Assembly (NCBI GenBank): GCA_902560875.1
Contig: CACENO010000003.1
Location: 1 to 64,000, forward strand
DNA: 64,000 nucleotides
Source of the DNA: an uncultured Prochlorococcus sp.
Lineage (GTDB): Bacteria; Cyanobacteriota; Cyanobacteriia; PCC-6307; Cyanobiaceae
Direction: 5' to 3'
Shown here: positions 1 to 64,000 of the stretch, in pieces
Layout of the letters: every line of letters starts with the position of its first letter
Position numbering within the stretch: the first letter of the stretch is position 1
Notes under the pieces: generated by a model
The model's database searches: none
Told to the model about the DNA's origin: nothing
Seen by the model: only the letters and a program-made list of their open reading frames with translations
Program-made: the position numbers and the translations under genes

Positions 1-1
1 C

Positions 2-274
2 TGGTCAGTTAATCCATGGAGAAGGTACTCATTATTGTTAATTATTCTTCTGACTGGCTTTTTCCTTGGAAGTTCTATAGGGATGATCAATGGTGTTTTA
101 GCCTTAATGGATCCTATAGGTGCATTCTTTACGGTTTTAATCTTGGAAATATTAGTTCGTATCAGGAGAGATTTATTATTGCGAAAAAGGGATTCTTTTC
201 CTATGAAGATAATAGATTATTCTCGTATGGGATTACTTTATGGATTGTTAATGGAAGGATTTAAGTTGTTGTAG
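2..274 (+). CDS. ycf20: Ycf20-like (DUF565) membrane protein, 5' partial
   Basis: The reading frame is open from base 2 with no stop, so the gene starts before the window; the ORF-track start at 35 is an internal TTG. The visible part begins with NPWRR, then a hydrophobic segment (LLLIILLTGFFLGSSIG), a second one (DPIGAFFTVLILEILVRI), a basic stretch and a C-terminal GLLYGLLMEGFKLL. This order matches the cyanobacterial and plastid Ycf20 (DUF565) family of small thylakoid proteins. Algal and plant relatives have been linked to non-photochemical quenching, but the bacterial role is not settled. The end is followed by convergent pyrB only 27 bases away. Confidence 0.8.
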   Translation, partial: WSVNPWRRYSLLLIILLTGFFLGSSIGMINGVLALMDPIGAFFTVLILEILVRIRRDLLLRKRDSFPMKIIDYSRMGLLYGLLMEGFKLL

Positions 275-301
275 AAAAATTGAACAATCTCTTTTGCATT
301 G

Positions 302-1312
302 TTAATGTGTGGCAAGTAAATAGAGTAAAGACATTCTTATTGGAATACCATTGCTTACCTGCTCACTGACAAGACATTTAGAAGCATCTTCAAGTAATGC
401 ACTACTTAGTTCAATACCTCGATTGACAGGGCCAGGGTGCAGGACTGGTGCGGATTTATTGCACCATTTTAGATTTTCGTGTGTGATCCCATATTCATTA
501 TGATATTGCTCTAAATCAGTAAGTAAATTTTCTTGCATACGTTCTTTTTGTAATCTTAATGTTATTACTGCATCTGCATTTTTGCACGCATCCTTTAGCG
601 ATCTGAAAACTGTAATTGTTCCACGCTTCTTAATCGGATCTTGTCCTTGACCTGGAGGAGGAGCTTTTACAAAATCTTCAAATTCCTGTGGGACAAGAGT
701 TGGGGGTCCACAGAGCGCAACACTTGCTCCACAAGCAGTTAGTGCCCATAGATTTGATCGTGCAACTCTTGAGTGCAAAATATCACCAACTATGACTACT
801 TTCTTCCCTTTAATTGACTCGGTGAGGGGCTCTTTTGGATTAAAAAATCTAGCAAGTGTATATAAATCTAATAAGCCTTGACTAGGGTGACTGTGTAATC
901 CATCCCCTGCATTGAGGATAGCGGCCTCACTCCCATTAGCTTCTAAATATTGTACTAATTGTCTAGGGACATTGGTTGAACTATGCCTAACAACTAATAC
1001 ATCGGCTCCCATTCCTATATATGTTAAGGCGGTATCGATGGGGGTTTCGCCTTTACTTATTGAGCTGCTATTTGGCGAGAAGCTTTGTACATCTGCTGAC
1101 AGTCTCTTTGCGGCAAGCTCAAAGCTGCTTCTTGTTCTAGTACTTGGTTCGAAGAATAAGGTAGTGATTAATCGTCCTTGTAATGCAGGCAGTTTGCGCG
1201 TCCCTGTTTTGGGGAGGGCTTTAAAGCGATTGGCTAGTTCTAAAACAATATTGAAATCCTCTAGGGAGAATGTGGAAAGGTCGAGAATATGACGATGGCT
1301 CCAGCTACTCAT
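302..1312 (-). CDS. pyrB: Aspartate carbamoyltransferase catalytic subunit
   Basis: Condenses carbamoyl phosphate with aspartate, the committed step of pyrimidine synthesis, in the cytoplasm. The carbamoyl-phosphate loop [15 protein letters not shown] lies near residue 60, the [11 protein letters not shown] segment near 140, and the family's C-terminal HPGPVNRG near 300. Length about 336 aa is usual for the catalytic chain; no regulatory PyrI chain is seen nearby. I prefer the ATG at 1312 (MSSWSHRH) over the TTG at 1321 in the ORF track. The gene overlaps the end of the upstream glycosylase gene by 8 bases, suggesting co-transcription. pyrE lies separately at 43 kb. Confidence 0.95.
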
Positions 1313-1934
1313 TGATTCCAAGCTTTAGCTTTTTGGGACAAGGATCTCCTTTGATTCTTTTGCTCACACTTCTACTATCTTGTAAATACCAACGCCATTG
1401 TAAATCTTTTGCTTGTGTTATACCAATTCTGGTCGTTTGAACAATCTTTTGCACCTTTTCCTTTGATGGCTTCTTAATTAGCCATATTCCATTCTCTAAT
1501 GAAAGACATAGACGGTCATGTGTTCGATCTAATCCAAACCGTCTAGCTAATAAAGCAGGGCCAGAAGCAATTCTTTCGTTTTCATTTGGGATTGCGATTG
1601 CTCGCAAAAGAACTCCACTTGCCCAATTTGCTTTATCAGTAACTATGTTGACGCAGTGATAGATGCCGTATGTCAGATAAATATATAGATGGCCAGGCTC
1701 ACCAAATAGAGTTTCATTGCTAGGTGTTCGTCGCTTATATCCATGACAGCCTTGCTCAGATTGGTCGTATGCTTCTGTTTCTACAATCTTCCCAAATAGG
1801 AACTTTCCATTGTTTTCTCGTTTAACCAGAATGCATCCAAGTAAATCTGGAGCGATTACAGCTGCTGGGCGATAGAAAAAGGAACTTGGGAGTTTCCTTT
1901 TCAGGTCTGTTGCATCAATACCTTTCGGATCCAT
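1305..1934 (-). CDS. mpg: DNA-3-methyladenine glycosylase (AAG/MPG family)
   Basis: Removes alkylated or deaminated purines from DNA to start base excision repair. Visible family signatures are [18 protein letters not shown] near residue 20, the [18 protein letters not shown] segment, the [22 protein letters not shown] stretch containing the intercalating tyrosine region, and VLLRAIAI followed by [11 protein letters not shown]. The length of 209 aa is normal for bacterial AAG-type enzymes. The ATG at 1934 is the first start. Its last codons overlap pyrB, so the two are probably one transcript, although their functions are unrelated. Confidence 0.92.
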
Positions 1935-2218
1935 TAGTGAATGATTGCTTATGAAATCTTTGGTTCATTTATTAATGCATATGTGTGTTGGTTTTATTAT
2001 GTTCATTGCCAGTCGTTACTGCAACATCCATCTTTTATACAAGATTTTACCTTTTGTTTGATTTTTCATAGAAATATAACCTTATAGAGCCTAGTTACAT
2101 GAATCTCAACAAGATTTTTTCTTTTAATCTTTCATAATTAGTATTTTGCTAAAAAATATGATATCCCAATATCATTATTAATAGATTATTTTGGAGTAAC
2201 TTCAAGATCGAAGAAACA

Positions 2219-2992
2219 TTGCCTGACCCTACTAAAACTACTACTGATATTCGTTTGGATCTTCAAACTTGGGTGGAAGTAGAGGAGTACCTTGAAAATT
2301 GCAAAGCAATTATTTTACCAATCGGCTCTACTGAACAACATGGACCGACTGGAGCAATTGGGACAGATGCATTAACTGCTGAAGCGGTAGCACTTCAGGT
2401 TGGTAGACGGACTGGTGTACTTGTTGCGCCTACACAATCTTTTGGGATGGCTGAGCACCATCTTGGATTTCCAGGGACTATGAGTCTTCAGCCTTCGACC
2501 TTGCTGGCTTTAATTCATGACCTCGTGTTGTCTCTGGCCAGTCATGGTTTTGAAAGGGTTTTTGTTATTAATGGTCATGGAGGAAATATTGCGACTGCAA
2601 AAGCTGCTTTTATGCAGGCTTATACAACTGCAGAAACTAGAAGACTTGCAGTTGCCTCGAAGCTCCAATGCAAGCTTGCTAATTGGTTTATGGTCGCTCC
2701 AGTATTTTCTTTAGCCCGTGAACTTTATGGTGATAGAGAGGGGCAACATGCAACTCCTAGTGAAATTGCATTAACATTGCACCTGGAGCCCAGCTTGCAA
2801 AGTAAGCAGAGGCCTCTCCCTGAGCCTGCTCCAGTTGGCCCAATTCATGGCCCAGATGATTTCAGGCTTAGATATCCAGATGGTCGCATGGGATCAGATC
2901 CTTTTTTGGCAAAGGCGGCACATGGGGAGACTCTCCTTCATAAAGCTGCAGCGGCTTTGAGTAACGACCTAACTAATTTCATGCAGGACTAA
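2219..2992 (+). CDS. Creatininase-family amidohydrolase
   Basis: A metal-dependent amidohydrolase of the creatininase fold; homologues act on creatinine, formamide intermediates or related amides, and the substrate here cannot be told from sequence. Metal-binding motifs are clear: [11 protein letters not shown] near residue 37, a D in [17 protein letters not shown] near 80 and FVINGHGGN near 115, plus [12 protein letters not shown] near 180. The only upstream start in frame is a TTG at 2219. The stop codon overlaps the ATG of gatC by one base, so the pair is an operon. Confidence 0.87.
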
Positions 2993-3285
2993 TGAGCAAA
3001 ATAACTCCCGAGGATGTACGTAAAGTTGCCAAATTAGCCCGTTTAGATTTATCTGAAGATGAAATTCAAACTTACACTTCTCAATTAGAAAAGATACTTG
3101 GATATGTTGCTGAATTGGAAAAAGTAGAGACCACTAATATCCCTCTTACTACAAGAGCTGTTGAAGTTGTTAATGTGCTAAGAGAAGATTCGGCGAATTT
3201 AACTGATGTGAGAGAAGAATTGCTCAATCAGGCGCCTCAACGTGAAGGTGATTTCTATAGAGTTCCAAGAATTCTTTCTGAATAG
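2992..3285 (+). CDS. gatC: Asp/Glu-tRNA amidotransferase subunit C
   Basis: Small subunit of the GatCAB complex that amidates Glu-tRNA(Gln), and in some species Asp-tRNA(Asn). The 97-aa protein has the family N-terminus [21 protein letters not shown], an amphipathic helical centre, and the C-terminal [10 protein letters not shown] segment that wraps around GatA. It starts inside the stop of the preceding gene (taATG). gatA and gatB are not in this window. The stop abuts convergent crtR with no gap. Confidence 0.95.
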
Positions 3286-4329
3286 TTAATTATATTTATT
3301 TTTAGAGGTTGGTATAACTGCAGTTCTATGTAAAAGGCCAATCCAGCGCTTTCTCCAGCGATTATTTGGCAGAAGTTTTGCTAATGGTCTCATCTTGCTG
3401 CGACGTTTTTTGTGACTTCTTATGCCTAGAATTACATCATAAAGAAAATTAAACCCGTCCTCTCGAGTTTCAAAAATTCCAATTCTTTGTGGTGATCCTT
3501 TTGCGTCTAGAAGGGGTTTAGTAGCTTCATATGCGGGTTTATATTCAAACCATGGTATTGATGGCCATAAATGATGAACAAGGTGGTAATTTTGTCCCAT
3601 TATTAACCAATTCATTACCCTACTTGGATAGACCCTTGCGTTCTTCCATTTGCTGCGAGCAAGGAATGGCCTATGGGGTAAATAATCGAAGAAAATTCCT
3701 AGGGTTACACCAACCATCAATGCTGGCCCAAACCAAAGGTTGTAAATAACATTCATGAAGTCATATCGTATCCCAGAAATAACAATTGAGAAGAATAATG
3801 CTCGCTCAAGGCCCCATTGAAGTAGTTCGTAGCGACGCCAAAGTTTTCTTTCAAAGAAAAAATATTCGTGATAAAAAAATCGCGGAGCGATTAACCAAAC
3901 TGGACCAAAAGTACTAACAATATGATCAGGGTCATTCTTTGGGTCATTTACATGAGAATGGTGCTGAAGGTGTACCCTTTTGAAAACTGGGAAGCTGAAA
4001 CCTAATAAAATTGCTGAACCATGCCCCATAGCCTGATTAATCCATCTATTTGGATGTGCAGCATTATGGGTTGCGTCATGAATGACAGTACCCTCCATAT
4101 GAAGAGCTAGAAATGCCAAACCGATTAATACTGGTAATGGCCATGTGCCTTGATACCACTGCCAAATACTAAGAGCAGCTAAAAGGTATCCGCCAATGAA
4201 TAACCCCACCGTAAGATTCCATCCATTGGGAGGATCGAGATATTCCCGAATGACTTTTTGCCAGTCAGAAGCGGTGAACAATTTTTTGGACACCTCATTT
4301 GGATGTGGTGGCTTTATTGCTTGAGTCAT
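3286..4329 (-). CDS. crtR: Beta-carotene hydroxylase (CrtR type)
   Basis: Membrane di-iron hydroxylase adding 3-OH groups to beta-ionone rings to make zeaxanthin, acting in membranes. The histidine clusters of this desaturase-like family are present: HDATHNAAH near residue 85, HLQHHSHVND near 120 and HLVHHLWPSIPW near 250. Hydrophobic spans flank them (VGLFIGGYLLAALSIW, LPVLIGLAFLALH, LMVGVTLGIFFDYL). The 347-aa length fits cyanobacterial CrtR. The ATG at 4329 is used. It is monocistronic, downstream of tRNA-Leu on the same strand, and ends against gatC. Confidence 0.93.
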   Translation of the reverse strand: MTQAIKPPHPNEVSKKLFTASDWQKVIREYLDPPNGWNLTVGLFIGGYLLAALSIWQWYQGTWPLPVLIGLAFLALHMEGTVIHDATHNAAHPNRWINQAMGHGSAILLGFSFPVFKRVHLQHHSHVNDPKNDPDHIVSTFGPVWLIAPRFFYHEYFFFERKLWRRYELLQWGLERALFFSIVISGIRYDFMNVIYNLWFGPALMVGVTLGIFFDYLPHRPFLARSKWKNARVYPSRVMNWLIMGQNYHLVHHLWPSIPWFEYKPAYEATKPLLDAKGSPQRIGIFETREDGFNFLYDVILGIRSHKKRRSKMRPLAKLLPNNRWRKRWIGLLHRTAVIPTSKNKYN

Positions 4330-4447
4330 TGCTTAAAAGATTTTTGCAAAGAAGCAAACACCTCAACAAGTTACAAAATTGTGCTTTTAATGAGGATGGG
4401 TTCCTCATTAAGCACGTAACTGGAACCTGCAACTAGTTTATCTGGAG

Positions 4448-4529
4448 TGCCCACCGGGAGACTTGAACTCCCACGACCGAAGTCACTGGTACCTAAAACC
4501 AGCGCGTCTACCAATTCCGCCAGGTGGGC
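4448..4529 (-). tRNA. tRNA-Leu (TAG anticodon)
   Basis: The complement reads GCCCACCTGGCGGAATTGG... ending in CGGTGGGCA. A 7-bp acceptor stem (GCCCACC/GGTGGGC) closes an 82-nt class II tRNA with a D-arm containing GGTAGACGC. The anticodon arm CTGGTTTTAGGTACCAG carries TAG. The long variable arm (TGACTTCGGTCGT) is typical of leucine tRNAs, and the T-arm is GGGAGTTCAAGTCTCCC. CCA is not encoded. Confidence 0.97.
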
Positions 4530-4633
4530 TAGTGATACCAATGGATTTCAAAGGCATTTTGGTACTCTAATCCATGGCTGTTTCTTTCGAAATAAAGGTA
4601 GTGCAATGATTTTGTCTTAGAGGTAATGAAATT

Positions 4634-4768
4634 TCACTTCTTGAGAAACTCTTGAGATCTCACCAAATCTTGAAGTGATTCTGCTCTAGCAATTTCATTT
4701 GCAAAACAATTCTCAAAAAACCATACGTCGGAATGCTTAGTTATTAGTTGCTTTATCTTGATTGACCT
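4634..4768 (-). pseudogene. Short protein-like frame without a start codon; gene remnant or overlooked small gene
   Basis: On the minus strand a 44-codon frame lies between two stops and contains SDVWFFENCFANEIARAE followed by SLQDLVRSQEFLKK. The composition is that of a real soluble helical protein, not of random AT-rich translation. No ATG, GTG or TTG occurs before residue 35, so it is either the decayed C-terminal end of a gene or a small gene using a rare start such as ATC. I do not recognise the family. Confidence 0.35.
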
Positions 4769-4880
4769 TTAAGTCAAAAAAGAATGATTTTTTTGCTCAA
4801 GTCAGAAAATAGTCTATCTATTGTCCTTGCTGCTTTTTGTATGTACTGGATATATACTTTTTGCTTGAATAATTAAAAGT

Positions 4881-4988
4881 ATGGTTTCTTGGGTTATGGC
4901 TATCCATATTAAAAAAATTGATGTTATGCCATTTAAGTTGGCAGTTTATTGTGAAATTGAGGATTGGTGCCAATCAAAATTTGTTTAA
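4881..4988 (+). CDS. Possible small protein, 35 aa
   Basis: ATG at 4881 opens a frame coding MVSWVMAIHIKKIDVMPF and LAVYCEIEDWCQSKFV, ended by TAA. It is too short for the ORF track. The residue mix (acidic, aromatic and paired cysteines) looks protein-like, and an alternative ATG at residue 6 gives 30 aa. There is no good Shine-Dalgarno sequence, so this is only a candidate. No function can be given. Confidence 0.3.
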   Translation: MVSWVMAIHIKKIDVMPFKLAVYCEIEDWCQSKFV

Positions 4989-5100
4989 GTTCCTCAATAA
5001 AAGCAAGACATTTAGAATAAATAGGCTTCCATTCCAATTAAAGGGGTTTAAAAAATGGTAAAGATTACTTATTTCAAAGTGCTATAGGACCTCATTAATC

Positions 5101-5643
5101 ATGCTGGCCATATTTTTTGGAGGTCTCTTATTATTATTGGGCTTCATTTTGTTGTTGTTGCCACTTCTTGTTGCAGAGTTGAGCCGCCCAAGAGATTCCT
5201 TGATGGGAGCGATCGTTCTTGTGTTGGGCTTAGTACTTATTACGAGCAGTGATCAATTTACGGGGTCTCTACTTATTGCCGTTATCTCAGGTTCTTTGAT
5301 TGTTAGTAGGCTTGTTTATGAAGTTGCTCAAAGTAGATGGCAACAACTTAGTAAAGAAGAGAAGGAACGTTTGGCCTCTCTTGATCGCTGGTTAATAAGC
5401 ATGCAGCAAATGACTGCAACCCTTTTTGAATTTGGGGGTGTTGTGGGAGGCTTCTTTAAAATTGCTCTACCGAGGACTGCTTCGACCTCAAAAAAGAAGT
5501 GGGTTCGCCCAGAACCAATTAAGCAAGAGGTCCCCTTAAAGCAGGCTGAAATTACTTCCCATGAGACATTACATAATACGGACGACAATTTGCAGGAATC
5601 CTTGCAGAAGGATTCCGAGGGGAATCTTCCCTCAAAAGATTAA
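5101..5643 (+). CDS. Ycf66-like conserved cyanobacterial membrane protein
   Basis: A 180-aa protein with a strongly hydrophobic N-terminus (LAIFFGGLLLLLGFILLLLPLLVAEL), then PRDSLMGAIVLVLGLVLIT and a third hydrophobic stretch (LLIAVISGSLIVSRLVYEV). A basic segment SRWQQLSKEEKERL and a charged, low-complexity tail follow. The arrangement of early transmembrane segments followed by a cytoplasmic tail resembles Ycf66-type proteins of cyanobacteria and plastids, whose role is unknown. It sits 22 bases before ileS on the same strand and may be co-transcribed with it. Confidence 0.6.
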   Translation: MLAIFFGGLLLLLGFILLLLPLLVAELSRPRDSLMGAIVLVLGLVLITSSDQFTGSLLIAVISGSLIVSRLVYEVAQSRWQQLSKEEKERLASLDRWLISMQQMTATLFEFGGVVGGFFKIALPRTASTSKKKWVRPEPIKQEVPLKQAEITSHETLHNTDDNLQESLQKDSEGNLPSKD

Positions 5644-5665
5644 TTCCTTTAGCTGAAGAAAGATC

Positions 5666-8572
5666 GTGACACAGGATCAGTCAAAAGAGGAAAAAAAAAG
5701 TTCTTCTTTTAAGGGAACCCTGAATTTATTGGAAACAAGTTTTTCTATGCGAGCCAATGCTACGCATAGAGAACCTGAGCTTCAAAAATTTTGGGAAAAT
5801 GAAGGTATTGATTTACAGCTTGGTTTGAATAATAAGGGACCTTCTTTTACATTGCATGATGGTCCCCCATATGCAAATGGAGCTTTGCATATGGGGCATG
5901 CACTGAACAAAATCCTTAAGGATATAATTAATAAATTTCAAATTCTGAGAGGGAGAAAAGTACGTTTTATTCCTGGTTGGGATTGCCATGGCCTACCAAT
6001 TGAGTTAAAGGTTTTACAAACTCTTGATGTGTCAGATCGAGAGAAATTAACTCCATTTAAATTGCGTAAGAAAGCCGCTTCTTATGCTCAGAAGCAAGTT
6101 GCTAGTCAAATGAAAGGCTTTCAAAGATGGGGTGTTTGGGCTGATTGGGAAAAATCTTACTTAACACTTCAAAAAGAATATGAGGCTGAACAAATAAATG
6201 TCTTTGGCCAGATGGTTCTGAAAGGGTATATCTATAGAGGATTAAAGCCTGTGCATTGGAGCCCTAGCTCCAGGACTGCTCTAGCAGAAGCTGAGTTGGA
6301 ATATCCAGATGCACATACTAGCTCAAGTGTTTATGTTGCTTTTCCAGCAATTAATTTGCCAGAGATTTTGCGGCAAAATCTATTAAATCAAGGGCTTGAA
6401 CTACCAAATAATGAAGATGATTTAAAGGAAATTCTTCATATCGCTGTATGGACCACTACCCCCTGGACGCTACCTGCAAATTTAGCGATATCTGTAAATG
6501 AGAGGATTGAATATGTCTTTGCTTCTGACAAAAATAATCATCTACTTGTCATAGCTTCTCAACTTTTACCTGCGCTTAGTGAAACCCTTAGCTTGCAATT
6601 GAATATCCAAGCAACTGTTAAAGGTTCTTTATTAGAGGGAATTTTGTATAAGAACCCTATAATGGATCGTACTAGTTCAGTTATTGTAGGCGGAGATTAT
6701 ATAACTACTGATTCTGGTACAGGTCTTGTTCATACGGCTCCAGGTCATGGAATTGATGATTTTAATACCGGTCAAAAATATGATTTACCTATATTATGTC
6801 CAGTCGATGAGAGAGGAGTTTTTACATCTGAAGCAGGTGCTTTTGAAGGCTTAAATGTTTTGAAGGATGCTAACTCAGTCATTATTGATGCACTTAAGCA
6901 AGAAGGTGCTCTTTTGAAACAGGAAGATTATCTACATCGTTACCCATATGATTGGCGAACTAAGAAGCCTACGATTTTCAGAGCTACTGAACAGTGGTTT
7001 GCTTCTGTAGAGGGATTTAGGGCTGAGGCACTTTCTTCAATCAATGCTGTTAAATGGCTGCCATCATCAGGGAGGAATCGTATAGAGGCAATGGTTCGTG
7101 AGCGAGGGGATTGGTGTATATCAAGACAGCGAACGTGGGGAGTTCCTATTCCTGTTTTCTATTCGGTTGATAGTGGAGATGTGCTTCTAAATTCAGAAAC
7201 ACTAATGCATATTCAAGCTTTAATCGCAAAGCATGGATCAGATATTTGGTGGGAATTAGATGAAAAAGATTTATTGCCTTCTTCTTATTCCAATCAAGCT
7301 CAGAAATGGAAGAAAGGAACAGATACAATGGATGTATGGTTTGACTCTGGTTCGAGTTGGGCAAGTATTACATCTCAAAAAGAAGAACTTTCTTATCCTG
7401 CAGATATTTACTTAGAAGGTTCTGATCAGCATCGTGGATGGTTTCAATCTTCGCTTTTGACTTCAGTAGCTGTTAATTCAAAGGCACCTTATAAATCTGT
7501 GATTACCCATGGATTTGCTTTAGATGAAAATGGACGCAAAATGAGTAAATCGCTAGGGAATATTGTTGACCCAAATTTAGTCATTGATGGCGGCCCTAAT
7601 AAAAAACAACAACCTGCTTATGGAGCAGATGTCTTACGACTATGGGTTAGCTCTGTTGATTACTCAGCAGATGTTCCTATTGGTTCAAATATTTTAAGAC
7701 AATTATCCGATGTCTATCGCAAGGTAAGAAATACATCAAGATACCTTTTAGGTAATTTACATGATTTTGATCCTTCTATAGATGCAGTTGAAATTAAGGA
7801 ACTTCCACTTTTGGATCGATGGATGCTTCAAAGAAGTGCGGAGATTATTGACGAAATAACCCTGGCTTTTGATAAGTATGAATTCTCTAGATTTTTTCAA
7901 CTTTTACAAAGCTTCTGTGTTGTTGACCTTTCCAATTTCTATTTGGATATTGCAAAAGACCGATTATATGTAAGTGCACCTTCGGATCATCGGAGACGAA
8001 CCTGTCAAACAGTTTTGTCCCTTTTGGTGGAAAATCTATCTGTAATAATTTCACCAGTGTTATGTCATATGGCTGAAGACATCTGGCAGAATTTGCCATA
8101 TCCAGTCGCTGAAAAATCTGTTTTTCAAAGAGGATGGCCAAATGTGCCGGACGCTTGGAGGGATGACACATTGGTTGAACCGATCAACCAATTGCGATCT
8201 TTGAGAACTGCGGTTAATCGATCTTTAGAAGATTGCAGGAGTCAACAATCTCTTGGTGCAGGACTGGAGGCTGCTATTCGTATTGAACCTCGTTTGCCTT
8301 CTCTAAATGAATCATTGACTTGGTTAAATGTTAATGGTGACTCAGATGTTGATTGTTTGCGTGATTGGCTGCTTGTGTCTCATTTACAGATAGGTGGTGA
8401 ACCTTGGGCGGAATTAATAGTTACTAAGGAGACAGAGGATTGTTTGATTGAAATTGCAAAGGCGCGTGGTTCAAAATGTGAAAGATGCTGGCATTATGAA
8501 ATAAATGTTGGGTTAAATCCTAATAATAAACAGATATGTAGTAGATGTATTGAGATTTTAGAACGATTGTAG
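5666..8572 (+). CDS. ileS: Isoleucyl-tRNA synthetase
   Basis: Class I synthetase charging tRNA-Ile. The HIGH signature appears as [16 protein letters not shown] near residue 75, the editing domain follows ([16 protein letters not shown] near 265), [14 protein letters not shown] lies near 590 and the KMSKS loop is [11 protein letters not shown] near 630. A C-terminal zinc-binding segment CERCWHY...CSRC is present, as in the bacterial eubacterial-type enzyme. The frame opens at a GTG (5666) preceded by AGCTGAAGAAAG. Length 968 aa is normal. Confidence 0.97.
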
Positions 8573-8582
8573 ATGCCTATAT

Positions 8583-8622
8583 TGATAATTGGTTTACCTT
8601 CTCATCAGTAATTATCAGTTTT
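8583..8622 (+). terminator. Possible weak terminator after ileS
   Basis: TGATAATT and AATTATCA form an 8-bp stem with a long loop, followed by GTTTTG. The stem is AT-rich and the T-run short, so this is a weak call. Confidence 0.3.
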
Positions 8623-8665
8623 GTTCGATTTTTACTAACTTAAGTGTTAAAAATTTAGATAGTAA

Positions 8666-9316
8666 TTAAAATTTTCCTGCGACTCTTCCAGTCTTAGGGA
8701 GCCTAATTAATATTAATTGTAGTAAACATAGTGTATATGCAATTAAAGCAATATAACCAATAAAAGAAGCTAGTACTTCATTCCAGTTACCTCCAAAAAG
8801 GAATGAAAATAGCTTTTGAGTAATTTGGTGAAGTTTAAGAGGAACTTCTAGCCATGCATTGCAAAAAGTTCCGTCTATTGCTTGCAAGCATTCCAGGCTT
8901 AAGAAAGTTAAACTCGCAAATATCAAGCCAAATCCGCTTAATGCCCATCTCCATACTCTTACTGTAAAAGGTAAGGGCCTCCAAGGTGGTAGATCAGCCA
9001 GCTCTTCATTTAAATCAACCCAGAACCAGACAGAGATCACCATTAAGAATGGTGCTATGAAAAAGGTTAAATAGCCAATTGGACGTTGATTAGTGAGAAG
9101 AAGCATGCTTATAAACATCAAGCTTGCTGCCTTCCAATAAATTTCTAGCAGTCTCACCATGTACGACTCTTTGCGTAGGGCTGACCAAACAAGCAAGAGA
9201 AGAGGTAATCCAACAGCAAATGTTGCAGCAAGGCGGTAGGCGACCCACACAAGAACTCGATAAGTTAGCTCTGTCACGGAGGCATTTCGTAAGAGACTAT
9301 TATCAATCCCCAGCAA
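8666..9316 (-). CDS. DUF3177 family membrane protein
   Basis: A 216-aa protein conserved in cyanobacteria, function unknown. Five or so hydrophobic segments are visible: YRLAATFAVGLPLLLLVWSAL, AASLMFISMLLLT, IGYLTFFIAPFLMVISVWFWV, WALSGFGLIFASLTFLSL and SFIGYIALIAYTLCLLQLILI. The pattern of first segment, polar YMVRLLEIYWK and NQRPIGYLTFFIAP matches DUF3177 as I know it. The only available start near the N-terminus is a TTG at 9316, so the true start is uncertain. It diverges from trmB. Confidence 0.72.
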   Translation of the reverse strand: MLGIDNSLLRNASVTELTYRVLVWVAYRLAATFAVGLPLLLLVWSALRKESYMVRLLEIYWKAASLMFISMLLLTNQRPIGYLTFFIAPFLMVISVWFWVDLNEELADLPPWRPLPFTVRVWRWALSGFGLIFASLTFLSLECLQAIDGTFCNAWLEVPLKLHQITQKLFSFLFGGNWNEVLASFIGYIALIAYTLCLLQLILIRLPKTGRVAGKF

Positions 9317-9387
9317 ATTTTTACAAAGCTTGTTAGGGTTTACTTAGATATAACAAGAATTGCATTCATTTACCAATAAGTTTTTAA

Positions 9388-10029
9388 GTGAGGCAACATG
9401 TAAATCCTCTAAGTCGCTTTTTTCAGCTTCCTTTAGAGCTTCCTAGTCCAAAACAATTATTTAAAAATCCAGATTTGCCAATTCATTTAGATATTGGTAC
9501 CGCACGTGGTAAATTTTTATTAGAGATGGCTGACTTATATCCTCAAAGTAATTACTTGGGTGTTGAGATTAGAAAACCTTTGGTAGAAGCTGCTGAGAGG
9601 GATAGAGAGCAACTAGGACTAGAGAACCTTAAATATATTTTTTGCAATGCAAATGTAAGCTTACAAAATTGGCTACTTGATTTACCTAAGAATCAACTTG
9701 AAACAGTTTCAATCCAGTTCCCCGACCCATGGTTTAAAAGAAGGCATCAAAAAAGACAGGTGCTTCAAAATTCACTGTTAATTGCTATTGCTGCTTCACT
9801 TGCTCCTAATTGCATGTTATTTATTCAGAGTGATGTCTTAATTGTTGTTGAGCAAATGACTAAAATAGTTAGTAATTGCAGTTATTTTGAGCTTTCGAAA
9901 GATTGTAATCAAGGTTGGAGTTGTCCTAGCCCATTTCTTGTGAGAACAGAGAGGGAAGCCTATGCTTTTGGGAAAAATCTCCCTATTTATAGGGCTATTT
10001 ATAAGCGAAATAATAAAGGTTTAGATTGA
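9388..10029 (+). CDS. trmB: tRNA (guanine-N7-)-methyltransferase
   Basis: Methylates G46 in the variable loop of tRNAs using SAM. The 213-aa protein shows the SAM-binding start LDIGTARGKFLLEMA near residue 33, NYLGVEIRKPLVEAA near 56, the NANV motif and the family signature QFPDPWFKRRHQKRQVL near 110. The frame opens at GTG 9388 (MRQHVNPLSRFF), which matches the usual cyanobacterial N-terminus. It is monocistronic and converges with glmM. Confidence 0.94.
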   Translation: MRQHVNPLSRFFQLPLELPSPKQLFKNPDLPIHLDIGTARGKFLLEMADLYPQSNYLGVEIRKPLVEAAERDREQLGLENLKYIFCNANVSLQNWLLDLPKNQLETVSIQFPDPWFKRRHQKRQVLQNSLLIAIAASLAPNCMLFIQSDVLIVVEQMTKIVSNCSYFELSKDCNQGWSCPSPFLVRTEREAYAFGKNLPIYRAIYKRNNKGLD

Positions 10030-10126
10030 ATTTTAAGTTGGAAAGTTCATTTACATTTAGTAATGCAATACGATTTAAAACTCTTTTATCAAGAAGATAT
10101 CTTCTATGATTTTTTTAGAATAGTTA

Positions 10127-11539
10127 TTAAGCAGCTTCTAAATGATGTGCGACCAGCCCAGCCAAATGAGATGTCCAGGAATCAACTATTTCTTGTTCTT
10201 TTGCCTCAACCATAACTCTAAGTAAGGGCTCTGTTCCACTAGCACGCAATAGAACTCTTCCATCTTCACCCATGGCAGCTTCAGCTTTAATTACAGCTTC
10301 TTTGATGGGCTCACATTTTTTCCAATCCGATAAATTGGTGATGTTATTAGGTATCGAAATATTTGCTAATTTTTGAGGAAATGCTTTGAAACTGGTATCT
10401 AGCCATTGGCTCATAGTTCTATCTTCTTCGTGACAGATAGCAGCTAATTGCAATGCGGTAAGTAGGCCATCTCCGCTTAAACCATGAGCAGCTGAAAGGA
10501 TATGACCTGATTGTTCGCCTCCTAATGCAGCTTGACTTGCAACCATTGCAGCATGGACGTTTTTATCTCCTACCTGTGTCCTTTCTAATAAGCCACCTCT
10601 TTGTTTCCATGCCCGTTCAAAACCAAGATTTGACATAACAGTTGCTACTAATCTGTTCTCAGGTAGTTGTCCATGATCCTGAAGGTTTGCTCCCCATAGA
10701 TAAAGCACATGGTCACCATCTATAACTCTTCCCTTTGCATCTACTGCCATCATTCGATCAGAATCCCCATCAAAGGCGAACCCCATTTCGGCATCTTTTT
10801 CTAAAACAGCTTTGCGTAAAGGCGTTAGTTGCGTCGAGCCACAATTCAGGTTGATTTTTGCTCCGTCGGGCTGGCCATGCAGCACTGTTACTTCAGCGCC
10901 TAATTCTTCAAATACTTCTGCCCCACAGGAAGTTGCTGAACCCCAACATAGGTCAAGCACAATTTTGATCCCCTTGAGGTTTTTTCCGCTAACTGATTCA
11001 AGAAGCCATTCTCGATAGGTTTTTAATAATTCATGCCTTTGATAGGTTTTCCCAAAACCTGAGTAAATAGGGATTACTTTGCCATTGCTTAGTTCTCCTT
11101 TTAGCTTTGATTCAAGTAATAGTTGTTTTTTCGAGTTGATTTTTTCTCCGGTGGAATCAAATATTTTGATTCCATTATCTTCAGGTGGGTTGTGACTGGC
11201 AGAGACCATAAGGCCACCAGAAGCGCCTAGGGTTTTGATTAGATGGGCAATAGCAGGTGTAGGGCATAACCCTATTGACCAAACTTCTCTACCTGCAGCA
11301 CTTAAGCCTGCCGTTAATGCTGCAGTGATCATGTCTCCGCTGAGGCGAGAATCTTGACCTATTAGGACAGGTCCCCTCTGCGTTAAAACGTGATTGCACC
11401 AGTACCCCACCTGCAAGGCTAATGCTGGGGTCAAAACCTTGCCTACTTTGCCTCTAATCCCATCTGTGCCAAAAATCCCATTACTTAAGTTGCCTAGCGG
11501 AGGACCAACCGGATAGATTGAACTGCTAGCAATTACCAT
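10127..11539 (-). CDS. glmM: Phosphoglucosamine mutase
   Basis: Interconverts glucosamine-6-phosphate and glucosamine-1-phosphate for UDP-GlcNAc and peptidoglycan or lipid A synthesis. The N-terminal FGTDGIRGKVGK, the phosphoserine loop SASHNPPEDNGIKIF near residue 115, the metal-binding FAFDGDSDRMMAVD near 255 and the phosphate-binding RASGTEPLLRVMVE near the C-terminus are all present. Length 470 aa is normal. ATG at 11539. It is a separate enzyme from the phosphohexomutase at 46 kb. Confidence 0.95.
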   Translation of the reverse strand: MVIASSSIYPVGPPLGNLSNGIFGTDGIRGKVGKVLTPALALQVGYWCNHVLTQRGPVLIGQDSRLSGDMITAALTAGLSAAGREVWSIGLCPTPAIAHLIKTLGASGGLMVSASHNPPEDNGIKIFDSTGEKINSKKQLLLESKLKGELSNGKVIPIYSGFGKTYQRHELLKTYREWLLESVSGKNLKGIKIVLDLCWGSATSCGAEVFEELGAEVTVLHGQPDGAKINLNCGSTQLTPLRKAVLEKDAEMGFAFDGDSDRMMAVDAKGRVIDGDHVLYLWGANLQDHGQLPENRLVATVMSNLGFERAWKQRGGLLERTQVGDKNVHAAMVASQAALGGEQSGHILSAAHGLSGDGLLTALQLAAICHEEDRTMSQWLDTSFKAFPQKLANISIPNNITNLSDWKKCEPIKEAVIKAEAAMGEDGRVLLRASGTEPLLRVMVEAKEQEIVDSWTSHLAGLVAHHLEAA

Positions 11540-11770
11540 TATTTAAAGATCAACTAATGGTTAAATTTTTCAGATCCTACCTTAATAGATGAAAATTAGC
11601 TAAAAAGCAGCAAATTAACTTGTCAATAAATAAAATCAAAAATGAAATGGTTAGAGCCTAAGCTATTTTGATTTAAATATTTAAGGTAACTCTTTTGAAA
11701 ATCGATCTGTTCATGCGAAAGTAGCATTTGTTTTTCTAGAGCTAATGATTTTTGGTGTTGTTTCTTTTTT

Positions 11771-12337
11771 ATGAACCCTAGTTTGGATAAAACATCCCTT
11801 GGAAAGATTCAAAGGATTGTTTTAATTTTCTGTGCCTTCCTCTTTGCGACGTTACTTTTCTTCTTGAAGGTGCGAATAAATTCTCAGCCTCCACTTGATC
11901 AATTAGCTCGTCGATCATTGGACCCTCAGATTGCACTTTCTAATGGCAGGCCAACTTTAATTGAGTTTTATGCCGATTGGTGTGAGGTCTGTCGCCAAAT
12001 GGCTCCAACGATGTTGTCGATTGAAAAGGATGAAACTCAAAATATTGATGTCGTTTTATTAAATGTAGACAATACAGGATGGGAGGATTTAATAGAAAAG
12101 TATGAGGTAAATGGCATCCCTAAACTAATTTTCTTTGATTTAAATTCAAATCTTATGGGAGAATTAATAGGATTTCAAAATGATTTAGAGATTAAAGATG
12201 CTATATCTTCCACAATTGATCAAAAATCATTTTCTTCGTTTATTAGCGAAAGAAAATCTAATAACATTGACATCACACTAATTGGTGAAAATGATAAACC
12301 TGTACAAGGAGATATTGGACCTAGAAGCCATGGCTAG
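11771..12337 (+). CDS. txlA: Membrane-anchored thioredoxin-like protein (TxlA/HCF164 type)
   Basis: Residues 12-32 form one transmembrane anchor (IVLIFCAFLFATLLFFL), followed by a thioredoxin fold with the redox motif WCEVCRQM near residue 70 and the cis-proline segment NGIPKLIFFD near 115. Such anchored thioredoxins (TxlA in cyanobacteria, HCF164 in plastids) are implicated in cytochrome b6f assembly and thylakoid redox transfer. The C-terminal 50 residues are extra to the fold and unrecognised. ATG at 11771. It converges with thyX, with stops 5 bases apart. Confidence 0.85.
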   Translation: MNPSLDKTSLGKIQRIVLIFCAFLFATLLFFLKVRINSQPPLDQLARRSLDPQIALSNGRPTLIEFYADWCEVCRQMAPTMLSIEKDETQNIDVVLLNVDNTGWEDLIEKYEVNGIPKLIFFDLNSNLMGELIGFQNDLEIKDAISSTIDQKSFSSFISERKSNNIDITLIGENDKPVQGDIGPRSHG

Positions 12338-12342
12338 CTTTA

Positions 12343-12975
12343 CTACCAATTAAGTGCCATAGATACAATTGGGAACTCTTGGCAAAAGATTTCTTTACAC
12401 TCTTGCGCTATATCCATATGCTCTTTTTGAGTACCATGAGCTGAACGAAGTTTTATATAGTGAATCCAAGACCTGCAGGATCCTGTCATATATATTTTTG
12501 TAGGAGTGGCAATAGGCAGTACAAATCTTGCACACTCTTTTGCGATTCCAGCGTCAATCATCTCTTGATAAAGTTTAATAGACTCAGTGAATTGTGATTT
12601 GATTCTAGATTTGAATTTGTTTGCTATCTCATTAGGTAAGTCTGAAAAAGAGTTCTGTCGATTTTTATTATCTTGACGCCTTAGTTCAGGTATTGGGATC
12701 TCTCCAAGTTGTGTACTATCTGCGTATCTTTGGGAGAATTCTTGAAATGTGAAGGAACGATGACGCAAAATTTGTGCTGCAATACCTCTATTAGTTTCTA
12801 TTTGAAGTGTCATATAAGCTTGCTCAAATACACTCCAATGTTCATGGTTGATGCAGTATTGAAGTAGTTTGTCAAAGTTTTGATTATCTTGATTTTTTGG
12901 GTTGCTTACTCTTGCAACATAGGCCATGGTTTTTTCAGCATCTGGAGTAGTTGCTATCAGTTCTACTTTTTTCAT
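12343..12975 (-). CDS. thyX: FAD-dependent thymidylate synthase
   Basis: Makes dTMP from dUMP with methylene-tetrahydrofolate and FAD. The ThyX signature RHRX7S is present as RHRSFTFQEFSQRY near residue 75, and the C-terminal substrate-binding segment YMTGSCRSWIHYIKLR and AQECKEIF are as expected. Length 210 aa is typical. The ATG at 12975 lies 2 bases after the dcd stop, so the cobO-like gene, dcd and thyX form one minus-strand operon that links dUTP supply with dTMP synthesis. Confidence 0.96.
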   Translation of the reverse strand: MKKVELIATTPDAEKTMAYVARVSNPKNQDNQNFDKLLQYCINHEHWSVFEQAYMTLQIETNRGIAAQILRHRSFTFQEFSQRYADSTQLGEIPIPELRRQDNKNRQNSFSDLPNEIANKFKSRIKSQFTESIKLYQEMIDAGIAKECARFVLPIATPTKIYMTGSCRSWIHYIKLRSAHGTQKEHMDIAQECKEIFCQEFPIVSMALNW

Positions 12976-12977
12976 GA

Positions 12978-13571
12978 TTAAATCTTTGCAAGAGTAACGC
13001 GCTCAGGTTGATGCTGGTATTTTCCACTGCGATCGCTATAAGTAGTTTCGCAAGGATCACCTTCAAAGAACAAAAGTTGGCAAATTCCTTCGTTGGCATA
13101 TATACGGCAATCTGCACCTGAACTATTACTAAACTCGAGCGTTAGATGTCCTTCCCAACTTGCCTCTGCTGGTGTTGTGTTTACTATTATTCCTAATCGT
13201 GCATATGTACTTTTCCCAAGACAAATTACGGTTATATTTTCAGGAACTTTCATTTTCTCAAAAGCTACTCCTAAGCCATAAGAATGCGCAGGAAGAATAA
13301 AAAAATCACCATCTTCATCTTGATGCAGAGGTGTTGACTCTAAATTTGCAGGATTAAATCTTTTAGGATTCATTATTGTTCCTGGAACATGACGAAAAAT
13401 TAGAAATTCTTGAGAAGAAAGTCTTAGGTCGTATCCATATGAGGAACAACCAAAACTAAGTACAGGATGTGTTTTGGACTTAGGCTCTAGATGTCTCACT
13501 AAACCTGCTTGAAATGGCTCAAGCATTCCTGCTTTTGCTTGTTCAGTAATCCAGAGGTCGTTTTTAAGCAT
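12978..13571 (-). CDS. dcd: dCTP deaminase
   Basis: Deaminates dCTP to dUTP, the precursor route to dUMP for ThyX. The trimer dUTPase-like fold shows FGCSSYGYDLRLS near residue 40, LGKSTYARLGIIVNTTPAEASWEGHLTLEFSN near 118 with the catalytic glutamate region, and the EGICQLLFFEGD segment. Length 197 aa. The ATG at 13571 overlaps the stop of the upstream gene by one base, supporting translational coupling. Confidence 0.95.
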   Translation of the reverse strand: MLKNDLWITEQAKAGMLEPFQAGLVRHLEPKSKTHPVLSFGCSSYGYDLRLSSQEFLIFRHVPGTIMNPKRFNPANLESTPLHQDEDGDFFILPAHSYGLGVAFEKMKVPENITVICLGKSTYARLGIIVNTTPAEASWEGHLTLEFSNSSGADCRIYANEGICQLLFFEGDPCETTYSDRSGKYQHQPERVTLAKI

Positions 13572-14185
13572 TAGTAACCACAGCGTAATTCTGTGACTTG
13601 ATCCGCCATGGAAATTACTCGAGAGGGGATAGAAGGACCGGTAAGAATTACATCCATGGATCCTGGGCGCTGTTCAAGCGTATTAATCAAATCTTCTTCT
13701 TTGAGATAACCCAGCGAAATTGCGAGGCCTACTTCATCTAGGACAAGTTGATCAAGTTTGCTTGAAAGTATTCTGTTTTTGCAGACATCCCAGACTTCTT
13801 CAACAGCCTTCATTGCTATTGATTTGTCGATTTGATTGGTCTCTGAGTGAGTGCTTTCCTCAAGACAGAATGGGATTGCGGGCCGAAGCCATTCCAATCG
13901 GCCGCAAAGCCGAACCAATCCACTTGGCCCTTGGGAGACTCCACCTTTTAAAAATTGAGTAACCATAACTTTCCGCCCTAAGCCAGCCGCTCTTAGGGCT
14001 TCGCTAAGCACTACAGAGAAACTTCCTCTATAAGGAGCTGTATGCACCTGTAGTTGTCCTTCTTGTCCAACTAAGTGCAATAAAGAGTTGGAAGGATGCA
14101 ACTGGGTAGGTCGCAATTCAGATCGGTGCTCCCTGCTGCTCTGATTTTTCGCTTGGCAACTAGGGCTGAGGCTGCTTGTTATCAA
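13571..14185 (-). CDS. cobO: CobO/BtuR-family protein lacking the Walker A loop
   Basis: Resembles cob(I)yrinic acid a,c-diamide adenosyltransferase over about 150 residues: alignable parts include the strand before the loop (GQLQVHTA), KVMVTQFLKGG near 80, the Walker B-like LDQLVLDEVGLAISLGY near 145 and the C-terminal DVILTGPSIPSRVISMADQVTELR. The loop that should read TGNGKGKTT is TAPYRGSFS (residues 49-57), so the ATP triphosphate-binding lysine and glycines are gone, and the C-terminal tail after SELR-like residues is missing. The start is a TTG. Adenosyltransferase activity is therefore doubtful. First gene of the dcd-thyX operon. Confidence 0.75.
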   Translation of the reverse strand: MITSSLSPSCQAKNQSSREHRSELRPTQLHPSNSLLHLVGQEGQLQVHTAPYRGSFSVVLSEALRAAGLGRKVMVTQFLKGGVSQGPSGLVRLCGRLEWLRPAIPFCLEESTHSETNQIDKSIAMKAVEEVWDVCKNRILSSKLDQLVLDEVGLAISLGYLKEEDLINTLEQRPGSMDVILTGPSIPSRVISMADQVTELRCGY

Positions 14186-14202
14186 AGTTGTAAGGACCTC
14201 AT

Positions 14203-14295
14203 ATGGCTTTATTCGTTGAATCTAGCGGCACGCCATTGCTAAACAAGGTTTATGACACTATCTATGGTGTATTAGCAAGATGTCCTCAGTATTAG
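14203..14295 (+). CDS. Possible small protein, 30 aa
   Basis: ATG at 14203, preceded by AAGGA at a 6-base spacing, opens a frame coding MALFVESSGTPLLNKVYD and TIYGVLARCPQY before a TAG. It lies in the 135-base gap between the divergent cobO-like and rph genes, 25 bases before rph. The Shine-Dalgarno match makes it worth recording. I do not recognise the product, and chance cannot be excluded. Confidence 0.35.
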   Translation: MALFVESSGTPLLNKVYDTIYGVLARCPQY

Positions 14296-14320
14296 TCATG
14301 TTGAGAATCACAACCAAGAA

Positions 14321-15055
14321 ATGAAAAAGTTTTCTGTGCTTCGCGCTAATGAGCGTGCTTTTGATGTTTTGAGACCTTGCAATATCTCATTGAACCCAAT
14401 GGGATTTGCTCTTAGCTCGTTGATGATTCGGGCTGGCAATACATCAGTCCTATGCAGTGTTTGCTTTCAAAAAGGGGTTCCCGCTTGGAGAGAAGGCTCT
14501 GGGAAAGGTTGGTTATCTGCGGAATATCGTTTATTACCTGCTTCCACTCCTAATCGACAGAAGCGAGAACTTTTGACACTCTCAGGAAGGACTCAAGAGA
14601 TTCAACGTCTTATTTCACGAAGTCTGCGAGCGGTTATTGATATGAATTTACTTGGCGAGAACACATTGCTTGTGGATTGTGATGTTGTACAAGCTGATGC
14701 AGGAACGCGTACAACTTCTATTACGGGGGCGTGGGTGGCAGTTCAACTTGCTTGCCAAAGATTGACAAAAGAGGGGCTGATTGGAGAAAACCCCATTAAA
14801 GGTCAAGTTGCCGCAGTTTCGGTTGGTTTGAAAGATGGGGTGCCTTTGTTAGATCTTGATTACAGCGAAGATTCAAGTGTGGATGTTGATTTAAATGTTG
14901 TCATGGATTCGAGTTTTCGTTTGTTAGAGATCCAGGGAACAGCAGAGAAAGAGCCTTTTTCAAAGCAAGAATTGAATAATATGCTTGAGCTTGCTGAGCG
15001 AGGGATCACTCAACTTTTGGATGTGCAATTGTCTGAATTAGGAGGGCAAGAGTAA
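14321..15055 (+). CDS. rph: Ribonuclease PH
   Basis: Phosphorolytic 3'-5' exoribonuclease that trims tRNA 3' ends. Family segments are LRPCNISLNPMGFALSSLMIRAGNTSVLCSV at the N-terminus, GWLSAEYRLLPASTPNR near 63, SGRTQEIQRLISRSLRAVID near 88 and DCDVVQADAGTRTTSITGAWVA near 120. Length 244 aa is normal. ATG at 14321. It is followed 68 bases later by ntcA on the same strand, with an NtcA-type promoter in the gap. Confidence 0.95.
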   Translation: MKKFSVLRANERAFDVLRPCNISLNPMGFALSSLMIRAGNTSVLCSVCFQKGVPAWREGSGKGWLSAEYRLLPASTPNRQKRELLTLSGRTQEIQRLISRSLRAVIDMNLLGENTLLVDCDVVQADAGTRTTSITGAWVAVQLACQRLTKEGLIGENPIKGQVAAVSVGLKDGVPLLDLDYSEDSSVDVDLNVVMDSSFRLLEIQGTAEKEPFSKQELNNMLELAERGITQLLDVQLSELGGQE

Positions 15056-15060
15056 AAACC

Positions 15061-15102
15061 GTGATTGTTGATACAAGTTCTTGGAGTCCGTCTCCTTAGC
15101 GT
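15061..15102 (+). promoter_or_regulatory. Candidate NtcA-activated promoter of ntcA
   Basis: GTGATTGTTGATAC (15061-15074) matches the NtcA box GTA-N8-TAC with one mismatch and the minimal GT-N10-AC exactly. Exactly 22 bases later lies TAGCGT, which fits the TAN3T -10 box. This spacing is the standard one for NtcA-activated (class II) cyanobacterial promoters, and ntcA is known to be autoregulated in several species. Confidence 0.55.
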
Positions 15103-15123
15103 CCTCAAAGATGCATCGCCGAA

Positions 15124-15858
15124 ATGACCGGCGCTTCTAGCGGCTTTAGTCGCTACTCTCCACAGCTAGAAGCCAAAAAGGCAAAAAATTTAATTAATCA
15201 GAAGGGTTCTATTCCTGGAACACTTTTTGATGTCATGCGAGCTCTTGACGGTGCTAGCACTGAACAGGTCGAAAGATCAAAAACCATTTTTTTTCCTGGG
15301 GATCCAGCTGAAAGGGTTTATTTGATTCGTCGAGGTGCTGTGCGTTTGTCAAGAGTTTATGAATCAGGCGAAGAAATTACCGTTGCTTTGCTAAGAGAAA
15401 ATAGTTTGTTTGGAGTTCTCTCTTTACTTACTGGACATCGCGCAGATCGTTTTTATCACGCTGTTGCTTTTACTAGGGTTGAAATGATTACCGCGCCAGC
15501 AGCGTCTGTCCTTCAAGCGATAGAAGAAGACGCACGGGTTGGTTTATTGCTTTTGCAAGGCTTATCTAGTCGAATCTTGCAAACCGAAACAATGATTGAA
15601 ACTCTGACTCATCGTGATATGTCGTCACGTTTAGTTAGCTTTCTTCTTGTCCTTTGTAGAGATTTTGGAATGCCAGGTGAAAAAGGAATCACTATTGATC
15701 TAAAGCTTTCACATCAGTCAATTGCGGAGGCTATAGGTTCCACACGTGTAACAATTACCCGTTTATTGGGAGAGTTGCGAAACTCAGGCTTGGTAACGAT
15801 TGAACGTAAGAAAATTACTGTTTTGGACCCAGTTGCTTTGGCTAAGCGCTTTAACTGA
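15124..15858 (+). CDS. ntcA: Global nitrogen regulator NtcA (CRP family)
   Basis: Transcription factor that senses 2-oxoglutarate and activates nitrogen-assimilation genes. An N-terminal cyclic-nucleotide-type barrel ([35 protein letters not shown] near residue 60) is followed by the long C-helix ([35 protein letters not shown]) and a helix-turn-helix [24 protein letters not shown] near 200, which matches the conserved NtcA recognition helix. Length 244 aa is slightly above the usual because of about 20 extra N-terminal residues. Its targets here may include its own gene and amt1. Confidence 0.96.
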
Positions 15859-15921
15859 TGGAGGTGTTGCTTCAGGATGGTGGTTGGATAGACCAATTTC
15901 AGTATTCATTCGGTTTTTTCT

Positions 15922-16845
15922 GTGTCTGGTTGGCTCCTTATCATTGCTTTGCTTCTCCTTGGTGGTGTTCTTGCCACAGTGGGGGATTTACTTGGAAGCC
16001 GTGTTGGGAAGGCTCGCTTAAGTGTTTTTAATCTCAGGCCTAGGAGAACTGCTGTCTTAATAACAGTTTTTACTGGAAGTCTTATTAGTACAATTTCTTT
16101 GGGATTAATGTTGCTTGTAGATAGGCAACTAAGAGTAGGTTTGTTTGAATTAGATGCGATACAAGCGAGGATTCAAGCTGGTGAAAAAGAATTAAAACAA
16201 CTAGAGAAAAATTTGTATGCTTTAAGACGAGGTGATGTTGTTATAAGTAGTGGTCAGCCTTTGGCAACATCAACAATTAATGTTGATAATATTGAACAGG
16301 TAAATAAGGAAATTGAACGACTACTTCAAAGAGCAAACTTCGAAGCTTATCGAAGAGTTTTGCCTGGTCAAAACCCAAGTAAAAGAATCTTGCTTGTGCT
16401 TAAAGGAGACATTAAAAGACTTGAAGAGATTATAAGCAATAAAGGATCTTGGGCTGTAAATATTAGGTCTTTAGGAAATGTATTGCTGGGTGAAAAAGCC
16501 GTATATGCCTTTCCAGAAGTTAGACCAAATATAAATATAGCTCGCAAAGGTGAAGTCATTGCAAGAACATCTATTAAGGTAGACAAAATGAATCAAGAAG
16601 TTTTGATAAAACAAATTAAACTTTTACTGGCATCCACTTCTGCAGAGGTCAAGCGCCGCGGTTCTCTTAGTACAGGTCTCCAATTTAATGCGAATTCAAT
16701 TAATAATTTAGCTCAAGAACTACTTAAAATAAAGACAGGAACTGTAGATATTGAAGCTATCTCTTTGCGTAATAGTTTTACAGCGGACCCTGTTGCTGTT
16801 TCTATGCAAATTAGGCCATCCTCCGATTCTCAGAACCCAGATTAA
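15922..16845 (+). CDS. DUF3084 family membrane protein
   Basis: A cyanobacterial protein of unknown function. Two N-terminal transmembrane segments (WLLIIALLLLGGVLATVGDLLG and TAVLITVFTGSLISTISLGLMLLV) flank the family-typical VGKARLSVFNLRPRRTA. A coiled coil follows (ARIQAGEKELKQLEKNLYALRRGDVVISSGQPLA) and then an alpha/beta C-terminal region of about 190 residues. The start is GTG 15922. It follows ntcA by 63 bases and may share its transcript. Confidence 0.8.
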   Translation: MSGWLLIIALLLLGGVLATVGDLLGSRVGKARLSVFNLRPRRTAVLITVFTGSLISTISLGLMLLVDRQLRVGLFELDAIQARIQAGEKELKQLEKNLYALRRGDVVISSGQPLATSTINVDNIEQVNKEIERLLQRANFEAYRRVLPGQNPSKRILLVLKGDIKRLEEIISNKGSWAVNIRSLGNVLLGEKAVYAFPEVRPNINIARKGEVIARTSIKVDKMNQEVLIKQIKLLLASTSAEVKRRGSLSTGLQFNANSINNLAQELLKIKTGTVDIEAISLRNSFTADPVAVSMQIRPSSDSQNPD

Positions 16846-16849
16846 ATTA

Positions 16850-17287
16850 ATGCCTTTAATAATTTCCTTAGATCCTGGTACTGATAAGTGTGGATTATTG
16901 TTAGTCAACTTAGAGCAACAGACAGTCTTAGATGGTCGAGTAGTTCATAGCTCTGCTGTATTAGATTTAATTTCTTCTTGGTTAGAGCAAGGAGACTTGC
17001 AAGAAATCATTCTTGGGAATGGTACTAGTAGTGATTTTTGGTATAAGAAGATCAATGATTTTGCACCGATTAAGGTAGTGGAAGAGGGTGGCACAACCCT
17101 TAGAGCTAGACAAAGGTATTGGGAACTTTGGCCTCCAAGTTTATGGATACGTTGGTTGCCAAAGGGATTAATTGTTCCACCAGTTCATTTAGATGCTGTT
17201 GCGGCATTGGTTTTATTGGAAGATTACTTAGGTAAAAAGTTTTTTTGGGAAGGTCCAACTAATTTCAGAATTTTGCACGAATTGTGA
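16850..17287 (+). CDS. RuvC/YqgF-like RNase H-fold protein
   Basis: A 145-aa protein starting at ATG 16850 (the ORF track extends it to 16751 inside the previous gene). The N-terminal IISLDPGTDKCGLLLVNLEQQ matches the first strand and catalytic aspartate of RuvC or YqgF-type nucleases, and LDAVAALVLLEDYL near the C-terminus gives another acidic motif. Homologues in cyanobacteria are annotated as resolvase-like. Activity is inferred from the fold only. It follows DUF3084 by 4 bases, and its end overlaps the convergent DUF3146 gene by 23 bases. Confidence 0.7.
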   Translation: MPLIISLDPGTDKCGLLLVNLEQQTVLDGRVVHSSAVLDLISSWLEQGDLQEIILGNGTSSDFWYKKINDFAPIKVVEEGGTTLRARQRYWELWPPSLWIRWLPKGLIVPPVHLDAVAALVLLEDYLGKKFFWEGPTNFRILHEL

Positions 17288-17522
17288 AGATGTAATCACC
17301 ACCAGGCTCGAGGTTGTAATCAGCTTTTACTAGAAAACGCATAAGGGCATCTTTAATAAGTGCTCGACCAAGAGAAGGCTCAACATTTAATTCTCCTTTC
17401 CCAAATTCCCACGTAAATTGCCATTCATAACCGCCTGCAGATACCTCTCCATCTAGGCATTGTTCCGAAAAACTTTGTCGAAAGATTCGAAGATGCGCTT
17501 TAGTAAAGGGCAATTGACTCAT
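17265..17522 (-). CDS. DUF3146 family protein
   Basis: An 85-aa soluble protein, start ATG 17522 (MSQLPFTKAHLRI), two bases after the pth stop; the ORF-track start at 17555 lies inside pth. Conserved pieces are DGEVSAGGYEWQFTWEF, the VEPSLGRALIKDALMRFL helix and the C-terminal LEPGGDYIFTIRAKF, the DUF3146 pattern. Function unknown. Position and spacing make it part of the pth transcript. Confidence 0.78.
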   Translation of the reverse strand: MSQLPFTKAHLRIFRQSFSEQCLDGEVSAGGYEWQFTWEFGKGELNVEPSLGRALIKDALMRFLVKADYNLEPGGDYIFTIRAKF

Positions 17523-17524
17523 TC

Positions 17525-18142
17525 TTAAGCCGATAAATCTTTGGGTTGATAGCAATTCAGACGATTACCTGCTCGTATGATTCCATCACTTTGAATTAGA
17601 TCTAACCCTTCAATGACTTCATTAATTACTTGCTCCGCAATTGGTATTTCCTTTTCTGAAAATCTACCTAGGACATGTGAAATTGTCATTGCCTTTCGTT
17701 GATCTGAATTGATAGAGGGAGCACCAATGCCAATCTTTAGTCTGCAAAAGTTCTGTGTGCCTAAGTGATTAATAATGCTACGAAGACCATTGTGCCCACC
17801 AGAACTTCCTTGACTCCGAACTCTTAATCGACCTAATGGTAGATCCATATCATCAACAATGACGAGAAGTTGCTCAACACTTAAATCAAACCAATCCAGA
17901 GCAGCACGAATTGATTTCCCACTTTCGTTCATATATGTATCTGGCATCAACATTAAAATCGACTTTTCGCCAGTGCCAATCTGAGCTATATGACCATAAA
18001 GTTTTTTGGATAGTCGAAAATCTATGGATTCCTTTTCTGCAAGTTTCACTAACGACATAAACCCAATGTTATGCCTTGTCTCAGAGTATTTGGATCCGGG
18101 ATTGCCCAGGCCCGCTAATAGCCTGAAATTGCCAGGGAACAT
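17525..18142 (-). CDS. pth: Peptidyl-tRNA hydrolase
   Basis: Releases peptides from stalled peptidyl-tRNA. The family signature is complete: LLAGLGNPGSKYSETRHNIGF with the catalytic histidine near residue 25, the MLMPDTYMNESGKSI segment with the conserved asparagine near 70, LLVIVDDMDLPLGRLRVRSQGSSGGHNGLRSI near 95, and RLKIGIG. Length 205 aa. It lies 12 bases after tatA on the same strand, forming a psbH-tatA-pth-DUF3146 minus-strand series. Confidence 0.96.
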   Translation of the reverse strand: MFPGNFRLLAGLGNPGSKYSETRHNIGFMSLVKLAEKESIDFRLSKKLYGHIAQIGTGEKSILMLMPDTYMNESGKSIRAALDWFDLSVEQLLVIVDDMDLPLGRLRVRSQGSSGGHNGLRSIINHLGTQNFCRLKIGIGAPSINSDQRKAMTISHVLGRFSEKEIPIAEQVINEVIEGLDLIQSDGIIRAGNRLNCYQPKDLSA

Positions 18143-18154
18143 TCCTTCTGATCG

Positions 18155-18427
18155 TTAAAAGGTACTGGTTGCTTCTTCATCCTTGGCTTTCTTATCTTTC
18201 GAGCCTTGAGAGGTCAATAGATCGCCCCCAGCGTTGTCATTTTCATTCTCATTCTCATCCATAGCTTTCTTTATTTCTTTTTCAAATTCATTGGAAGCTG
18301 TTTGTAGTCCTTTTAAGGTCTTACCCAAGCTTCTTCCTAATTCAGGAAGTCGCTTGGGCCCAAACACAACAAGCGCTAAGGCACTAATTACAGCTATCTC
18401 AGGCAAGCCGACGCCAAAGATATTCAT
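18155..18427 (-). CDS. tatA: Twin-arginine translocase TatA-family subunit
   Basis: Pore-forming subunit of the Tat system, which exports folded proteins across thylakoid and plasma membranes. The N-terminal transmembrane helix (IFGVGLPEIAVISALALVVFG) is followed by the hinge PKRLPELGRSLG and an amphipathic helix (KTLKGLQTASNEFEKEIKKAM), then an acidic disordered tail rich in N, D and E. The 90-aa length and FGP motif fit TatA/E. It lies 36 bases downstream of psbH. Confidence 0.9.
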   Translation of the reverse strand: MNIFGVGLPEIAVISALALVVFGPKRLPELGRSLGKTLKGLQTASNEFEKEIKKAMDENENENDNAGGDLLTSQGSKDKKAKDEEATSTF

Positions 18428-18463
18428 AAGTAATCCTTAGCAAACTAGGAATGTTCTATTGAT

Positions 18464-18664
18464 TTAGACACCATTCCAATCAACTGTAAAGCCTTGCAGC
18501 AGAACTGATTGATTGTAAATATTGAGCATAATGAGTAGGAAAACAATCAAGAGGGCTCCAATAAGACCCATGACTGGTGTTGCTCCCCATCCAGGAACAA
18601 CCTTCCCTTGGCCGCTATTCCCAATTCTTTTAAGCAGGCTTCCAAGCGCGGTTTTTTGTCCCAT
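18464..18664 (-). CDS. psbH: Photosystem II protein PsbH
   Basis: Small PSII core subunit near CP47, in the thylakoid membrane. The 66-aa protein has the typical N-terminus [32 protein letters not shown] followed by one transmembrane helix ([21 protein letters not shown]) and [12 protein letters not shown]. The start ATG is unambiguous. psbN, which lies opposite psbH in many cyanobacteria and plastids, is not seen next to it. Confidence 0.97.
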
Positions 18665-19045
18665 GACTGTGCTCGAGTCTGAATCGATGATTGAGTGACA
18701 ACATTGTATGGGTATGGCCCTTCAAACCTCCTTGATTTGAGGAGATTTGATGCAAAATTCTTTTTTCCTTTTTTGAAATACCCCAGAGCTGACATGGACA
18801 GTCGCTTTTTTTTTAAAGATATTTAAAGGTTCGTGTGCCACAAATTTTGATGTTGCACTAAAAATTGGGACCGTGAATTGAGGTCAAAACCGCCTTTTTT
18901 TTGAAAAGATTTCACGATTTAGCGCTCGGCTACTTCGAAACATTTCAATCCAATCCAATTGGAGGGGCTTTAGCACCTTTTTTATGGCGAGTTCACCTCA
19001 AAACCACATATTATGAATCCACTTACATAGACGTGGTCGGTCTTC
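18665..19045. other. psbH-psbI intergenic region
   Basis: About 380 bases between divergent psbH and psbI. It holds the likely psbH -10, a T9 run near 18894, and a TATTAT (19009-19014) that could serve as the psbI -10. The two ORF-track frames here (18547-18795 minus and 18901-19122 plus) overlap real genes in other frames and have no recognisable product. No psbN frame was found on either strand. Confidence 0.5.
18703..18708 (-). promoter_or_regulatory. Possible -10 element for psbH
   Basis: The complement reads TACAAT about 40 bases before the psbH start, a one-mismatch match to TATAAT. No recognisable -35 box lies at the right distance, which is not unusual in this group. Confidence 0.35.
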
Positions 19046-19174
19046 ATGCTTGCCCTCAAGATTTCTGTTTATACGGTCGTCTTCTTTTTTGTTGGGATTT
19101 TTCTCTTTGGTTTCTTAGCTAGTGACCCAAGTAGAACCCCTAATAGAAAAGACCTGGAAAGTCCACAAGACTGA
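19046..19174 (+). CDS. psbI: Photosystem II protein PsbI
   Basis: A 42-aa protein missed by the ORF track. It reads [19 protein letters not shown], then [20 protein letters not shown] and a short PQD tail, the characteristic single-helix PsbI with the conserved [13 protein letters not shown] tail. PsbI binds near the D1 protein and helps early PSII assembly. ATG at 19046, TGA at 19172-19174. It faces away from psbH and precedes the LptD-like gene. Confidence 0.96.
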
Positions 19175-19230
19175 ATACTTCGATTCAGATTCTTAAGTCA
19201 CGCCACATACTGGACCTGTCATGAGGCGGT

Positions 19231-22200
19231 ATGGGGAGTGGTCGTGTCAGGATCACGACCTTTGGCAGGAAGACTTTGGTGGCGAAACGCCCCCACATTT
19301 TTATCGCTGGACTGATTAGTGCAGGTGGGTTGAGTCTTATCAACTCATCTGCAATAGCTGATTCATATAAAAGTCTTCAAGAACCTTTCTTTGGTGAGCT
19401 ATCTGAAGCTTCTTCGGAAGGTGCGGATTCAATCAAAGAAGAATCTTTTTCTTACCAAAAATCTAATAAGCACTTTGATGAGAACCTTGTCGCTTCTCCG
19501 TCAGAGTTGCAGCTTCGTGCTAATCGACAAAGGTATGACGCTCGTCAAAAGAGATTTATTGCCGAAGGTAAAGTTAGTGTTTCACTTGATGGCGCTTTAC
19601 TCAAAGCAGATCGCATTGAATTCGATAGAGGTTTTCAAACGCTTTATGCAGTTGGAAGTGTGCGTTTTAAGAAGGGTGCTCAATACTTCCAAGCCACTTC
19701 TTTTCGATATAACTTGATTCAAAGGAGAGGATATTTAAAAGATGTGTATGGCATTCTTGATCTTAAATCTTTAGATAAAGATTTGAAAATCATTTCAAAA
19801 AAAAATAAGCAGGATAATTTGAAAATTATTGAGTCTAGGTCTCAGCAAAAACCCAGATTTTTGACAGAAAAAAATAATCAATTATTAGATTCGGCCTCTT
19901 TAAAATTGAGGCCTTTAAATTCATGGGTTCATTCAGATGATGGATTCTCTCTTTTTGAAACTAAGAATGAAAGAAGTATTGACAGTGATCTTATTGCTTG
20001 TCCACCGAGTATTCCTCCGAACCCTGACATGAAAACTTATTCATGGTCAGTTACTACTTGGGGTGGGCAGATGACAGCCTCAGACTTTGGCGAGGCATTT
20101 ATTTTTGACGATAGTTTGAGAGACGAATACCTTTTTGGCATTGGCCTTAATAAAAATATTTATCAAAATGGACCACTTTCATTTGAGTTAGAAGCAGATT
20201 GGTTTAAACATTCTGCAAATAAACAAACTGGAGGCCAATATCAGGATGCACCTTATTCAGAAACACCCGCTCAAACCTTTAGCGAAGGCATTCTTGGCAT
20301 AGGTGCAAGAATTTGGTTGCGTCCTTGGCTTAATCTTGGAATTGTTGAAGGCATTAGTTACAATACTTCTCCAAGTAATTACGAACGTACATATAGAAGC
20401 AAACAATCTCAGATTTTGAATTATTTGGGATTTGAAATGGAGGCTCTTGTTTCTGAAAGAGTTTCATTGGTTGGAAGAATTCATCATCGCTCCGGTGCTT
20501 TTGGTACTTTTGGTGGCGTAAAAGGCGGCAGTAATTCTTATTTAATTGGATTTAGATATCGATGGGATCAACAAAATAAACAGAAGGAATCTGTTGTCTT
20601 TTCCCCTCCGAAAGGGTGTCTGGGTGCAAAACAAAGGATGAGGAGTTTACCTACAAGCATTGATGACAGCTTGGACATTCAGAGCGTTAGAAAATTACCA
20701 CCTTTTCCAAAGAAGAAGCTAATCAATTCGTTTAAAACGACAAAACAATCTCAGCAAGACTCTGACTTATTGAAAACCAACTCTTCTAACCTTTCTTTTG
20801 CTGAACAAGAAAAGATTAGAATAAAAGCAATAGCTTCAATAGATCAAAGGATTAATGATTTAAAATATAGAGATAGTTTTGCTTTGCAAGGCAAGTTTGG
20901 ATTAGAGAGAGATTCAAGAGGTGTAGAAGAGAAGAATCAGCCAGGAAGTATTCAGATTTCCCAATTGCAGCCAAAAGTTAGTTCTAAGATTGTTACTGGC
21001 TCAATAACACGCTGGAGAATACAAGCAGCAAAAATCATAATCAATCCAGATGGTTGGAAGGCAAACCGAATGAACTTTACTAATGACCCTTTTACCCCAA
21101 CACAAACGAGGATAGATGCATATAATGTATTGGCTAAAGAGAATAAAAATGGTGATCTTTTAGTAACATCCTCTAGGAGTAGATTAATATTTGAAGAGAA
21201 GATAAGTATTCCATTTGTAAAGTCAACACGTGTTAGAAGAACTGAGAGAATTGAGAACCGATGGGTAATTGGGATTGACCAAAGAGACAGAGATGGAGTA
21301 TTTATTGGGCGTCAATTTCAGCCTATAGAACTTGGGGAAAAATTTACTATTTCATTTCAACCTCAGTTCCTTATTCAGCGTGCTGTAAAAAATGAAACGA
21401 ACAGCTATATAAAGCCTGGCTCATCATTGACTAGTGAAAAGGTTACTAGTCCTGTTATTACTTCTGACTTGTTTGGTCTGAAATCAAAACTTAGAGGTAA
21501 GGCCTTAGATTTTAATGTAAGTCTTGATTCGAATATAAGTACATTTAATCCAGACCACTTTCTAAATGGCAGTAGATATTGGCTTGCTTTAGATAAATTC
21601 ATTCAGGCTCCTTTATTTGGCTCTTTGAAAACCACATTGTTTGGTGCTTATCGTTATCGTGTTTGGAATGGATCAATGGGAGAGAATCATATATATACTG
21701 CCTATGGAGGTTATGCTGACAAAAAGTACGATTTTAATTTAGGTGGCTTGAGTAATGCTTACATTGTCAGATTCGGTGTTGGAAACTATCAAGCAGAGAC
21801 TCTCTCTGGAGGCAGTATGTCTGAGCTGTGGAGGCTGAATGTATATTCTGAATTAAAAAGTAAATATATTTTGTGGCAAGGAAATCCCTCAGATATGACT
21901 CCTTATTTTGCATATCGTTATTCTCCAGAAGCTATCGTGCCAGGATTGGCTCTTGAATCTAGTTTTAGCCAAGCATATTTTGCATATCAAGATGGCAGTA
22001 CTCAGAAAATAATTACATTTACTGGAGGGCCTTCCTTAACACTAGGAACTTTTAGTAAACCATTTTTGGACTATACAAAATTTTCAATTTATTCAGGAGG
22101 CTCTTTGAAAGAGGGCAGTAGTCCTTTTTCTTTTGATGAAGTTGTAGATTTAGCTACTTTGGGCATTGGTTTAACTCAGCAAGTTTTTGGGCCATTAGTT

Positions 22201-22425
22201 CTTAATACAGGTTTTGAATTTAATATAGATGGAGGTTCAAGTTATTATGGAAAGGCTATTGATTCAAATATAGAGCTGCGTTGGCAGAGAAGATCATATG
22301 ACATTGGTTTATTTTACAACCCTTATAAGGGAATGGGAGGAATTAGCTTTCATCTAAATGATTTTAACTTTACTGGGACTGGATTACCATTTGCACCTTA
22401 TTATTCAACAAAGGAAATAAGATAA
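19231..22425 (+). CDS. LptD/OstA-like outer-membrane protein with DUF3769
   Basis: A 1064-aa secreted protein. The N-terminus has basic residues and a hydrophobic stretch (FIAGLISAGGLSLINSSAIADS) that looks like a signal peptide. Residues about 90-170 form an LptA/OstA-like domain (RYDARQKRFIAEGKVSVSLDGALLKADRIEFDRG). The remainder is beta-rich with alternating aromatic strands, ending in FTGTGLPFAPYY, as expected for an outer-membrane barrel of the cyanobacterial DUF3769 family. Related proteins place lipopolysaccharide in the outer membrane. The lysine- and serine-rich linker near residues 480-560 is unusual. ATG at 19231. Confidence 0.8.
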   Translation: MGSGRVRITTFGRKTLVAKRPHIFIAGLISAGGLSLINSSAIADSYKSLQEPFFGELSEASSEGADSIKEESFSYQKSNKHFDENLVASPSELQLRANRQRYDARQKRFIAEGKVSVSLDGALLKADRIEFDRGFQTLYAVGSVRFKKGAQYFQATSFRYNLIQRRGYLKDVYGILDLKSLDKDLKIISKKNKQDNLKIIESRSQQKPRFLTEKNNQLLDSASLKLRPLNSWVHSDDGFSLFETKNERSIDSDLIACPPSIPPNPDMKTYSWSVTTWGGQMTASDFGEAFIFDDSLRDEYLFGIGLNKNIYQNGPLSFELEADWFKHSANKQTGGQYQDAPYSETPAQTFSEGILGIGARIWLRPWLNLGIVEGISYNTSPSNYERTYRSKQSQILNYLGFEMEALVSERVSLVGRIHHRSGAFGTFGGVKGGSNSYLIGFRYRWDQQNKQKESVVFSPPKGCLGAKQRMRSLPTSIDDSLDIQSVRKLPPFPKKKLINSFKTTKQSQQDSDLLKTNSSNLSFAEQEKIRIKAIASIDQRINDLKYRDSFALQGKFGLERDSRGVEEKNQPGSIQISQLQPKVSSKIVTGSITRWRIQAAKIIINPDGWKANRMNFTNDPFTPTQTRIDAYNVLAKENKNGDLLVTSSRSRLIFEEKISIPFVKSTRVRRTERIENRWVIGIDQRDRDGVFIGRQFQPIELGEKFTISFQPQFLIQRAVKNETNSYIKPGSSLTSEKVTSPVITSDLFGLKSKLRGKALDFNVSLDSNISTFNPDHFLNGSRYWLALDKFIQAPLFGSLKTTLFGAYRYRVWNGSMGENHIYTAYGGYADKKYDFNLGGLSNAYIVRFGVGNYQAETLSGGSMSELWRLNVYSELKSKYILWQGNPSDMTPYFAYRYSPEAIVPGLALESSFSQAYFAYQDGSTQKIITFTGGPSLTLGTFSKPFLDYTKFSIYSGGSLKEGSSPFSFDEVVDLATLGIGLTQQVFGPLVLNTGFEFNIDGGSSYYGKAIDSNIELRWQRRSYDIGLFYNPYKGMGGISFHLNDFNFTGTGLPFAPYYSTKEIR

Positions 22426-22476
22426 TTTCATGTAATCTAAGTGAGCATACTTATAACGCTATATTTAAATTAACTC

Positions 22477-23103
22477 TTAATTAGTAATATCAAAATTTGA
22501 TAGGTAGGGAATTGATTTTTTAGTTTTTTCGATATTTTTCTTTTGACTAATGAGTTGAGATGTTGCGTCCCATTTCCCTGTGAGAAGCATTTTTAAAGGA
22601 CCAGTTTCTAGAGTAAGATTAAAAGTATTCTCTGATGACTTAATATTTTCATGCTTAAGATTTAGCTCCCATACTTGACTCTTGTCAGCCTCAATTGTTT
22701 TTTGTAGGTCTTTGATTAAATGTTCAGATCCAGTTGCACAAGGTATTCCGAGAGATAAGCAATTGCTGTAGAAAATTTCAGCAAAACTCTGGCCAATTAA
22801 AGCACGAATCCCCCATCTCATTAGTGCTTGTGGGGCATGTTCACGACTGGAGCCACAACCAAAGTTATCATTAACCACAAGTATTGAAGCGCCATAGTTT
22901 TGTTTTTGATCAAAAGGGTGAGCACCTTTTAGCTCTGACCTGTCATCTGCAAAAACCTGACCTCCTAAATTAGTAAAGCTCACACATTTAAGAAAACGAG
23001 CAGGGATTATTCGATCAGTGTCAATATCATTACCTGGTAAAACAAGACATTTCCCTCTAATGATTGAAATTTCATTTTTTGGGAAAGAGGAGTTACTGCT
23101 CAT
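22477..23103 (-). CDS. leuD: 3-isopropylmalate dehydratase small subunit
   Basis: Forms the aconitase-like isomerase of leucine synthesis with LeuC. The 208-aa chain shows GNDIDTDRIIPARFLK near residue 25, NFGCGSSREHAPQALMRWGIRALIGQSFAEIFYSN near 85, the swivel-domain signature, and LGIPCA. The C-terminus carries about 25 extra lysine-rich residues (QLISQKKNIEKTKKSIP) compared with typical 200-aa forms. ATG at 23103, 20 bases after leuC. Confidence 0.95.
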   Translation of the reverse strand: MSSNSSFPKNEISIIRGKCLVLPGNDIDTDRIIPARFLKCVSFTNLGGQVFADDRSELKGAHPFDQKQNYGASILVVNDNFGCGSSREHAPQALMRWGIRALIGQSFAEIFYSNCLSLGIPCATGSEHLIKDLQKTIEADKSQVWELNLKHENIKSSENTFNLTLETGPLKMLLTGKWDATSQLISQKKNIEKTKKSIPYLSNFDITN

Positions 23104-23123
23104 TCGACATGCGTTTTATTTAA

Positions 23124-24539
23124 TTATTTAATGCTGCCAAGCATTTTTCTTACATCGGTAACTTTTCCTTCTATTGCAGCTGCAGCAACCATTGCTGGAC
23201 TCATCAGTAAAGTTCTTCCATGGGCAGAGCCTTGCCTGCCTTTGAAATTTCTGTTGCTTGAACTTGCACTAATTTGCCTGCCTATTAGTTTGTCTGGGTT
23301 CATTGCAAGACACATTGAACAGCCTGGCTCTCTCCATTCAAAGCCTGCTTCGAGAAATATACGATCAATTCCTTCTTTTTCTGCGGCTCTTGCAACTCGT
23401 TCAGAACCAGGGACAACAAAAGCTTTTATCCCATTTGCAACATGTCTTCCTTGAGCAACAGCAGCTGCGGCGCGGAGATCGCTTAGTCGACCGTTTGTGC
23501 AGCTACCGATAAAACATACATCTACGGGGATACCTGAAATTAATTTGCCAGGTTTTAAATCCATATAGCTAAATGCTTCTTCTGCTAATAGTCTTTCATT
23601 GGTCTCTAGAGATTCACTTGTTGGAATGCACTCATTTATTCCTATTCCTTGAGCTGGTGTTATTCCCCAAGTAACGGTTGGTGCTATTTGTGATGCATCA
23701 AATGTCACTTCGTCATCGAAAATAGCGGAAGTATCACTTGCAAGGGTTTGCCACCAATTGATTGCCTTAGTCCAATCTTCAAAATTTGGTGCATGAGGCA
23801 AACCTTGGATGTAATTATATGTAGTTTGATCTGGATTGATATATCCACATCGAGCACCTCCTTCAATAGCCATATTGCATATAGTCATTCTTTCTTCCAT
23901 AGAGAGTTTTTTTATTGCTGGTCCAGCAAATTCGTATGCGTATCCAACGCCCCCTTTGACGCCTAAAGAACGTATTACATGCAGTATTAAATCTTTTGCA
24001 TAAACGCCACTTTTTAATTGTCCATCGAACCAAATCCGCCGCACTTTAAGTTTGTTCATGGCCAAACTTTGACTGGCTAATACATCACGCACTTGACTTG
24101 TACCTATCCCAAATGCAATTGCACCAAAAGCTCCATGAGTAGAGGTATGTGAATCTCCACAGGCAATAGTCATTCCTGGTTGAGTAAGTCCAAGTTCTGG
24201 TGCAATTACATGGACTATGCCTTGAGACCCACTTCCTATGCCAAAGAGTTTGATTTTGTGCTTTGCACAATTAGTTTCTAGTGTGCTGAGCATTTCCTCA
24301 GCGAGTGGGTCATTAAAAGGTCGCTTTTGACTAATTGTTGGGACGATATGGTCCACAGTTGCAACAGTTCTCTCAGGACAGATAACTGGTAAGTTTTTTT
24401 CTTCCAGAGCTGCAAATGCTTGCGGGCTGGTGACTTCATGGATCAGATGAAGACCTATAAATAGTTGAGCAGATCCACCGGGTAGATCTGCTACCCGGTG
24501 GATGTCCCAAACTTTGTCATAGAGCGTTCCTTTGCTCAA
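23124..24539 (-). CDS. leuC: 3-isopropylmalate dehydratase large subunit
   Basis: Catalytic subunit with the 4Fe-4S cluster. Cluster ligands are visible in [17 protein letters not shown] near residue 345 and [13 protein letters not shown] near 405. Substrate-binding segments [28 protein letters not shown] near 128 and the closing [26 protein letters not shown] are present. Length 471 aa. The start is TTG 24539, as no ATG is nearby upstream. leuC and leuD are an operon. Confidence 0.96.
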
Positions 24540-24573
24540 TGGAGTTGGATTAAGGGAAGGAAGAAATACGACA

Positions 24574-25848
24574 CTAGCTCTGATTGAGTAATAACAAACG
24601 GAGACTATCTAGTCCGCATATAACACTCAACTTTTGAATTTCTAATCTTCCTCTATGAGTTCCAAAGTTTTTTTGATACACCTCAGTAGTTTTTGGACCT
24701 GCAATTGCTATATGCACTTGTCCTACCGGTTTTGAGTTTGTTTCCCCCCCAGGACCTGCTAGTCCACTTATTGCAATAGACCAGTTGGAACCTAGTTTTG
24801 ATTTGACCCCTTTGGCCATTTCTTTGGCAACCTGATTGGATACGGCCCCATATCGTTGCAGGGAGGCATCTTCCACATGAAGCAAAGCCTGTTTGATTTT
24901 GTTGCTATATGCAATCACTCCACCTAAAAAGACCTCTGAAGCTTTAGGTACAGCTGTTAGAGCTGCTCCAAGACCTCCTCCACTACATGATTCGGCAATT
25001 GCCAAAGTCTCTCCTCTTTTGCGGAGTAGTTCAAGTACAACAGAGGCTAAATTCTCATTATTAGACCCATAACATTTTAAGCCAGTTCTATTGAGGATCT
25101 CTTTTTCTAAAGGCTTAAGTAGTTTTAGAGCTGCTTCAGAATTTGAACTTTGTGCGGTGAGTCTAATTTTTACTTCTCCTGAACTTGCGTATGGTGCAAC
25201 TGTAGGGTTTTTGCTTTCTAGGAGGTCAGATAATTGTTCAGCCAAAGTTGATTCTGAGATGCCTGAAAATTTGAAAACACTGCTTAAGATTGTTCCTTTG
25301 GCTCCTTCATATTCTCGTAGCCATGATGCAACAGATTGCACCCACATTTTCTTTAATTCAGAAGGCACTCCAGGAAAACAAATTATAGTGAAGTCCTTTT
25401 TGGGACTCCAGATAAAGCCAGGAGCAGTTCCAGATGGGTTTGGAATAATTTGAGCGCCAAGGGGGAAAAGAGATTGTTTTTTGTTGCTAGATGCTGAAAT
25501 CTCACTATTTGTCGAAGTTTTTTCTTTTATTTCTGCCCATATCTTTGAATTTTCTTTTAAAGGTGTTTCAAATGCTTCTGCAATAGTCGCGGTCGTAATG
25601 TCGTCAGGTGTGGGACCTAAACCACCAGTCGTAATAAGAACTTCACTGCGTTTTGCTGAATCAAGTATCGCCTCTTTTAAACGTATTGGATTATCTCCAA
25701 CTACAGTTTGTATGTAGTGGGGAATTCCTAATATTGCGAGCTCTTCAGCTAGCCACTGAGCATTACTATTTACGATTTCTCCAAGAAGTAATTCGGTCCC
25801 AATACAGAGAAGTTCAACACCTTTATTTTTGTTTGATTGATTACTCAC
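24574..25848 (-). CDS. cinA: CinA-like competence/damage-inducible protein
   Basis: Two domains: an N-terminal MoaB-like domain ([48 protein letters not shown]) associated with ADP-ribose pyrophosphatase activity, and a C-terminal NMN deamidase-like domain ([44 protein letters not shown]). Together they support nucleotide repair and NAD salvage in other bacteria. Length 424 aa is full. GTG start at 25848 overlaps the glyA stop by 8 bases, so the two are translationally coupled. Confidence 0.92.
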
Positions 25849-27130
25849 CAGATTCTTTGGAGTTGTTTTTATATAGAGGAAATACTTGGCATAGTTTGCT
25901 TACATTTTCAATACACTTTCTTTTAATTGCAGGGTCTTGAGGACTCTTTAATCTGTCAGCAATAATATCTGCCACTTGTGAAAAAGCTCCCTCAGTAAAA
26001 CCTCGAGTAGTAAGAGCGGCAGTTCCTAATCTTAAGCCACTAGTAACGAATGGGGATTCAGGGTCAAAAGGCACAGTGTTTTTATTTGCAGTGATATTTA
26101 CTTCGCTAACTAGAGTGTCAGCAAGTTTTCCAGTCATGCCAATAGATCGCAAATCTAGCAGAACAATATGATTGTCAGTCCCATTGCTTACTACATTTAT
26201 ACCTCGCTCTTGAATACGTTTGGCTAAGGCTTTTGCATTCGCGACAACTTGACGACTATATGAAACAAAATCTGGCTTTAAAGCTTCTCCAAAGGCAACT
26301 GCTTTGGCAGCAATTATGTGTTCTAGTGGTCCTCCTTGGCTACCAGGGAAAACAGCTTTATCGAATTTACGTCCAAATTCTTCATCTTTACTGAGAATTA
26401 AGCCACCCCTAGGCCCTCTTAAGGTTTTGTGTGTAGTAGTAGTTACGACATCACAGTGATCTATTGGATTTGGGTGGATTTTTGCTGCTACAAGTCCTGC
26501 AATATGAGCTATATCAGCCATTAGATACGCTCCAACTTCATCAGCGATTGATCTAAATCCGGCAAAGTCTATTGTTCGAGGGTAAGCCGAATAACCGCAG
26601 ATAATTAATTTTGGCTTATGTTCTAGAGCTTGTTTCAGAATTGATTCCATATCAAGCTTTTGAGTCTGTGGATTGACCCCGTAATGGACCGCTTTGAACC
26701 ATTTCCCACTTACATTTACTGGCGACCCATGGGTTAGATGTCCTCCATGGGATAAATCCATACCCATGATGGTGTCTCCAGGTTTTAACAAAGCTAGAAA
26801 CACCGCAAAATTCGCTTGTGCTCCACTATGGGGTTGAACATTTGCCCAACCTGCTTTGAAAAGTTTTTTGGCGCGTTCAATAGCTAAAGCTTCAATTTCA
26901 TCAACATATTCACAACCTCCGTAATAGCGCTTTTTTGGGAGTCCTTCTGCGTATTTATTCGTCAATACTGAGCCTTGGGCTTGCATCACTGCTTGAGATG
27001 CAAAATTTTCACTAGCAATCAATTCTAGGTGAGTTTGCTGTCTCTCTCTTTCTAGATCAATTAAACGAGCAATTTTGGAATCTGCATCCTTTAAATCAGA
27101 ATTAATAGAGAGCAAGGAGAGATCCTTCAT
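25841..27130 (-). CDS. glyA: Serine hydroxymethyltransferase
   Basis: PLP enzyme converting serine and THF to glycine and methylene-THF, feeding thymidylate, purine and methionine synthesis. The PLP lysine motif is [14 protein letters not shown] near residue 230; other signatures are [26 protein letters not shown] near 40, [14 protein letters not shown], and [14 protein letters not shown] near 120. Length 429 aa. ATG at 27130. A tRNA-Arg and a strong terminator lie directly upstream on the same strand, so glyA needs its own promoter. Confidence 0.97.
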
Positions 27131-27217
27131 TTTTCAGGCTAGAAGCTTTGGGATAGTAGGAAAAGTTGCCTCAATTTGATTAGAAGTTCTACATTTTTGC
27201 TTTTATTCCAACAAATC

Positions 27218-27244
27218 TAAAAAAAAACTGCCCTTAGGGCAGTT
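27218..27244 (-). terminator. Intrinsic terminator after tRNA-Arg
   Basis: On the minus strand AACTGCCC-TAA-GGGCAGTT is a perfect stem with a 3-base loop, followed by an uninterrupted T-run. It directly follows the tRNA-Arg 3' end and separates it from glyA. Confidence 0.85.
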
Positions 27245-27247
27245 AAG

Positions 27248-27321
27248 CGCGCCTGGAGAGATTCGAACTCCCGACCCTCTGATCCGTAGTCAGATGCTCT
27301 AATCCGCTGAGCTACAGGCGC
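27248..27321 (-). tRNA. tRNA-Arg (ACG anticodon)
   Basis: The complement starts GCGCCTGTAGCTCAGCGGAT and pairs GCGCCTG with CAGGCGC. The D-arm is GCTCAGCGGATTAGAGC, the anticodon arm TCTGACTACGGATCAGA carries ACG, and the T-arm GGGAGTTCGAATCTCTC is intact apart from a G-U type pair. 74 nt, CCA not encoded. Confidence 0.97.
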
Positions 27322-27409
27322 CCGATTGAGTTAATAAGACTCCATTAAGGGCACATTCGTCAACTCAGAGCTGGATTTGTACCAGAATTGTAGAAATTGC
27401 AAATTCCAT

Positions 27410-27700
27410 ATGCCACTTCAACCAGCCGAACTACAAGATTTGCAGATCTCGATAGGAGATCGAATCTATATACAAGTTGCAAACTGGCATCTTTATTTGA
27501 GAGATGCGGCTCTAGCAGAACCTCTTGCTATCGAATGCAATGCCAATCTCGACCTTGGTGCAAATGTTGCAGCTAGGAAAGCACTTGAGAATGTTCAGGT
27601 ATCCCTAGGTGGCGGAAATGCGCGTTTACCTTTAGCTCGATTAATTCCATCAGGACAGATTTTTGACCTTGAGGATATTTTGGGTCCCTATTGCAGATAA
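27410..27700 (+). CDS. DUF3181 family protein
   Basis: A 96-aa cyanobacterial protein of unknown function, start at ATG 27410 (MPLQPAELQDL); the ORF track uses a TTG at 27377. The conserved core is IGDRIYIQVANWHLYLRDAALAEPLA, then LGGGNARLPLARLIP and the C-terminal DLEDILGPY, the DUF3181 layout. No membrane segment or metal site is seen. It precedes a second small conserved gene by 25 bases and is divergent from tRNA-Arg. Confidence 0.78.
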   Translation: MPLQPAELQDLQISIGDRIYIQVANWHLYLRDAALAEPLAIECNANLDLGANVAARKALENVQVSLGGGNARLPLARLIPSGQIFDLEDILGPYCR

Positions 27701-27725
27701 GGTTGCATCAACTTAGGGAGGCCCC

Positions 27726-27986
27726 TTGCTAATTATTGAGGTCACCAATGCTCGTGAAGTGATGCGCGAACGTATTGGCCCATTGGGCGACCGCTTAATA
27801 GGAAAGGTACTTGATGCAGAGGCACAGGTAGAAAAAGCGTTAATTCAGGAGATGGAGATTTCTTTTCAGGAATTCGGCATTGAAGCGCGAATTTTGTCTG
27901 TAAAAGGACCTCAGTTAACTGGAGAAAAAAACCTTAAGTTTCCAGTCAAGATAAGAGAAGAACGTAATGTTCATCTCAGCGATTAA
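27726..27986 (+). CDS. Conserved small cyanobacterial protein, unknown function
   Basis: An 86-aa protein with a TTG start at 27726 (LIIEVTNAREVMRERIGPL). It continues GDRLIGKVLDAEAQVEKALIQEMEISFQEFGIEARILSV, an alpha/beta pattern common in conserved cyanobacterial hypothetical proteins that I know only as unnamed. No motif gives a function. It follows DUF3181 by 25 bases and overlaps the convergent murJ end by 11 bases. Confidence 0.7.
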   Translation: MLIIEVTNAREVMRERIGPLGDRLIGKVLDAEAQVEKALIQEMEISFQEFGIEARILSVKGPQLTGEKNLKFPVKIREERNVHLSD

Positions 27987-29583
27987 TCACTTTTTTGCTG
28001 ATTAGCTTATTTAAATCTTTCACTTCTTTAATTCCCATTGAATCACCTATCAGCCCGAATATAAAGAGGCTTATTGACCCTGAAATTAGTAGTTTAGTTA
28101 AATTTCCAATAAATCCATCAGGCCAGTTGACGGATGAATTTATGGTTAAAGCAACCAACCCCGCTATAAAGCCTGCAATTAATAGCTTTAATATATCAAA
28201 TAACCAAGCCTTAATTGGTAGTCGCCCTAAATGTGAATTTAATTTCACTAACAGAGCTATACAAGTTAAGAAATTGATTGCTCCCGTTGCTAAAATTAGT
28301 CCTGGGGCTCCGAAATTGAAGGGCATTTGATTCCCTGTTGGAGTTGGTGCACCTATTAAAATCCAATCAAATACTGCATTTAAAATAATACCTATTACTG
28401 ATAAGTTGAAAGGAGTTTTTGCATCTCCAAGAGCATAGAAGACTCTCACTAATAAATCTCTTCCTAAGTAGGCAGGCATTCCCACCCCATAGGCAATTAA
28501 TAAGCTTGAAACTATGTTGACAGCATTTCCCTCAAAGGCTCCTCTTTCATATATAAGAGAAACAATTGATGTACCTAAAGTTATAAATATGGTTCCCAAT
28601 GCAATCATAGAAGTAGATGAAAGAATCAAGCCCTGACGAACTCTTTCAATTAGGGACTCTCTATCCTTGGCATTATTTAGCTTTGCAAAAGTTGGCAATA
28701 GAGGAATTAATAAAGAATTAGAAAGTAACCCTAAAGGTGCTTGCACAATGAAGTTTGCATAGCTCAGACCTGCTGCAGCTCCTTTGATACCAGACGCAAA
28801 AAAAAGATCAGTAAATACATTTATCGTTAACATTCCAGAAGAAAGTATTGCGGGTCCAAGTATGCGCAGTACTTCCTTGACTCCTGGATGATGCAAGTCC
28901 CAGGTGAATTGCAACCTGGTGAGACCTTTCTTGAACAAGTAAGGAAGCTGAATTAGCCATTGAAGTAACGCCCCTATGAGAGTCCCTATAGCAAGAATTA
29001 CCCCACCTCTTATTGCAACTTGATTTGATTGAACTAATGACCCTTCTTGCAACCAAAAGATTCCAATTAAGAGAATGAGTACCAAGCTTGAGAAAACAGG
29101 AGAAATGGCTGGGATCATAAAGTCATCTCTAGTATTTAGTGATCCAAATCCAATCCCAATTAATCCTGAAAATAAGGCAATTGGCGCCATTATTTGTAAT
29201 TGAATTACTGCAATTTTGTGAATTTCTGGGCTAAGCCCTGGGCCAATAATACTGATTATTGGATTTGCGGCAAATACAAGAAACGCTGCTATTATTAATA
29301 ATATTGTGCTAACAAAAGTTTTAACTGCAGTTAAAATATATGCGCTCTCTTTCTCGTTTTTTCCACTGAGTGCGCTGACAATTGCATTATGAAATGGTCC
29401 ATTCCCACCTCCTAGAAGAATTAAGAAAAAACCAGGCAATACATATGCATAGTTATAGGCGTCATAGGAGGCACTTACCCCAAATGCGCCTGCAATTACA
29501 AGCTGTCTAACTAAGCCGCCTATTTTGCTTATTAAGGTCCCTAATGCAACTACTAGGGCAATGCGTTTAAGAGATCTCGTCAT
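27976..29583 (-). CDS. murJ: Lipid II flippase MurJ (MviN)
   Basis: A 535-aa polytopic membrane protein of the MOP exporter superfamily that moves lipid II across the plasma membrane for peptidoglycan synthesis. The N-terminal LGTLISKIGGLVRQLVIAGAFGVSASYDAYNYAYVLPGFF is the MurJ signature containing the essential arginine region, and about 14 hydrophobic spans follow. The conserved FYALGDAKTP lies near residue 390. ATG at 29583. It is divergent from sfsA with an 80-base gap. Confidence 0.94.
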   Translation of the reverse strand: MTRSLKRIALVVALGTLISKIGGLVRQLVIAGAFGVSASYDAYNYAYVLPGFFLILLGGGNGPFHNAIVSALSGKNEKESAYILTAVKTFVSTILLIIAAFLVFAANPIISIIGPGLSPEIHKIAVIQLQIMAPIALFSGLIGIGFGSLNTRDDFMIPAISPVFSSLVLILLIGIFWLQEGSLVQSNQVAIRGGVILAIGTLIGALLQWLIQLPYLFKKGLTRLQFTWDLHHPGVKEVLRILGPAILSSGMLTINVFTDLFFASGIKGAAAGLSYANFIVQAPLGLLSNSLLIPLLPTFAKLNNAKDRESLIERVRQGLILSSTSMIALGTIFITLGTSIVSLIYERGAFEGNAVNIVSSLLIAYGVGMPAYLGRDLLVRVFYALGDAKTPFNLSVIGIILNAVFDWILIGAPTPTGNQMPFNFGAPGLILATGAINFLTCIALLVKLNSHLGRLPIKAWLFDILKLLIAGFIAGLVALTINSSVNWPDGFIGNLTKLLISGSISLFIFGLIGDSMGIKEVKDLNKLISKKVINR

Positions 29584-29662
29584 TAGTTACCCCCAGGCAT
29601 TGATTGATTGACTAGTTTCCTAAGGGGCTATTTGATCCACTATGGCAAAAAGGACCTAAAAA

Positions 29663-30415
29663 ATGGTTTGCGAATCATTGATTACCTTCCCTTCTCTTCA
29701 GGAAGGAATTCTGCTTAAGAGATATAAGCGTTTCTTAGCGGAAGTGGAACTAAGAAGCGGCGAAATTATTACTGCACATTGTGCGAATACTGGGCCAATG
29801 CTCAGTGTCTTGAAACAAGGAGGACGTGTAAGAGTACGTTATTGCCCATCTCCTACTCGCAAGTTGGATTGGACTTGGGAGCAAGCCGAAGCAATAGATG
29901 AGAAGGGCTCTTCTTGTTGGGTAGGAGTGAATACATCTTTGCCAAACAAATTAATTCGATTAGCTATTGAGGCAGATTTGTTAAAAGAGGATCTAGGGCC
30001 GATAGCTCAAATTCGCCAAGAAGTTGCATATGGAACTAATAAGCGGAGTCGAATTGATTTACTTTTAAAACCAGAGGAAGAATCTCTTGATTCAAGGTTG
30101 ATTTACTTGGAAGTAAAAAATACAACTTGGAAGGAAGGAGAAAAGGCCTTGTTCCCAGACACTGTCACTAAGCGTGGGCAGAAACATTTGATGGAATTAA
30201 TAGCAGTAATGCCACAATCGCGAGCAGTCTTAGTGCCTTGCCTTAGTCGTTGTGATGTTGAAACTTTTGCTTCTGGTGATAAGGCTGACCCTACTTATGG
30301 AAATCTCTTTCGCAAGGCCTTGAGAGCTGGAGTTGAAGTTATACCCTGTTGTTTTGGCTTTCATAAAGACAAAATCACATGGGAAGGTAAAAGATCAATT
30401 GCGAAAATTGGATAA
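29663..30415 (+). CDS. sfsA: SfsA family DNA/RNA nuclease-like protein
   Basis: A 250-aa protein of the SfsA family, named for a sugar fermentation phenotype in E. coli and later shown to have nuclease features. Motifs are LLKRYKRFLAEVEL near residue 17, AHCANTGPMLSVLKQGG near 38, SRIDLLL near 128 with IYLEVKNTTW (the PD-(D/E)XK-like acidic pair), and FPDTVTKRGQKHLMELI. ATG at 29663. A long perfect palindrome follows the stop. Confidence 0.9.
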   Translation: MVCESLITFPSLQEGILLKRYKRFLAEVELRSGEIITAHCANTGPMLSVLKQGGRVRVRYCPSPTRKLDWTWEQAEAIDEKGSSCWVGVNTSLPNKLIRLAIEADLLKEDLGPIAQIRQEVAYGTNKRSRIDLLLKPEEESLDSRLIYLEVKNTTWKEGEKALFPDTVTKRGQKHLMELIAVMPQSRAVLVPCLSRCDVETFASGDKADPTYGNLFRKALRAGVEVIPCCFGFHKDKITWEGKRSIAKIG

Positions 30416-30416
30416 T

Positions 30417-30449
30417 TTTTCCTTGTCTAGGTAACCTAGACAAGGAAAA
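30417..30449. terminator. 16-bp perfect palindrome between sfsA and amt1
   Basis: TTTTCCTTGTCTAGGT and ACCTAGACAAGGAAAA are perfect inverted arms around a single A, two bases after the sfsA stop. It could be the sfsA terminator although it lacks a T-run after the stem, or a protein-binding operator. Confidence 0.55.
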
Positions 30450-30481
30450 CGTAATGTTTTTAATACTAAAAAGCAGGTTTT

Positions 30482-30523
30482 GTATCAACGATAACTAGAC
30501 AAATAGCTTGTTTGGACCATCTT
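30482..30523 (+). promoter_or_regulatory. Possible NtcA-dependent promoter of amt1
   Basis: GTATCAACGATAAC (30482-30495) fits GT-N10-AC and has GTA-N8-AAC against the NtcA consensus GTA-N8-TAC. Twenty-two bases later CATCTT has one mismatch to TAN3T. amt genes are NtcA targets in related cyanobacteria, so the site is plausible but weaker than the one before ntcA. Confidence 0.35.
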
Positions 30524-30536
30524 TCTATATGTACAA

Positions 30537-30560
30537 ATTGGACTAATGAATTAGTCCAAT
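30537..30560 (+). repeat. 11-bp perfect hairpin in the amt1 leader
   Basis: ATTGGACTAAT-GA-ATTAGTCCAAT, followed by TTTATT, ends 24 bases before the amt1 ATG. It resembles an attenuator-type stem or an operator. Confidence 0.6.
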
Positions 30561-30584
30561 TTTATTAGCGGCATCAAATTTCTT

Positions 30585-32048
30585 ATGACATCTGCTTTGA
30601 ATTCGCCTCCTCGAAGGCGAAGTGCTCGCCTCCAGGAAGCAAGCCTTCTTGAAGGCCCAATGCTTCTTTTAAGAAGCATTCGTGGTTTCAGTTCAAACCG
30701 ATCTTTGATGTGGTTGGCATGTGTGCCATTAGCGTTTGTAGGGTTAGGCCTTTTTAACCTTTCTGCCCATGCTGCTGATCTACCTGAGTTAAATGCGGCT
30801 TTCTTGGCCAATAACCTTTGGCTATTAATCGCAACGATTCTCGTAATCTTTATGAATGCCGGCTTCGCGATGGTTGAGGCAGGGATGTGTCGACAGAAAA
30901 ATGCGGTCAATATTCTTGCTAAAAACTTATTCGTTTTTGCTTTAGCTGTTACTGCGTATTGGTTTGTTGGATACTCAATAATGTATGGAGATGCAGTAGC
31001 TGCAGGTTGGCTTTTCTTTAGCGGACTATTTTTTGATCCAACTGTTACACCAGAAGTAATTGGTGAAGCTGGACTAGTTCCAACGGTTGATTTCCTTTTT
31101 CAAGCTGCTTTTGCCGGTACAGCTGCCACAATTGTTTCTGGATTGGTTGCTGAAAGAGTCAAGTTTGGAGAGTTTGTAGTTTTTTCTTTGGTCTTGACAG
31201 CAGTTATTTATCCAATTTCAGGAAGTTGGCAGTGGAATGGTGGTTGGTTAAGTGAAGCAGGGTTTATAGATTTCGCAGGTTCCTCGATTGTTCATTCCGT
31301 TGGTGCATGGGCAGGTCTAGTAGGGGCAATGTTGCTTGGCCCTAGGATTGGAAAGTTTGTAGATGGAAAGGCACAGGCAATGCCTGGTCACAATATGGCC
31401 ATAGCAACACTTGGAGCACTTGTTCTTTGGATTGGTTGGTATGGATTTAACCCTGGATCTCAGTTGGCGATGGATCAATGGGTTCCATATGTTGCGGTTA
31501 CTACAACCCTGGCAGCAGCAGGTGGAGCAATAGGAGCAACAATTGTTTCTACCCTTACCTCGGGCAAGCCAGATCTAACAATGATCATCAATGGAATACT
31601 TGCTGGTTTGGTAAGTATCACAGCAGGTTGTGCAAATCTCACAATGTCTGGTGCATGGTTGGCAGGTTTGATCGGCGGAGTGATTGTAGTTTTTTCAGTT
31701 GCTGCACTTGACTCTTTAGGAATTGATGATCCAGTAGGTGCTTTCTCGGTTCACGGAGTATGTGGTATCTGGGGAACTCTTGTAATAGGCCTTTGGGGGT
31801 ATGACATCCAAGGGACTGGAGCAGGGCTTGGCCTTTTAACTGGTGGGGGTTTATCTCAGCTTTGGATTCAGTTAGTTGGCTGCCTTGCTTATGGTGTTTG
31901 GACTGTAGTTACTTGTTGGATAGCTTGGTCAGTTATCGGGAGTTTCTTTGGTGGGATTCGAGTCTCTGAATCTGAGGAGATTCAGGGCCTTGATATAGGG
32001 GAGCATGGAATGGAGGCATACCCTGACTTTGCTTCTTCTGGTAGTTGA
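30585..32048 (+). CDS. amt1: Ammonium transporter (Amt family)
   Basis: Plasma-membrane ammonium channel. After an N-terminal basic region and signal-like segment (LACVPLAFVGLGLFNLSAHAADLP), eleven hydrophobic spans are predictable. Amt signatures include FMNAGFAMVEAGMCRQKNAVNILAKN near residue 100, FQAAFAGTAATIVSGLVAERVKF near 185, DFAGSSIVHSVGAWAGLVGAMLLGPR with the pore histidine near 235, and DDPVGAFSVHGVCGIWGTL with the second pore histidine near 390. Length 487 aa is normal. Expression is likely nitrogen-controlled by NtcA; the leader and first codons contain several hairpins. Confidence 0.96.
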   Translation: MTSALNSPPRRRSARLQEASLLEGPMLLLRSIRGFSSNRSLMWLACVPLAFVGLGLFNLSAHAADLPELNAAFLANNLWLLIATILVIFMNAGFAMVEAGMCRQKNAVNILAKNLFVFALAVTAYWFVGYSIMYGDAVAAGWLFFSGLFFDPTVTPEVIGEAGLVPTVDFLFQAAFAGTAATIVSGLVAERVKFGEFVVFSLVLTAVIYPISGSWQWNGGWLSEAGFIDFAGSSIVHSVGAWAGLVGAMLLGPRIGKFVDGKAQAMPGHNMAIATLGALVLWIGWYGFNPGSQLAMDQWVPYVAVTTTLAAAGGAIGATIVSTLTSGKPDLTMIINGILAGLVSITAGCANLTMSGAWLAGLIGGVIVVFSVAALDSLGIDDPVGAFSVHGVCGIWGTLVIGLWGYDIQGTGAGLGLLTGGGLSQLWIQLVGCLAYGVWTVVTCWIAWSVIGSFFGGIRVSESEEIQGLDIGEHGMEAYPDFASSGS

Positions 32049-32070
32049 GTCTTTTGAGTTAGATCTTTTT

Positions 32071-32097
32071 AGCCCGGCCTGAAGCCGGGCTTTTTTT
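32071..32097 (+). terminator. Intrinsic terminator of amt1
   Basis: AGCCCGGC-CTGAA-GCCGGGCT followed by seven Ts, 22 bases after the amt1 stop. A strong GC-rich stem and T-run. Confidence 0.93.
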
Positions 32098-32151
32098 ATA
32101 CCTGTTAAATCTTTTCGAATAGATTCACTATCAAGCTCTAAGATTCATGCT

Positions 32152-33366
32152 ATGGATACTCAAGCATTTAAGCGGTCGCTTCATCAGTCGGATCGGTATA
32201 ACAGGAGAGGGTTTGGTTCTCCTACTAAGAGAGCGCAAGCACTTGAGAAGGTTTATCAAAGTAGTTTAATTGGCTCTATTCGTGATAATGGGTATCTGTT
32301 GGAGCATGGAAGATTACGCGTAAAGCTTGCAGAGGCTTTTGGCTTTTGTTGGGGGGTTGAGCGAGCTGTTGCAATGGCTTATGAAACTAGACGGCATTAT
32401 CCAAATGAAAGGATTTGGATTACTAATGAAATCATTCACAATCCTTCCGTTAATGATCATTTGCGCAAAATGAATGTCCGTTTTATATCGGCTGAGAATG
32501 GTATTAAGGATTTTTCAGATGTTGAGAATGGTGATGTTGTGATTTTGCCTGCTTTTGGGGCCACTGTTCAGGAGATGCAATTACTTCATGAACGTGGTTG
32601 CCATATCATCGACACCACTTGTCCTTGGGTTTCAAAGGTATGGCATACAGTTGAGAAACATAAGAAACACACTTTTACATCGATTATTCATGGCAAATAC
32701 AAGCATGAGGAAACTCTTGCAACTAGTTCATTTGCAGGGACATATTTAGTGATACTTGATCTTGAAGAGGCTCAATATGTTGCTGATTACATTCTTGGCC
32801 ATGGCAATCGTGATGATTTCCTGGAACGTTTTGCGAAGGCTTCGTCGCCAGGCTTTGATCCAGATGAAGATTTAAAGCGCATTGGTGTAGCAAATCAGAC
32901 GACAATGTTGAAGAGTGAAACTGAAGAGATTGGCCGTTTATTTGAGTTGACTATGCTTAAAAAATATGGCCCTAAGGAATTAAATGATCATTTTCTTGCA
33001 TTTAATACCATTTGTGATGCAACTGAAGAAAGACAAGGTGCAATGTTCTCCTTAGTCGATGAACCATTGGATATGCTTGTTGTTATAGGTGGGTTTAATT
33101 CTTCAAATACCACACACCTTCAGGAAATTGCCATTACCAAAGGACTTCGTTCTTTTCATATAGATGCTCCGGAAAGAATTGATGAAGTAGATAATATGAT
33201 TACCCACATGCCACTAGGCAAGCCTTTGGTGCAGGAAAAGAATTTTCTGCCTAATGGCAAAGTTTCTGTAGGTATCACATCAGGTGCATCAACGCCGGAC
33301 CGTGTAGTGGAGGATGTAATACAGAAATTAATCAAACTTAGTGAGGACAAAATATTAGCAAGTTAA
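32152..33366 (+). CDS. ispH: 4-hydroxy-3-methylbut-2-enyl diphosphate reductase
   Basis: Last step of the MEP isoprenoid pathway, making IPP and DMAPP for carotenoids and the phytol of chlorophyll. The iron-sulfur ligand cysteines lie in [18 protein letters not shown] near residue 65, [18 protein letters not shown] near 155 and [16 protein letters not shown] near 285. Catalytic histidine segments such as [11 protein letters not shown] and [11 protein letters not shown] are present. Length 404 aa matches the longer cyanobacterial and plastid form. ATG at 32152, just after the amt1 terminator. Confidence 0.96.
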
Positions 33367-33529
33367 AGGAATAGCTTTGCCTTGTTCATATTTAACCTGA
33401 TGATATCTTTGCCAGTTTATTTCCCCTTGCCTTTTCGCTCGTTAAATAATGGATTTGGTTTCCACTCCATTTGTTTAATCACATGTTTTGAAGAAAACAA
33501 GTAAGATGTTCTCCTGATTCTTGGTCCAG

Positions 33530-34090
33530 ATGGAAGAAAGCGAAACTCAAACTGCTTCAACAGCTAATCTCAATGCCTCAAAGGCCCCTCAGAAAGTTGA
33601 GGTTGTTGTTCAAGGGCCCAACGCACAGGGAGAAATAAATATCACTGCTGAACTGGCGATTTTTACTCTTCGTATAGTGTTTTGCTTAATGATGATTCAT
33701 CATGGTTTGGAAAAGTTTCAGGATCCAGAAGGTTTTGCAGAATTTGTTGTTGGGAAATATTTGGGCTTTCTTCCTGGGAATCCTGTTATTTGGACATATG
33801 CAGCTGCAGCAACACAGATCATTTGTCCGATAGGACTGGCTGTTGGGTTTTTTGCAAGATTGTCTTCGGTCGGACTTTTGTCAACGATGCTCTTTGCAGT
33901 CTATTTTCATCTAATCGATACAGGATTGGAAGGCTTCCCATTCGCAGTCGTAGAGAATCATAACTACAATTTTGAATTGTCAGCTATTTATGCAGTAATA
34001 GCATTTTATTTTGCATGCGCTGGCCCTGGAAGGTTATCTGCCTTTAGAAAGACAAATACTATTACTTATTACCCCAAATCAGATTCTTAG
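33530..34090 (+). CDS. DoxX family membrane protein
   Basis: A 186-aa protein starting at ATG 33530 (the ORF track begins 9 bases earlier at a TTG). The first 35 residues are polar; then LAIFTLRIVFCLMMIHHGLEKFQDPEGFAEFVVGKYLGF, the DoxX first helix and loop, and further helices (VIWTYAAAATQIICPIGLAVGFFARL, VGLLSTMLFAVYFHLI, LSAIYAVIAFYFACAGPG). DoxX-like proteins are associated with quinone or thiol redox systems in membranes; the role here is not known. Single gene. Confidence 0.83.
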   Translation: MEESETQTASTANLNASKAPQKVEVVVQGPNAQGEINITAELAIFTLRIVFCLMMIHHGLEKFQDPEGFAEFVVGKYLGFLPGNPVIWTYAAAATQIICPIGLAVGFFARLSSVGLLSTMLFAVYFHLIDTGLEGFPFAVVENHNYNFELSAIYAVIAFYFACAGPGRLSAFRKTNTITYYPKSDS

Positions 34091-34187
34091 ACTAGAAGAA
34101 AATCATTGCTTTTTTAGATTCTTAAGTTTAAAATTGTTTCCTTGATTTGTTTAGTTGTTCAGAATTAAGTCTTTTTTATAGATGTTT

Positions 34188-35744
34188 TTAATGAAGAAAA
34201 TGTCTTGTTCCAGTCATTATCATGGAGATTCCTAACTCATTACAAGCATTGACTGAATCTTCATCTTTTATGCTCCCTCCTGGTTGAATAATTGCTTTTA
34301 TTCCATACTCTCCTGCGATCCTTACTGTGTCATTAAATGGAAAGAATCCATCACTTGCAAGAACAGCGCCCTTAGCTTTTTTCCCTGCAGCATTTAGAGC
34401 TAGCTTGGCTGAACCAATACGATTCATTTGACCAGCTCCAATACCTAAAGTTTGGCCAGAATATGCAACTAGAATTGCATTTGAACGAATGTGTCTGACT
34501 ACACTCCAAGCAAAAGTAAGATCTTTTTTCTCTTCTTCAGTTGGGAGTCTTTTTGTTGCTAATATCCAGTTCTTGGAATCGATCATATGATCATCTTGAT
34601 CTTGTACAAGAATTCCTCCAAGAATACTTCTAGTATTACTTCTCCTTGCTTCATTAATACTATTAGGACTTAATTCTAAAAGTCTTAGTTTTGGTTTTTT
34701 TGCGAGAATAGCTAATGCATCCTCGTCAAAATTTGGTGCAACTATGCATTCAAGAAAAAGGCTAGTGAGTGTTTGCGCGATTTCTAAATTGACCGAACTA
34801 TTTAATGCAACTATGCCTCCAAAAGCACTAATTGGATCTGCACTTAGAGCATTATTCAGTGCATCAGCTGAAGAATTGTTGACTGCAACACCACATGGAT
34901 TTGTGTGTTTAATTACTACTGCTGCATTCTGTTTGCGAGGATTTGGACCAACCTCTCCGTAACCGAATTCGTTGACTGTCGAAAGAGCTGCCTCTAGATC
35001 CAATAGGTTATTTGTACTTAGCTCTTTACCTTGTATTTGTTTAGCTGCTCCCCAGCCTTGAGTATTAGACCCATACCATGTTGCAGCTTGATGAGGATTT
35101 TCTCCATAGCGAAGTTTCTGTTTTATGGGTTGTGAGTTAAGCCATATGGATGATTCGATTCTGGTAGATTCTGCAATCCATTTACTAATTGCAATGTCAT
35201 AAGCAGCTGTATGTTCAAAGGCTTCAAGTGCAAATTGACGACGCATTCCTTTATTAATTGGGCCTTCTTTTAAATTTCCTAGGAAAAAATTGTATTGATC
35301 TGGTCTAGTAAGGATTACTACATCTGCGTGATTCTTTGCTGCTGCACGAATCATTGCAGGGCCACCAATATCGATATTCTCTATTGCGTTGTCCCAGCGC
35401 ACATTCTTATCGGCGACTGTTTTTATAAATGGGTAGAGATTAACTACAACCAAGTCAATTTGATGAATTCCTTCTCTTTCGAGATCATTTATATGATCAG
35501 AATTTTCTCTTTTTGCAAGAATTCCTCCATGTACACGAGGATGAAGTGTTTTAACTCTCCCCCCAAGTATCTCTGGAGCTCCTGTGTAATCAGCTACTCG
35601 AGTAACGGGAATATTTCCACTTTCCAGTAGCTTTGCAGTCCCTCCACTTGAAATGAGTTTGAAATCGTGATTTTTAGTTAGAGCTTCAGCAAAAGGCAGT
35701 AAGCCCTGTTTGTCTGAAACACTTAGCAAGGCTATTGGAGCCAT
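34188..35744 (-). CDS. purH: Bifunctional AICAR transformylase / IMP cyclohydrolase
   Basis: Catalyses the last two steps of IMP synthesis. The N-terminal cyclohydrolase (MGS-like) domain has [18 protein letters not shown] and [26 protein letters not shown]; the transformylase domain has [13 protein letters not shown] near residue 210 and the [12 protein letters not shown] motif near 265 with the catalytic lysine-histidine. Length 518 aa is full. ATG at 35744; divergent from the esterase gene. Confidence 0.97.
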
Positions 35745-35805
35745 GGCTTAAGAGAGTTGTGGCAAGTCATGCGCCAACCTACCCCTAGAGATGCAAATTA
35801 GTTGA

Positions 35806-36414
35806 ATGAGCAATGAACTTATCTGCGTAAGTGTTCCAGGAGCTACACATAGATTGATTTTGCTTCATGGGTGGGGAGCAGATGCTGATGATTTGGTTCC
35901 TTTGGGTCAAAAGCTTATAAATAAAGTTGTCAATAGAAAGGTGGAATTGGTTTCATTCCGAGCCCCGCAAAGCCATTCGGGTGGCTATGGAAGACAGTGG
36001 TATGGATTATTCCCTCCTGATTGGGAGGCTGTGCCATTTGCAATTAAGGATCTTCAGATTCGTATAGAGGCAATTTGCAAAAACTCAATCCCTATTGAAA
36101 AAACTGCAATTCTTGGTTTCTCTCAAGGTGGGGCTATGGCAATCTCAACAGGAAGTGATTTGCCTTTGGCAGGCTTGATTGGATGCAGTGCTTATCCTCA
36201 TCCTGGGTGGCTTCCATCTAAAACTTGTCCGCCAACTCTTTTATTGCATGGAAGGCAAGATGAAATTGTGCCTTTTGATGCAGCAAAAAAAATTTTTGGT
36301 TTTTTACAAAAAAATAATATTGACTCTCAGCTTTGCCTATTTGATGGGGGACATGAAATCCCTGAAGAGTTTTATGAAACTATTGAAATATGCCTTAAGA
36401 AATGGTTTATTTGA
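35806..36414 (+). CDS. Alpha/beta hydrolase, carboxylesterase/phospholipase type
   Basis: A 202-aa hydrolase of the short carboxylesterase (YpfH/esterase II) kind. The oxyanion segment ILLHGWGADADDLVPLG is near residue 20, the nucleophile elbow GFSQGGAMA near 105, the acid HGRQDEIVPF near 148 and the histidine DGGHEIPEEF near 182. Serine, aspartate and histidine are all in place, so an active hydrolase is expected; the ester substrate is not known. ATG at 35806. Confidence 0.85.
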   Translation: MSNELICVSVPGATHRLILLHGWGADADDLVPLGQKLINKVVNRKVELVSFRAPQSHSGGYGRQWYGLFPPDWEAVPFAIKDLQIRIEAICKNSIPIEKTAILGFSQGGAMAISTGSDLPLAGLIGCSAYPHPGWLPSKTCPPTLLLHGRQDEIVPFDAAKKIFGFLQKNNIDSQLCLFDGGHEIPEEFYETIEICLKKWFI

Positions 36415-36435
36415 TGGCTAGCTAGAACCCAGTCT

Positions 36436-36804
36436 TCATACAAAAGCATATTCATATTCTTCAATTTCTTCCCAGTCATCAGCAGTAAGTTCTAATCCTT
36501 CAAAAATGTGCCCTTCACCAATAGCATCAACTATTGATCTAAGTGATGGGAAAAGAAAATGATTTTCTTCAGCATATTGGGCACTAAATAGTCCTTTCTC
36601 ACCCCAGAAGAACCGATCTGTTGTGTGTTCGTTACGACGCACGTTAACTAGTGCGGGGGCAAATAATCCTGCTTCTGCTATATAACGCCTTGCAGCTGTT
36701 ACAGGCTTGTGTTCACCAGTTTCCAAGTGATACGTTGGCACGTGAGCTAAAACTCTCTGGCCAGCTAGGCGTCTGCGGCTGATCCGCTTGCGCTTTTTAG
36801 ACAT
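36436..36804 (-). CDS. DUF3155 family protein
   Basis: A 122-aa cyanobacterial protein of unknown function. A very basic N-terminus (KKRKRISRRRLAGQRVLAHVP) is followed by the conserved AARRYIAEAGLFAPALVNVRR and an acidic C-terminus (ADDWEEIEEYEYAFV). The basic start hints at nucleic-acid binding. It is preceded by an unusually long leader, structured on the transcribed strand. ATG at 36804. Confidence 0.78.
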   Translation of the reverse strand: MSKKRKRISRRRLAGQRVLAHVPTYHLETGEHKPVTAARRYIAEAGLFAPALVNVRRNEHTTDRFFWGEKGLFSAQYAEENHFLFPSLRSIVDAIGEGHIFEGLELTADDWEEIEEYEYAFV

Positions 36805-37100
36805 TTAAAAACTCCTTGAGGAGTGGAATTTGATCAGAACTGAATCGGCGAAACGCCGATCTTTTAAAGTCTCGAGCGAGTGCACGAGGGTTTAGACCAC
36901 AAACGTTGAGAGCCGCAAAAATGTTTGTTGTAGGGAAGTCCACAACAAACTCTCAAACTAAACATCCAACTTGGTTGCTTGCTAAGAGGAAACTTTTCTA
37001 CCGCTGCTGTAGCTTTGGTAGCACTCTTAATGCAACCCTGTTGAGTTGATCTTTGAGCAAAAACGGATAAGCGTTGTGCTGGTCGATCCTCCTATCTTAA
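36805..37100 (-). ncRNA. Structured leader or small RNA upstream of the DUF3155 gene
   Basis: About 360 bases between the divergent DUF3155 and kinase genes. On the minus strand a possible -10 (TAAGAT, 37094-37099) lies near the far end, giving a leader of about 280 nt. It contains GTTTGTTGT/ACAACAAAC (36923-36950, loop of 10) enclosed by TTGAGA/TCTCAA, a CTACC/GGTAG stem near 37010, and ATCGGCG-TTT-CGCCGAT near 36850. I do not match it to a named RNA; tmRNA, RNase P and 6S signatures were not found. Confidence 0.4.
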
Positions 37101-37164
37101 TACTTTTTTTTGAATTTTCAAGCAATTGGAGCATTCGCCCCATTGATTATTTATCAGGAGATCG

Positions 37165-38295
37165 ATGACTATGCAGTTATCGGAAAGGTTTTTAGCTTTC
37201 GTGCAACAGCAGCTGAATAGCTTTGAATGCGAGCCTGACATTCAGCAGATAGTTGTTTATATCGCTCAATCTAAAGAGGGGCAAGCCCCGAGTTTGGAAG
37301 CTGTGGGTCAATGGCCCAATCTTGGGAAAACATTGCCACCAGTGGAAGCTGATGCTGAGTTAAGGGCTCCCTCATCTGATCGCAGGTGGTATCCGCTTCA
37401 AGAAGGTTCGATTTTGCTTGGAGTATTAAGGGCTGAGGGCTTTTGTAGAGACGCAATTTGGCCTAAGAACCTTGATCAGCGTTTGCAAGCTACAGCTACA
37501 GCCTTGGCTCAATTCTTGAGCTTAGAGTTAGACAGGAGAAGGCTTCTTGATGACCTGAGTCAGCAACGCGAGCAGATAGGGCTTATGGTCCATCAATTAC
37601 GCAATCCATTGGCAGCGTTAAGAACTTATGCCCAGCTTTTGCTGAGAAAATTGGGACCAGAAAGTAATCACCGAACTTTGGTTGAAGCTCTTCTAAGCGA
37701 GCAAGATCAATTGAATAAATATATTTCTGCTCTTGATGAGATTAGTCAGGCCAAACTTTCTTCATCGGATGGGTCTCCAACTTCATTGTTACTGCCTCCA
37801 GTTATTCCGGAAGGTCCTTCTTTAACTGTTAGATCTCTTTTAAACCCTTTAATTGAAAGAGCCTTAGCCACTGCAAATTTGCAGGGCCGAAAATGGTATG
37901 GACCATCTCAATGGCCAAGTTGGACTGCTGATCAAAGACCTTCAGGTGATGGTGTAATTGCAGAAATTGTTGCCAACCTTTTAGAGAATGCTTTTCGATA
38001 TAGTTCTCCTTCCAGTCCAATTGGTATTTATTTGAGCGAAGAAGGGATTTGTGTATGGGATGGGGGCAATTCAATTTCTCCAGATGAAAGAGAAAGGATT
38101 TTTCAAAAAGGCGTTCGAGGTAAAAACATAAGCGAGGCATCTGGAACAGGACTAGGCTTGGCTTTGGGAAAACAATTATCTGCGCAATTAGGCGGTGAGC
38201 TGAAGCTAGTTATCCCACCGAGTGAAGTAGATAGCTCTTTGCCTGATTTAGGTAATGCATTTTTTTTGATACTTAAACCACAGCAAATGCTATGA
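37165..38295 (+). CDS. Sensor histidine kinase with GAF-like N-terminus
   Basis: A 376-aa soluble kinase with no transmembrane segment. Residues about 1-130 resemble a GAF-like sensor domain. The dimerisation/phosphoacceptor helix is SQQREQIGLMVHQLRNPLAALRTY near residue 140, with H followed by QLRNPL. The ATP-binding part shows IVANLLENAFRYSS (N box), ICVWDGGNSIS (G1) and GTGLGLALGKQLSAQLGG (G2). No response-regulator gene is adjacent. Start ATG at 37165, with a second ATG at 37171. The signal sensed is unknown. Confidence 0.87.
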   Translation: MTMQLSERFLAFVQQQLNSFECEPDIQQIVVYIAQSKEGQAPSLEAVGQWPNLGKTLPPVEADAELRAPSSDRRWYPLQEGSILLGVLRAEGFCRDAIWPKNLDQRLQATATALAQFLSLELDRRRLLDDLSQQREQIGLMVHQLRNPLAALRTYAQLLLRKLGPESNHRTLVEALLSEQDQLNKYISALDEISQAKLSSSDGSPTSLLLPPVIPEGPSLTVRSLLNPLIERALATANLQGRKWYGPSQWPSWTADQRPSGDGVIAEIVANLLENAFRYSSPSSPIGIYLSEEGICVWDGGNSISPDERERIFQKGVRGKNISEASGTGLGLALGKQLSAQLGGELKLVIPPSEVDSSLPDLGNAFFLILKPQQML

Positions 38296-39040
38296 AAAGA
38301 AGAATGCAGGTTTCTACTATTACAACAGATGCCCCATAGGAATCTCCACTATGTCCCCCAAGGTGTCTCCCAAGTATTTCGGGAACAAGTAAAGTGGGGA
38401 TAAGCCCTAATCCAAAAACAATAACTAGGGATAAATTGTTATATGAATAAGTTGGAAGGAAATATAAAATGCAAATGAATGTGCAAAAATTTATTATTGA
38501 TGGTTTTATTTCTCTCTCTCTTTCCCAATGCTTTTTATGGAATGATGGCTTTTGATTTTCGTGTAAATATGAAAATCTTTCTATTGCCCACAGGGGTGAA
38601 CATCTTCCCCAAAAGTTTGCTATTGGCATTGCAATAGGGGCTATTGCATCTAGTTGAATTAGTGCAGCTAATTGAATTAAAAGAACAATTACAAAGACTC
38701 CTAAGCCAATTGCTCCAACATTGCTGTCTCTCATTGCTTGCAAGCATTTATCTTTGCCTGCGGCAATTCCATCAGCAGTATCTATCAATCCATCTAAATG
38801 AATACCTCCTGTGATGCCAATTCCAATTGCCAGCACTAAAAGTGCGAGAGGTTCTCTTTGCCACCCGAGTTGATGAAGAAAAACCCAACAAAAACTTTGG
38901 ATTAGCCCAATAAAAATGCCAATTGTGGGAGCGAAACGAGCAACATGATGAAATCGTGGTTTTGTCCATTGGAAGGCTGGTAGAACTGTGTAAAAGGTCC
39001 ATGCACCAGCTAGATCTTTCAGCCAGGTTGTTTTGATCAG
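38273..39040 (-). CDS. cobS: Cobalamin (or pseudocobalamin) synthase
   Basis: Joins adenosyl-GDP-cobinamide with the lower ligand nucleotide at the membrane. The ORF track starts at an internal GTG (38836), but the frame continues upstream with typical CobS sequence (WLKDLAGAWTFYTVLPAF, HHVARFAPTIGIFIGLIQSF) before LAIGIGITGGIHLDGLIDTADGIAAG. No ATG, GTG or TTG occurs there. A perfect AAGGAGG (39050-39056) precedes ATC (39043) and CTG (39040); I give the CTG as the start, 255 aa. The stop end overlaps the convergent kinase gene by 23 bases. Confidence 0.85.
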   Translation of the reverse strand: MIKTTWLKDLAGAWTFYTVLPAFQWTKPRFHHVARFAPTIGIFIGLIQSFCWVFLHQLGWQREPLALLVLAIGIGITGGIHLDGLIDTADGIAAGKDKCLQAMRDSNVGAIGLGVFVIVLLIQLAALIQLDAIAPIAMPIANFWGRCSPLWAIERFSYLHENQKPSFHKKHWEREREIKPSIINFCTFICILYFLPTYSYNNLSLVIVFGLGLIPTLLVPEILGRHLGGHSGDSYGASVVIVETCILLFIAFAVV

Positions 39041-39049
39041 GATTTGTGG

Positions 39050-39056
39050 CCTCCTT
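39050..39056 (-). promoter_or_regulatory. Shine-Dalgarno AAGGAGG of cobS
   Basis: The complement of CCTCCTT reads AAGGAGG, the ideal ribosome binding site, with 6 bases to an ATC and 9 to a CTG codon in the cobS frame. It decides the start region even though no standard start codon is present. Confidence 0.7.
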
Positions 39057-39086
39057 GTTGTTACATGAGCAAAATAAGGGTGATTA

Positions 39087-40250
39087 ATGAACCTCGGGTT
39101 TCATGGATTTAAGTCTTTTGCGACGTTGAATGTGTTTGGTTTTGAAATAAAGGCTAGATGCCCTAAGACCAATGCTCGAGTTGGATGTTTTAACACCCCA
39201 CATGGATCGGTATCTACTCCTAGGTTTATGCCAGTGGGCACCTCAGGAACAGTAAAAGGTGTTTCATCAAAGCAGCTAGTCACCACTGGTGCAGAGATGA
39301 TTCTTGCCAATACCTTCCATCTGCATTTGCAACCTGGAGAAGAAGTGGTTCGTTCGGGGGGTGGATTACATCGTTTTATGAGCTGGCATGGACCAATTCT
39401 TACTGATTCTGGTGGGTTTCAGATTTTTAGTTTGGCCGATTTGAATAGGATTGATGATTCAGGGGTTTCTTTTCGAAACCCTCGTAACGGAAACAAAATT
39501 CATCTAACACCTGAAAAGGCTATAGAGATTCAGATGGCTTTGGGTTCTGATATTGCTATGGCATTTGATCAATGTCCTCCTTATCAAGCAAATGAACATG
39601 AAGTTGAAGAAGCTTGCCTTAGAACCCATCATTGGCTTGGAAGATGTGTTGAGGCCCATCAAAAATCAGATCAAGCTCTTTTTGGCATTGTCCAGGGGGG
39701 CTGTTTCTCTCGCTTGCGCTTAGAAAGTGTTAAGGCTGTCTCGAACTTTGACCTGCCTGGTATTGCGATTGGTGGAGTCAGTGTTGGAGAGCCAATTCAT
39801 GAAATGCATAAGGTCGTTCGTGAAGTGACTCCTCTGCTTCCAGAGGACAGGCCTCGATATCTAATGGGCATTGGAACTTTTCGAGAAATGACAATTGCTG
39901 TAGCAAATGGCATTGATCTTTTTGATTGCGTTTTACCAACAAGGCTTGGTCGCCATGGCACAGCATTAGTGCGAGATGAACGATGGAATTTGCGTAATGC
40001 TCGTTTTCGTGACGATCATCAACCCTTAGATAAAACCTGTTCCTGTGAGGCATGTTGCAATCACAGCAGGGCATATTTACACCATTTAGTTCGCAGCGGT
40101 GAACTGCTTGGGTTGACTCTTTTGAGCTTGCATAATCTCACGACTTTGCTTCGATTTACGAGCTCTATGGAGCAAGCAATTGTTGAAGGATGTTTTTCAG
40201 AGGATTTCGCTCCGTGGAATTCGCACTCGAAAGCACATCACACGTGGTAG
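39087..40250 (+). CDS. tgt: Queuine tRNA-ribosyltransferase
   Basis: Exchanges guanine 34 for the queuosine precursor in tRNAs with GUN anticodons. Motifs: [14 protein letters not shown] near residue 50, [12 protein letters not shown] near 105 with the catalytic aspartate, [20 protein letters not shown] and [16 protein letters not shown] near 285 with the nucleophile. The zinc site [17 protein letters not shown] is near 320. The true start may be later than 39087, since the family usually begins at FEIKARC (TTG 39126 or GTG 39132). Length 387 aa. psbK follows. Confidence 0.95.
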
Positions 40251-40280
40251 CGTCGTTCAAACGTCCATGAATTACTAGGG

Positions 40281-40424
40281 ATGGCAGCCTTGACTTTTGA
40301 CTTGCTGGCGCAACTGCCTGAGGCTTATCAGGCCTTCGCGCCAACTGTGGACGTGCTTCCACTCATACCACTGTTTTTCTTTTTGCTTGTCTTTGTATGG
40401 CAGGCAGCAGTTGGTTTCCGCTAA
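40281..40424 (+). CDS. psbK: Photosystem II protein PsbK
   Basis: A 47-aa protein missed by the ORF track. It reads [47 protein letters not shown]. The segment [22 protein letters not shown] followed by a hydrophobic helix and WQAAVGFR is the standard mature PsbK sequence, with a propeptide of about 10 residues. It lies 30 bases after tgt. Confidence 0.97.
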
Positions 40425-40488
40425 ATACGGAAAGTTAAAAACTTGATTCAGCGGACCTTGCCGTGGGGTTGAGTCTTCTTATGTCTTG

Positions 40489-40512
40489 ATCAACCTATGA
40501 AAATAGGTTGAT
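40489..40512. terminator. Terminator between psbK and the Gfo/Idh gene
   Basis: ATCAACCTAT-GAAA-ATAGGTTGAT is a perfect 10-bp stem with a GAAA loop, followed by TTTTGG. It lies between converging genes and may serve both strands. Confidence 0.65.
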
Positions 40513-40567
40513 TTTGGGTGGAATAAATTTTCCAGAATTATGACTTCTTAGATTGGTTAATACGTTC

Positions 40568-41590
40568 CTAAATTGATTCTTCTAATGAAAGTTCTCCTGA
40601 AGTTTGCTCGACGGAACTCTCAATTAGATCTGCTAGTCGTAATGCCCTAGACGCTTGCAGCCCGTCAACAGCTGGTTTTTCACGACCTCGTACACATTGT
40701 AAAAAGTGTTCTAGTTCTGCATAGAGCGGCTCTATAGATGTAGTGCTTACTTCTTCTACAAAACCATCATTCCGATATAACAACTCTCCATGATCAGCGG
40801 AATACCATTCATGGGCACGGCGATGAATTTGTAACGTGTGATTCAAAAAGTCTGTTTCGACAAGACTTCCTCGGCAATGTGCACTCAGACTGCGAATCTT
40901 TCTGTGACTCATTTTGCTTGCGCTTAGGCTTGCAACGACCCCATTACTGAAACCAAGAGTTGCATTTACGTAATCAATAGGACCATCACCACTTCTTCCT
41001 CCAACAGCTGCCAATCTGATTACAGGTGCTTGTGCTAGCTCAAGTACAAGGTCTAGATCATGAATCATTAGGTCAAGAACTACTGAGACATCATTTGCCC
41101 GATCTGCATGGGGGCTATGACGGCGGGCTTCAAGAACTACAACTTCTTCATTCGCTACTACTTTGATTAATTCTCTAAAGGCGGGATTGAACCGTTCAAT
41201 ATGTCCTACTTGGAGAAGTCGGTTTGCTTTATTGGCTGCCTTGATTAATGAGGAGGCTTCTTCTTGACTTGCTGCAATTGGTTTTTCTATTAAGACGTGT
41301 TTACTCTTCTCAAGGCAATCTAGTCCGACTTTGTGATGTAACAAAGTGGGCACAGCTATACATACTGCTTCTACTTCTTGCAACAGGCTTTGATAGTCCT
41401 CAAACCATTGGCAGCCAAATTGTTCATGCGCTAGGCGCCCTCTTTCTTTGTCGGAGTCTGCAACACCAATGAGCTCAGCGTCTTTTAAGAGGCTTAGGAC
41501 TCTTGCGTGATGCCAGCCCATGTTGCCTACACCAATCACTCCAACTTTGACTGGATTCCGTGCTGGGGTCATTCGAGAGGCATGCACCAT
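40568..41590 (-). CDS. Gfo/Idh/MocA-family NAD(P)-dependent oxidoreductase
   Basis: A 340-aa dehydrogenase. The Rossmann loop VGVIGVGNMGWHHARVL is near residue 16, the family motif LIEKPIAASQEEA near 95, and the substrate-binding MIHDLDLVLEL near 172. Relatives act on sugars such as UDP-GlcNAc or myo-inositol, but the substrate here is not evident. Two starts are possible: 41590, or the ATG at 41572 (MTPARNPVKVGV). It is divided from the CorC-like gene by a short gap. Confidence 0.88.
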   Translation of the reverse strand: MVHASRMTPARNPVKVGVIGVGNMGWHHARVLSLLKDAELIGVADSDKERGRLAHEQFGCQWFEDYQSLLQEVEAVCIAVPTLLHHKVGLDCLEKSKHVLIEKPIAASQEEASSLIKAANKANRLLQVGHIERFNPAFRELIKVVANEEVVVLEARRHSPHADRANDVSVVLDLMIHDLDLVLELAQAPVIRLAAVGGRSGDGPIDYVNATLGFSNGVVASLSASKMSHRKIRSLSAHCRGSLVETDFLNHTLQIHRRAHEWYSADHGELLYRNDGFVEEVSTTSIEPLYAELEHFLQCVRGREKPAVDGLQASRALRLADLIESSVEQTSGELSLEESI

Positions 41591-41609
41591 CAGAATTGAT
41601 TATCGACTA

Positions 41610-42893
41610 TCAATTTGCTTCTTGATTGGTTTGGGAAAATTTTATCTTTACAAGATCTATACGTGGACCCTTCATGGAACAGATTTCAAATGTAATTCCT
41701 TTAAAGGAAAGTTCTTCTCCAGAAATAGGAACGTGTTGGAGCTTTTCCAAAAGAAACCCAGCAAGTGTGTGATGGTCGTCAGATTCAGGTAAAAGTAGGT
41801 TTAGTTGACGATTCAGTTCAAGAATCTCAAAATTTCCAGTTGCTAGCCATCTATTATTTTGACCTTCTATAGCTCGAAGGAAAGTTTCTTCATAATCAGC
41901 TTGTATTTCATCTCCAACGATTTCACCGGTCAGATCTGCAGCTGTGACAAGACCCTCTGTACCGCCATATTCATCTACAACGACTAACAACGGATTGCCA
42001 CTTCTTATGACTGGCAGGAGTTCAGCCAAAGTGCTTGTCTCAAGAACCATTTTGACAGGTTGTAAATATTGATTTAATGCTGTATCAGATTGCATAGTCC
42101 CTTGAGATATAGGTTTAGCAAGTTGTCGCAAGTCAAGAACACCTTTTACATCATCTAAAGAATCGCCTATTACTAAGAATCTTGCATGGCGTGTGCGATG
42201 AACTGCTTTCATTAATTCTGCAAATTTGACATCTAAAGGGAGTGTGACCATGCCTGATCTGGGAACCATGACTTCTCTTACTTGTGTGTCTCTTAAGGCA
42301 AAAACACCTTCAAGAATATTTTGTTCGTCTGGGCGGAGACCAGTAACACCTCCAGTCTCTATAAGTGTTTCTAATTCTCCTGCTGATAGAGCTGGAACTA
42401 ATGAATCCCACTTGGTATTCAAGCCAACTAATCGAAGAAGAAGTGATGTAAATGTTTCTAAAAGAGAAAGTATTGGTGATAAGACTCCCATTACAGCCTC
42501 TAAGAGTGGTGCTAGTCGAAGAGCTGCAGCTTCAGGTTGATTAAGGACTAGAGCTTTTGGTAGTAAACCAGAGATAATTGTCGCTAAGAGAACGATGATT
42601 AGGAAAAGACAGATATCCCAAATTCGATTTAAAAAACTTTCGGTTGGCCACCACCTTTCGGTTAAACCTCGACCAATCCAGCCAATTGTTACAAGTGCAA
42701 GTGTTGCTCCTAACTGAGAAACCATTAAGGCGCTTCTTAGGCGCCTCTGCAATCTTTTGATTGAGTTTGCACCTCCTTTTCCTTCCTCGACTAGTCGTTG
42801 AACTCGGCTAGGACGTATGCGTAAAAGAGCTACTTCCCCTGCTGCAAAAAAGGCTGGGAGGAGAAACAGTATTCCAAGGATTAATAGTCGCAT
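41610..42893 (-). CDS. CNNM/CorC-type transporter with DUF21 and CBS domains
   Basis: A 427-aa membrane protein. Residues about 1-190 form the DUF21 (CNNM) domain with three or four hydrophobic spans (LLILGILFLLPAFFAAGEVALLRI; FLIIVLLATIISGLLPKALVL), two CBS motifs follow (VREVMVPRSGMVTLPLD; LLVVVDEYGGTEGLVTAADLTGEIVGDE), and a CorC/HlyC transporter-associated domain closes it. Such proteins move or sense magnesium or cobalt. ATG at 42893. Confidence 0.9.
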   Translation of the reverse strand: MRLLILGILFLLPAFFAAGEVALLRIRPSRVQRLVEEGKGGANSIKRLQRRLRSALMVSQLGATLALVTIGWIGRGLTERWWPTESFLNRIWDICLFLIIVLLATIISGLLPKALVLNQPEAAALRLAPLLEAVMGVLSPILSLLETFTSLLLRLVGLNTKWDSLVPALSAGELETLIETGGVTGLRPDEQNILEGVFALRDTQVREVMVPRSGMVTLPLDVKFAELMKAVHRTRHARFLVIGDSLDDVKGVLDLRQLAKPISQGTMQSDTALNQYLQPVKMVLETSTLAELLPVIRSGNPLLVVVDEYGGTEGLVTAADLTGEIVGDEIQADYEETFLRAIEGQNNRWLATGNFEILELNRQLNLLLPESDDHHTLAGFLLEKLQHVPISGEELSFKGITFEICSMKGPRIDLVKIKFSQTNQEAN

Positions 42894-42904
42894 TAAGGGG
42901 TTGG

Positions 42905-42975
42905 ATGGGGGTCGCGAGGATCGAACTCGCCTTAGCCAAATTATGAGTTAGATATAAACCAGTTAGGGCAAGTGA
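42905..42975 (-). pseudogene. Decayed tandem copy of the CAT tRNA
   Basis: A 30-base block (ATGGGGGTCGCGAGGATCGA...) here is identical to the 3' end of the functional tRNA at 43066-43138 including the whole T-arm, and TTATGAGT of the anticodon loop also matches. The 5' half has diverged, so the acceptor stem no longer pairs (GCCCTAA against GACCCCC). It is a tRNA pseudogene or a leftover of duplication or integration at a tRNA end. Confidence 0.75.
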
Positions 42976-43065
42976 TCTTCATGCAAGTTCTTGTAACTTG
43001 CACAGACTTGCAGCAAGTTTTTTGAACAAGTGAATTCATCTAATGAACTTTAGAGAAAGTTGTAA

Positions 43066-43138
43066 TGGGGGTCGCGAGGATCGAACTCGCCTTAACTCCA
43101 TTATGAGTGGAGCGCATTCACCAGATTGCTAGACCCCC
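43066..43138 (-). tRNA. tRNA with CAT anticodon (Met, or Ile2 after lysidine modification)
   Basis: The complement starts GGGGGTCTAGCAATCTGGTG and pairs GGGGGTC with GACCCCC. The anticodon arm is CTCCA-CTCATAA-TGGAG (anticodon CAT) and the T-arm GCGAG-TTCGATC-CTCGC. The D-stem is weak (GCA/TGC). Whether it is elongator Met or Ile2 cannot be settled from the sequence alone. 73 nt, CCA not encoded. Confidence 0.9.
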
Positions 43139-43223
43139 TTTTGATGGATCTACAAAAGTTGTTTGATGATAATGAATACTTAGGCAAAAAAACAAATATG
43201 TTCAATTAAGGCCAAACTAGTCA

Positions 43224-43832
43224 ATGAATTTGGGATCCATGACCACTATGCCCTCTCTTGTAAAAACTAAGGAGGCAGCTAAAGATCAGCTCCTGACCAT
43301 GCTGGCAAAGGATGCTTATCGTCATGGTGACTTTGTTCTCGCTTCTGGGAAAAAGAGTAAACATTATGTGAATTGCAAACCTGTCACTCTTAGTGGTGTT
43401 GGTCTTGCTTTATTAAGCCCTTCCCTTCTTGAGAATGTTGAGCAAGATGCTTTAGCTGTTGCGGGACTTACTCTTGGAGCAGATCCTCTCGTTAGTGGTG
43501 TCGCCATGTCAGCTGCACTAATACAAAGAGATCTCAGTGCTTTAATTGTGCGCAAAGAACACAAAGGACATGGGACAGCTGCTTGTTTGGAAGGGCCTAT
43601 GCCTCCTAAGGGGTCTTTGATAACGGTTTTAGAGGACGTGGTAACTACAGGAGGATCTTCTCTAAAAGCTGTACAGCAACTTCGCGAGTCTGGATATTTG
43701 GTCAAAAGGATAGTGGCTATTGTAGATAGACAAGAAGGTGGGGAAGCCGCAATTAGGTCTGAAGGAATTGAATTGATTAGTCTGTTTTTATTGAAGGATG
43801 TAGCGTTAAGAGCAAGATCGCTTTTGCAATGA
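43224..43832 (+). CDS. pyrE: Orotate phosphoribosyltransferase
   Basis: Makes OMP from orotate and PRPP. The PRPP-binding signature [19 protein letters not shown] lies near residue 135, with [18 protein letters not shown] near 40 and the [12 protein letters not shown] loop near 105. Length 202 aa. ATG at 43224, or an internal ATG at 43239. The stop overlaps the next gene's ATG by four bases. Confidence 0.95.
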
Positions 43833-44689
43833 GCTCCATAAAAAGTTTCTTTTCGGAGCAAAAGGTCACTCTTTGGAGGTTGATTGGTTCAGGTTGCAGA
43901 GCCTTCCTCCATGGACAAACAACGTCTGATTTCTTGAATGCAAGTCAAGATGCTTTTGTTAGAACTTGTTGGTTAAACCCAGTTGGAGGAGTAAAAGCTA
44001 TTTTGGAGGTGAGACTTATAGATAATGGTGCTGAGATAGTAGTAATTGGTGGCGATAGCCAAGCTTTAATTGATGGTTTCGACAAGGTTATATTTCCTTC
44101 TGACCATGTTTCTTTTGACTCAAGTGAAGAGCTTCGAAGAATTCAACAAATGACTTTTGGAAGATCAGCTAGATTTGCAAATGTTGCATGGGTCTCTCAA
44201 GATAAAGACTTTCCAAAAGAGTTTGCAAATTTATACTTAGCAACTTCAAAAGATTTTGAACAATGGCGATTAAAAGATGGACTTCCTATTGGAGAAGGTG
44301 AATTAAATGGTAAGCATAATCCATTTGAACTGGGCTTGTCAGATTTGGTTGATCTGAGCAAAGGATGTTATTTAGGGCAAGAAACTTTGGCTAAAATATC
44401 AAATCAAGCAACTGTAAAGCAAAGTTTAATGTTTTGGGATTCTAAAATTAATCTTTCTGTTGGACAAGCCTTGATAGAACCTTCAATATCTAACAAGAAT
44501 GTTGCTTTAATTACTTCTACATTTGCTAATAAAAAGACTTCTTCAAGTTTTGGATTGGCAATGGTTAAGCGTTCTGCTTTGGATAAAGAGAAATTATTCA
44601 CTAAAGAAAATCTTGCTCCTGTTGATATAAGAATTCCCTCGGGATTTGTTAGCCTTTTAGAAGAATTTGGAAGTCGATCTAACAAGTAA
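43829..44689 (+). CDS. YgfZ/GcvT-like folate-binding protein
   Basis: A 286-aa member of the YgfZ family, tetrahydrofolate-dependent proteins supporting iron-sulfur cluster enzymes. The signature K-G-C-Y-x-G-Q-E is present as [17 protein letters not shown] near residue 178. The N-terminal [22 protein letters not shown] matches the GcvT-like fold. The start is the ATG at 43829 coupled to the pyrE stop. Its end overlaps the convergent nuclease gene by 11 bases. Confidence 0.87.
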
Positions 44690-46148
44690 CCTCATCTTGC
44701 TCTATCAGCCAACTTGCGACTGCCCAGGTGGCTAGACAGTCATCTCGATTATAAATAAAAAGTCTTTTTAAGATCCTCTCCTTTTGTATTCGTTTCTTGG
44801 CTTTTTTCCATTGACGCGACCAGAGTAATGCTCTTGCCCCAGTTGCTCCTTTTTGTTCCCATTTGAAATCTATCCAGTTCGCAACAGTTTTTAATCCATA
44901 GTTGTTTAGAGGTAGTTGCCATCCCATACGTAAACGATAATGAATATCAATGAATCTATTTCGAATTTCTTGCAATTCTTCTTCATTCGATTTTTGCATT
45001 TTAGCCAGTCGCATAAGACTTATCTCCTCTGTTTCTCCATAATGTAAGATTGGCCAATTATGATATTTTTTTAGTTTTCTTTTTAGTCTCTTCCAGCAAA
45101 GATCTGGCCCATGTTCTTTTAGAACAAGTATTGGTTGGTATTTGGCAGTTGTTAAATCCCAATTCCCTATTTTATTTCTATGTACTGCAATAAAGCCATG
45201 CAAAAAATCATCACGAAGGTCTGGATCTGATTCTATGTCATATAACAGTACACCTTGAGCATTCTTGAGTTCTGGCAAACATGGATTTGGACTGATTCGA
45301 TTTTTTGTTTTATTGAATTGAGACAATGCTTGGGTTACAAGCTGCTCTGAAATTTCACTATGCTGCTCGCCATAATGTTTGAGTTGTAGTGTTAATTTCA
45401 GGGGGTCGACTGTTGCTAATTCCTGGATTTTATTAATACCTATTTCTTTTAGGATTTGCTTTCTTTTCTGCCCAATTCCACTAACTTCGCTTAAATCACC
45501 TTCAGCTGCTGCTTGAACATCACAAATACTTTTCCAGGAACATATGGTACATTTGCGACGATCGGTAGTTAATGGAGGTGGATCATATTTTTTTATGTCA
45601 ATATATAGCTTCTGCAAGTATTCTATAAGTTGATTTTCTAGTTTTTCATTAAGGGAGACTTCTTGGAATTCAAGACCGGTATTTGTTTTCGAAATGACTA
45701 ATCCATGAGTTACTTTTGCTTCTTGGAATCTTTTCAATATCAATCCAGTAAATGCAAGGACAAGTCGGTATTCTTTTGTTAGTTTTTTCCCTTGGCGTGC
45801 GAGGACTGGTCTGTAACTATATGCACCCCAGCGACTTTCCCCTTTTATCCGCTGAAGCAGTGCTGGATGTGCTTCGATGACTTTGCCAGAAGGATCAATG
45901 TCTCTTATTCGAAGTCCAATAACTCCATAAGTGCCTTTCTGGCAAGCTGACAATCCTTTCCCAGCTTTATCAGGAAGAAATTCAGCAAAAATTTGGTGTT
46001 GTTGGTCTAATTGAAGAGTTGTATGTGCTGTCCAAATTCTTTGTTGTGGATTGCCATGAAGATCTAGCCATGCTTTTCGGTTGCAGCGAATCCAGCTTCG
46101 CAGCAACCTGTCAGTAATAACATGACTAGTCTTTGTGGCTGGATCCAT
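44679..46148 (-). CDS. TM0106-family RecB-like putative nuclease
   Basis: A 489-aa protein. The N-terminal half is a RecB-type PD-(D/E)XK nuclease (ITDRLLRSWIRCNRKAWLDL; LVLAFTGLILKR) with a four-cysteine iron-sulfur or zinc motif (CTICSWKSICDVQAAAEGD; further Cys at 207-222). A helix-hairpin-helix (LSEVSGIGQKRKQILKEIGI) follows, then an RNase H-like region (LLYDIESDPDLRDDFLHGFIAV; YNRDDCLATWAVASWL). Homologues are common in cyanobacteria but their role is unclear. ATG at 46148. Confidence 0.8.
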   Translation of the reverse strand: MDPATKTSHVITDRLLRSWIRCNRKAWLDLHGNPQQRIWTAHTTLQLDQQHQIFAEFLPDKAGKGLSACQKGTYGVIGLRIRDIDPSGKVIEAHPALLQRIKGESRWGAYSYRPVLARQGKKLTKEYRLVLAFTGLILKRFQEAKVTHGLVISKTNTGLEFQEVSLNEKLENQLIEYLQKLYIDIKKYDPPPLTTDRRKCTICSWKSICDVQAAAEGDLSEVSGIGQKRKQILKEIGINKIQELATVDPLKLTLQLKHYGEQHSEISEQLVTQALSQFNKTKNRISPNPCLPELKNAQGVLLYDIESDPDLRDDFLHGFIAVHRNKIGNWDLTTAKYQPILVLKEHGPDLCWKRLKRKLKKYHNWPILHYGETEEISLMRLAKMQKSNEEELQEIRNRFIDIHYRLRMGWQLPLNNYGLKTVANWIDFKWEQKGATGARALLWSRQWKKAKKRIQKERILKRLFIYNRDDCLATWAVASWLIEQDEVTC

Positions 46149-46201
46149 CTTTGGACATTAAGTAGCTTGCTTTTTGGTTCAAGTTCATCTAATTCTTGTT
46201 C

Positions 46202-47662
46202 ATGGTGAATAATCCACTTCGGCTAACTGCAGCGCCTATTCAATTTGGCACTGATGGATGGCGCGGGGTATTGGGAGTTGATATCACCCTTGAAAGGTTA
46301 TTGCTAGTTTCTGCCGCTGCGTCTAGAGAATTGGAATATCGGGCTCCCTTAGAGCTTAAGAGTCGAAAGATAGTTATTGGATATGATCGGCGTTTCCTTG
46401 CTCCTGAACTTGCTGAAGCAATTACGTCTGCGGTAAGAGGTTGCAATTTAGAGCCCCTTTTGACAGATACATCTGTGCCTACTCCAGCTTGTAGTTGGGC
46501 TGTAGTTCAAAAGAAGGCTTTAGGTGCCTTGATTATTACGGCGAGTCATAATCCACCAGAGTGGTTGGGCTTAAAGATTAAGGATCATTTGGGAGGTTCT
46601 GTCGAAGAAAGTTTCACTAAGGCAGTTGAGGAAAGGCTTAGTTTAGGTGCAATCACCATTCCAATTGAGGGAAATACGGAACAATTTGCTGCCCGGGAAG
46701 AACATTTGCGAGGGCTGCAAAGCAAATTTGATATATCTGCTCTTGTTTTTGGATTAGAGCAAATAGGTGTAAAAATTATTGTTGATCCAATGCATGGCTC
46801 TGCAGCAGGGTGTGTCGCTGAGCTACTTGGACAATTTAGTGATGGTCTTGTTAAAGAAATTCGTGGGGAAAGAGATACATTGTTTGGGGGAAATCCACCA
46901 GAGCCATTAGCGCCTTATTTGAAACAGATCATTCAAGCCGTGGAATTGAATGCGAATAAGGGGCAATCTACTTTGGGGTTGGTTTTTGATGGAGATGGAG
47001 ACCGAATAGCCGCGATAGATGAAAAAGGAAGGTTTTGTAGCACACAATTATTAATGCCTCTTCTTATCGATCATCTTGCAAGGTCTCGAAAATTGCCTGG
47101 TTGTATTGTTAAAACTGTAAGTGGCTCTGATTTGATGCGTTTAGTGGCTGAAGATCTTGGTCGAGAAGTTATTGAATTACCTGTAGGTTTCAAGTACATA
47201 GCTGCCGAAATGCTTTCAAGAAATGTACTTATTGGTGGTGAGGAATCAGGCGGATTAGGCTTTGGTGGACACTTACCAGAAAGGGATGCCTTATTTGCCT
47301 GCTTGTTTTTATTAGAGGCAATTACTGTAAGTGGTAAACCTCTTGGGGAAAACTTAGATGATTTGAAGAATCGATTTGGGTCGAGTTTTTATGAGCGTAT
47401 TGATCTGCGACTTAAAAATATGACTTCAAGGCAGCATTTAGAAAAAAATCTCAAAATGAACCCTCCATCTTCTGTGGCTGATATACCAGTTGTTGATGTT
47501 ATTACTACTGATGGAGTAAAACTAAGGCTGGGTAATTTGCATTGGTTAATGTTCCGATTTTCTGGTACTGAGCCTCTTTTAAGAATTTATTGTGAAGCTC
47601 CTACAAAAGAACAAGTAGATTTAGCTTTGAATTGGGCAAGACAATTTGCGGAGAAAGAATGA
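46202..47662 (+). CDS. Phosphoglucomutase/phosphomannomutase family enzyme
   Basis: An alpha-D-phosphohexomutase of 486 aa. Motifs are FGTDGWRGVLGVDIT at the N-terminus, the phosphoserine loop ITASHNPPEWLGLKIKD near residue 120, the metal site LVFDGDGDRIAAIDE near 265 and the phosphate-binding RFSGTEPLLRIYCE near the end. Substrate preference (glucose, mannose) is not determinable by eye. I take the ATG at 46202 over the TTG at 46196. Its stop overlaps rdgB's ATG. Confidence 0.9.
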   Translation: MVNNPLRLTAAPIQFGTDGWRGVLGVDITLERLLLVSAAASRELEYRAPLELKSRKIVIGYDRRFLAPELAEAITSAVRGCNLEPLLTDTSVPTPACSWAVVQKKALGALIITASHNPPEWLGLKIKDHLGGSVEESFTKAVEERLSLGAITIPIEGNTEQFAAREEHLRGLQSKFDISALVFGLEQIGVKIIVDPMHGSAAGCVAELLGQFSDGLVKEIRGERDTLFGGNPPEPLAPYLKQIIQAVELNANKGQSTLGLVFDGDGDRIAAIDEKGRFCSTQLLMPLLIDHLARSRKLPGCIVKTVSGSDLMRLVAEDLGREVIELPVGFKYIAAEMLSRNVLIGGEESGGLGFGGHLPERDALFACLFLLEAITVSGKPLGENLDDLKNRFGSSFYERIDLRLKNMTSRQHLEKNLKMNPPSSVADIPVVDVITTDGVKLRLGNLHWLMFRFSGTEPLLRIYCEAPTKEQVDLALNWARQFAEKE

Positions 47663-48279
47663 ATCAAAAAAAATCAAAGAAATTAAAATTAGTTATTGCT
47701 AGTAGTAATGCTGGGAAAATTATAGAATTTCGTAAGTTACTTGACGATTTCCCATTAGAGATTATTGGGCAGCCGAAAGATTTTTATGTTGAGGAAAATG
47801 GCAAGACTTTTGCTGAAAATGCTCGAATAAAGGCTATTGCAGTAGCTAAAGAAACTGGACATTTGTCTTTATCTGATGATTCTGGCTTGTGTGTAGATTC
47901 CTTAGACGGCAGGCCTGGTGTTTTCTCATCTAGATATGCCAACAGCGATAAAGAACGAATTTCTCGATTACTAGGAGAGATGGAAAATATTCTTGCTCGA
48001 AGTGCTTATTTTTGTGCAGCGCTATGTTTAGCTTCTCCATTTCAAGAGATTCTTCTTGAAGTAGAGGGGCAATGTAAAGGCTTGATTACTAATTCACCTC
48101 GAGGAAATAAAGGATTTGGATATGACCCAATCTTTGAAGTGGTAGGGAGTGGTTTGACTTTTGCCGAAATGGGATCAGATGAAAAGCAGGCAAGAAGTCA
48201 TAGAGGAAAAGCATTTGCATTGCTTAAGCCAGGTATCGAGAAGCTATTAAATTCTCAATTTTTTCTTAGTAGTTTATGA
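47659..48279 (+). CDS. rdgB: Non-canonical purine NTP pyrophosphatase (RdgB/HAM1)
   Basis: Removes ITP, dITP and XTP from the nucleotide pool. Signature residues lie in IASSNAGKIIEFRKLL near residue 15, ARIKAIAVAKETGHLSLSDDSGLCVDSLDGRPGVFSSRYA near 60-90, and the C-terminal GFGYDPIFEV near 155, followed by the SHRGKAF lysine region. The ATG at 47659 overlaps the previous stop (ATGA), so the 206-aa form is right; the ORF-track start at 47632 is inside the mutase gene. Confidence 0.95.
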   Translation: MNQKKSKKLKLVIASSNAGKIIEFRKLLDDFPLEIIGQPKDFYVEENGKTFAENARIKAIAVAKETGHLSLSDDSGLCVDSLDGRPGVFSSRYANSDKERISRLLGEMENILARSAYFCAALCLASPFQEILLEVEGQCKGLITNSPRGNKGFGYDPIFEVVGSGLTFAEMGSDEKQARSHRGKAFALLKPGIEKLLNSQFFLSSL

Positions 48280-48384
48280 TCTTTACTTTTATACAGGAGT
48301 GCACATAATTATATAGTTATTAACTTTTTAAAACAAATCTATTCAATTTTTTATACAGACGTACTTGTACTCTTCCAGTTTAAA

Positions 48385-49878
48385 TTATAATTCTGAGACC
48401 CAGCTTCCATGTAATCCATGAGGGATTGATATTGGCAATGGAACGATAGATTCCTCATCCAGATTATTGGCTTTTAGAATTACTAGATCTGTTCCGCAGC
48501 GTTCTCCGTTCCATACTAGAACTAGTATCCATCCGTCATCCTCTACTTGAGAGTTTGGCCTTGGAACCATTAATGGCTCACTTACAAAACCTAGTGGACC
48601 AGCACTCCAAATGCATTCTTCAAGGGTTAATAAGTTGATTTTTTTAATCCCTTGAAGAGGGGCATAGCCTTCTTCTTTTCCTGCAATTGCCATCCAACTA
48701 AACTGAGCTTGTACACCTTGCTTTAGTGGATTAACCATTGCAAATTCACAACATTGCTTACTAAACTTTGTTTTTGAAACTTGTTTGTTTAAGAGGTTGA
48801 TTTCACATCGTGAAAGTATTCCTGCAGGTATTAGATCGAAATTCATTTTAAGGAAATCTTCCTTAGGACCTACTTCAGGAAAATCTGGATAATGGATGCT
48901 GTCGATAATTAGTTTATTTTCTTGTTCATAAGCATTGACATGGTGGAAAACAAAGCCATCTGGAGCATCAAATATTTGAGGGGATTGACCTGCGTAAGAT
49001 CCACAATCTCTAGGGATTAACCAAAACTTTCCTTTTGCTCCTTGTTTTGAAGAAAGACATTGAGCCGCACCTTTTTGTCCTAGCACAAATGGAAGTGGAT
49101 TAAACGAAATTGCATTTTGCAAAAATATCGCCCAGTTTGGTGTAATTGCAAAGTCATGAAGGAAGCAAAAACCATCGAAGATATCTTCTCTACTGCTTAT
49201 AAGCTCCCCGGCATTTCCCTCTTCTGAGGAAAACTCCATTAGCCGAACACGGCTTTTGGGCCCAGTTTTTACTCCAAAGGTGACCATGCGACGAGAGCTA
49301 TGGTGTCCTGGGTCAAAGCGAGGATGAGCACTAAAAGGTTCTTTAGGTTGAAGTGCACCATTAAGGCTTGAGACCCCATATGTTTCAAGAGTTATTGGAT
49401 CAAGTGCATATGGACTTGCTGCCTCCCATAGAGCCAAGAGTTGCCCCCCAAGCTTCACGACATTTGTATTGGCAATGTTTTTGAAGCGAATATCAAATGC
49501 ATTTGCTATAGGGCCACCTGGCCTTTGAGTCCCGAATACACCTCTGTAGAGAAATTTTCCTGCTTCTTCTTCTTCTTGCCATTCTTTAGTACGAATAAAT
49601 CGATTACTAAGGTTTGCTTCGCCCTTTTGGAAATGTATAGAAGCGATCATTCCATCCCCATCGAAAGGATGATGCACTCGTTGCCCATTGCGCTCAAGTC
49701 TTCCAGGACCATTCCTGTAAAAGAAGCCGCAAAGATCTTTTGGAATTTTTCCTTTAATGGAATGAAGAGGAACTTTATTCAGCTCTTTCTGAACATTGCA
49801 GTAACCGCTTGCCCAGGCTTGTCGATCAAAATCCCTTGATTCCTTGGAGGAGACTTGATTTATAGCAAATGTGGACAC
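48385..49878 (-). CDS. Carotenoid cleavage oxygenase (RPE65/CCD family)
   Basis: A 497-aa seven-bladed-propeller dioxygenase. Iron-binding histidines are in AHPRFDPG near residue 185, FLHDFAITPNWAIF near 240, FHHVNAYEQ near 305 and the C-terminal PHGLHGSWV. The N-terminal YRNGPGRLERNGQRVHHPFDGDGMI is typical. Cyanobacterial relatives cleave apocarotenoids to retinal or other aldehydes; the substrate here is unknown. GTG start at 49878. Convergent with rdgB. Confidence 0.92.
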   Translation of the reverse strand: MSTFAINQVSSKESRDFDRQAWASGYCNVQKELNKVPLHSIKGKIPKDLCGFFYRNGPGRLERNGQRVHHPFDGDGMIASIHFQKGEANLSNRFIRTKEWQEEEEAGKFLYRGVFGTQRPGGPIANAFDIRFKNIANTNVVKLGGQLLALWEAASPYALDPITLETYGVSSLNGALQPKEPFSAHPRFDPGHHSSRRMVTFGVKTGPKSRVRLMEFSSEEGNAGELISSREDIFDGFCFLHDFAITPNWAIFLQNAISFNPLPFVLGQKGAAQCLSSKQGAKGKFWLIPRDCGSYAGQSPQIFDAPDGFVFHHVNAYEQENKLIIDSIHYPDFPEVGPKEDFLKMNFDLIPAGILSRCEINLLNKQVSKTKFSKQCCEFAMVNPLKQGVQAQFSWMAIAGKEEGYAPLQGIKKINLLTLEECIWSAGPLGFVSEPLMVPRPNSQVEDDGWILVLVWNGERCGTDLVILKANNLDEESIVPLPISIPHGLHGSWVSEL

Positions 49879-49956
49879 AGGCTTGTTTTTGGATTGGGCT
49901 TAATGATCGCGCAAAAGGTATTTATTCTGTGAGTAATTAATGGGTAAAGCCAATTT

Positions 49957-50574
49957 TTAGGCTTGAGTGCCAGCTTGCTCAAGCACTCCTTTAGAACTAG
50001 GAACACTTCCTGAGCGTCGGGCATCAAATTCAGTGGCCATTCGAAGGGCTCGTGCAAAGGCTTTGAAGCATGCCTCAACAATATGGTGAGAATTTGTTCC
50101 CGCCAACTGGCGAATATGCAAAGTCATTCCACTATTATTTACAACTGCACTAAAAAACTCTTTGACTAGTTCAGTGTCATAGGTGCCAATCTTCTGAGAA
50201 GGAATATTTAGCTCATAACTTAGATGTGGCCGCCCAGAGCAATCGAGTACTACTTGAACTAATGCTTCATCCAGCGGTGCAACAAAATGACCGAAACGAT
50301 TAATTCCTTTGCAATCCCCTAATGCCTTAGAGAGAGCTTGACCAAATGCGATCCCAACATCTTCATTCGTATGGTGATCATCGATGTGGGTATCTCCCGT
50401 GGCGCGTATTTCTATATCTAACAGTCCATGACTAGATATTTGATGGATCATGTGATCAAGGAATGCAACACCAGTTGAAATGTTGGGCTTCCCATTGCCA
50501 TCTAGATCAAGCCGAATCAGGACGTTTGTTTCGCCTGTTATTCGATGAACTTCACTTTGTCGAAAAGAATTCAT
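49957..50574 (-). CDS. hisB: Imidazoleglycerol-phosphate dehydratase
   Basis: Dehydrates IGP in histidine synthesis, using manganese. Visible motifs are [17 protein letters not shown] near residue 35, [22 protein letters not shown] near 62 with metal histidines, and the C-terminal [19 protein letters not shown] near 165. The length of 205 aa corresponds to the monofunctional dehydratase, without the phosphatase domain fused in enterobacteria. ATG at 50574. fabI lies upstream, divided by 33 bases. Confidence 0.96.
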
Positions 50575-50606
50575 ATCTCAAACCTCCAAAGATTGTTTTG
50601 ATTAAA

Positions 50607-51389
50607 TCACATCCCATTAATGCAATATCCTGCGTCAACGTAAATAGTTTGACCTGATATCCCACTTGCCATATCACTCAATAAGAATGTTGCTGTATTG
50701 CCAACCTCAATTTGGGTAACTGTTCTTCTCAATGGAGCTTTCTCCTCCACATTATGAATCATATCTAGAATTCCACCTATAGCAGAACTTGCCAAGGTTC
50801 TAATTGGACCAGCACTGATGGCATTAACTCTGACTTGTCTTTCCGGGCCTAATTCTGCTGATAGGTATCGCACTGAGGCTTCTAAAGCGGCCTTCGCTAC
50901 ACCCATTACGTTGTAGTTGGGAATGGCTCTTTCAGCTCCAAGGTAAGTCAGTGTGACGACACCTGCACCCTCACTAAATAAAGGTTTAGCTTGATTGCAA
51001 AGTGGAGCTAAGGAATATGCGCTTATTTCTAAAGCTCGTGAAAACCCTTCGGCTGTAGTGGCACTGTAATCGCCTATTAGTTCTTCTTTTCCTGCAAATG
51101 CTAAGCAATGAACTAAGCCATCTAATTGTCCCCACTTTTCTTTTATAGATGTAAATACTTCTTTTATTTGGTTTTGATCTTGAACATTCAGTGGGAGAAA
51201 CAAGCTTGGCTTTAGTGGTGCTGTTAATTCTTTGACTTTTGCTTCAAAACGACCTTTCTCATCTGGGAGATAAGTAATACCAAGCTCGGCGCCTGCTGCT
51301 TTTAGTTGTTGGGCAATCCCCCAGGCAATAGAACGATTGTTCGCGATGCCTGTTACGAGAATCTTCTTGTTACTTAGATCTAAAAGCAT
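50607..51389 (-). CDS. fabI: Enoyl-[acyl-carrier-protein] reductase (NADH)
   Basis: Last reduction of each cycle of type II fatty-acid synthesis. The FabI glycine pattern is LVTGIANNRSIAWGIAQQLKAAGAE, and the catalytic Y-x6-K is YNVMGVAKAALEASVRYL near residue 157. The last part, GISGQTIYVDAGYCINGM, matches family ends. The start is ATG 51389, giving 260 aa as in other FabI; the ORF-track start at 51440 adds an unlikely leader. Confidence 0.95.
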   Translation of the reverse strand: MLLDLSNKKILVTGIANNRSIAWGIAQQLKAAGAELGITYLPDEKGRFEAKVKELTAPLKPSLFLPLNVQDQNQIKEVFTSIKEKWGQLDGLVHCLAFAGKEELIGDYSATTAEGFSRALEISAYSLAPLCNQAKPLFSEGAGVVTLTYLGAERAIPNYNVMGVAKAALEASVRYLSAELGPERQVRVNAISAGPIRTLASSAIGGILDMIHNVEEKAPLRRTVTQIEVGNTATFLLSDMASGISGQTIYVDAGYCINGM

Positions 51390-51520
51390 CAGGAGCAATT
51401 TGTGGAAGTACCGACTTGATTCTCTCCTATTGCAGTGCATTCTTTTGATTGGCTACAAAAAATTCCTAATATCACTACTAATTCTGATTTAGCTAAAAAT
51501 GATAGAGATGCTTTGAAGTC

Positions 51521-52141
51521 ATGGTTAAGACTGCTTCGGAAATGCTGCCGCTTGGCACTCCAATGCCTGATTTCAGCCTGCCTGTTGTTGAGACAACAAA
51601 TTTTATTGCTACCTCACCTCTACATGGCTTAAAGACTCTGAACAGCACCATGTTCGAAGAGAAGATTATTTTGTTGATGATTATTTGTGCTCATTGCCCT
51701 TTCGTGAAGCATATTGAGTCTGAGTTGACGAATTTGGAGAGAGAGTATGGAAAACTAATACAGATGATTGCTGTTTCAAGTAATAGCTTGATTACACATC
51801 CTCAGGATGCACCAGAGTATCTTTTACTTCAGGCCAATGAAGCCGGTTGGCACTTCCCTTATTTATTTGATTCGGATCAAACTCTTGCAAAAGATTTAAA
51901 GGCGGCATGTACTCCTGACTTTTTTCTTTTTGCTCCAGCCAAAGATCGGGTTTCTAGATTGCAATATCGAGGTCAGCTAGATGGAAGCAGGCCTGGTAAT
52001 GATGTGAGTTTGACTGGTCAAGATTTAAGGGGTGCTTTTGAAGCATTATTGAATGGCAAAGCAGTTAGTTCAGATCAAAAACCTTCTATTGGATGCAATA
52101 TTAAGTGGCACCCTGGGAAAGAGCCGTCTTGGTTTCGTTGA
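51521..52141 (+). CDS. Thioredoxin-like/redoxin family protein
   Basis: A 206-aa AhpC/TSA-like redoxin. After PLGTPMPDFSLPVVETT comes ILLMIICAHCPFVKHIESEL, with the CxxC pair CAHC near residue 66 followed by PFVK, typical of one thioredoxin subfamily of cyanobacteria. Later ACTPDFFLFAPAKDRVSRLQYRGQLDGSRP matches the C-terminal redoxin core. The cellular partner is not known. ATG at 51521, divergent from fabI. Confidence 0.83.
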   Translation: MVKTASEMLPLGTPMPDFSLPVVETTNFIATSPLHGLKTLNSTMFEEKIILLMIICAHCPFVKHIESELTNLEREYGKLIQMIAVSSNSLITHPQDAPEYLLLQANEAGWHFPYLFDSDQTLAKDLKAACTPDFFLFAPAKDRVSRLQYRGQLDGSRPGNDVSLTGQDLRGAFEALLNGKAVSSDQKPSIGCNIKWHPGKEPSWFR

Positions 52142-52195
52142 TTTTTCTGGATTGAAATTCTCATTTTTGCTTTGGCAAGTCCTAATGTTGTTAGC

Positions 52196-53374
52196 ATGCA
52201 GGTTCCACCTTTTAGTCTCTCAAAGCAACTTCTCGAATTAAGGCCTGAACTGGAAGAGGCCGTTTTGAGTGTCTTGCACAGTGGCCATTACATAGGGGGT
52301 AAAGAGGTCTCTACGTTTGAGGAATCTTTTGCTTCTAGCGTTGGGGTGCCTTATGCAGTTGGATGCAATAGTGGGACAGATGCATTGATTCTTGCGTTAA
52401 GGGCATTAGACATAGGACCAGGAGACGAAGTTATTACATGTTCCTTTAGTTTTTTTGCTACTGCAGAAGCGATTAGCGCTGTAGGTGCAAAACCAGTATT
52501 TGTTGATGTGAGTAGAGATGATTATTTAATTAATTTGTATGAGGTAGAAAAAGTAATTACACCAGCCTCTAGATGCATTTTGCCGGTGCATCTTTTTGGT
52601 TGTCCGGTGAATATGGAACATGTAATTAGATTGGCTACTAAGTTTAACTTGAAAGTTATCGAGGATTGTGCCCAGGCTTGTGGTACCAAGTGGAATGGAA
52701 GGCCTGTAGGAAGTTGGGGCGATATTGGTTGTTTTAGTTTCTTTCCTACTAAGAACCTTGGAGCTGCAGGCGATGGAGGAGCTATAACGACTAATGATGA
52801 TTTGATTGCTCAAAGGGTTCGTGAATTAGCAATTCATGGAATGCCTCGTCGATATTTACATACAAATCTTGGATATAACAGTAGATTAGATGCTATTCAA
52901 GCTGCCATATTAAATGTCAAATTACCATGCTTAAACCAATGGATTAAACAAAGACAAGTTGTTGCTGATAGGTATTTGGATTTCTTAAAAGATATTCCAG
53001 GGATTGAAATGCCTGATATTTCAATCCGAACAGGCATGGTTCATTCTTGGAATCAATTTGTTGTAAAAGTGAACAACATTAATTTTCAAAAGAGTAATAC
53101 TACTATTCAATCTTTTTGGGAGAGTTTTGGAGATAGTAACAATCCTCGTGATATTTTAAAAGTAAAACTTAGTGATCAAGGAATAAATACAATTATATAT
53201 TACCCAATCCCTATACATTTGCAGCCTGCATATGATAATTTGAATCATAAGGAAGGCGACTTACCAGTTACAGAGCAATTATGCAAAGAAGTATTGAGTT
53301 TACCTATTTTTCCGGAAATCACTTATGAAGAACAAGATCATGTGATTTCAGTGCTCCAATCATTATTTTTATAA
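52196..53374 (+). CDS. DegT/DnrJ/EryC1/StrS-family sugar aminotransferase
   Basis: PLP-dependent aminotransferase acting on nucleotide-linked keto sugars, for surface polysaccharide building. Motifs are HSGHYIGGKEVSTFEESFA near residue 30, VGCNSGTDALILALRAL near 57, EDCAQACGTKW near 160, and GCFSFFPTKNLGAAGDGGAI with the PLP lysine near 185. The 392-aa form starts at ATG 52196; a TTG at 52172 would add eight residues. It is a lone gene, not in a sugar cluster. Confidence 0.9.
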   Translation: MQVPPFSLSKQLLELRPELEEAVLSVLHSGHYIGGKEVSTFEESFASSVGVPYAVGCNSGTDALILALRALDIGPGDEVITCSFSFFATAEAISAVGAKPVFVDVSRDDYLINLYEVEKVITPASRCILPVHLFGCPVNMEHVIRLATKFNLKVIEDCAQACGTKWNGRPVGSWGDIGCFSFFPTKNLGAAGDGGAITTNDDLIAQRVRELAIHGMPRRYLHTNLGYNSRLDAIQAAILNVKLPCLNQWIKQRQVVADRYLDFLKDIPGIEMPDISIRTGMVHSWNQFVVKVNNINFQKSNTTIQSFWESFGDSNNPRDILKVKLSDQGINTIIYYPIPIHLQPAYDNLNHKEGDLPVTEQLCKEVLSLPIFPEITYEEQDHVISVLQSLFL

Positions 53375-53498
53375 ATTTTAAATTTTTTTCAGTTCTATTT
53401 GTTTTAATTAGTAAGAGTGATAATTGTATTTAATAATAAGCTTAAATATTAAATTTATTCACCATTGGACTTCTGTGAGAAGCAATTAATTCCCATAG

Positions 53499-54059
53499 TT
53501 ACAACTTTAAGTATTGACAAGCCCTGTGCCAGGCTGTAATGCTTTTGCCATCTAGGAGTTCTTCACCATTTGAGATATATTTGTTTAATTCATCTTTTGT
53601 TAAATGAAGAATCTCGATATCTTCATCTTCATCGCCAGGCGGTTTTACCTCTAATTTTGATAGATCACGAGCTAAAAACATATGAATAATTTCATCTGAA
53701 TATCCAGGGCATGGACTCATCTCTCCAAGAAAGTCCCATTTCGAAGCTTTGTACCCTGACTCTTCTGCTAATTCTCTTTTCATTGAATCTAGGGGGTTTT
53801 CCTTAGCTTCCAATGTCCCAGCAGGGAATTCAAGAATTCGTCTTGAGACGGCAAAGCGATATTGTCTAAGTACAATGATTAGGCCCTCTTTCGTTATAGG
53901 TACCGCTAGAGCAGCCCCAGGGTGCTGAATTACTCCAAAACTTTTTTCAATTCCAATAGGCAACTTTATTCGGTTGATTTTAAAACAAATTTTTCTTGCT
54001 TCCAGTGAGGCAGTTGTTTCCAGCACAATTGATGGTTCTGAAGGAGATAATGGTGTCAT
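53499..54059 (-). CDS. NUDIX hydrolase, ADP-ribose pyrophosphatase type
   Basis: A 186-aa hydrolase of nucleoside diphosphates linked to another moiety. The Nudix box G-x5-E-x7-REUxEExGU is GTLEAKENPLDSMKRELAEESGY near residue 80, preceded by IVLRQYRFAVSRRILEFPAG, the ADP-ribose pyrophosphatase pattern. ATG at 54059. It may share a transcript with folK upstream at 54.1-54.7 kb, 66 bases away. Confidence 0.9.
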   Translation of the reverse strand: MTPLSPSEPSIVLETTASLEARKICFKINRIKLPIGIEKSFGVIQHPGAALAVPITKEGLIIVLRQYRFAVSRRILEFPAGTLEAKENPLDSMKRELAEESGYKASKWDFLGEMSPCPGYSDEIIHMFLARDLSKLEVKPPGDEDEDIEILHLTKDELNKYISNGEELLDGKSITAWHRACQYLKL

Positions 54060-54125
54060 GAAAATAAGAACAATTTATTACAAGAGCGATTTATTTTCAA
54101 TCGAAATGGTTTCTTCACAGAATCC

Positions 54126-54707
54126 TTATTCTTCCCAATTCAAGCTAGGTGGCAAGCGCCGAGGTCCTGTTGTGTTTTTGTTAAGAGCTTCTCCTAATGG
54201 GATGATCACAAAGTCCCTTTCGATTAGGCGTGGGTGGGGGAGAGTTAGAAACTGATTTTTAATTTGTAAGTTTCCCCATGCTAATAGGTCAATATCTAGA
54301 CAACGAGGACCCCAATGATCTTTTGAATCTTGACGATTTCTTCCAAAATCTTTTTCTAGTTTTAAAAATCTTTCTAATAAATTTATTGCATTTTCTTCAT
54401 GAGGATTGAGCAACGCAAGCGAATCCCCATCTACAACAAGTACAGCATTTATGAATAAAGGTTGCTTGGGCGGCCCTCCAATTGGATCTGTTTCAAATAA
54501 TGGTGACCAGCGGTATCTGAGATTGAAAGAATTCTCTTTTGAAATTGATTGTTTTTCGAGAGATGTTGATAACCAATCGCAAATGATTTTTTCAATTTCA
54601 GGCCTTACTGCTACTAAAGTTGCAGTAGGAGGACCTAAGAGACTTGGAAGATTTGCTCCTAAGCCAATTGCAAGAGTTCTGGGTTCCTTTAATGTCGGTG
54701 AGTCCAT
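54126..54707 (-). CDS. folK: HPPK (2-amino-4-hydroxy-6-hydroxymethyldihydropteridine pyrophosphokinase)
   Basis: Transfers pyrophosphate from ATP to hydroxymethyl-dihydropterin in folate synthesis. The start LAIGLGANLPSLLGPP matches the family (GLGSNLGD-like), SPLFETDPIGGPPKQPLFINAVLVVDG is the pterin segment, and LEKDFGRNRQDSKDHWGPRCLDIDLLAWGNL carries the catalytic aspartates near residue 135. I take the ATG at 54707 (193 aa) because the ORF-track start at 54764 overlaps chlD's likely start region. Confidence 0.93.
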   Translation of the reverse strand: MDSPTLKEPRTLAIGLGANLPSLLGPPTATLVAVRPEIEKIICDWLSTSLEKQSISKENSFNLRYRWSPLFETDPIGGPPKQPLFINAVLVVDGDSLALLNPHEENAINLLERFLKLEKDFGRNRQDSKDHWGPRCLDIDLLAWGNLQIKNQFLTLPHPRLIERDFVIIPLGEALNKNTTGPRRLPPSLNWEE

Positions 54708-54754
54708 GAGCCGATCAGTCAGACTGGAGGAAAGTGATTGCTCGGGGGCATCCC

Positions 54755-56897
54755 ATGTTTGCAAGCGGATCGACCGCTATGGAAGAAGCCTCAATGTCGA
54801 GTGATCGAGTAGCTCAAGGAATTGCTAATAGGGCATTCCCTCTAGCTGCGATAACAGGGCATGGCACTCTCAAGTTGGCTTTAATGCTTGCGGCGGTAGA
54901 CCCAGGACTTGGGGGGGTAATTATTGCTGGAGGACGTGGAACTGGAAAATCCATCTTGGCAAGAGGTTTGCATGCATTGTTACCGCCGATTGAGGTTCTT
55001 TCCATTGATTTAGAAAGTGAAAGTGAATCAACCAACTCTTCTTTACGTTCTATTGGCTTAAACCTTGATCCCAACTGCCCTGATGAGTGGGATGAAGGTA
55101 CGAAGAACGTGATCGCTCAAAAACATGATTTAGATCTGAATGCGACCGAAAATAATTTGCCAACAAGGGTTATTCCTGCTCCTTTTGTTCAAGTTCCTTT
55201 AGGCATTACAGAAGATCGATTAGTTGGTTCAGTTGATGTAGCTGGTTCTTTAGCAAGCGGATCTGCAGTTTTTCAACCAGGCTTGCTTGCAGAGGCTCAT
55301 CGAGGTGTTCTCTATGTCGATGAATTAAACCTATTGGATGATGGGATCGTTAATTTGATGCTAGCTGCTGTTGGAGCCGGAGAAAATAGGGTTGAAAGAG
55401 AAGGATTAAGTCTTAGTCATCCATGTCGACCCATGTTAATTGCAACCTATAACCCAGAGGAGGGTGCAGTTCGTGATCATCTTCTAGATCGCTTTGCAAT
55501 AGTTCTTTCAGCAGATCAGTTGATTTCAAATGAGCAAAGAGTGGAAATTACCCAAGCGGTGTTATCTCATGGGAAATGTAGTGAAAGCTTTGCTCAGACT
55601 TGGTCTGAAAATACTCAAGCACTAGCTACTCAATTACTACTTGCGAGACAGTGGCTTCCCGATGTTCAAATAAGCCAGGAGCAGATTGAGTACTTAGTAA
55701 AAGAAGCCATAAGGGGGGGGGGTTGAAGGACATAGATCAGAGCTTTATGCCGTCAGAGTTGCAAAAGCTCATGCTGCCTTAAGTGGCAGAGATCAGGTTG
55801 ATGTCAATGATCTGCAGATTGCTGTTCGTCTTGTAATCCTTCCTCGTGCCTTGCAGTTGCCACCACAGGAAGAACAAATAGAACCTCCTCCCCCTCCAGA
55901 AGATCAACAACCACCTCAGGATCAATCGGAGGAATCTTCTGAAGAAGAAGAAGATAATAGTGAGGATGAACAAACGCCAGAAGAGGAGTCATCACCTCCT
56001 ATCCCAGAGGAATTTATGCTTGATCCCGAAGCATGTGCTGTAGACCCTGACCTTTTACTTTTTTCCTCTGCTAAATCTAAAAGTGGAAATAGTGGTAGTC
56101 GTTCAGCAGTTCTTAGTGACAGTCGTGGCAGGTATGTAAAACCAATACTCCCTAGAGGCCCTGTGCGCCGTATTGCTGTTGATGCGACATTGAGAGCTGC
56201 TGCTCCGTATCAGAGATCTCGTCGAGAGAAGAATCCAGATCGAATAGTTATTGTTGAAGAAGGAGATTTGCGTGCCAAACTTTTACAAAGGAAGGCTGGT
56301 GCTTTAGTCATATTTCTTGTAGATGCAAGTGGTTCTATGGCATTAAATCGAATGCAAAGTGCGAAGGGCGCTGTGATTCGTTTACTTACAGAGGCCTATG
56401 AGAATAGAGATGAGGTGTCTTTGATCCCGTTCAGAGGGGAGCAGGCAGAGGTGCTTCTTCCTCCAACTCGTTCGATTACTGCAGCAAAAAGACGCTTGGA
56501 AACAATGCCCTGTGGAGGGGGTTCTCCTCTTGCCCATGGACTAACTCAGGCTGCACGAGTTGGGGCAAATGCATTGTCTACAGGAGACCTTGGTCAGGTT
56601 GTTGTCGTTGCGATTACAGACGGTCGAGGGAATGTGCCTTTAGGTAAGTCCCTCGGGCAACCTGAGCTAGAAGGTGAAGAACCCGTTGATTTAAAACAAG
56701 AGGTACTTGACGTGGCATCTCGCTACAGAAATTTAGGTATTAAATTGCTTGTTATAGATACAGAAAGAAAGTTTATTGGGAGTGGAATGGGAAAGGATTT
56801 AGCAGAAGCTGCAGGAGGTAAATATGTTCAACTTCCTAAGGCAAGCGATCAGGCAATTGCAGCAATTGCTATGGATGCAATTGGGGAAGTTAATTGA
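54755..56897 (+). CDS. chlD: Magnesium chelatase subunit D, with a poly-G frameshift
   Basis: ATP-dependent insertion of Mg2+ into protoporphyrin IX uses ChlH, ChlI and ChlD. The first part (to 55726) is the AAA+ domain with Walker A-like [14 protein letters not shown] and [27 protein letters not shown]. The second (from about 55723 in the next frame) continues [30 protein letters not shown], a proline/acid-rich linker and a VWA integrin I domain with DASGSMAL. The frames are joined if one G is removed from the G10 run at 55713-55722. Start ATG 54755 or 54794. An essential pigment gene, so slippage or sequence error is likely. Confidence 0.88.
55713..55722 (+). repeat. G10 homopolymer in chlD
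   Basis: Ten consecutive Gs in an AT-rich gene. With nine Gs the frame would run on as I-R-G-G-V-E-G-H; with ten it meets TGA at 55724. Confidence 0.95.
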
Positions 56898-56959
56898 TTG
56901 ACCTTGTCAATATATAAATACTGAAAATAGAAAAATCAAGAGACAAGAATATTTAACTT

Positions 56960-57817
56960 TTATGGAAGAGATTTTGATGGATAAATTTCATTGAAGAATT
57001 GCCCAAGACCAATAGTAACACTTCTGAGAGCATTCATTAGCTCTTCGTCTTCTATTATTTTATTAATATCAGTACCAAAAGCATCTATTTTTTTTGACAA
57101 AGATCTTGTATTGTTTGCAGTTTCTTTTATATCATTTAGTGTCTTTGGATTATCTATTGCAGCAAGAATATTATTTATATGTCTACTAGCTTCAATCAAT
57201 TCGACAATAATTGGCTGCGCTCGATAGATTTCTTCTCTTGCCTGTAAGATTAGGTCTTCAAGTTCTTTTTGTGTTCTGTCAAATTGATCAGCCGAACTCA
57301 CAAGTTTTTCAATAATGTCTTCTTCGCCAGCTTTTTTGACAATTCGATCAAGTTCTGTTGTTAGTGAAGAAATGCTAGTCAAGGCTTCTCCTTCTATGGA
57401 ATCGCCTTCGCAAATAATCTCATTACTATTGCAATCTGGGTCAATAGGTAATGGGGAGTTTTGATATACCTTTCCACTACTTATTAAAGCTACTTGAACG
57501 TCACTCCCTAAAAGAGAATTTTTTATAAGCCTGGCAACTATTGGTTTAGGTAATAGTAAGTTTTTTTTCTCTAGCTTTAATGTTGCCTGAATATTTTCTG
57601 GTTTAATTTCTATGCGTCCAATGGAACCAACAAGTATTCCTCTATAAGTTACCGGTGAGCCTTCGGAGAGTCCACTTGCATCTGAAAAGTTTGCCTTGAT
57701 GCTCCATGTATTTGCTCCAACTTTAATGCCCCGAAGCCACAGCATTGAGCCGCCAAATGCAACAATTCCTCCGAGAATTGATATGCCAACAATGGCATCA
57801 CGAAAACTGCGTCGCAT
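56960..57817 (-). CDS. MlaD/MCE-family lipid transport protein
   Basis: A 285-aa protein with one N-terminal membrane anchor (DAIVGISILGGIVAFGGSMLWL) and an MCE domain (DASGLSEGSPVTYRGILVGSIGRIEI) beginning near residue 45. The helical C-terminal half (LEDLILQAREEIYRAQP; ETANNTRSLSKKIDAFG) is typical of periplasmic lipid-carrier subunits. Likely part of an ABC system moving glycerolipids between membranes, as TGD2 does in plastids. The ATPase gene lies 5 bases upstream. Confidence 0.85.
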   Translation of the reverse strand: MRRSFRDAIVGISILGGIVAFGGSMLWLRGIKVGANTWSIKANFSDASGLSEGSPVTYRGILVGSIGRIEIKPENIQATLKLEKKNLLLPKPIVARLIKNSLLGSDVQVALISSGKVYQNSPLPIDPDCNSNEIICEGDSIEGEALTSISSLTTELDRIVKKAGEEDIIEKLVSSADQFDRTQKELEDLILQAREEIYRAQPIIVELIEASRHINNILAAIDNPKTLNDIKETANNTRSLSKKIDAFGTDINKIIEDEELMNALRSVTIGLGQFFNEIYPSKSLP

Positions 57818-57822
57818 AGGGC

Positions 57823-58608
57823 TTAATGATCTGCAGGTTGCATTGGACCTTGAAGACTGCCTGTTCGAAATTGCTTGACAAAAGGGTTTTTACTTTCTTT
57901 GAACTCTTGTATTGTCCCTCCCCATTGGAACCTACCCCCATAAAGCATTAGAACTCTTTCGGCAGTTCTCTCAATAGTACTAAGAACATGACTTACAACT
58001 ATTGAACATCCACATGCGAGTTTTGTTGTTTTAACAATTAGGTCTTCAATTCTGGTACAAGCTACAGGGTCAAGTCCTGCAGTTGGTTCGTCATACAAAA
58101 GTAAAGGCATTGCACTTTTTTCTTTGTAAGGTTCATTGATTAATGCTCTTGCGAAACTTACACGTTTTTGCATCCCTCCACTGAGTTGGCCAGGAAGCTT
58201 ATTGGATACGTCGTAAAGGCCAACTTCCTCAAGAGCAGCCATGACTTTTCGATGCACAATTTCTTGATCGACTTTGCCACCTCTTTGTAAAAGGAAACCT
58301 ACATTTTCCTCGACAGTTAAAGATCCTAAAAGTGCTGGGTTTTGAAATACAAGTCGTACGTCAGGCGGATTTATTTGATCAAGCCTGAGAAAATCCTGCT
58401 TCTCTCCAAATAATTGAAGTTCCCCGCTTGTGGGGAGAAGAAGTCCAGCTAAAAGCCTTAATATTGTAGATTTCCCGGATCCAGACGGTCCAACTATTGC
58501 AAGCCTTTCGCCAAGTCGCATTGTCAAGTTAAGCCTATTAAGCACAGGAAATTTCTCCCATTGCATTGATAGGCTCTGCATTTCTACCGCAGCTATGTGT
58601 TGAGCCAC
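57823..58608 (-). CDS. MlaF-type ABC transporter ATP-binding protein
   Basis: A 261-aa ATPase. Walker A GPSGSGKSTILRLLAG is near residue 39, the Q-loop in VFQNPALLG, the signature LSGGMQKRVSFARAL near 140 (the GGMQKR form typical of MlaF/TGD3), Walker B LLLYDEPTAGLDPVAC near 168 and the H-loop VVSHVL. Start is GTG 58608, though an internal ATG near residue 10 is possible. It works with the MlaD-like gene just downstream; the permease is not in this window. Confidence 0.9.
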   Translation of the reverse strand: MAQHIAAVEMQSLSMQWEKFPVLNRLNLTMRLGERLAIVGPSGSGKSTILRLLAGLLLPTSGELQLFGEKQDFLRLDQINPPDVRLVFQNPALLGSLTVEENVGFLLQRGGKVDQEIVHRKVMAALEEVGLYDVSNKLPGQLSGGMQKRVSFARALINEPYKEKSAMPLLLYDEPTAGLDPVACTRIEDLIVKTTKLACGCSIVVSHVLSTIERTAERVLMLYGGRFQWGGTIQEFKESKNPFVKQFRTGSLQGPMQPADH

Positions 58609-58710
58609 GCTAAAGAATTCGTATTTACTTCTCTAATATTGCCTTGGATGTGTAATTTTGAAAGGTTCCTTAGAGTTCTTAAAAGGCTTTAAGAAAGGCC
58701 CCATCCACAT

Positions 58711-60132
58711 TTGACCTCTCAAAAGCAAACTACGAATCAACTTCGCTTCCGAAAGGGCAAGCCTTTGAGGCGGCCCAATAGATCTTTCAAAAGATCTCGT
58801 CAAAACGATTTGATGACGCGCTGTTTAAGGGCTATTCGCTGGCTTTTGCCAGGATTGGTTGTTAAGAGATGGATGGTTACTTCTGGCTTGGGTTTGTTGC
58901 TGGCCTTAGTTGGCGTAGCTATCTGGGCGGATTTGCGACCAATTTATTGGAGCATTGAACTCCTCTTTTGGCTTTTAGGAGCTATTGCAACTTTCCTCCC
59001 AAGGAGCGTAACCGGTCCGCTAGTTCTGCTTCTTGGGGCTGGTCTTTTGCTCTGGGGACAGAGTCGTAGTTTTGGTTCTGTTCAGCAAGCGCTTGCTCCT
59101 GATAAGGATACTGTTTTAGTTGATGCCTTGAGGGCCAAAAGCAAGCTAAATCGTGGCCCAAATATTGTTGCCATTGGTGGAGGTACAGGTCTTTCGAGTC
59201 TTCTTAGTGGGCTTAAAAGCTATAGCAGCAGAATCACTGCAATTGTGACGGTTGCAGATGATGGAGGAAGTAGTGGCATTTTGCGCAGAGAACTAGGCGT
59301 TCAGCCACCTGGTGACATTAGGAATTGCTTAGCTGCTCTTTCTACTGAGGCGCCTTTATTAACTAGACTTTTTCAGTATCGATTCTCCTCAGGTAGTGGG
59401 TTAGAGGGGCACAGTTTTGGCAATCTTTTCCTTTCTGCGTTGACTGCTATTACAGGGAATCTTGAGACTGCAATTACAGCATCTAGCAGAGTTCTTGCTG
59501 TTCAGGGCCAGGTTGTACCAGCAACAAATGCAGATGTTCGTCTTTGGGCTGAATTGGAGAATGGACAAAGAATTGAGGGGGAATCTGTTATTGGGCAAGC
59601 TCCAAGCCCAATAGTGAGAATTGGTTGTTATCCAGATAAGCCTCCAGCTCTTCCTAGGGCACTTGAGGCGATATCTAATGCTGATTTAATTTTGCTTGGT
59701 CCAGGGAGTCTTTATACGTCACTTTTGCCAAACTTGCTTGTCCCTGAATTGGTTGATGCAATTCAAAAAAGTACAGCCCCCAAGTTATATATATGTAATT
59801 TAATGACCCAGCCTGGGGAAACAGATGGGTTGGATGTTGCTGGTCATGTAAGAGCTATAGAAGCTCAACTTGCTAGTTTTGGGATTAGCAAGAGAATATT
59901 TACTTCGATTCTTGCTCAAGATGAAATATACCCATCACCACTAGTTGATTATTACAAGGTGAGGGGTGCTGACCCAGTTATTTGTGATAAGAGAGAGCTT
60001 AACTCTAAAGGTTATAAGGTTATTCTTGCCCCTCTTCAAGGAAGAAGACCTACTCCAACTTTGAGGCATGATCCTAGAAGTTTGGCATTGGCAATTATGC
60101 GATTCTATAAAAGGTATAAGAAGGAATTTTAG
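58711..60132 (+). CDS. YvcK/CofD-like protein with membrane N-terminus
   Basis: A 473-aa protein. After a basic start and two or three hydrophobic stretches ([36 protein letters not shown]), the conserved domain begins [19 protein letters not shown] and continues [30 protein letters not shown], and [16 protein letters not shown] near residue 330. YvcK proteins bind UDP-sugars and affect cell-wall metabolism. The TTG at 58711 is the longest start; ATG at 58813 is an alternative. It overlaps the end of ndhJ by four bases. Confidence 0.87.
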
Positions 60133-60707
60133 TAGGCATCTTGCATCTCATAGAAGTCAGGTTGTACATAATCCTTACGCAGTGGCCATCCTTTCCAATC
60201 TTCTGGCATAAGAAGTCTTTTAGGATGCGGATGACCATCAAAATTGATTCCAAACATGTCATAAGTTTCCCGCTCTTGCCAATCTGAACCTTTAAAAATT
60301 GAGTAAAGGCTTGGCACTAAAAGAGCGCCATCACGATTTAGAAAAACTTTAAGCCGCACTTCTCTAATAGATAATTTTTTTTCACTAATTTCAGCTTTCT
60401 CAAAATCACTCATTGCGATTAATTGATAAAAGCAGACAAGTCTTTTCCCAGGTCCCTCGTCATACCCTCCTTGGCACTGTAAGTAATTAAAACCGAATTT
60501 TTTTAAAGCTGAAACTATTTGATTGAGGTTATCTGGCTCTACTCCAATGATTTCAATTCCAAGGTGATCTGGTTCTAGAACAGTATGATTTAAGCCCTGA
60601 TTGCTTAACCATTGGCTAACTTCACCAGGCTCAGGGGAATTAGAGAGTTCTAGATCATCTATATTGTTTTCATTGTTCTTGATTTCATCAGTTTTGTCTG
60701 CTTTCAT
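60129..60707 (-). CDS. ndhJ: NAD(P)H-quinone oxidoreductase subunit J
   Basis: Peripheral-arm subunit (equivalent to NuoC) of the NDH-1 complex for cyclic electron flow and respiration. The 192-aa chain has the 30-kDa signature [36 protein letters not shown] near residue 150. ATG at 60707, coupled to ndhK's stop (overlap of 4 bases). Order ndhC-ndhK-ndhJ is the conserved cyanobacterial and plastid operon. Confidence 0.96.
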
Positions 60708-61483
60708 GAGTCTTTTTTCTCCTCCGAAGTAAGTACTACTGTATCTAAATCCATTTCTGAATTTAATGTTTGTTGATTGCTAGCTTTAAGAGCTTCTTGT
60801 TGAGTTTTTGCTTTTAAATATTCACCAGTAACTAATGGCTTGACGCTCTTCATTTGATGCTTGACTGTGAAATAACGATGTGTTTGTTGTTGTTTCCTTC
60901 TCTCTGCTACTGACTCATTGCTTACTTTCTTACGTAGCTTAATAACGGCATCAAATATTGCTTCTGGCCTTGGGGGACACCCAGGCAAATAAAGATCTAC
61001 AGGAATTAGTTTGTCTACACCTCGAACAGCTGTTGTTGAATCTGCACTAAACATTCCACCAGTAATTGTGCAAGCGCCCATAGCAATAACGTATTTGGGC
61101 TCAGGCATTTGCTCATAGAGTCTGACAAGTGCTGGGCCCATTTTCATAGTGACTGTGCCTGCAACTATTAAGAGGTCAGCTTGTCGAGGAGAACTTCTAG
61201 GGACTAGACCAAATCGATCGAAATCGAACCGAGATCCAATTAAGGCTGCAAACTCTATAAAACAACAAGCTGTTCCATATAACAAAGGCCATAGGCTGCT
61301 TAGCCTTGCCCAATTATGAAGATCATCGAGACTTGTGAGTATTACGTTTTCGCTCAGATCAGTTGTTACGGTTGGTGCCCCAACGGGGCCACAAGTGGCA
61401 GAGCGCAGATCGCGGATTGCACCTATAGAAGGGGTGTCAGTCAATTTACTAGCTCCACTCGAGGGCACCTTTTCTCCATGCAT
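60704..61483 (-). CDS. ndhK: NAD(P)H-quinone oxidoreductase subunit K
   Basis: Equivalent to NuoB; it binds the N2 iron-sulfur cluster. [25 protein letters not shown] contributes the CC pair, and ACTITGGMF with [11 protein letters not shown] the remaining cysteines. Length 259 aa, with a C-terminal extension of about 60 charged residues not needed for the core fold. The ATG at 61483 overlaps ndhC by 35 bases, as in other cyanobacteria where ndhK can start inside ndhC. Confidence 0.96.
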
Positions 61484-61811
61484 AGGCTAGTGCCACAACA
61501 AGGATTGCAATGAAAATAAGAGCTTCTATAAAAGCTAATAGGCCTAATCGATGAAATGCAACTGCCCAGGGATAAAGGAAAACCGTCTCAACGTCAAAAA
61601 TTACAAAAACCAAAGCAAACATGTAATAGCGGATGTTGAATTGGATCCAAGCACCACCTATAGGCTCCATACCTGACTCATAAGTGAGTTCTCTCTCGCC
61701 GGTTCGACTTCTAGGGGCTAGTAACTTATTAGTGATTAGTGCTAGCGCAGGAACAGCTGTTGAAAGTATGAGGAAGCCGAGGAAAGCATCGTATCCCTGA
61801 AGAGAAAACAT
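61449..61811 (-). CDS. ndhC: NAD(P)H-quinone oxidoreductase subunit 3
   Basis: Membrane subunit (equivalent to NuoA), three transmembrane helices: [44 protein letters not shown] and [16 protein letters not shown]. The conserved [12 protein letters not shown] loop is in place. The 120-aa length and position as the first gene of the operon are standard. ATG at 61811; the gap to rubA holds the divergent promoters. Confidence 0.96.
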
Positions 61812-61958
61812 TGATATTGGTTACTTTTCGAAAGTGATTAGTTCGATAATAAGTCGGTATTCACTCATCAGTGAAACAGTCGATAAAGTTGTCTTGAATC
61901 GGAGAGGATCGTAAGTAATGGCACTAAAATCCCAAGCAGGATTGATAATGTCTGTACA

Positions 61959-62342
61959 TTGGAAAATGATGTTGTTGAAACAGTGTCTTTAGAAGATAAC
62001 CAAACAGAATCGGAATTAAGAGCAAATACCTCAGAGAGTAGGTATGAGTGCCGAAACTGTGGTTATGTTTATGACCCTAAAGATGGAGTCAGGAAATTTG
62101 GAATAGTTGAAGGGACAGCCTTTTCTGATTTGGACCAACTGACTTTCAGATGTCCAGTTTGTCGAATGGGCGTCGAATCATTTTTTGATATTGGCCCTAG
62201 ATCATCCCCCAGTGGTTTTGATGAAAATTTAAATTATGGCTTTGGAATTAATAACCTCACCCCAGGTCAAAAAAATGTATTGATTTTTGGGGGTTTAGCC
62301 TTTGCATTTGCCTGTTTCCTTTCTTTGTACTCCTTGCATTAA
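61959..62342 (+). CDS. rubA: Rubredoxin with C-terminal membrane anchor
   Basis: A 127-aa protein. An N-terminal acidic stretch, then the rubredoxin fold with iron cysteines in YECRNCGYVYDPKDGVR near residue 32 and FRCPVCRMG near 66, and a final transmembrane helix (VLIFGGLAFAFACFLSLYSL). RubA is needed for photosystem I and II biogenesis. The frame starts at TTG 61959; GTG 61983 is possible, and no ATG is in frame. It precedes ycf48 by 14 bases. Confidence 0.9.
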   Translation: MENDVVETVSLEDNQTESELRANTSESRYECRNCGYVYDPKDGVRKFGIVEGTAFSDLDQLTFRCPVCRMGVESFFDIGPRSSPSGFDENLNYGFGINNLTPGQKNVLIFGGLAFAFACFLSLYSLH

Positions 62343-62356
62343 CCCTTTCCATTCCC

Positions 62357-63367
62357 ATGAATCGCTTTAGATCTACTCTTGTAAATTTTCTTCTAATCCT
62401 TTGCTTAGGAATTGGAACAACTGGTTGTATATCAACAAGACTTCCTGTGGCGATTTCAAGTCCTTGGGAGGAAGTCAATTTAAATACTCAAGCAAATCCT
62501 CTAGATATTGGATTTGCCAATGATAAACATGGTTTTTTGATTGGAACAAATCGTTTAATTCAAGAAACTAATGATGGTGGCAAAAGCTGGAAAGAGAGAA
62601 GTTTAGAAATCCCAAGTGAAGAAAATTTTCGTTTGATCAGCATCGATTTTCAAGGTGATGAGGGGTGGATTGCTGGTCAACCTGGTTTGGTTTTGCATAC
62701 TCAAGATGCCGGGCAAAGTTGGACGCGGTTGGCCTTGGGGAACAAATTACCGGGAGAACCATATTTAATAAAAACACTTGGGATTGATTCCGCTGAGTTG
62801 GCTACTACGGCAGGAGCTATCTATCGCACCAATAATGCAGGTCAAAGTTGGGAAGGAAAGATTAATGAAGCTTCAGGGGGTATTCGCGATATAAGACGAG
62901 GGGTTAATGGTGAATATGTAAGTGTTAGCAGCTTAGGAAATTTTTACGCCACTTTGAATCCAGACCAAGATTCTTGGCAGCCTCATCAAAGAGCTAGTAG
63001 CAAAAGAGTCCAAACAATGGGTTTCAAGCCAGATGGATCACTTTGGATGCTCTCTAGAGGGGCTGAAATTCGTTTCTTAGAGCAAAATGATGATCTGGAA
63101 ACTTGGGATAAGCCGATCATTCCTATCGTCAATGGATACAACTATTTAGATTTGGCTTGGGGACCAAAAAATACTATTTGGGCTGCAGGAGGAAACGGAA
63201 CACTCTTAGTTAGTGATGATGAGGGTGACTCTTGGCAATTAGATCCAAAAGGAGATATTCAGCCTACAAATTTGATCAGGGTTGTATTTGATGGCAGCTC
63301 ATCTCAGTCAGAACCTAGAGGTTTCGTGCTTGGAGAACGAGGAACTCTCCTTCGCTGGGTGGGTTAA
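62357..63367 (+). CDS. ycf48: Photosystem II assembly factor Ycf48 (HCF136)
   Basis: A lumenal beta-propeller that binds the D1 precursor during PSII assembly. The N-terminus is a lipoprotein signal (VNFLLILCLGIGTTGCIS, lipobox cysteine near residue 23). Repeated GKSW/GQSW-type blades follow (NDGGKSWKERS, DAGQSWTRLAL, NAGQSWEGKIN, DEGDSWQLDP) and the chain ends LGERGTLLRWVG. Length 336 aa. ATG at 62357. It sits in the conserved rubA-ycf48-psbEFL order. Confidence 0.96.
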   Translation: MNRFRSTLVNFLLILCLGIGTTGCISTRLPVAISSPWEEVNLNTQANPLDIGFANDKHGFLIGTNRLIQETNDGGKSWKERSLEIPSEENFRLISIDFQGDEGWIAGQPGLVLHTQDAGQSWTRLALGNKLPGEPYLIKTLGIDSAELATTAGAIYRTNNAGQSWEGKINEASGGIRDIRRGVNGEYVSVSSLGNFYATLNPDQDSWQPHQRASSKRVQTMGFKPDGSLWMLSRGAEIRFLEQNDDLETWDKPIIPIVNGYNYLDLAWGPKNTIWAAGGNGTLLVSDDEGDSWQLDPKGDIQPTNLIRVVFDGSSSQSEPRGFVLGERGTLLRWVG

Positions 63368-63476
63368 GACAAAAAAAAAGGAAAAATTGCACAACTCTCT
63401 GTAACCAAGCCTGTTAACCATTCGCATACATCATGCTTAGCCTTGATAGGATCATCTGGCTGATACGCATGAGGTT

Positions 63477-63725
63477 ATGGCTGCCGGCTCTACGGGAGAA
63501 CGCCCGTTTTTTGAGATCCTTACCGACATCAAGTTTTGGGTTATTCAACTCGTAACCCTGCCAGCTATCTTTGTTTCTGGATTCTTGTTTGTTTCAACAG
63601 GTCTTGCCTATGACACATTCGGGACACCAAGACCTGATGCATACTTCCAGGGTTCTGAGACAAAAGCTCCTGTTGTGAGCCAGCGCTATGAATCCAAGTC
63701 CCAACTAGACCTGCGTCTGCAATAA
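63477..63725 (+). CDS. psbE: Cytochrome b559 alpha subunit
   Basis: An 82-aa PSII core subunit. [20 protein letters not shown] leads to one transmembrane helix; in the usual PsbE the haem histidine lies in a YWVIH motif, but here the equivalent region reads FWVIQ. Conserved [14 protein letters not shown]-like ([21 protein letters not shown]) follows. This is a striking substitution in the haem-ligand position. ATG at 63477; psbF begins three bases after the stop. Confidence 0.93.
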
Positions 63726-63728
63726 GAC

Positions 63729-63866
63729 ATGACACAATCTGCTCCTCTCCAATCCGAACGCCTCTATCCGATTTTTACGGTTAGGTTTTTCGCTGTACAC
63801 GCCTTGGGTGTCCCAACCGTGTTTTTCCTTGGTGCGATTGCTGCCATGCAGTTTATCCGTCGCTGA
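63729..63866 (+). CDS. psbF: Cytochrome b559 beta subunit
   Basis: A 45-aa protein missed by the ORF track. It reads [45 protein letters not shown]. The [22 protein letters not shown] segment with the haem histidine is the standard PsbF sequence. It pairs with PsbE. ATG at 63729, stop TGA ending 63866. Confidence 0.97.
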
Positions 63867-63885
63867 TTGCTCGCTATTAATCGCA

Positions 63886-64000
63886 ATGCAAGTAAACCCG
63901 AACCCAAACAATTTGCCTGTTGAATTGAACCGCACAAGCCTTTACTTAGGGCTTTTGCTTACGTTCGTAATGGGAATTTTGTTTTCCAGCTATTTCTTTA
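63886..64000 (+). CDS. psbL: Photosystem II protein PsbL, 3' truncated by window end
   Basis: The frame starting at ATG 63886 reads [38 protein letters not shown] and is cut one base into the next codon, where the 39-aa PsbL usually ends in N. The [11 protein letters not shown]...GILFSSYFF pattern is diagnostic. psbJ would be expected next. Confidence 0.96.

Follow-up and report, generated by a model that had tools for sequence, protein, structure and literature searches.

A CobO-family protein without a P-loop, encoded beside dcd and thyX, accompanies class II ribonucleotide reductase in cyanobacteria

The window analysed here, 64,000 nucleotides of DNA from an uncultured Prochlorococcus, carries a gene for a protein with the fold of the corrinoid adenosyltransferases CobA/CobO in which the P-loop has been replaced by an unrelated segment. 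The protein belongs to the family PRK07414. Wherever this family was found among the cyanobacterial genomes that we scored, it was accompanied by the adenosylcobalamin-dependent class II ribonucleotide reductase (RNR), NrdJ, and the two are very probably functionally linked. As to the nature of the link, our tentative explanation is that the protein is a pseudo-adenosyltransferase kept to serve NrdJ, as a non-catalytic partner in the handling of its corrinoid coenzyme.

Results

The gene and its product

The gene and its neighbours are listed in Table 1. The product matches the Pfam family CobA_CobO_BtuR (PF02572; 8.5e-26, 91.6 bits, cut-off 25.7), and phmmer aligns its residues 42-201 with Salmonella CobA. 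Within this alignment residues 49-57 pair with CobA 35-43 without a gap, so that CobA K41 becomes S55 and T42 becomes F56, with R53 standing at the position of CobA K39. Walker B (LDE) and the segment TELR also align with CobA. The chain ends in RCGY, three residues past TELR, and the tail of about 19 residues found in CobO is missing. An earlier sequence-only reading had described just these features, namely a CobO homologue with TAPYRGSFS in place of TGNGKGKTT, an aligning Walker B, a TVSELR-like C-terminal segment and a missing tail, and all of them are borne out; its interval for the loop, 14012-14041, takes in residues 49-58, and in the translation of the open reading frame the motif itself is 49-57. 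It had also allowed for a relocated glycine-rich loop. This is ruled out by a sequence scan: neither the window protein nor any of the 88 orthologues collected contains a Walker A motif at another place.

Table 1. Features of the PRK07414-dcd-thyX region (positions counted in the window)
Feature	Position	Strand	Basis or remark
PRK07414-family CobO paralogue without Walker A, 204 aa	13571..14185	(-)	putative TTG start codon
Replaced P-loop, residues 49-57 TAPYRGSFS (CobA 35-43 TGNGKGKTT)	14015..14041	(-)	sequence and phmmer alignment
TAATG overlap, PRK07414 stop codon / dcd start codon	13569..13573	(-)	sequence
dcd, dCTP deaminase	12978..13571	(-)	TIGR02274, 114 bits over cut-off
thyX, FAD-dependent thymidylate synthase	12343..12975	(-)	TIGR02170, 177 bits

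An AlphaFold2 model built from 18 sequences has the CobA fold, with a mean pLDDT of 78 and core blocks mostly around 90. Its top matches in the PDB are 1g64 (Foldseek E 4.2e-11), 1g5r and 4hut. Next after CobA come the thymidine kinases and RecA, both of which bind nucleotides.

The P-loop is lost throughout the family

The best NCBIfam model for the window protein is NF005648/PRK07414 (158 bits, E 1.4e-46). This score is below the curated cut-off of 248 bits, as is that of every picocyanobacterial member, and the Nostoc-like members score above 300 bits. A control search also gave a member above the cut-off in Synechococcus elongatus. For the family analysis, 88 PRK07414 sequences were gathered from across the cyanobacteria. 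The P-loop lysine is lost in all 88 (F in 48, S in 37, L in 2 and M in 1). The positions of CobA K41 and T42 hold F/S and F/Y, no glycines are left around them, and an arginine occupies the position of CobA K39 in 85 of the 88. Nostoc-like genomes typically have the loop TSxHR[NS]FFT, the picocyanobacteria TAPYRGSFS; the sequence-only reading had raised the question of whether the loop is common to all picocyanobacteria, and the loss of the lysine in fact extends from Prochlorococcus to the Nostoc-like genomes. The substitution is well beyond chance, being fixed in every orthologue, and this same universal loss rules out a local mutation or a sequencing error.

The changes are not confined to the loop. 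The column of CobA F91 is R, G or mixed (F in 8/88) and that of W93 is I or L; in CobA these residues serve to form the four-coordinate corrinoid. The arginine following TG (the TGR arginine) is gone, and so is the C-terminal tail, the chain typically running 3-5 residues past the TExR segment as against about 19 in CobO. The family has retained the D and E of Walker B and the equivalents of CobA Q63, K66, E128 and usually R51.

Phylogenetically, four separate clades are formed by PRK07414, by CobO and by each half of the tandem paralogue PRK07413; the PRK07414 clade, in which the window protein is placed, has a support of 100. The P-loop lysine is kept in 21/21 cyanobacterial CobO sequences of the same set. 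Close pairs of PRK07414 have a median dN/dS of 0.11, which implies purifying selection, and there are residues invariant across the phylum. PRK07414 is a separate, ancient cyanobacterial paralogue and not a CobO broken in place.

Other adenosyltransferases in the same genome

The genome from which the window comes (1.36 Mb, 74% complete) has a normal CobO, with the loop SGNGKGKTT, on contig C2, and the idea that the window gene is the only adenosyltransferase of the genome is thereby ruled out. A search of this genome for a PduO-type enzyme (PF01923, and likewise PF03928) found none. These two results bear on the question, posed with the sequence-only reading, of whether another adenosyltransferase exists. 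NrdJ is also encoded (G000:C9:12880-15180, RTPR 953 bits). PRK07413 was not found in the assembly at its 74% completeness, and we read this as incompleteness because in related genomes of the genus there are additional matches of the kind that PRK07413 would give.

Canonical ATP:corrinoid adenosyl transfer by PRK07414 is unlikely, judging from its sequence. The expectation that the canonical reaction would be lost, and a changed, non-catalytic role taken up, is thus supported by the missing P-loop, F91, W93, TGR arginine and tail; what has to be amended is the idea that an ordinary CobO has become inactive in situ, since this is a separate paralogue with a normal CobO elsewhere.

Gene neighbourhood

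The last A of the PRK07414 stop codon TAA is the first base of the dcd ATG at 13571, giving an overlap of one base, and through this TAATG the translation of the two genes is likely to be coupled. Between dcd and thyX the gap is 2 bp. The overlap, the gap and the TIGR02274 and TIGR02170 matches confirm the tight operon with dcd and thyX that had been proposed from the sequence. With coordinates taken from both searches, and counting genes within 1.6 kb on the same strand, PRK07414 lies just upstream of dcd in 31/38 genomes that have both genes; the 31 include every one of the 13 picocyanobacteria sampled. Elsewhere a gene for dCMP deaminase, dUTPase or a DCD-family protein stands beside PRK07414.

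PRK07414 and PRK07413 follow class II ribonucleotide reductase

Eighty cyanobacterial genomes, picked partly by their PRK07414 status and not by RNR class, were scored for class II RNR (TIGR02505), the class I small subunit (PF00268), PRK07413 and dcd. PF02867 does not pick up monomeric NrdJ and was rejected as a marker of it. Of the 80 genomes, 47 carry PRK07414. Every one of these has NrdJ and lacks the class I NrdB, while PRK07414 is in none of the 28 genomes with class I RNR only. NrdJ occurs without PRK07414 in three genomes (G051, G118 and G281); from these and from G200, described below, it follows that NrdJ can work without PRK07414.

In the companion paralogue PRK07413 two CobO domains are fused, each with an intact GKGKS loop, and the protein has a C-terminal RGVDY/F tail. 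PRK07413 tracks NrdJ as closely as PRK07414 does. PRK07413 was not detected in one genome that has PRK07414 (G084, in 100 contigs), and it is present without PRK07414 in four (G049, G051, G118 and G281).

Some individual genomes are worth describing. G200 (f11, g24) combines class I with class II RNR, lacks PRK07414, and holds a truncated C-terminal part of PRK07413 at the start of a contig; it has possibly been caught during replacement of NrdJ. G169, a class I-only genome, has a 77-residue N-terminal piece of PRK07413 that could be a remnant. In G049 (f7, g26; 3.76 Mb in one contig, 99% complete), searches for class II RNR, the class I small subunit and PF02867 gave no match. It has PRK07413 without PRK07414. 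NrdJ and PRK07414 are both present in the near-identical sister genome G230; in G049 an assembly loss of NrdJ and PRK07414, or an RNR that was not recognised, is possible. Finally, in G019, G118, G156, G132 and others the frames matching NrdJ are 1100-1850 aa long and the match within them is broken into pieces, a pattern suggestive of inteins in this enzyme in many filamentous cyanobacteria.

To correct for shared ancestry we used an rpoB tree of 79 genomes, on which the RNR class has changed about eight times. Among independent pairs, of which five are supported, PRK07414 changes in the same way as the RNR class in about 4.2 on average and in the opposite way in none, five pairs being too few for significance in a sign test. 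A Pagel-type likelihood test (our own code, on a quick single-gene tree, so that the p-values are approximate) gave correlated evolution with NrdJ for PRK07414 (p ~5e-8) and for PRK07413 (p 2e-8), as against p 0.97 for dcd, the control. There was likewise no tree-corrected correlation between dcd and PRK07414, and dcd as the driver of the PRK07414 distribution is ruled out by its presence in many class I genomes. The difference between PRK07414 and dcd in this test means that the association is with NrdJ, and is not merely one of shared ancestry or of a neighbouring gene. The sequence-only reading was right to favour a changed role, and the link to class II RNR, the best clue to what that role is, went unseen in it.

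Discussion

The proposed role

The explanation that we tentatively prefer builds on the fold, the universal loss of the P-loop, the selection acting on the gene, the dcd-thyX operon, and the co-occurrence with NrdJ and not with B12 synthesis generally. PRK07414 would have kept the CobA/CobO fold while being unable to bind the triphosphate of ATP in the manner of CobA, and would be maintained through its service to NrdJ, on which these cyanobacteria rely for their dNTPs. It would act without catalysis, as a corrinoid-handling partner. Most probably it would bind adenosyl(pseudo)cobalamin made by CobO or the tandem PRK07413 and pass it to NrdJ, with PRK07413 or CobO as the catalytic partner; alternatively it might hold the spent coenzyme for re-adenosylation. 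Co-expression with dcd and thyX would ensure that enzymes of dNTP synthesis are made together. Cyanophage PSS2, described below, speaks for this explanation in joining nrdJ, dcd and thyX to a PRK07413-like gene, and against it in lacking PRK07414. With the equivalents of F91 and W93 lost, corrinoid binding by PRK07414 is itself putative, and the dcd neighbourhood fits a role in nucleotide metabolism equally well.

The main rival takes up this last point. It holds that PRK07414 has no corrinoid role and is a nucleotide-sensing regulator, whose altered pocket would bind a dNTP or NTP in some other way and tune Dcd, ThyX or NrdJ. The overlapping operon, the conserved dcd neighbourhood and the other dNTP genes adjoining PRK07414 where dcd does not are all consistent with it, as are the retained D and E of Walker B and the thymidine kinases and RecA among the structural matches. 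However, the lack of any tree-corrected correlation of dcd with NrdJ or PRK07414 points to NrdJ as the evolutionary partner, the coenzyme of NrdJ fits the ancestral ligand, and the Lys and Thr that bind the triphosphate are gone; we consider a regulator possible, though on the unlikely side.

A regulatory pseudo-subunit, forming a heterodimer with active PRK07413 or CobO and steering adenosylation toward NrdJ, is improbable. CobA is a dimer, and PRK07413 itself joins two intact CobO domains and has the same RNR-linked distribution, both of which suit such an arrangement; against it stand G084, where PRK07413 was not detected beside PRK07414, and the reverse pattern in G049, G051, G118 and G281.

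We think it very improbable that PRK07414 is still an adenosyltransferase in which the conserved arginine (R53) or another residue replaces the P-loop lysine. There is an arginine near the old loop in 85/88 members, and the acidic Walker B and the Q/K residues are retained, but the F/S and F/Y at K41/T42, the absence of glycines and the family-wide loss of F91/W93, the TGR arginine and the tail all argue against it, and the genome already has a CobO. A general factor of the B12 pathway unrelated to NrdJ has the ancestry of the family to recommend it and is hardly credible, because a CobO-family match is found in 23 of the 28 genomes with class I RNR only, and PRK07414 in none of the 28. A decaying pseudogene or sequencing artefact, for which nothing beyond the lost motif can be cited, is refuted by the same loss in 88/88 sequences, the low dN/dS and the residues invariant across the phylum.

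The preferred reading of PRK07414 as a non-catalytic corrinoid-handling partner can be extended, more doubtfully, to a dedicated system for the delivery or repair of the NrdJ coenzyme. In such a system the dead CobO, PRK07414, would receive adenosylpseudocobalamin and hand it over, and the active tandem CobO, PRK07413, would carry out re-adenosylation. We know of no such chaperone or reactivase for NrdJ, and to our knowledge it is not settled how a class II RNR obtains or renews its coenzyme in the cell. The two CobO paralogues come and go with NrdJ across the whole phylum, and this makes them specific and testable candidates for coenzyme supply, one of them being predicted to have lost catalysis and to share a transcript with dcd and thyX. 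Both are found in Prochlorococcus and in marine Synechococcus, organisms dependent on B12 for DNA synthesis. Class II cyanobacterial hosts need adenosylcobalamin for their dNTPs (PMC6370689).

Comparison with known systems

In the open-access literature we found no publication on PRK07414, and none that connects paralogues of CobO with NrdJ in this phylum. The family has been catalogued without a function; within the CobO family it forms a branch of pseudoenzymes. NF005648 bears the name 'P-loop NTPase family protein'; none of the 88 members examined has a P-loop, so the name is wrong and is corrected here. The window protein shares with NF005648/PRK07414 its best-scoring model, its domain and the replaced loop, with the difference that the RGSFS of picocyanobacterial members is R[NS]FFT in the others.

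With CobA/CobO/BtuR (PF02572, TIGR00708; S. enterica CobA 1g5t/1g64/4hut) PRK07414 shares the fold and the order of its elements, including the LDE Walker B and the QF[IL]KG, RP, TG and AD..TE segments. It differs in having no P-loop, FTWE, TGR arginine or C-terminal tail (ending in G-I-[ED]-[YF]). The tandem CobO PRK07413/NF005647 is likewise a CobO paralogue that depends on class II RNR, and differs from PRK07414 in its two fused domains, its intact GKGKS loops and its RGVDY/F tail.

A related gene combination is found in PSS2, a siphovirus of Prochlorococcus that carries nrdJ, dcd and thyX together with a CobO-family gene, listed as a cyanobacterial cobO when the phage genome was described (PMC2784084). 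Its product (ACT65598; L076:11491-12525, equivalent to GQ334450 23802-24836) is a tandem protein with two P-loops, like PRK07413. The phage has thus taken nrdJ and a PRK07413-like gene, and not PRK07414.
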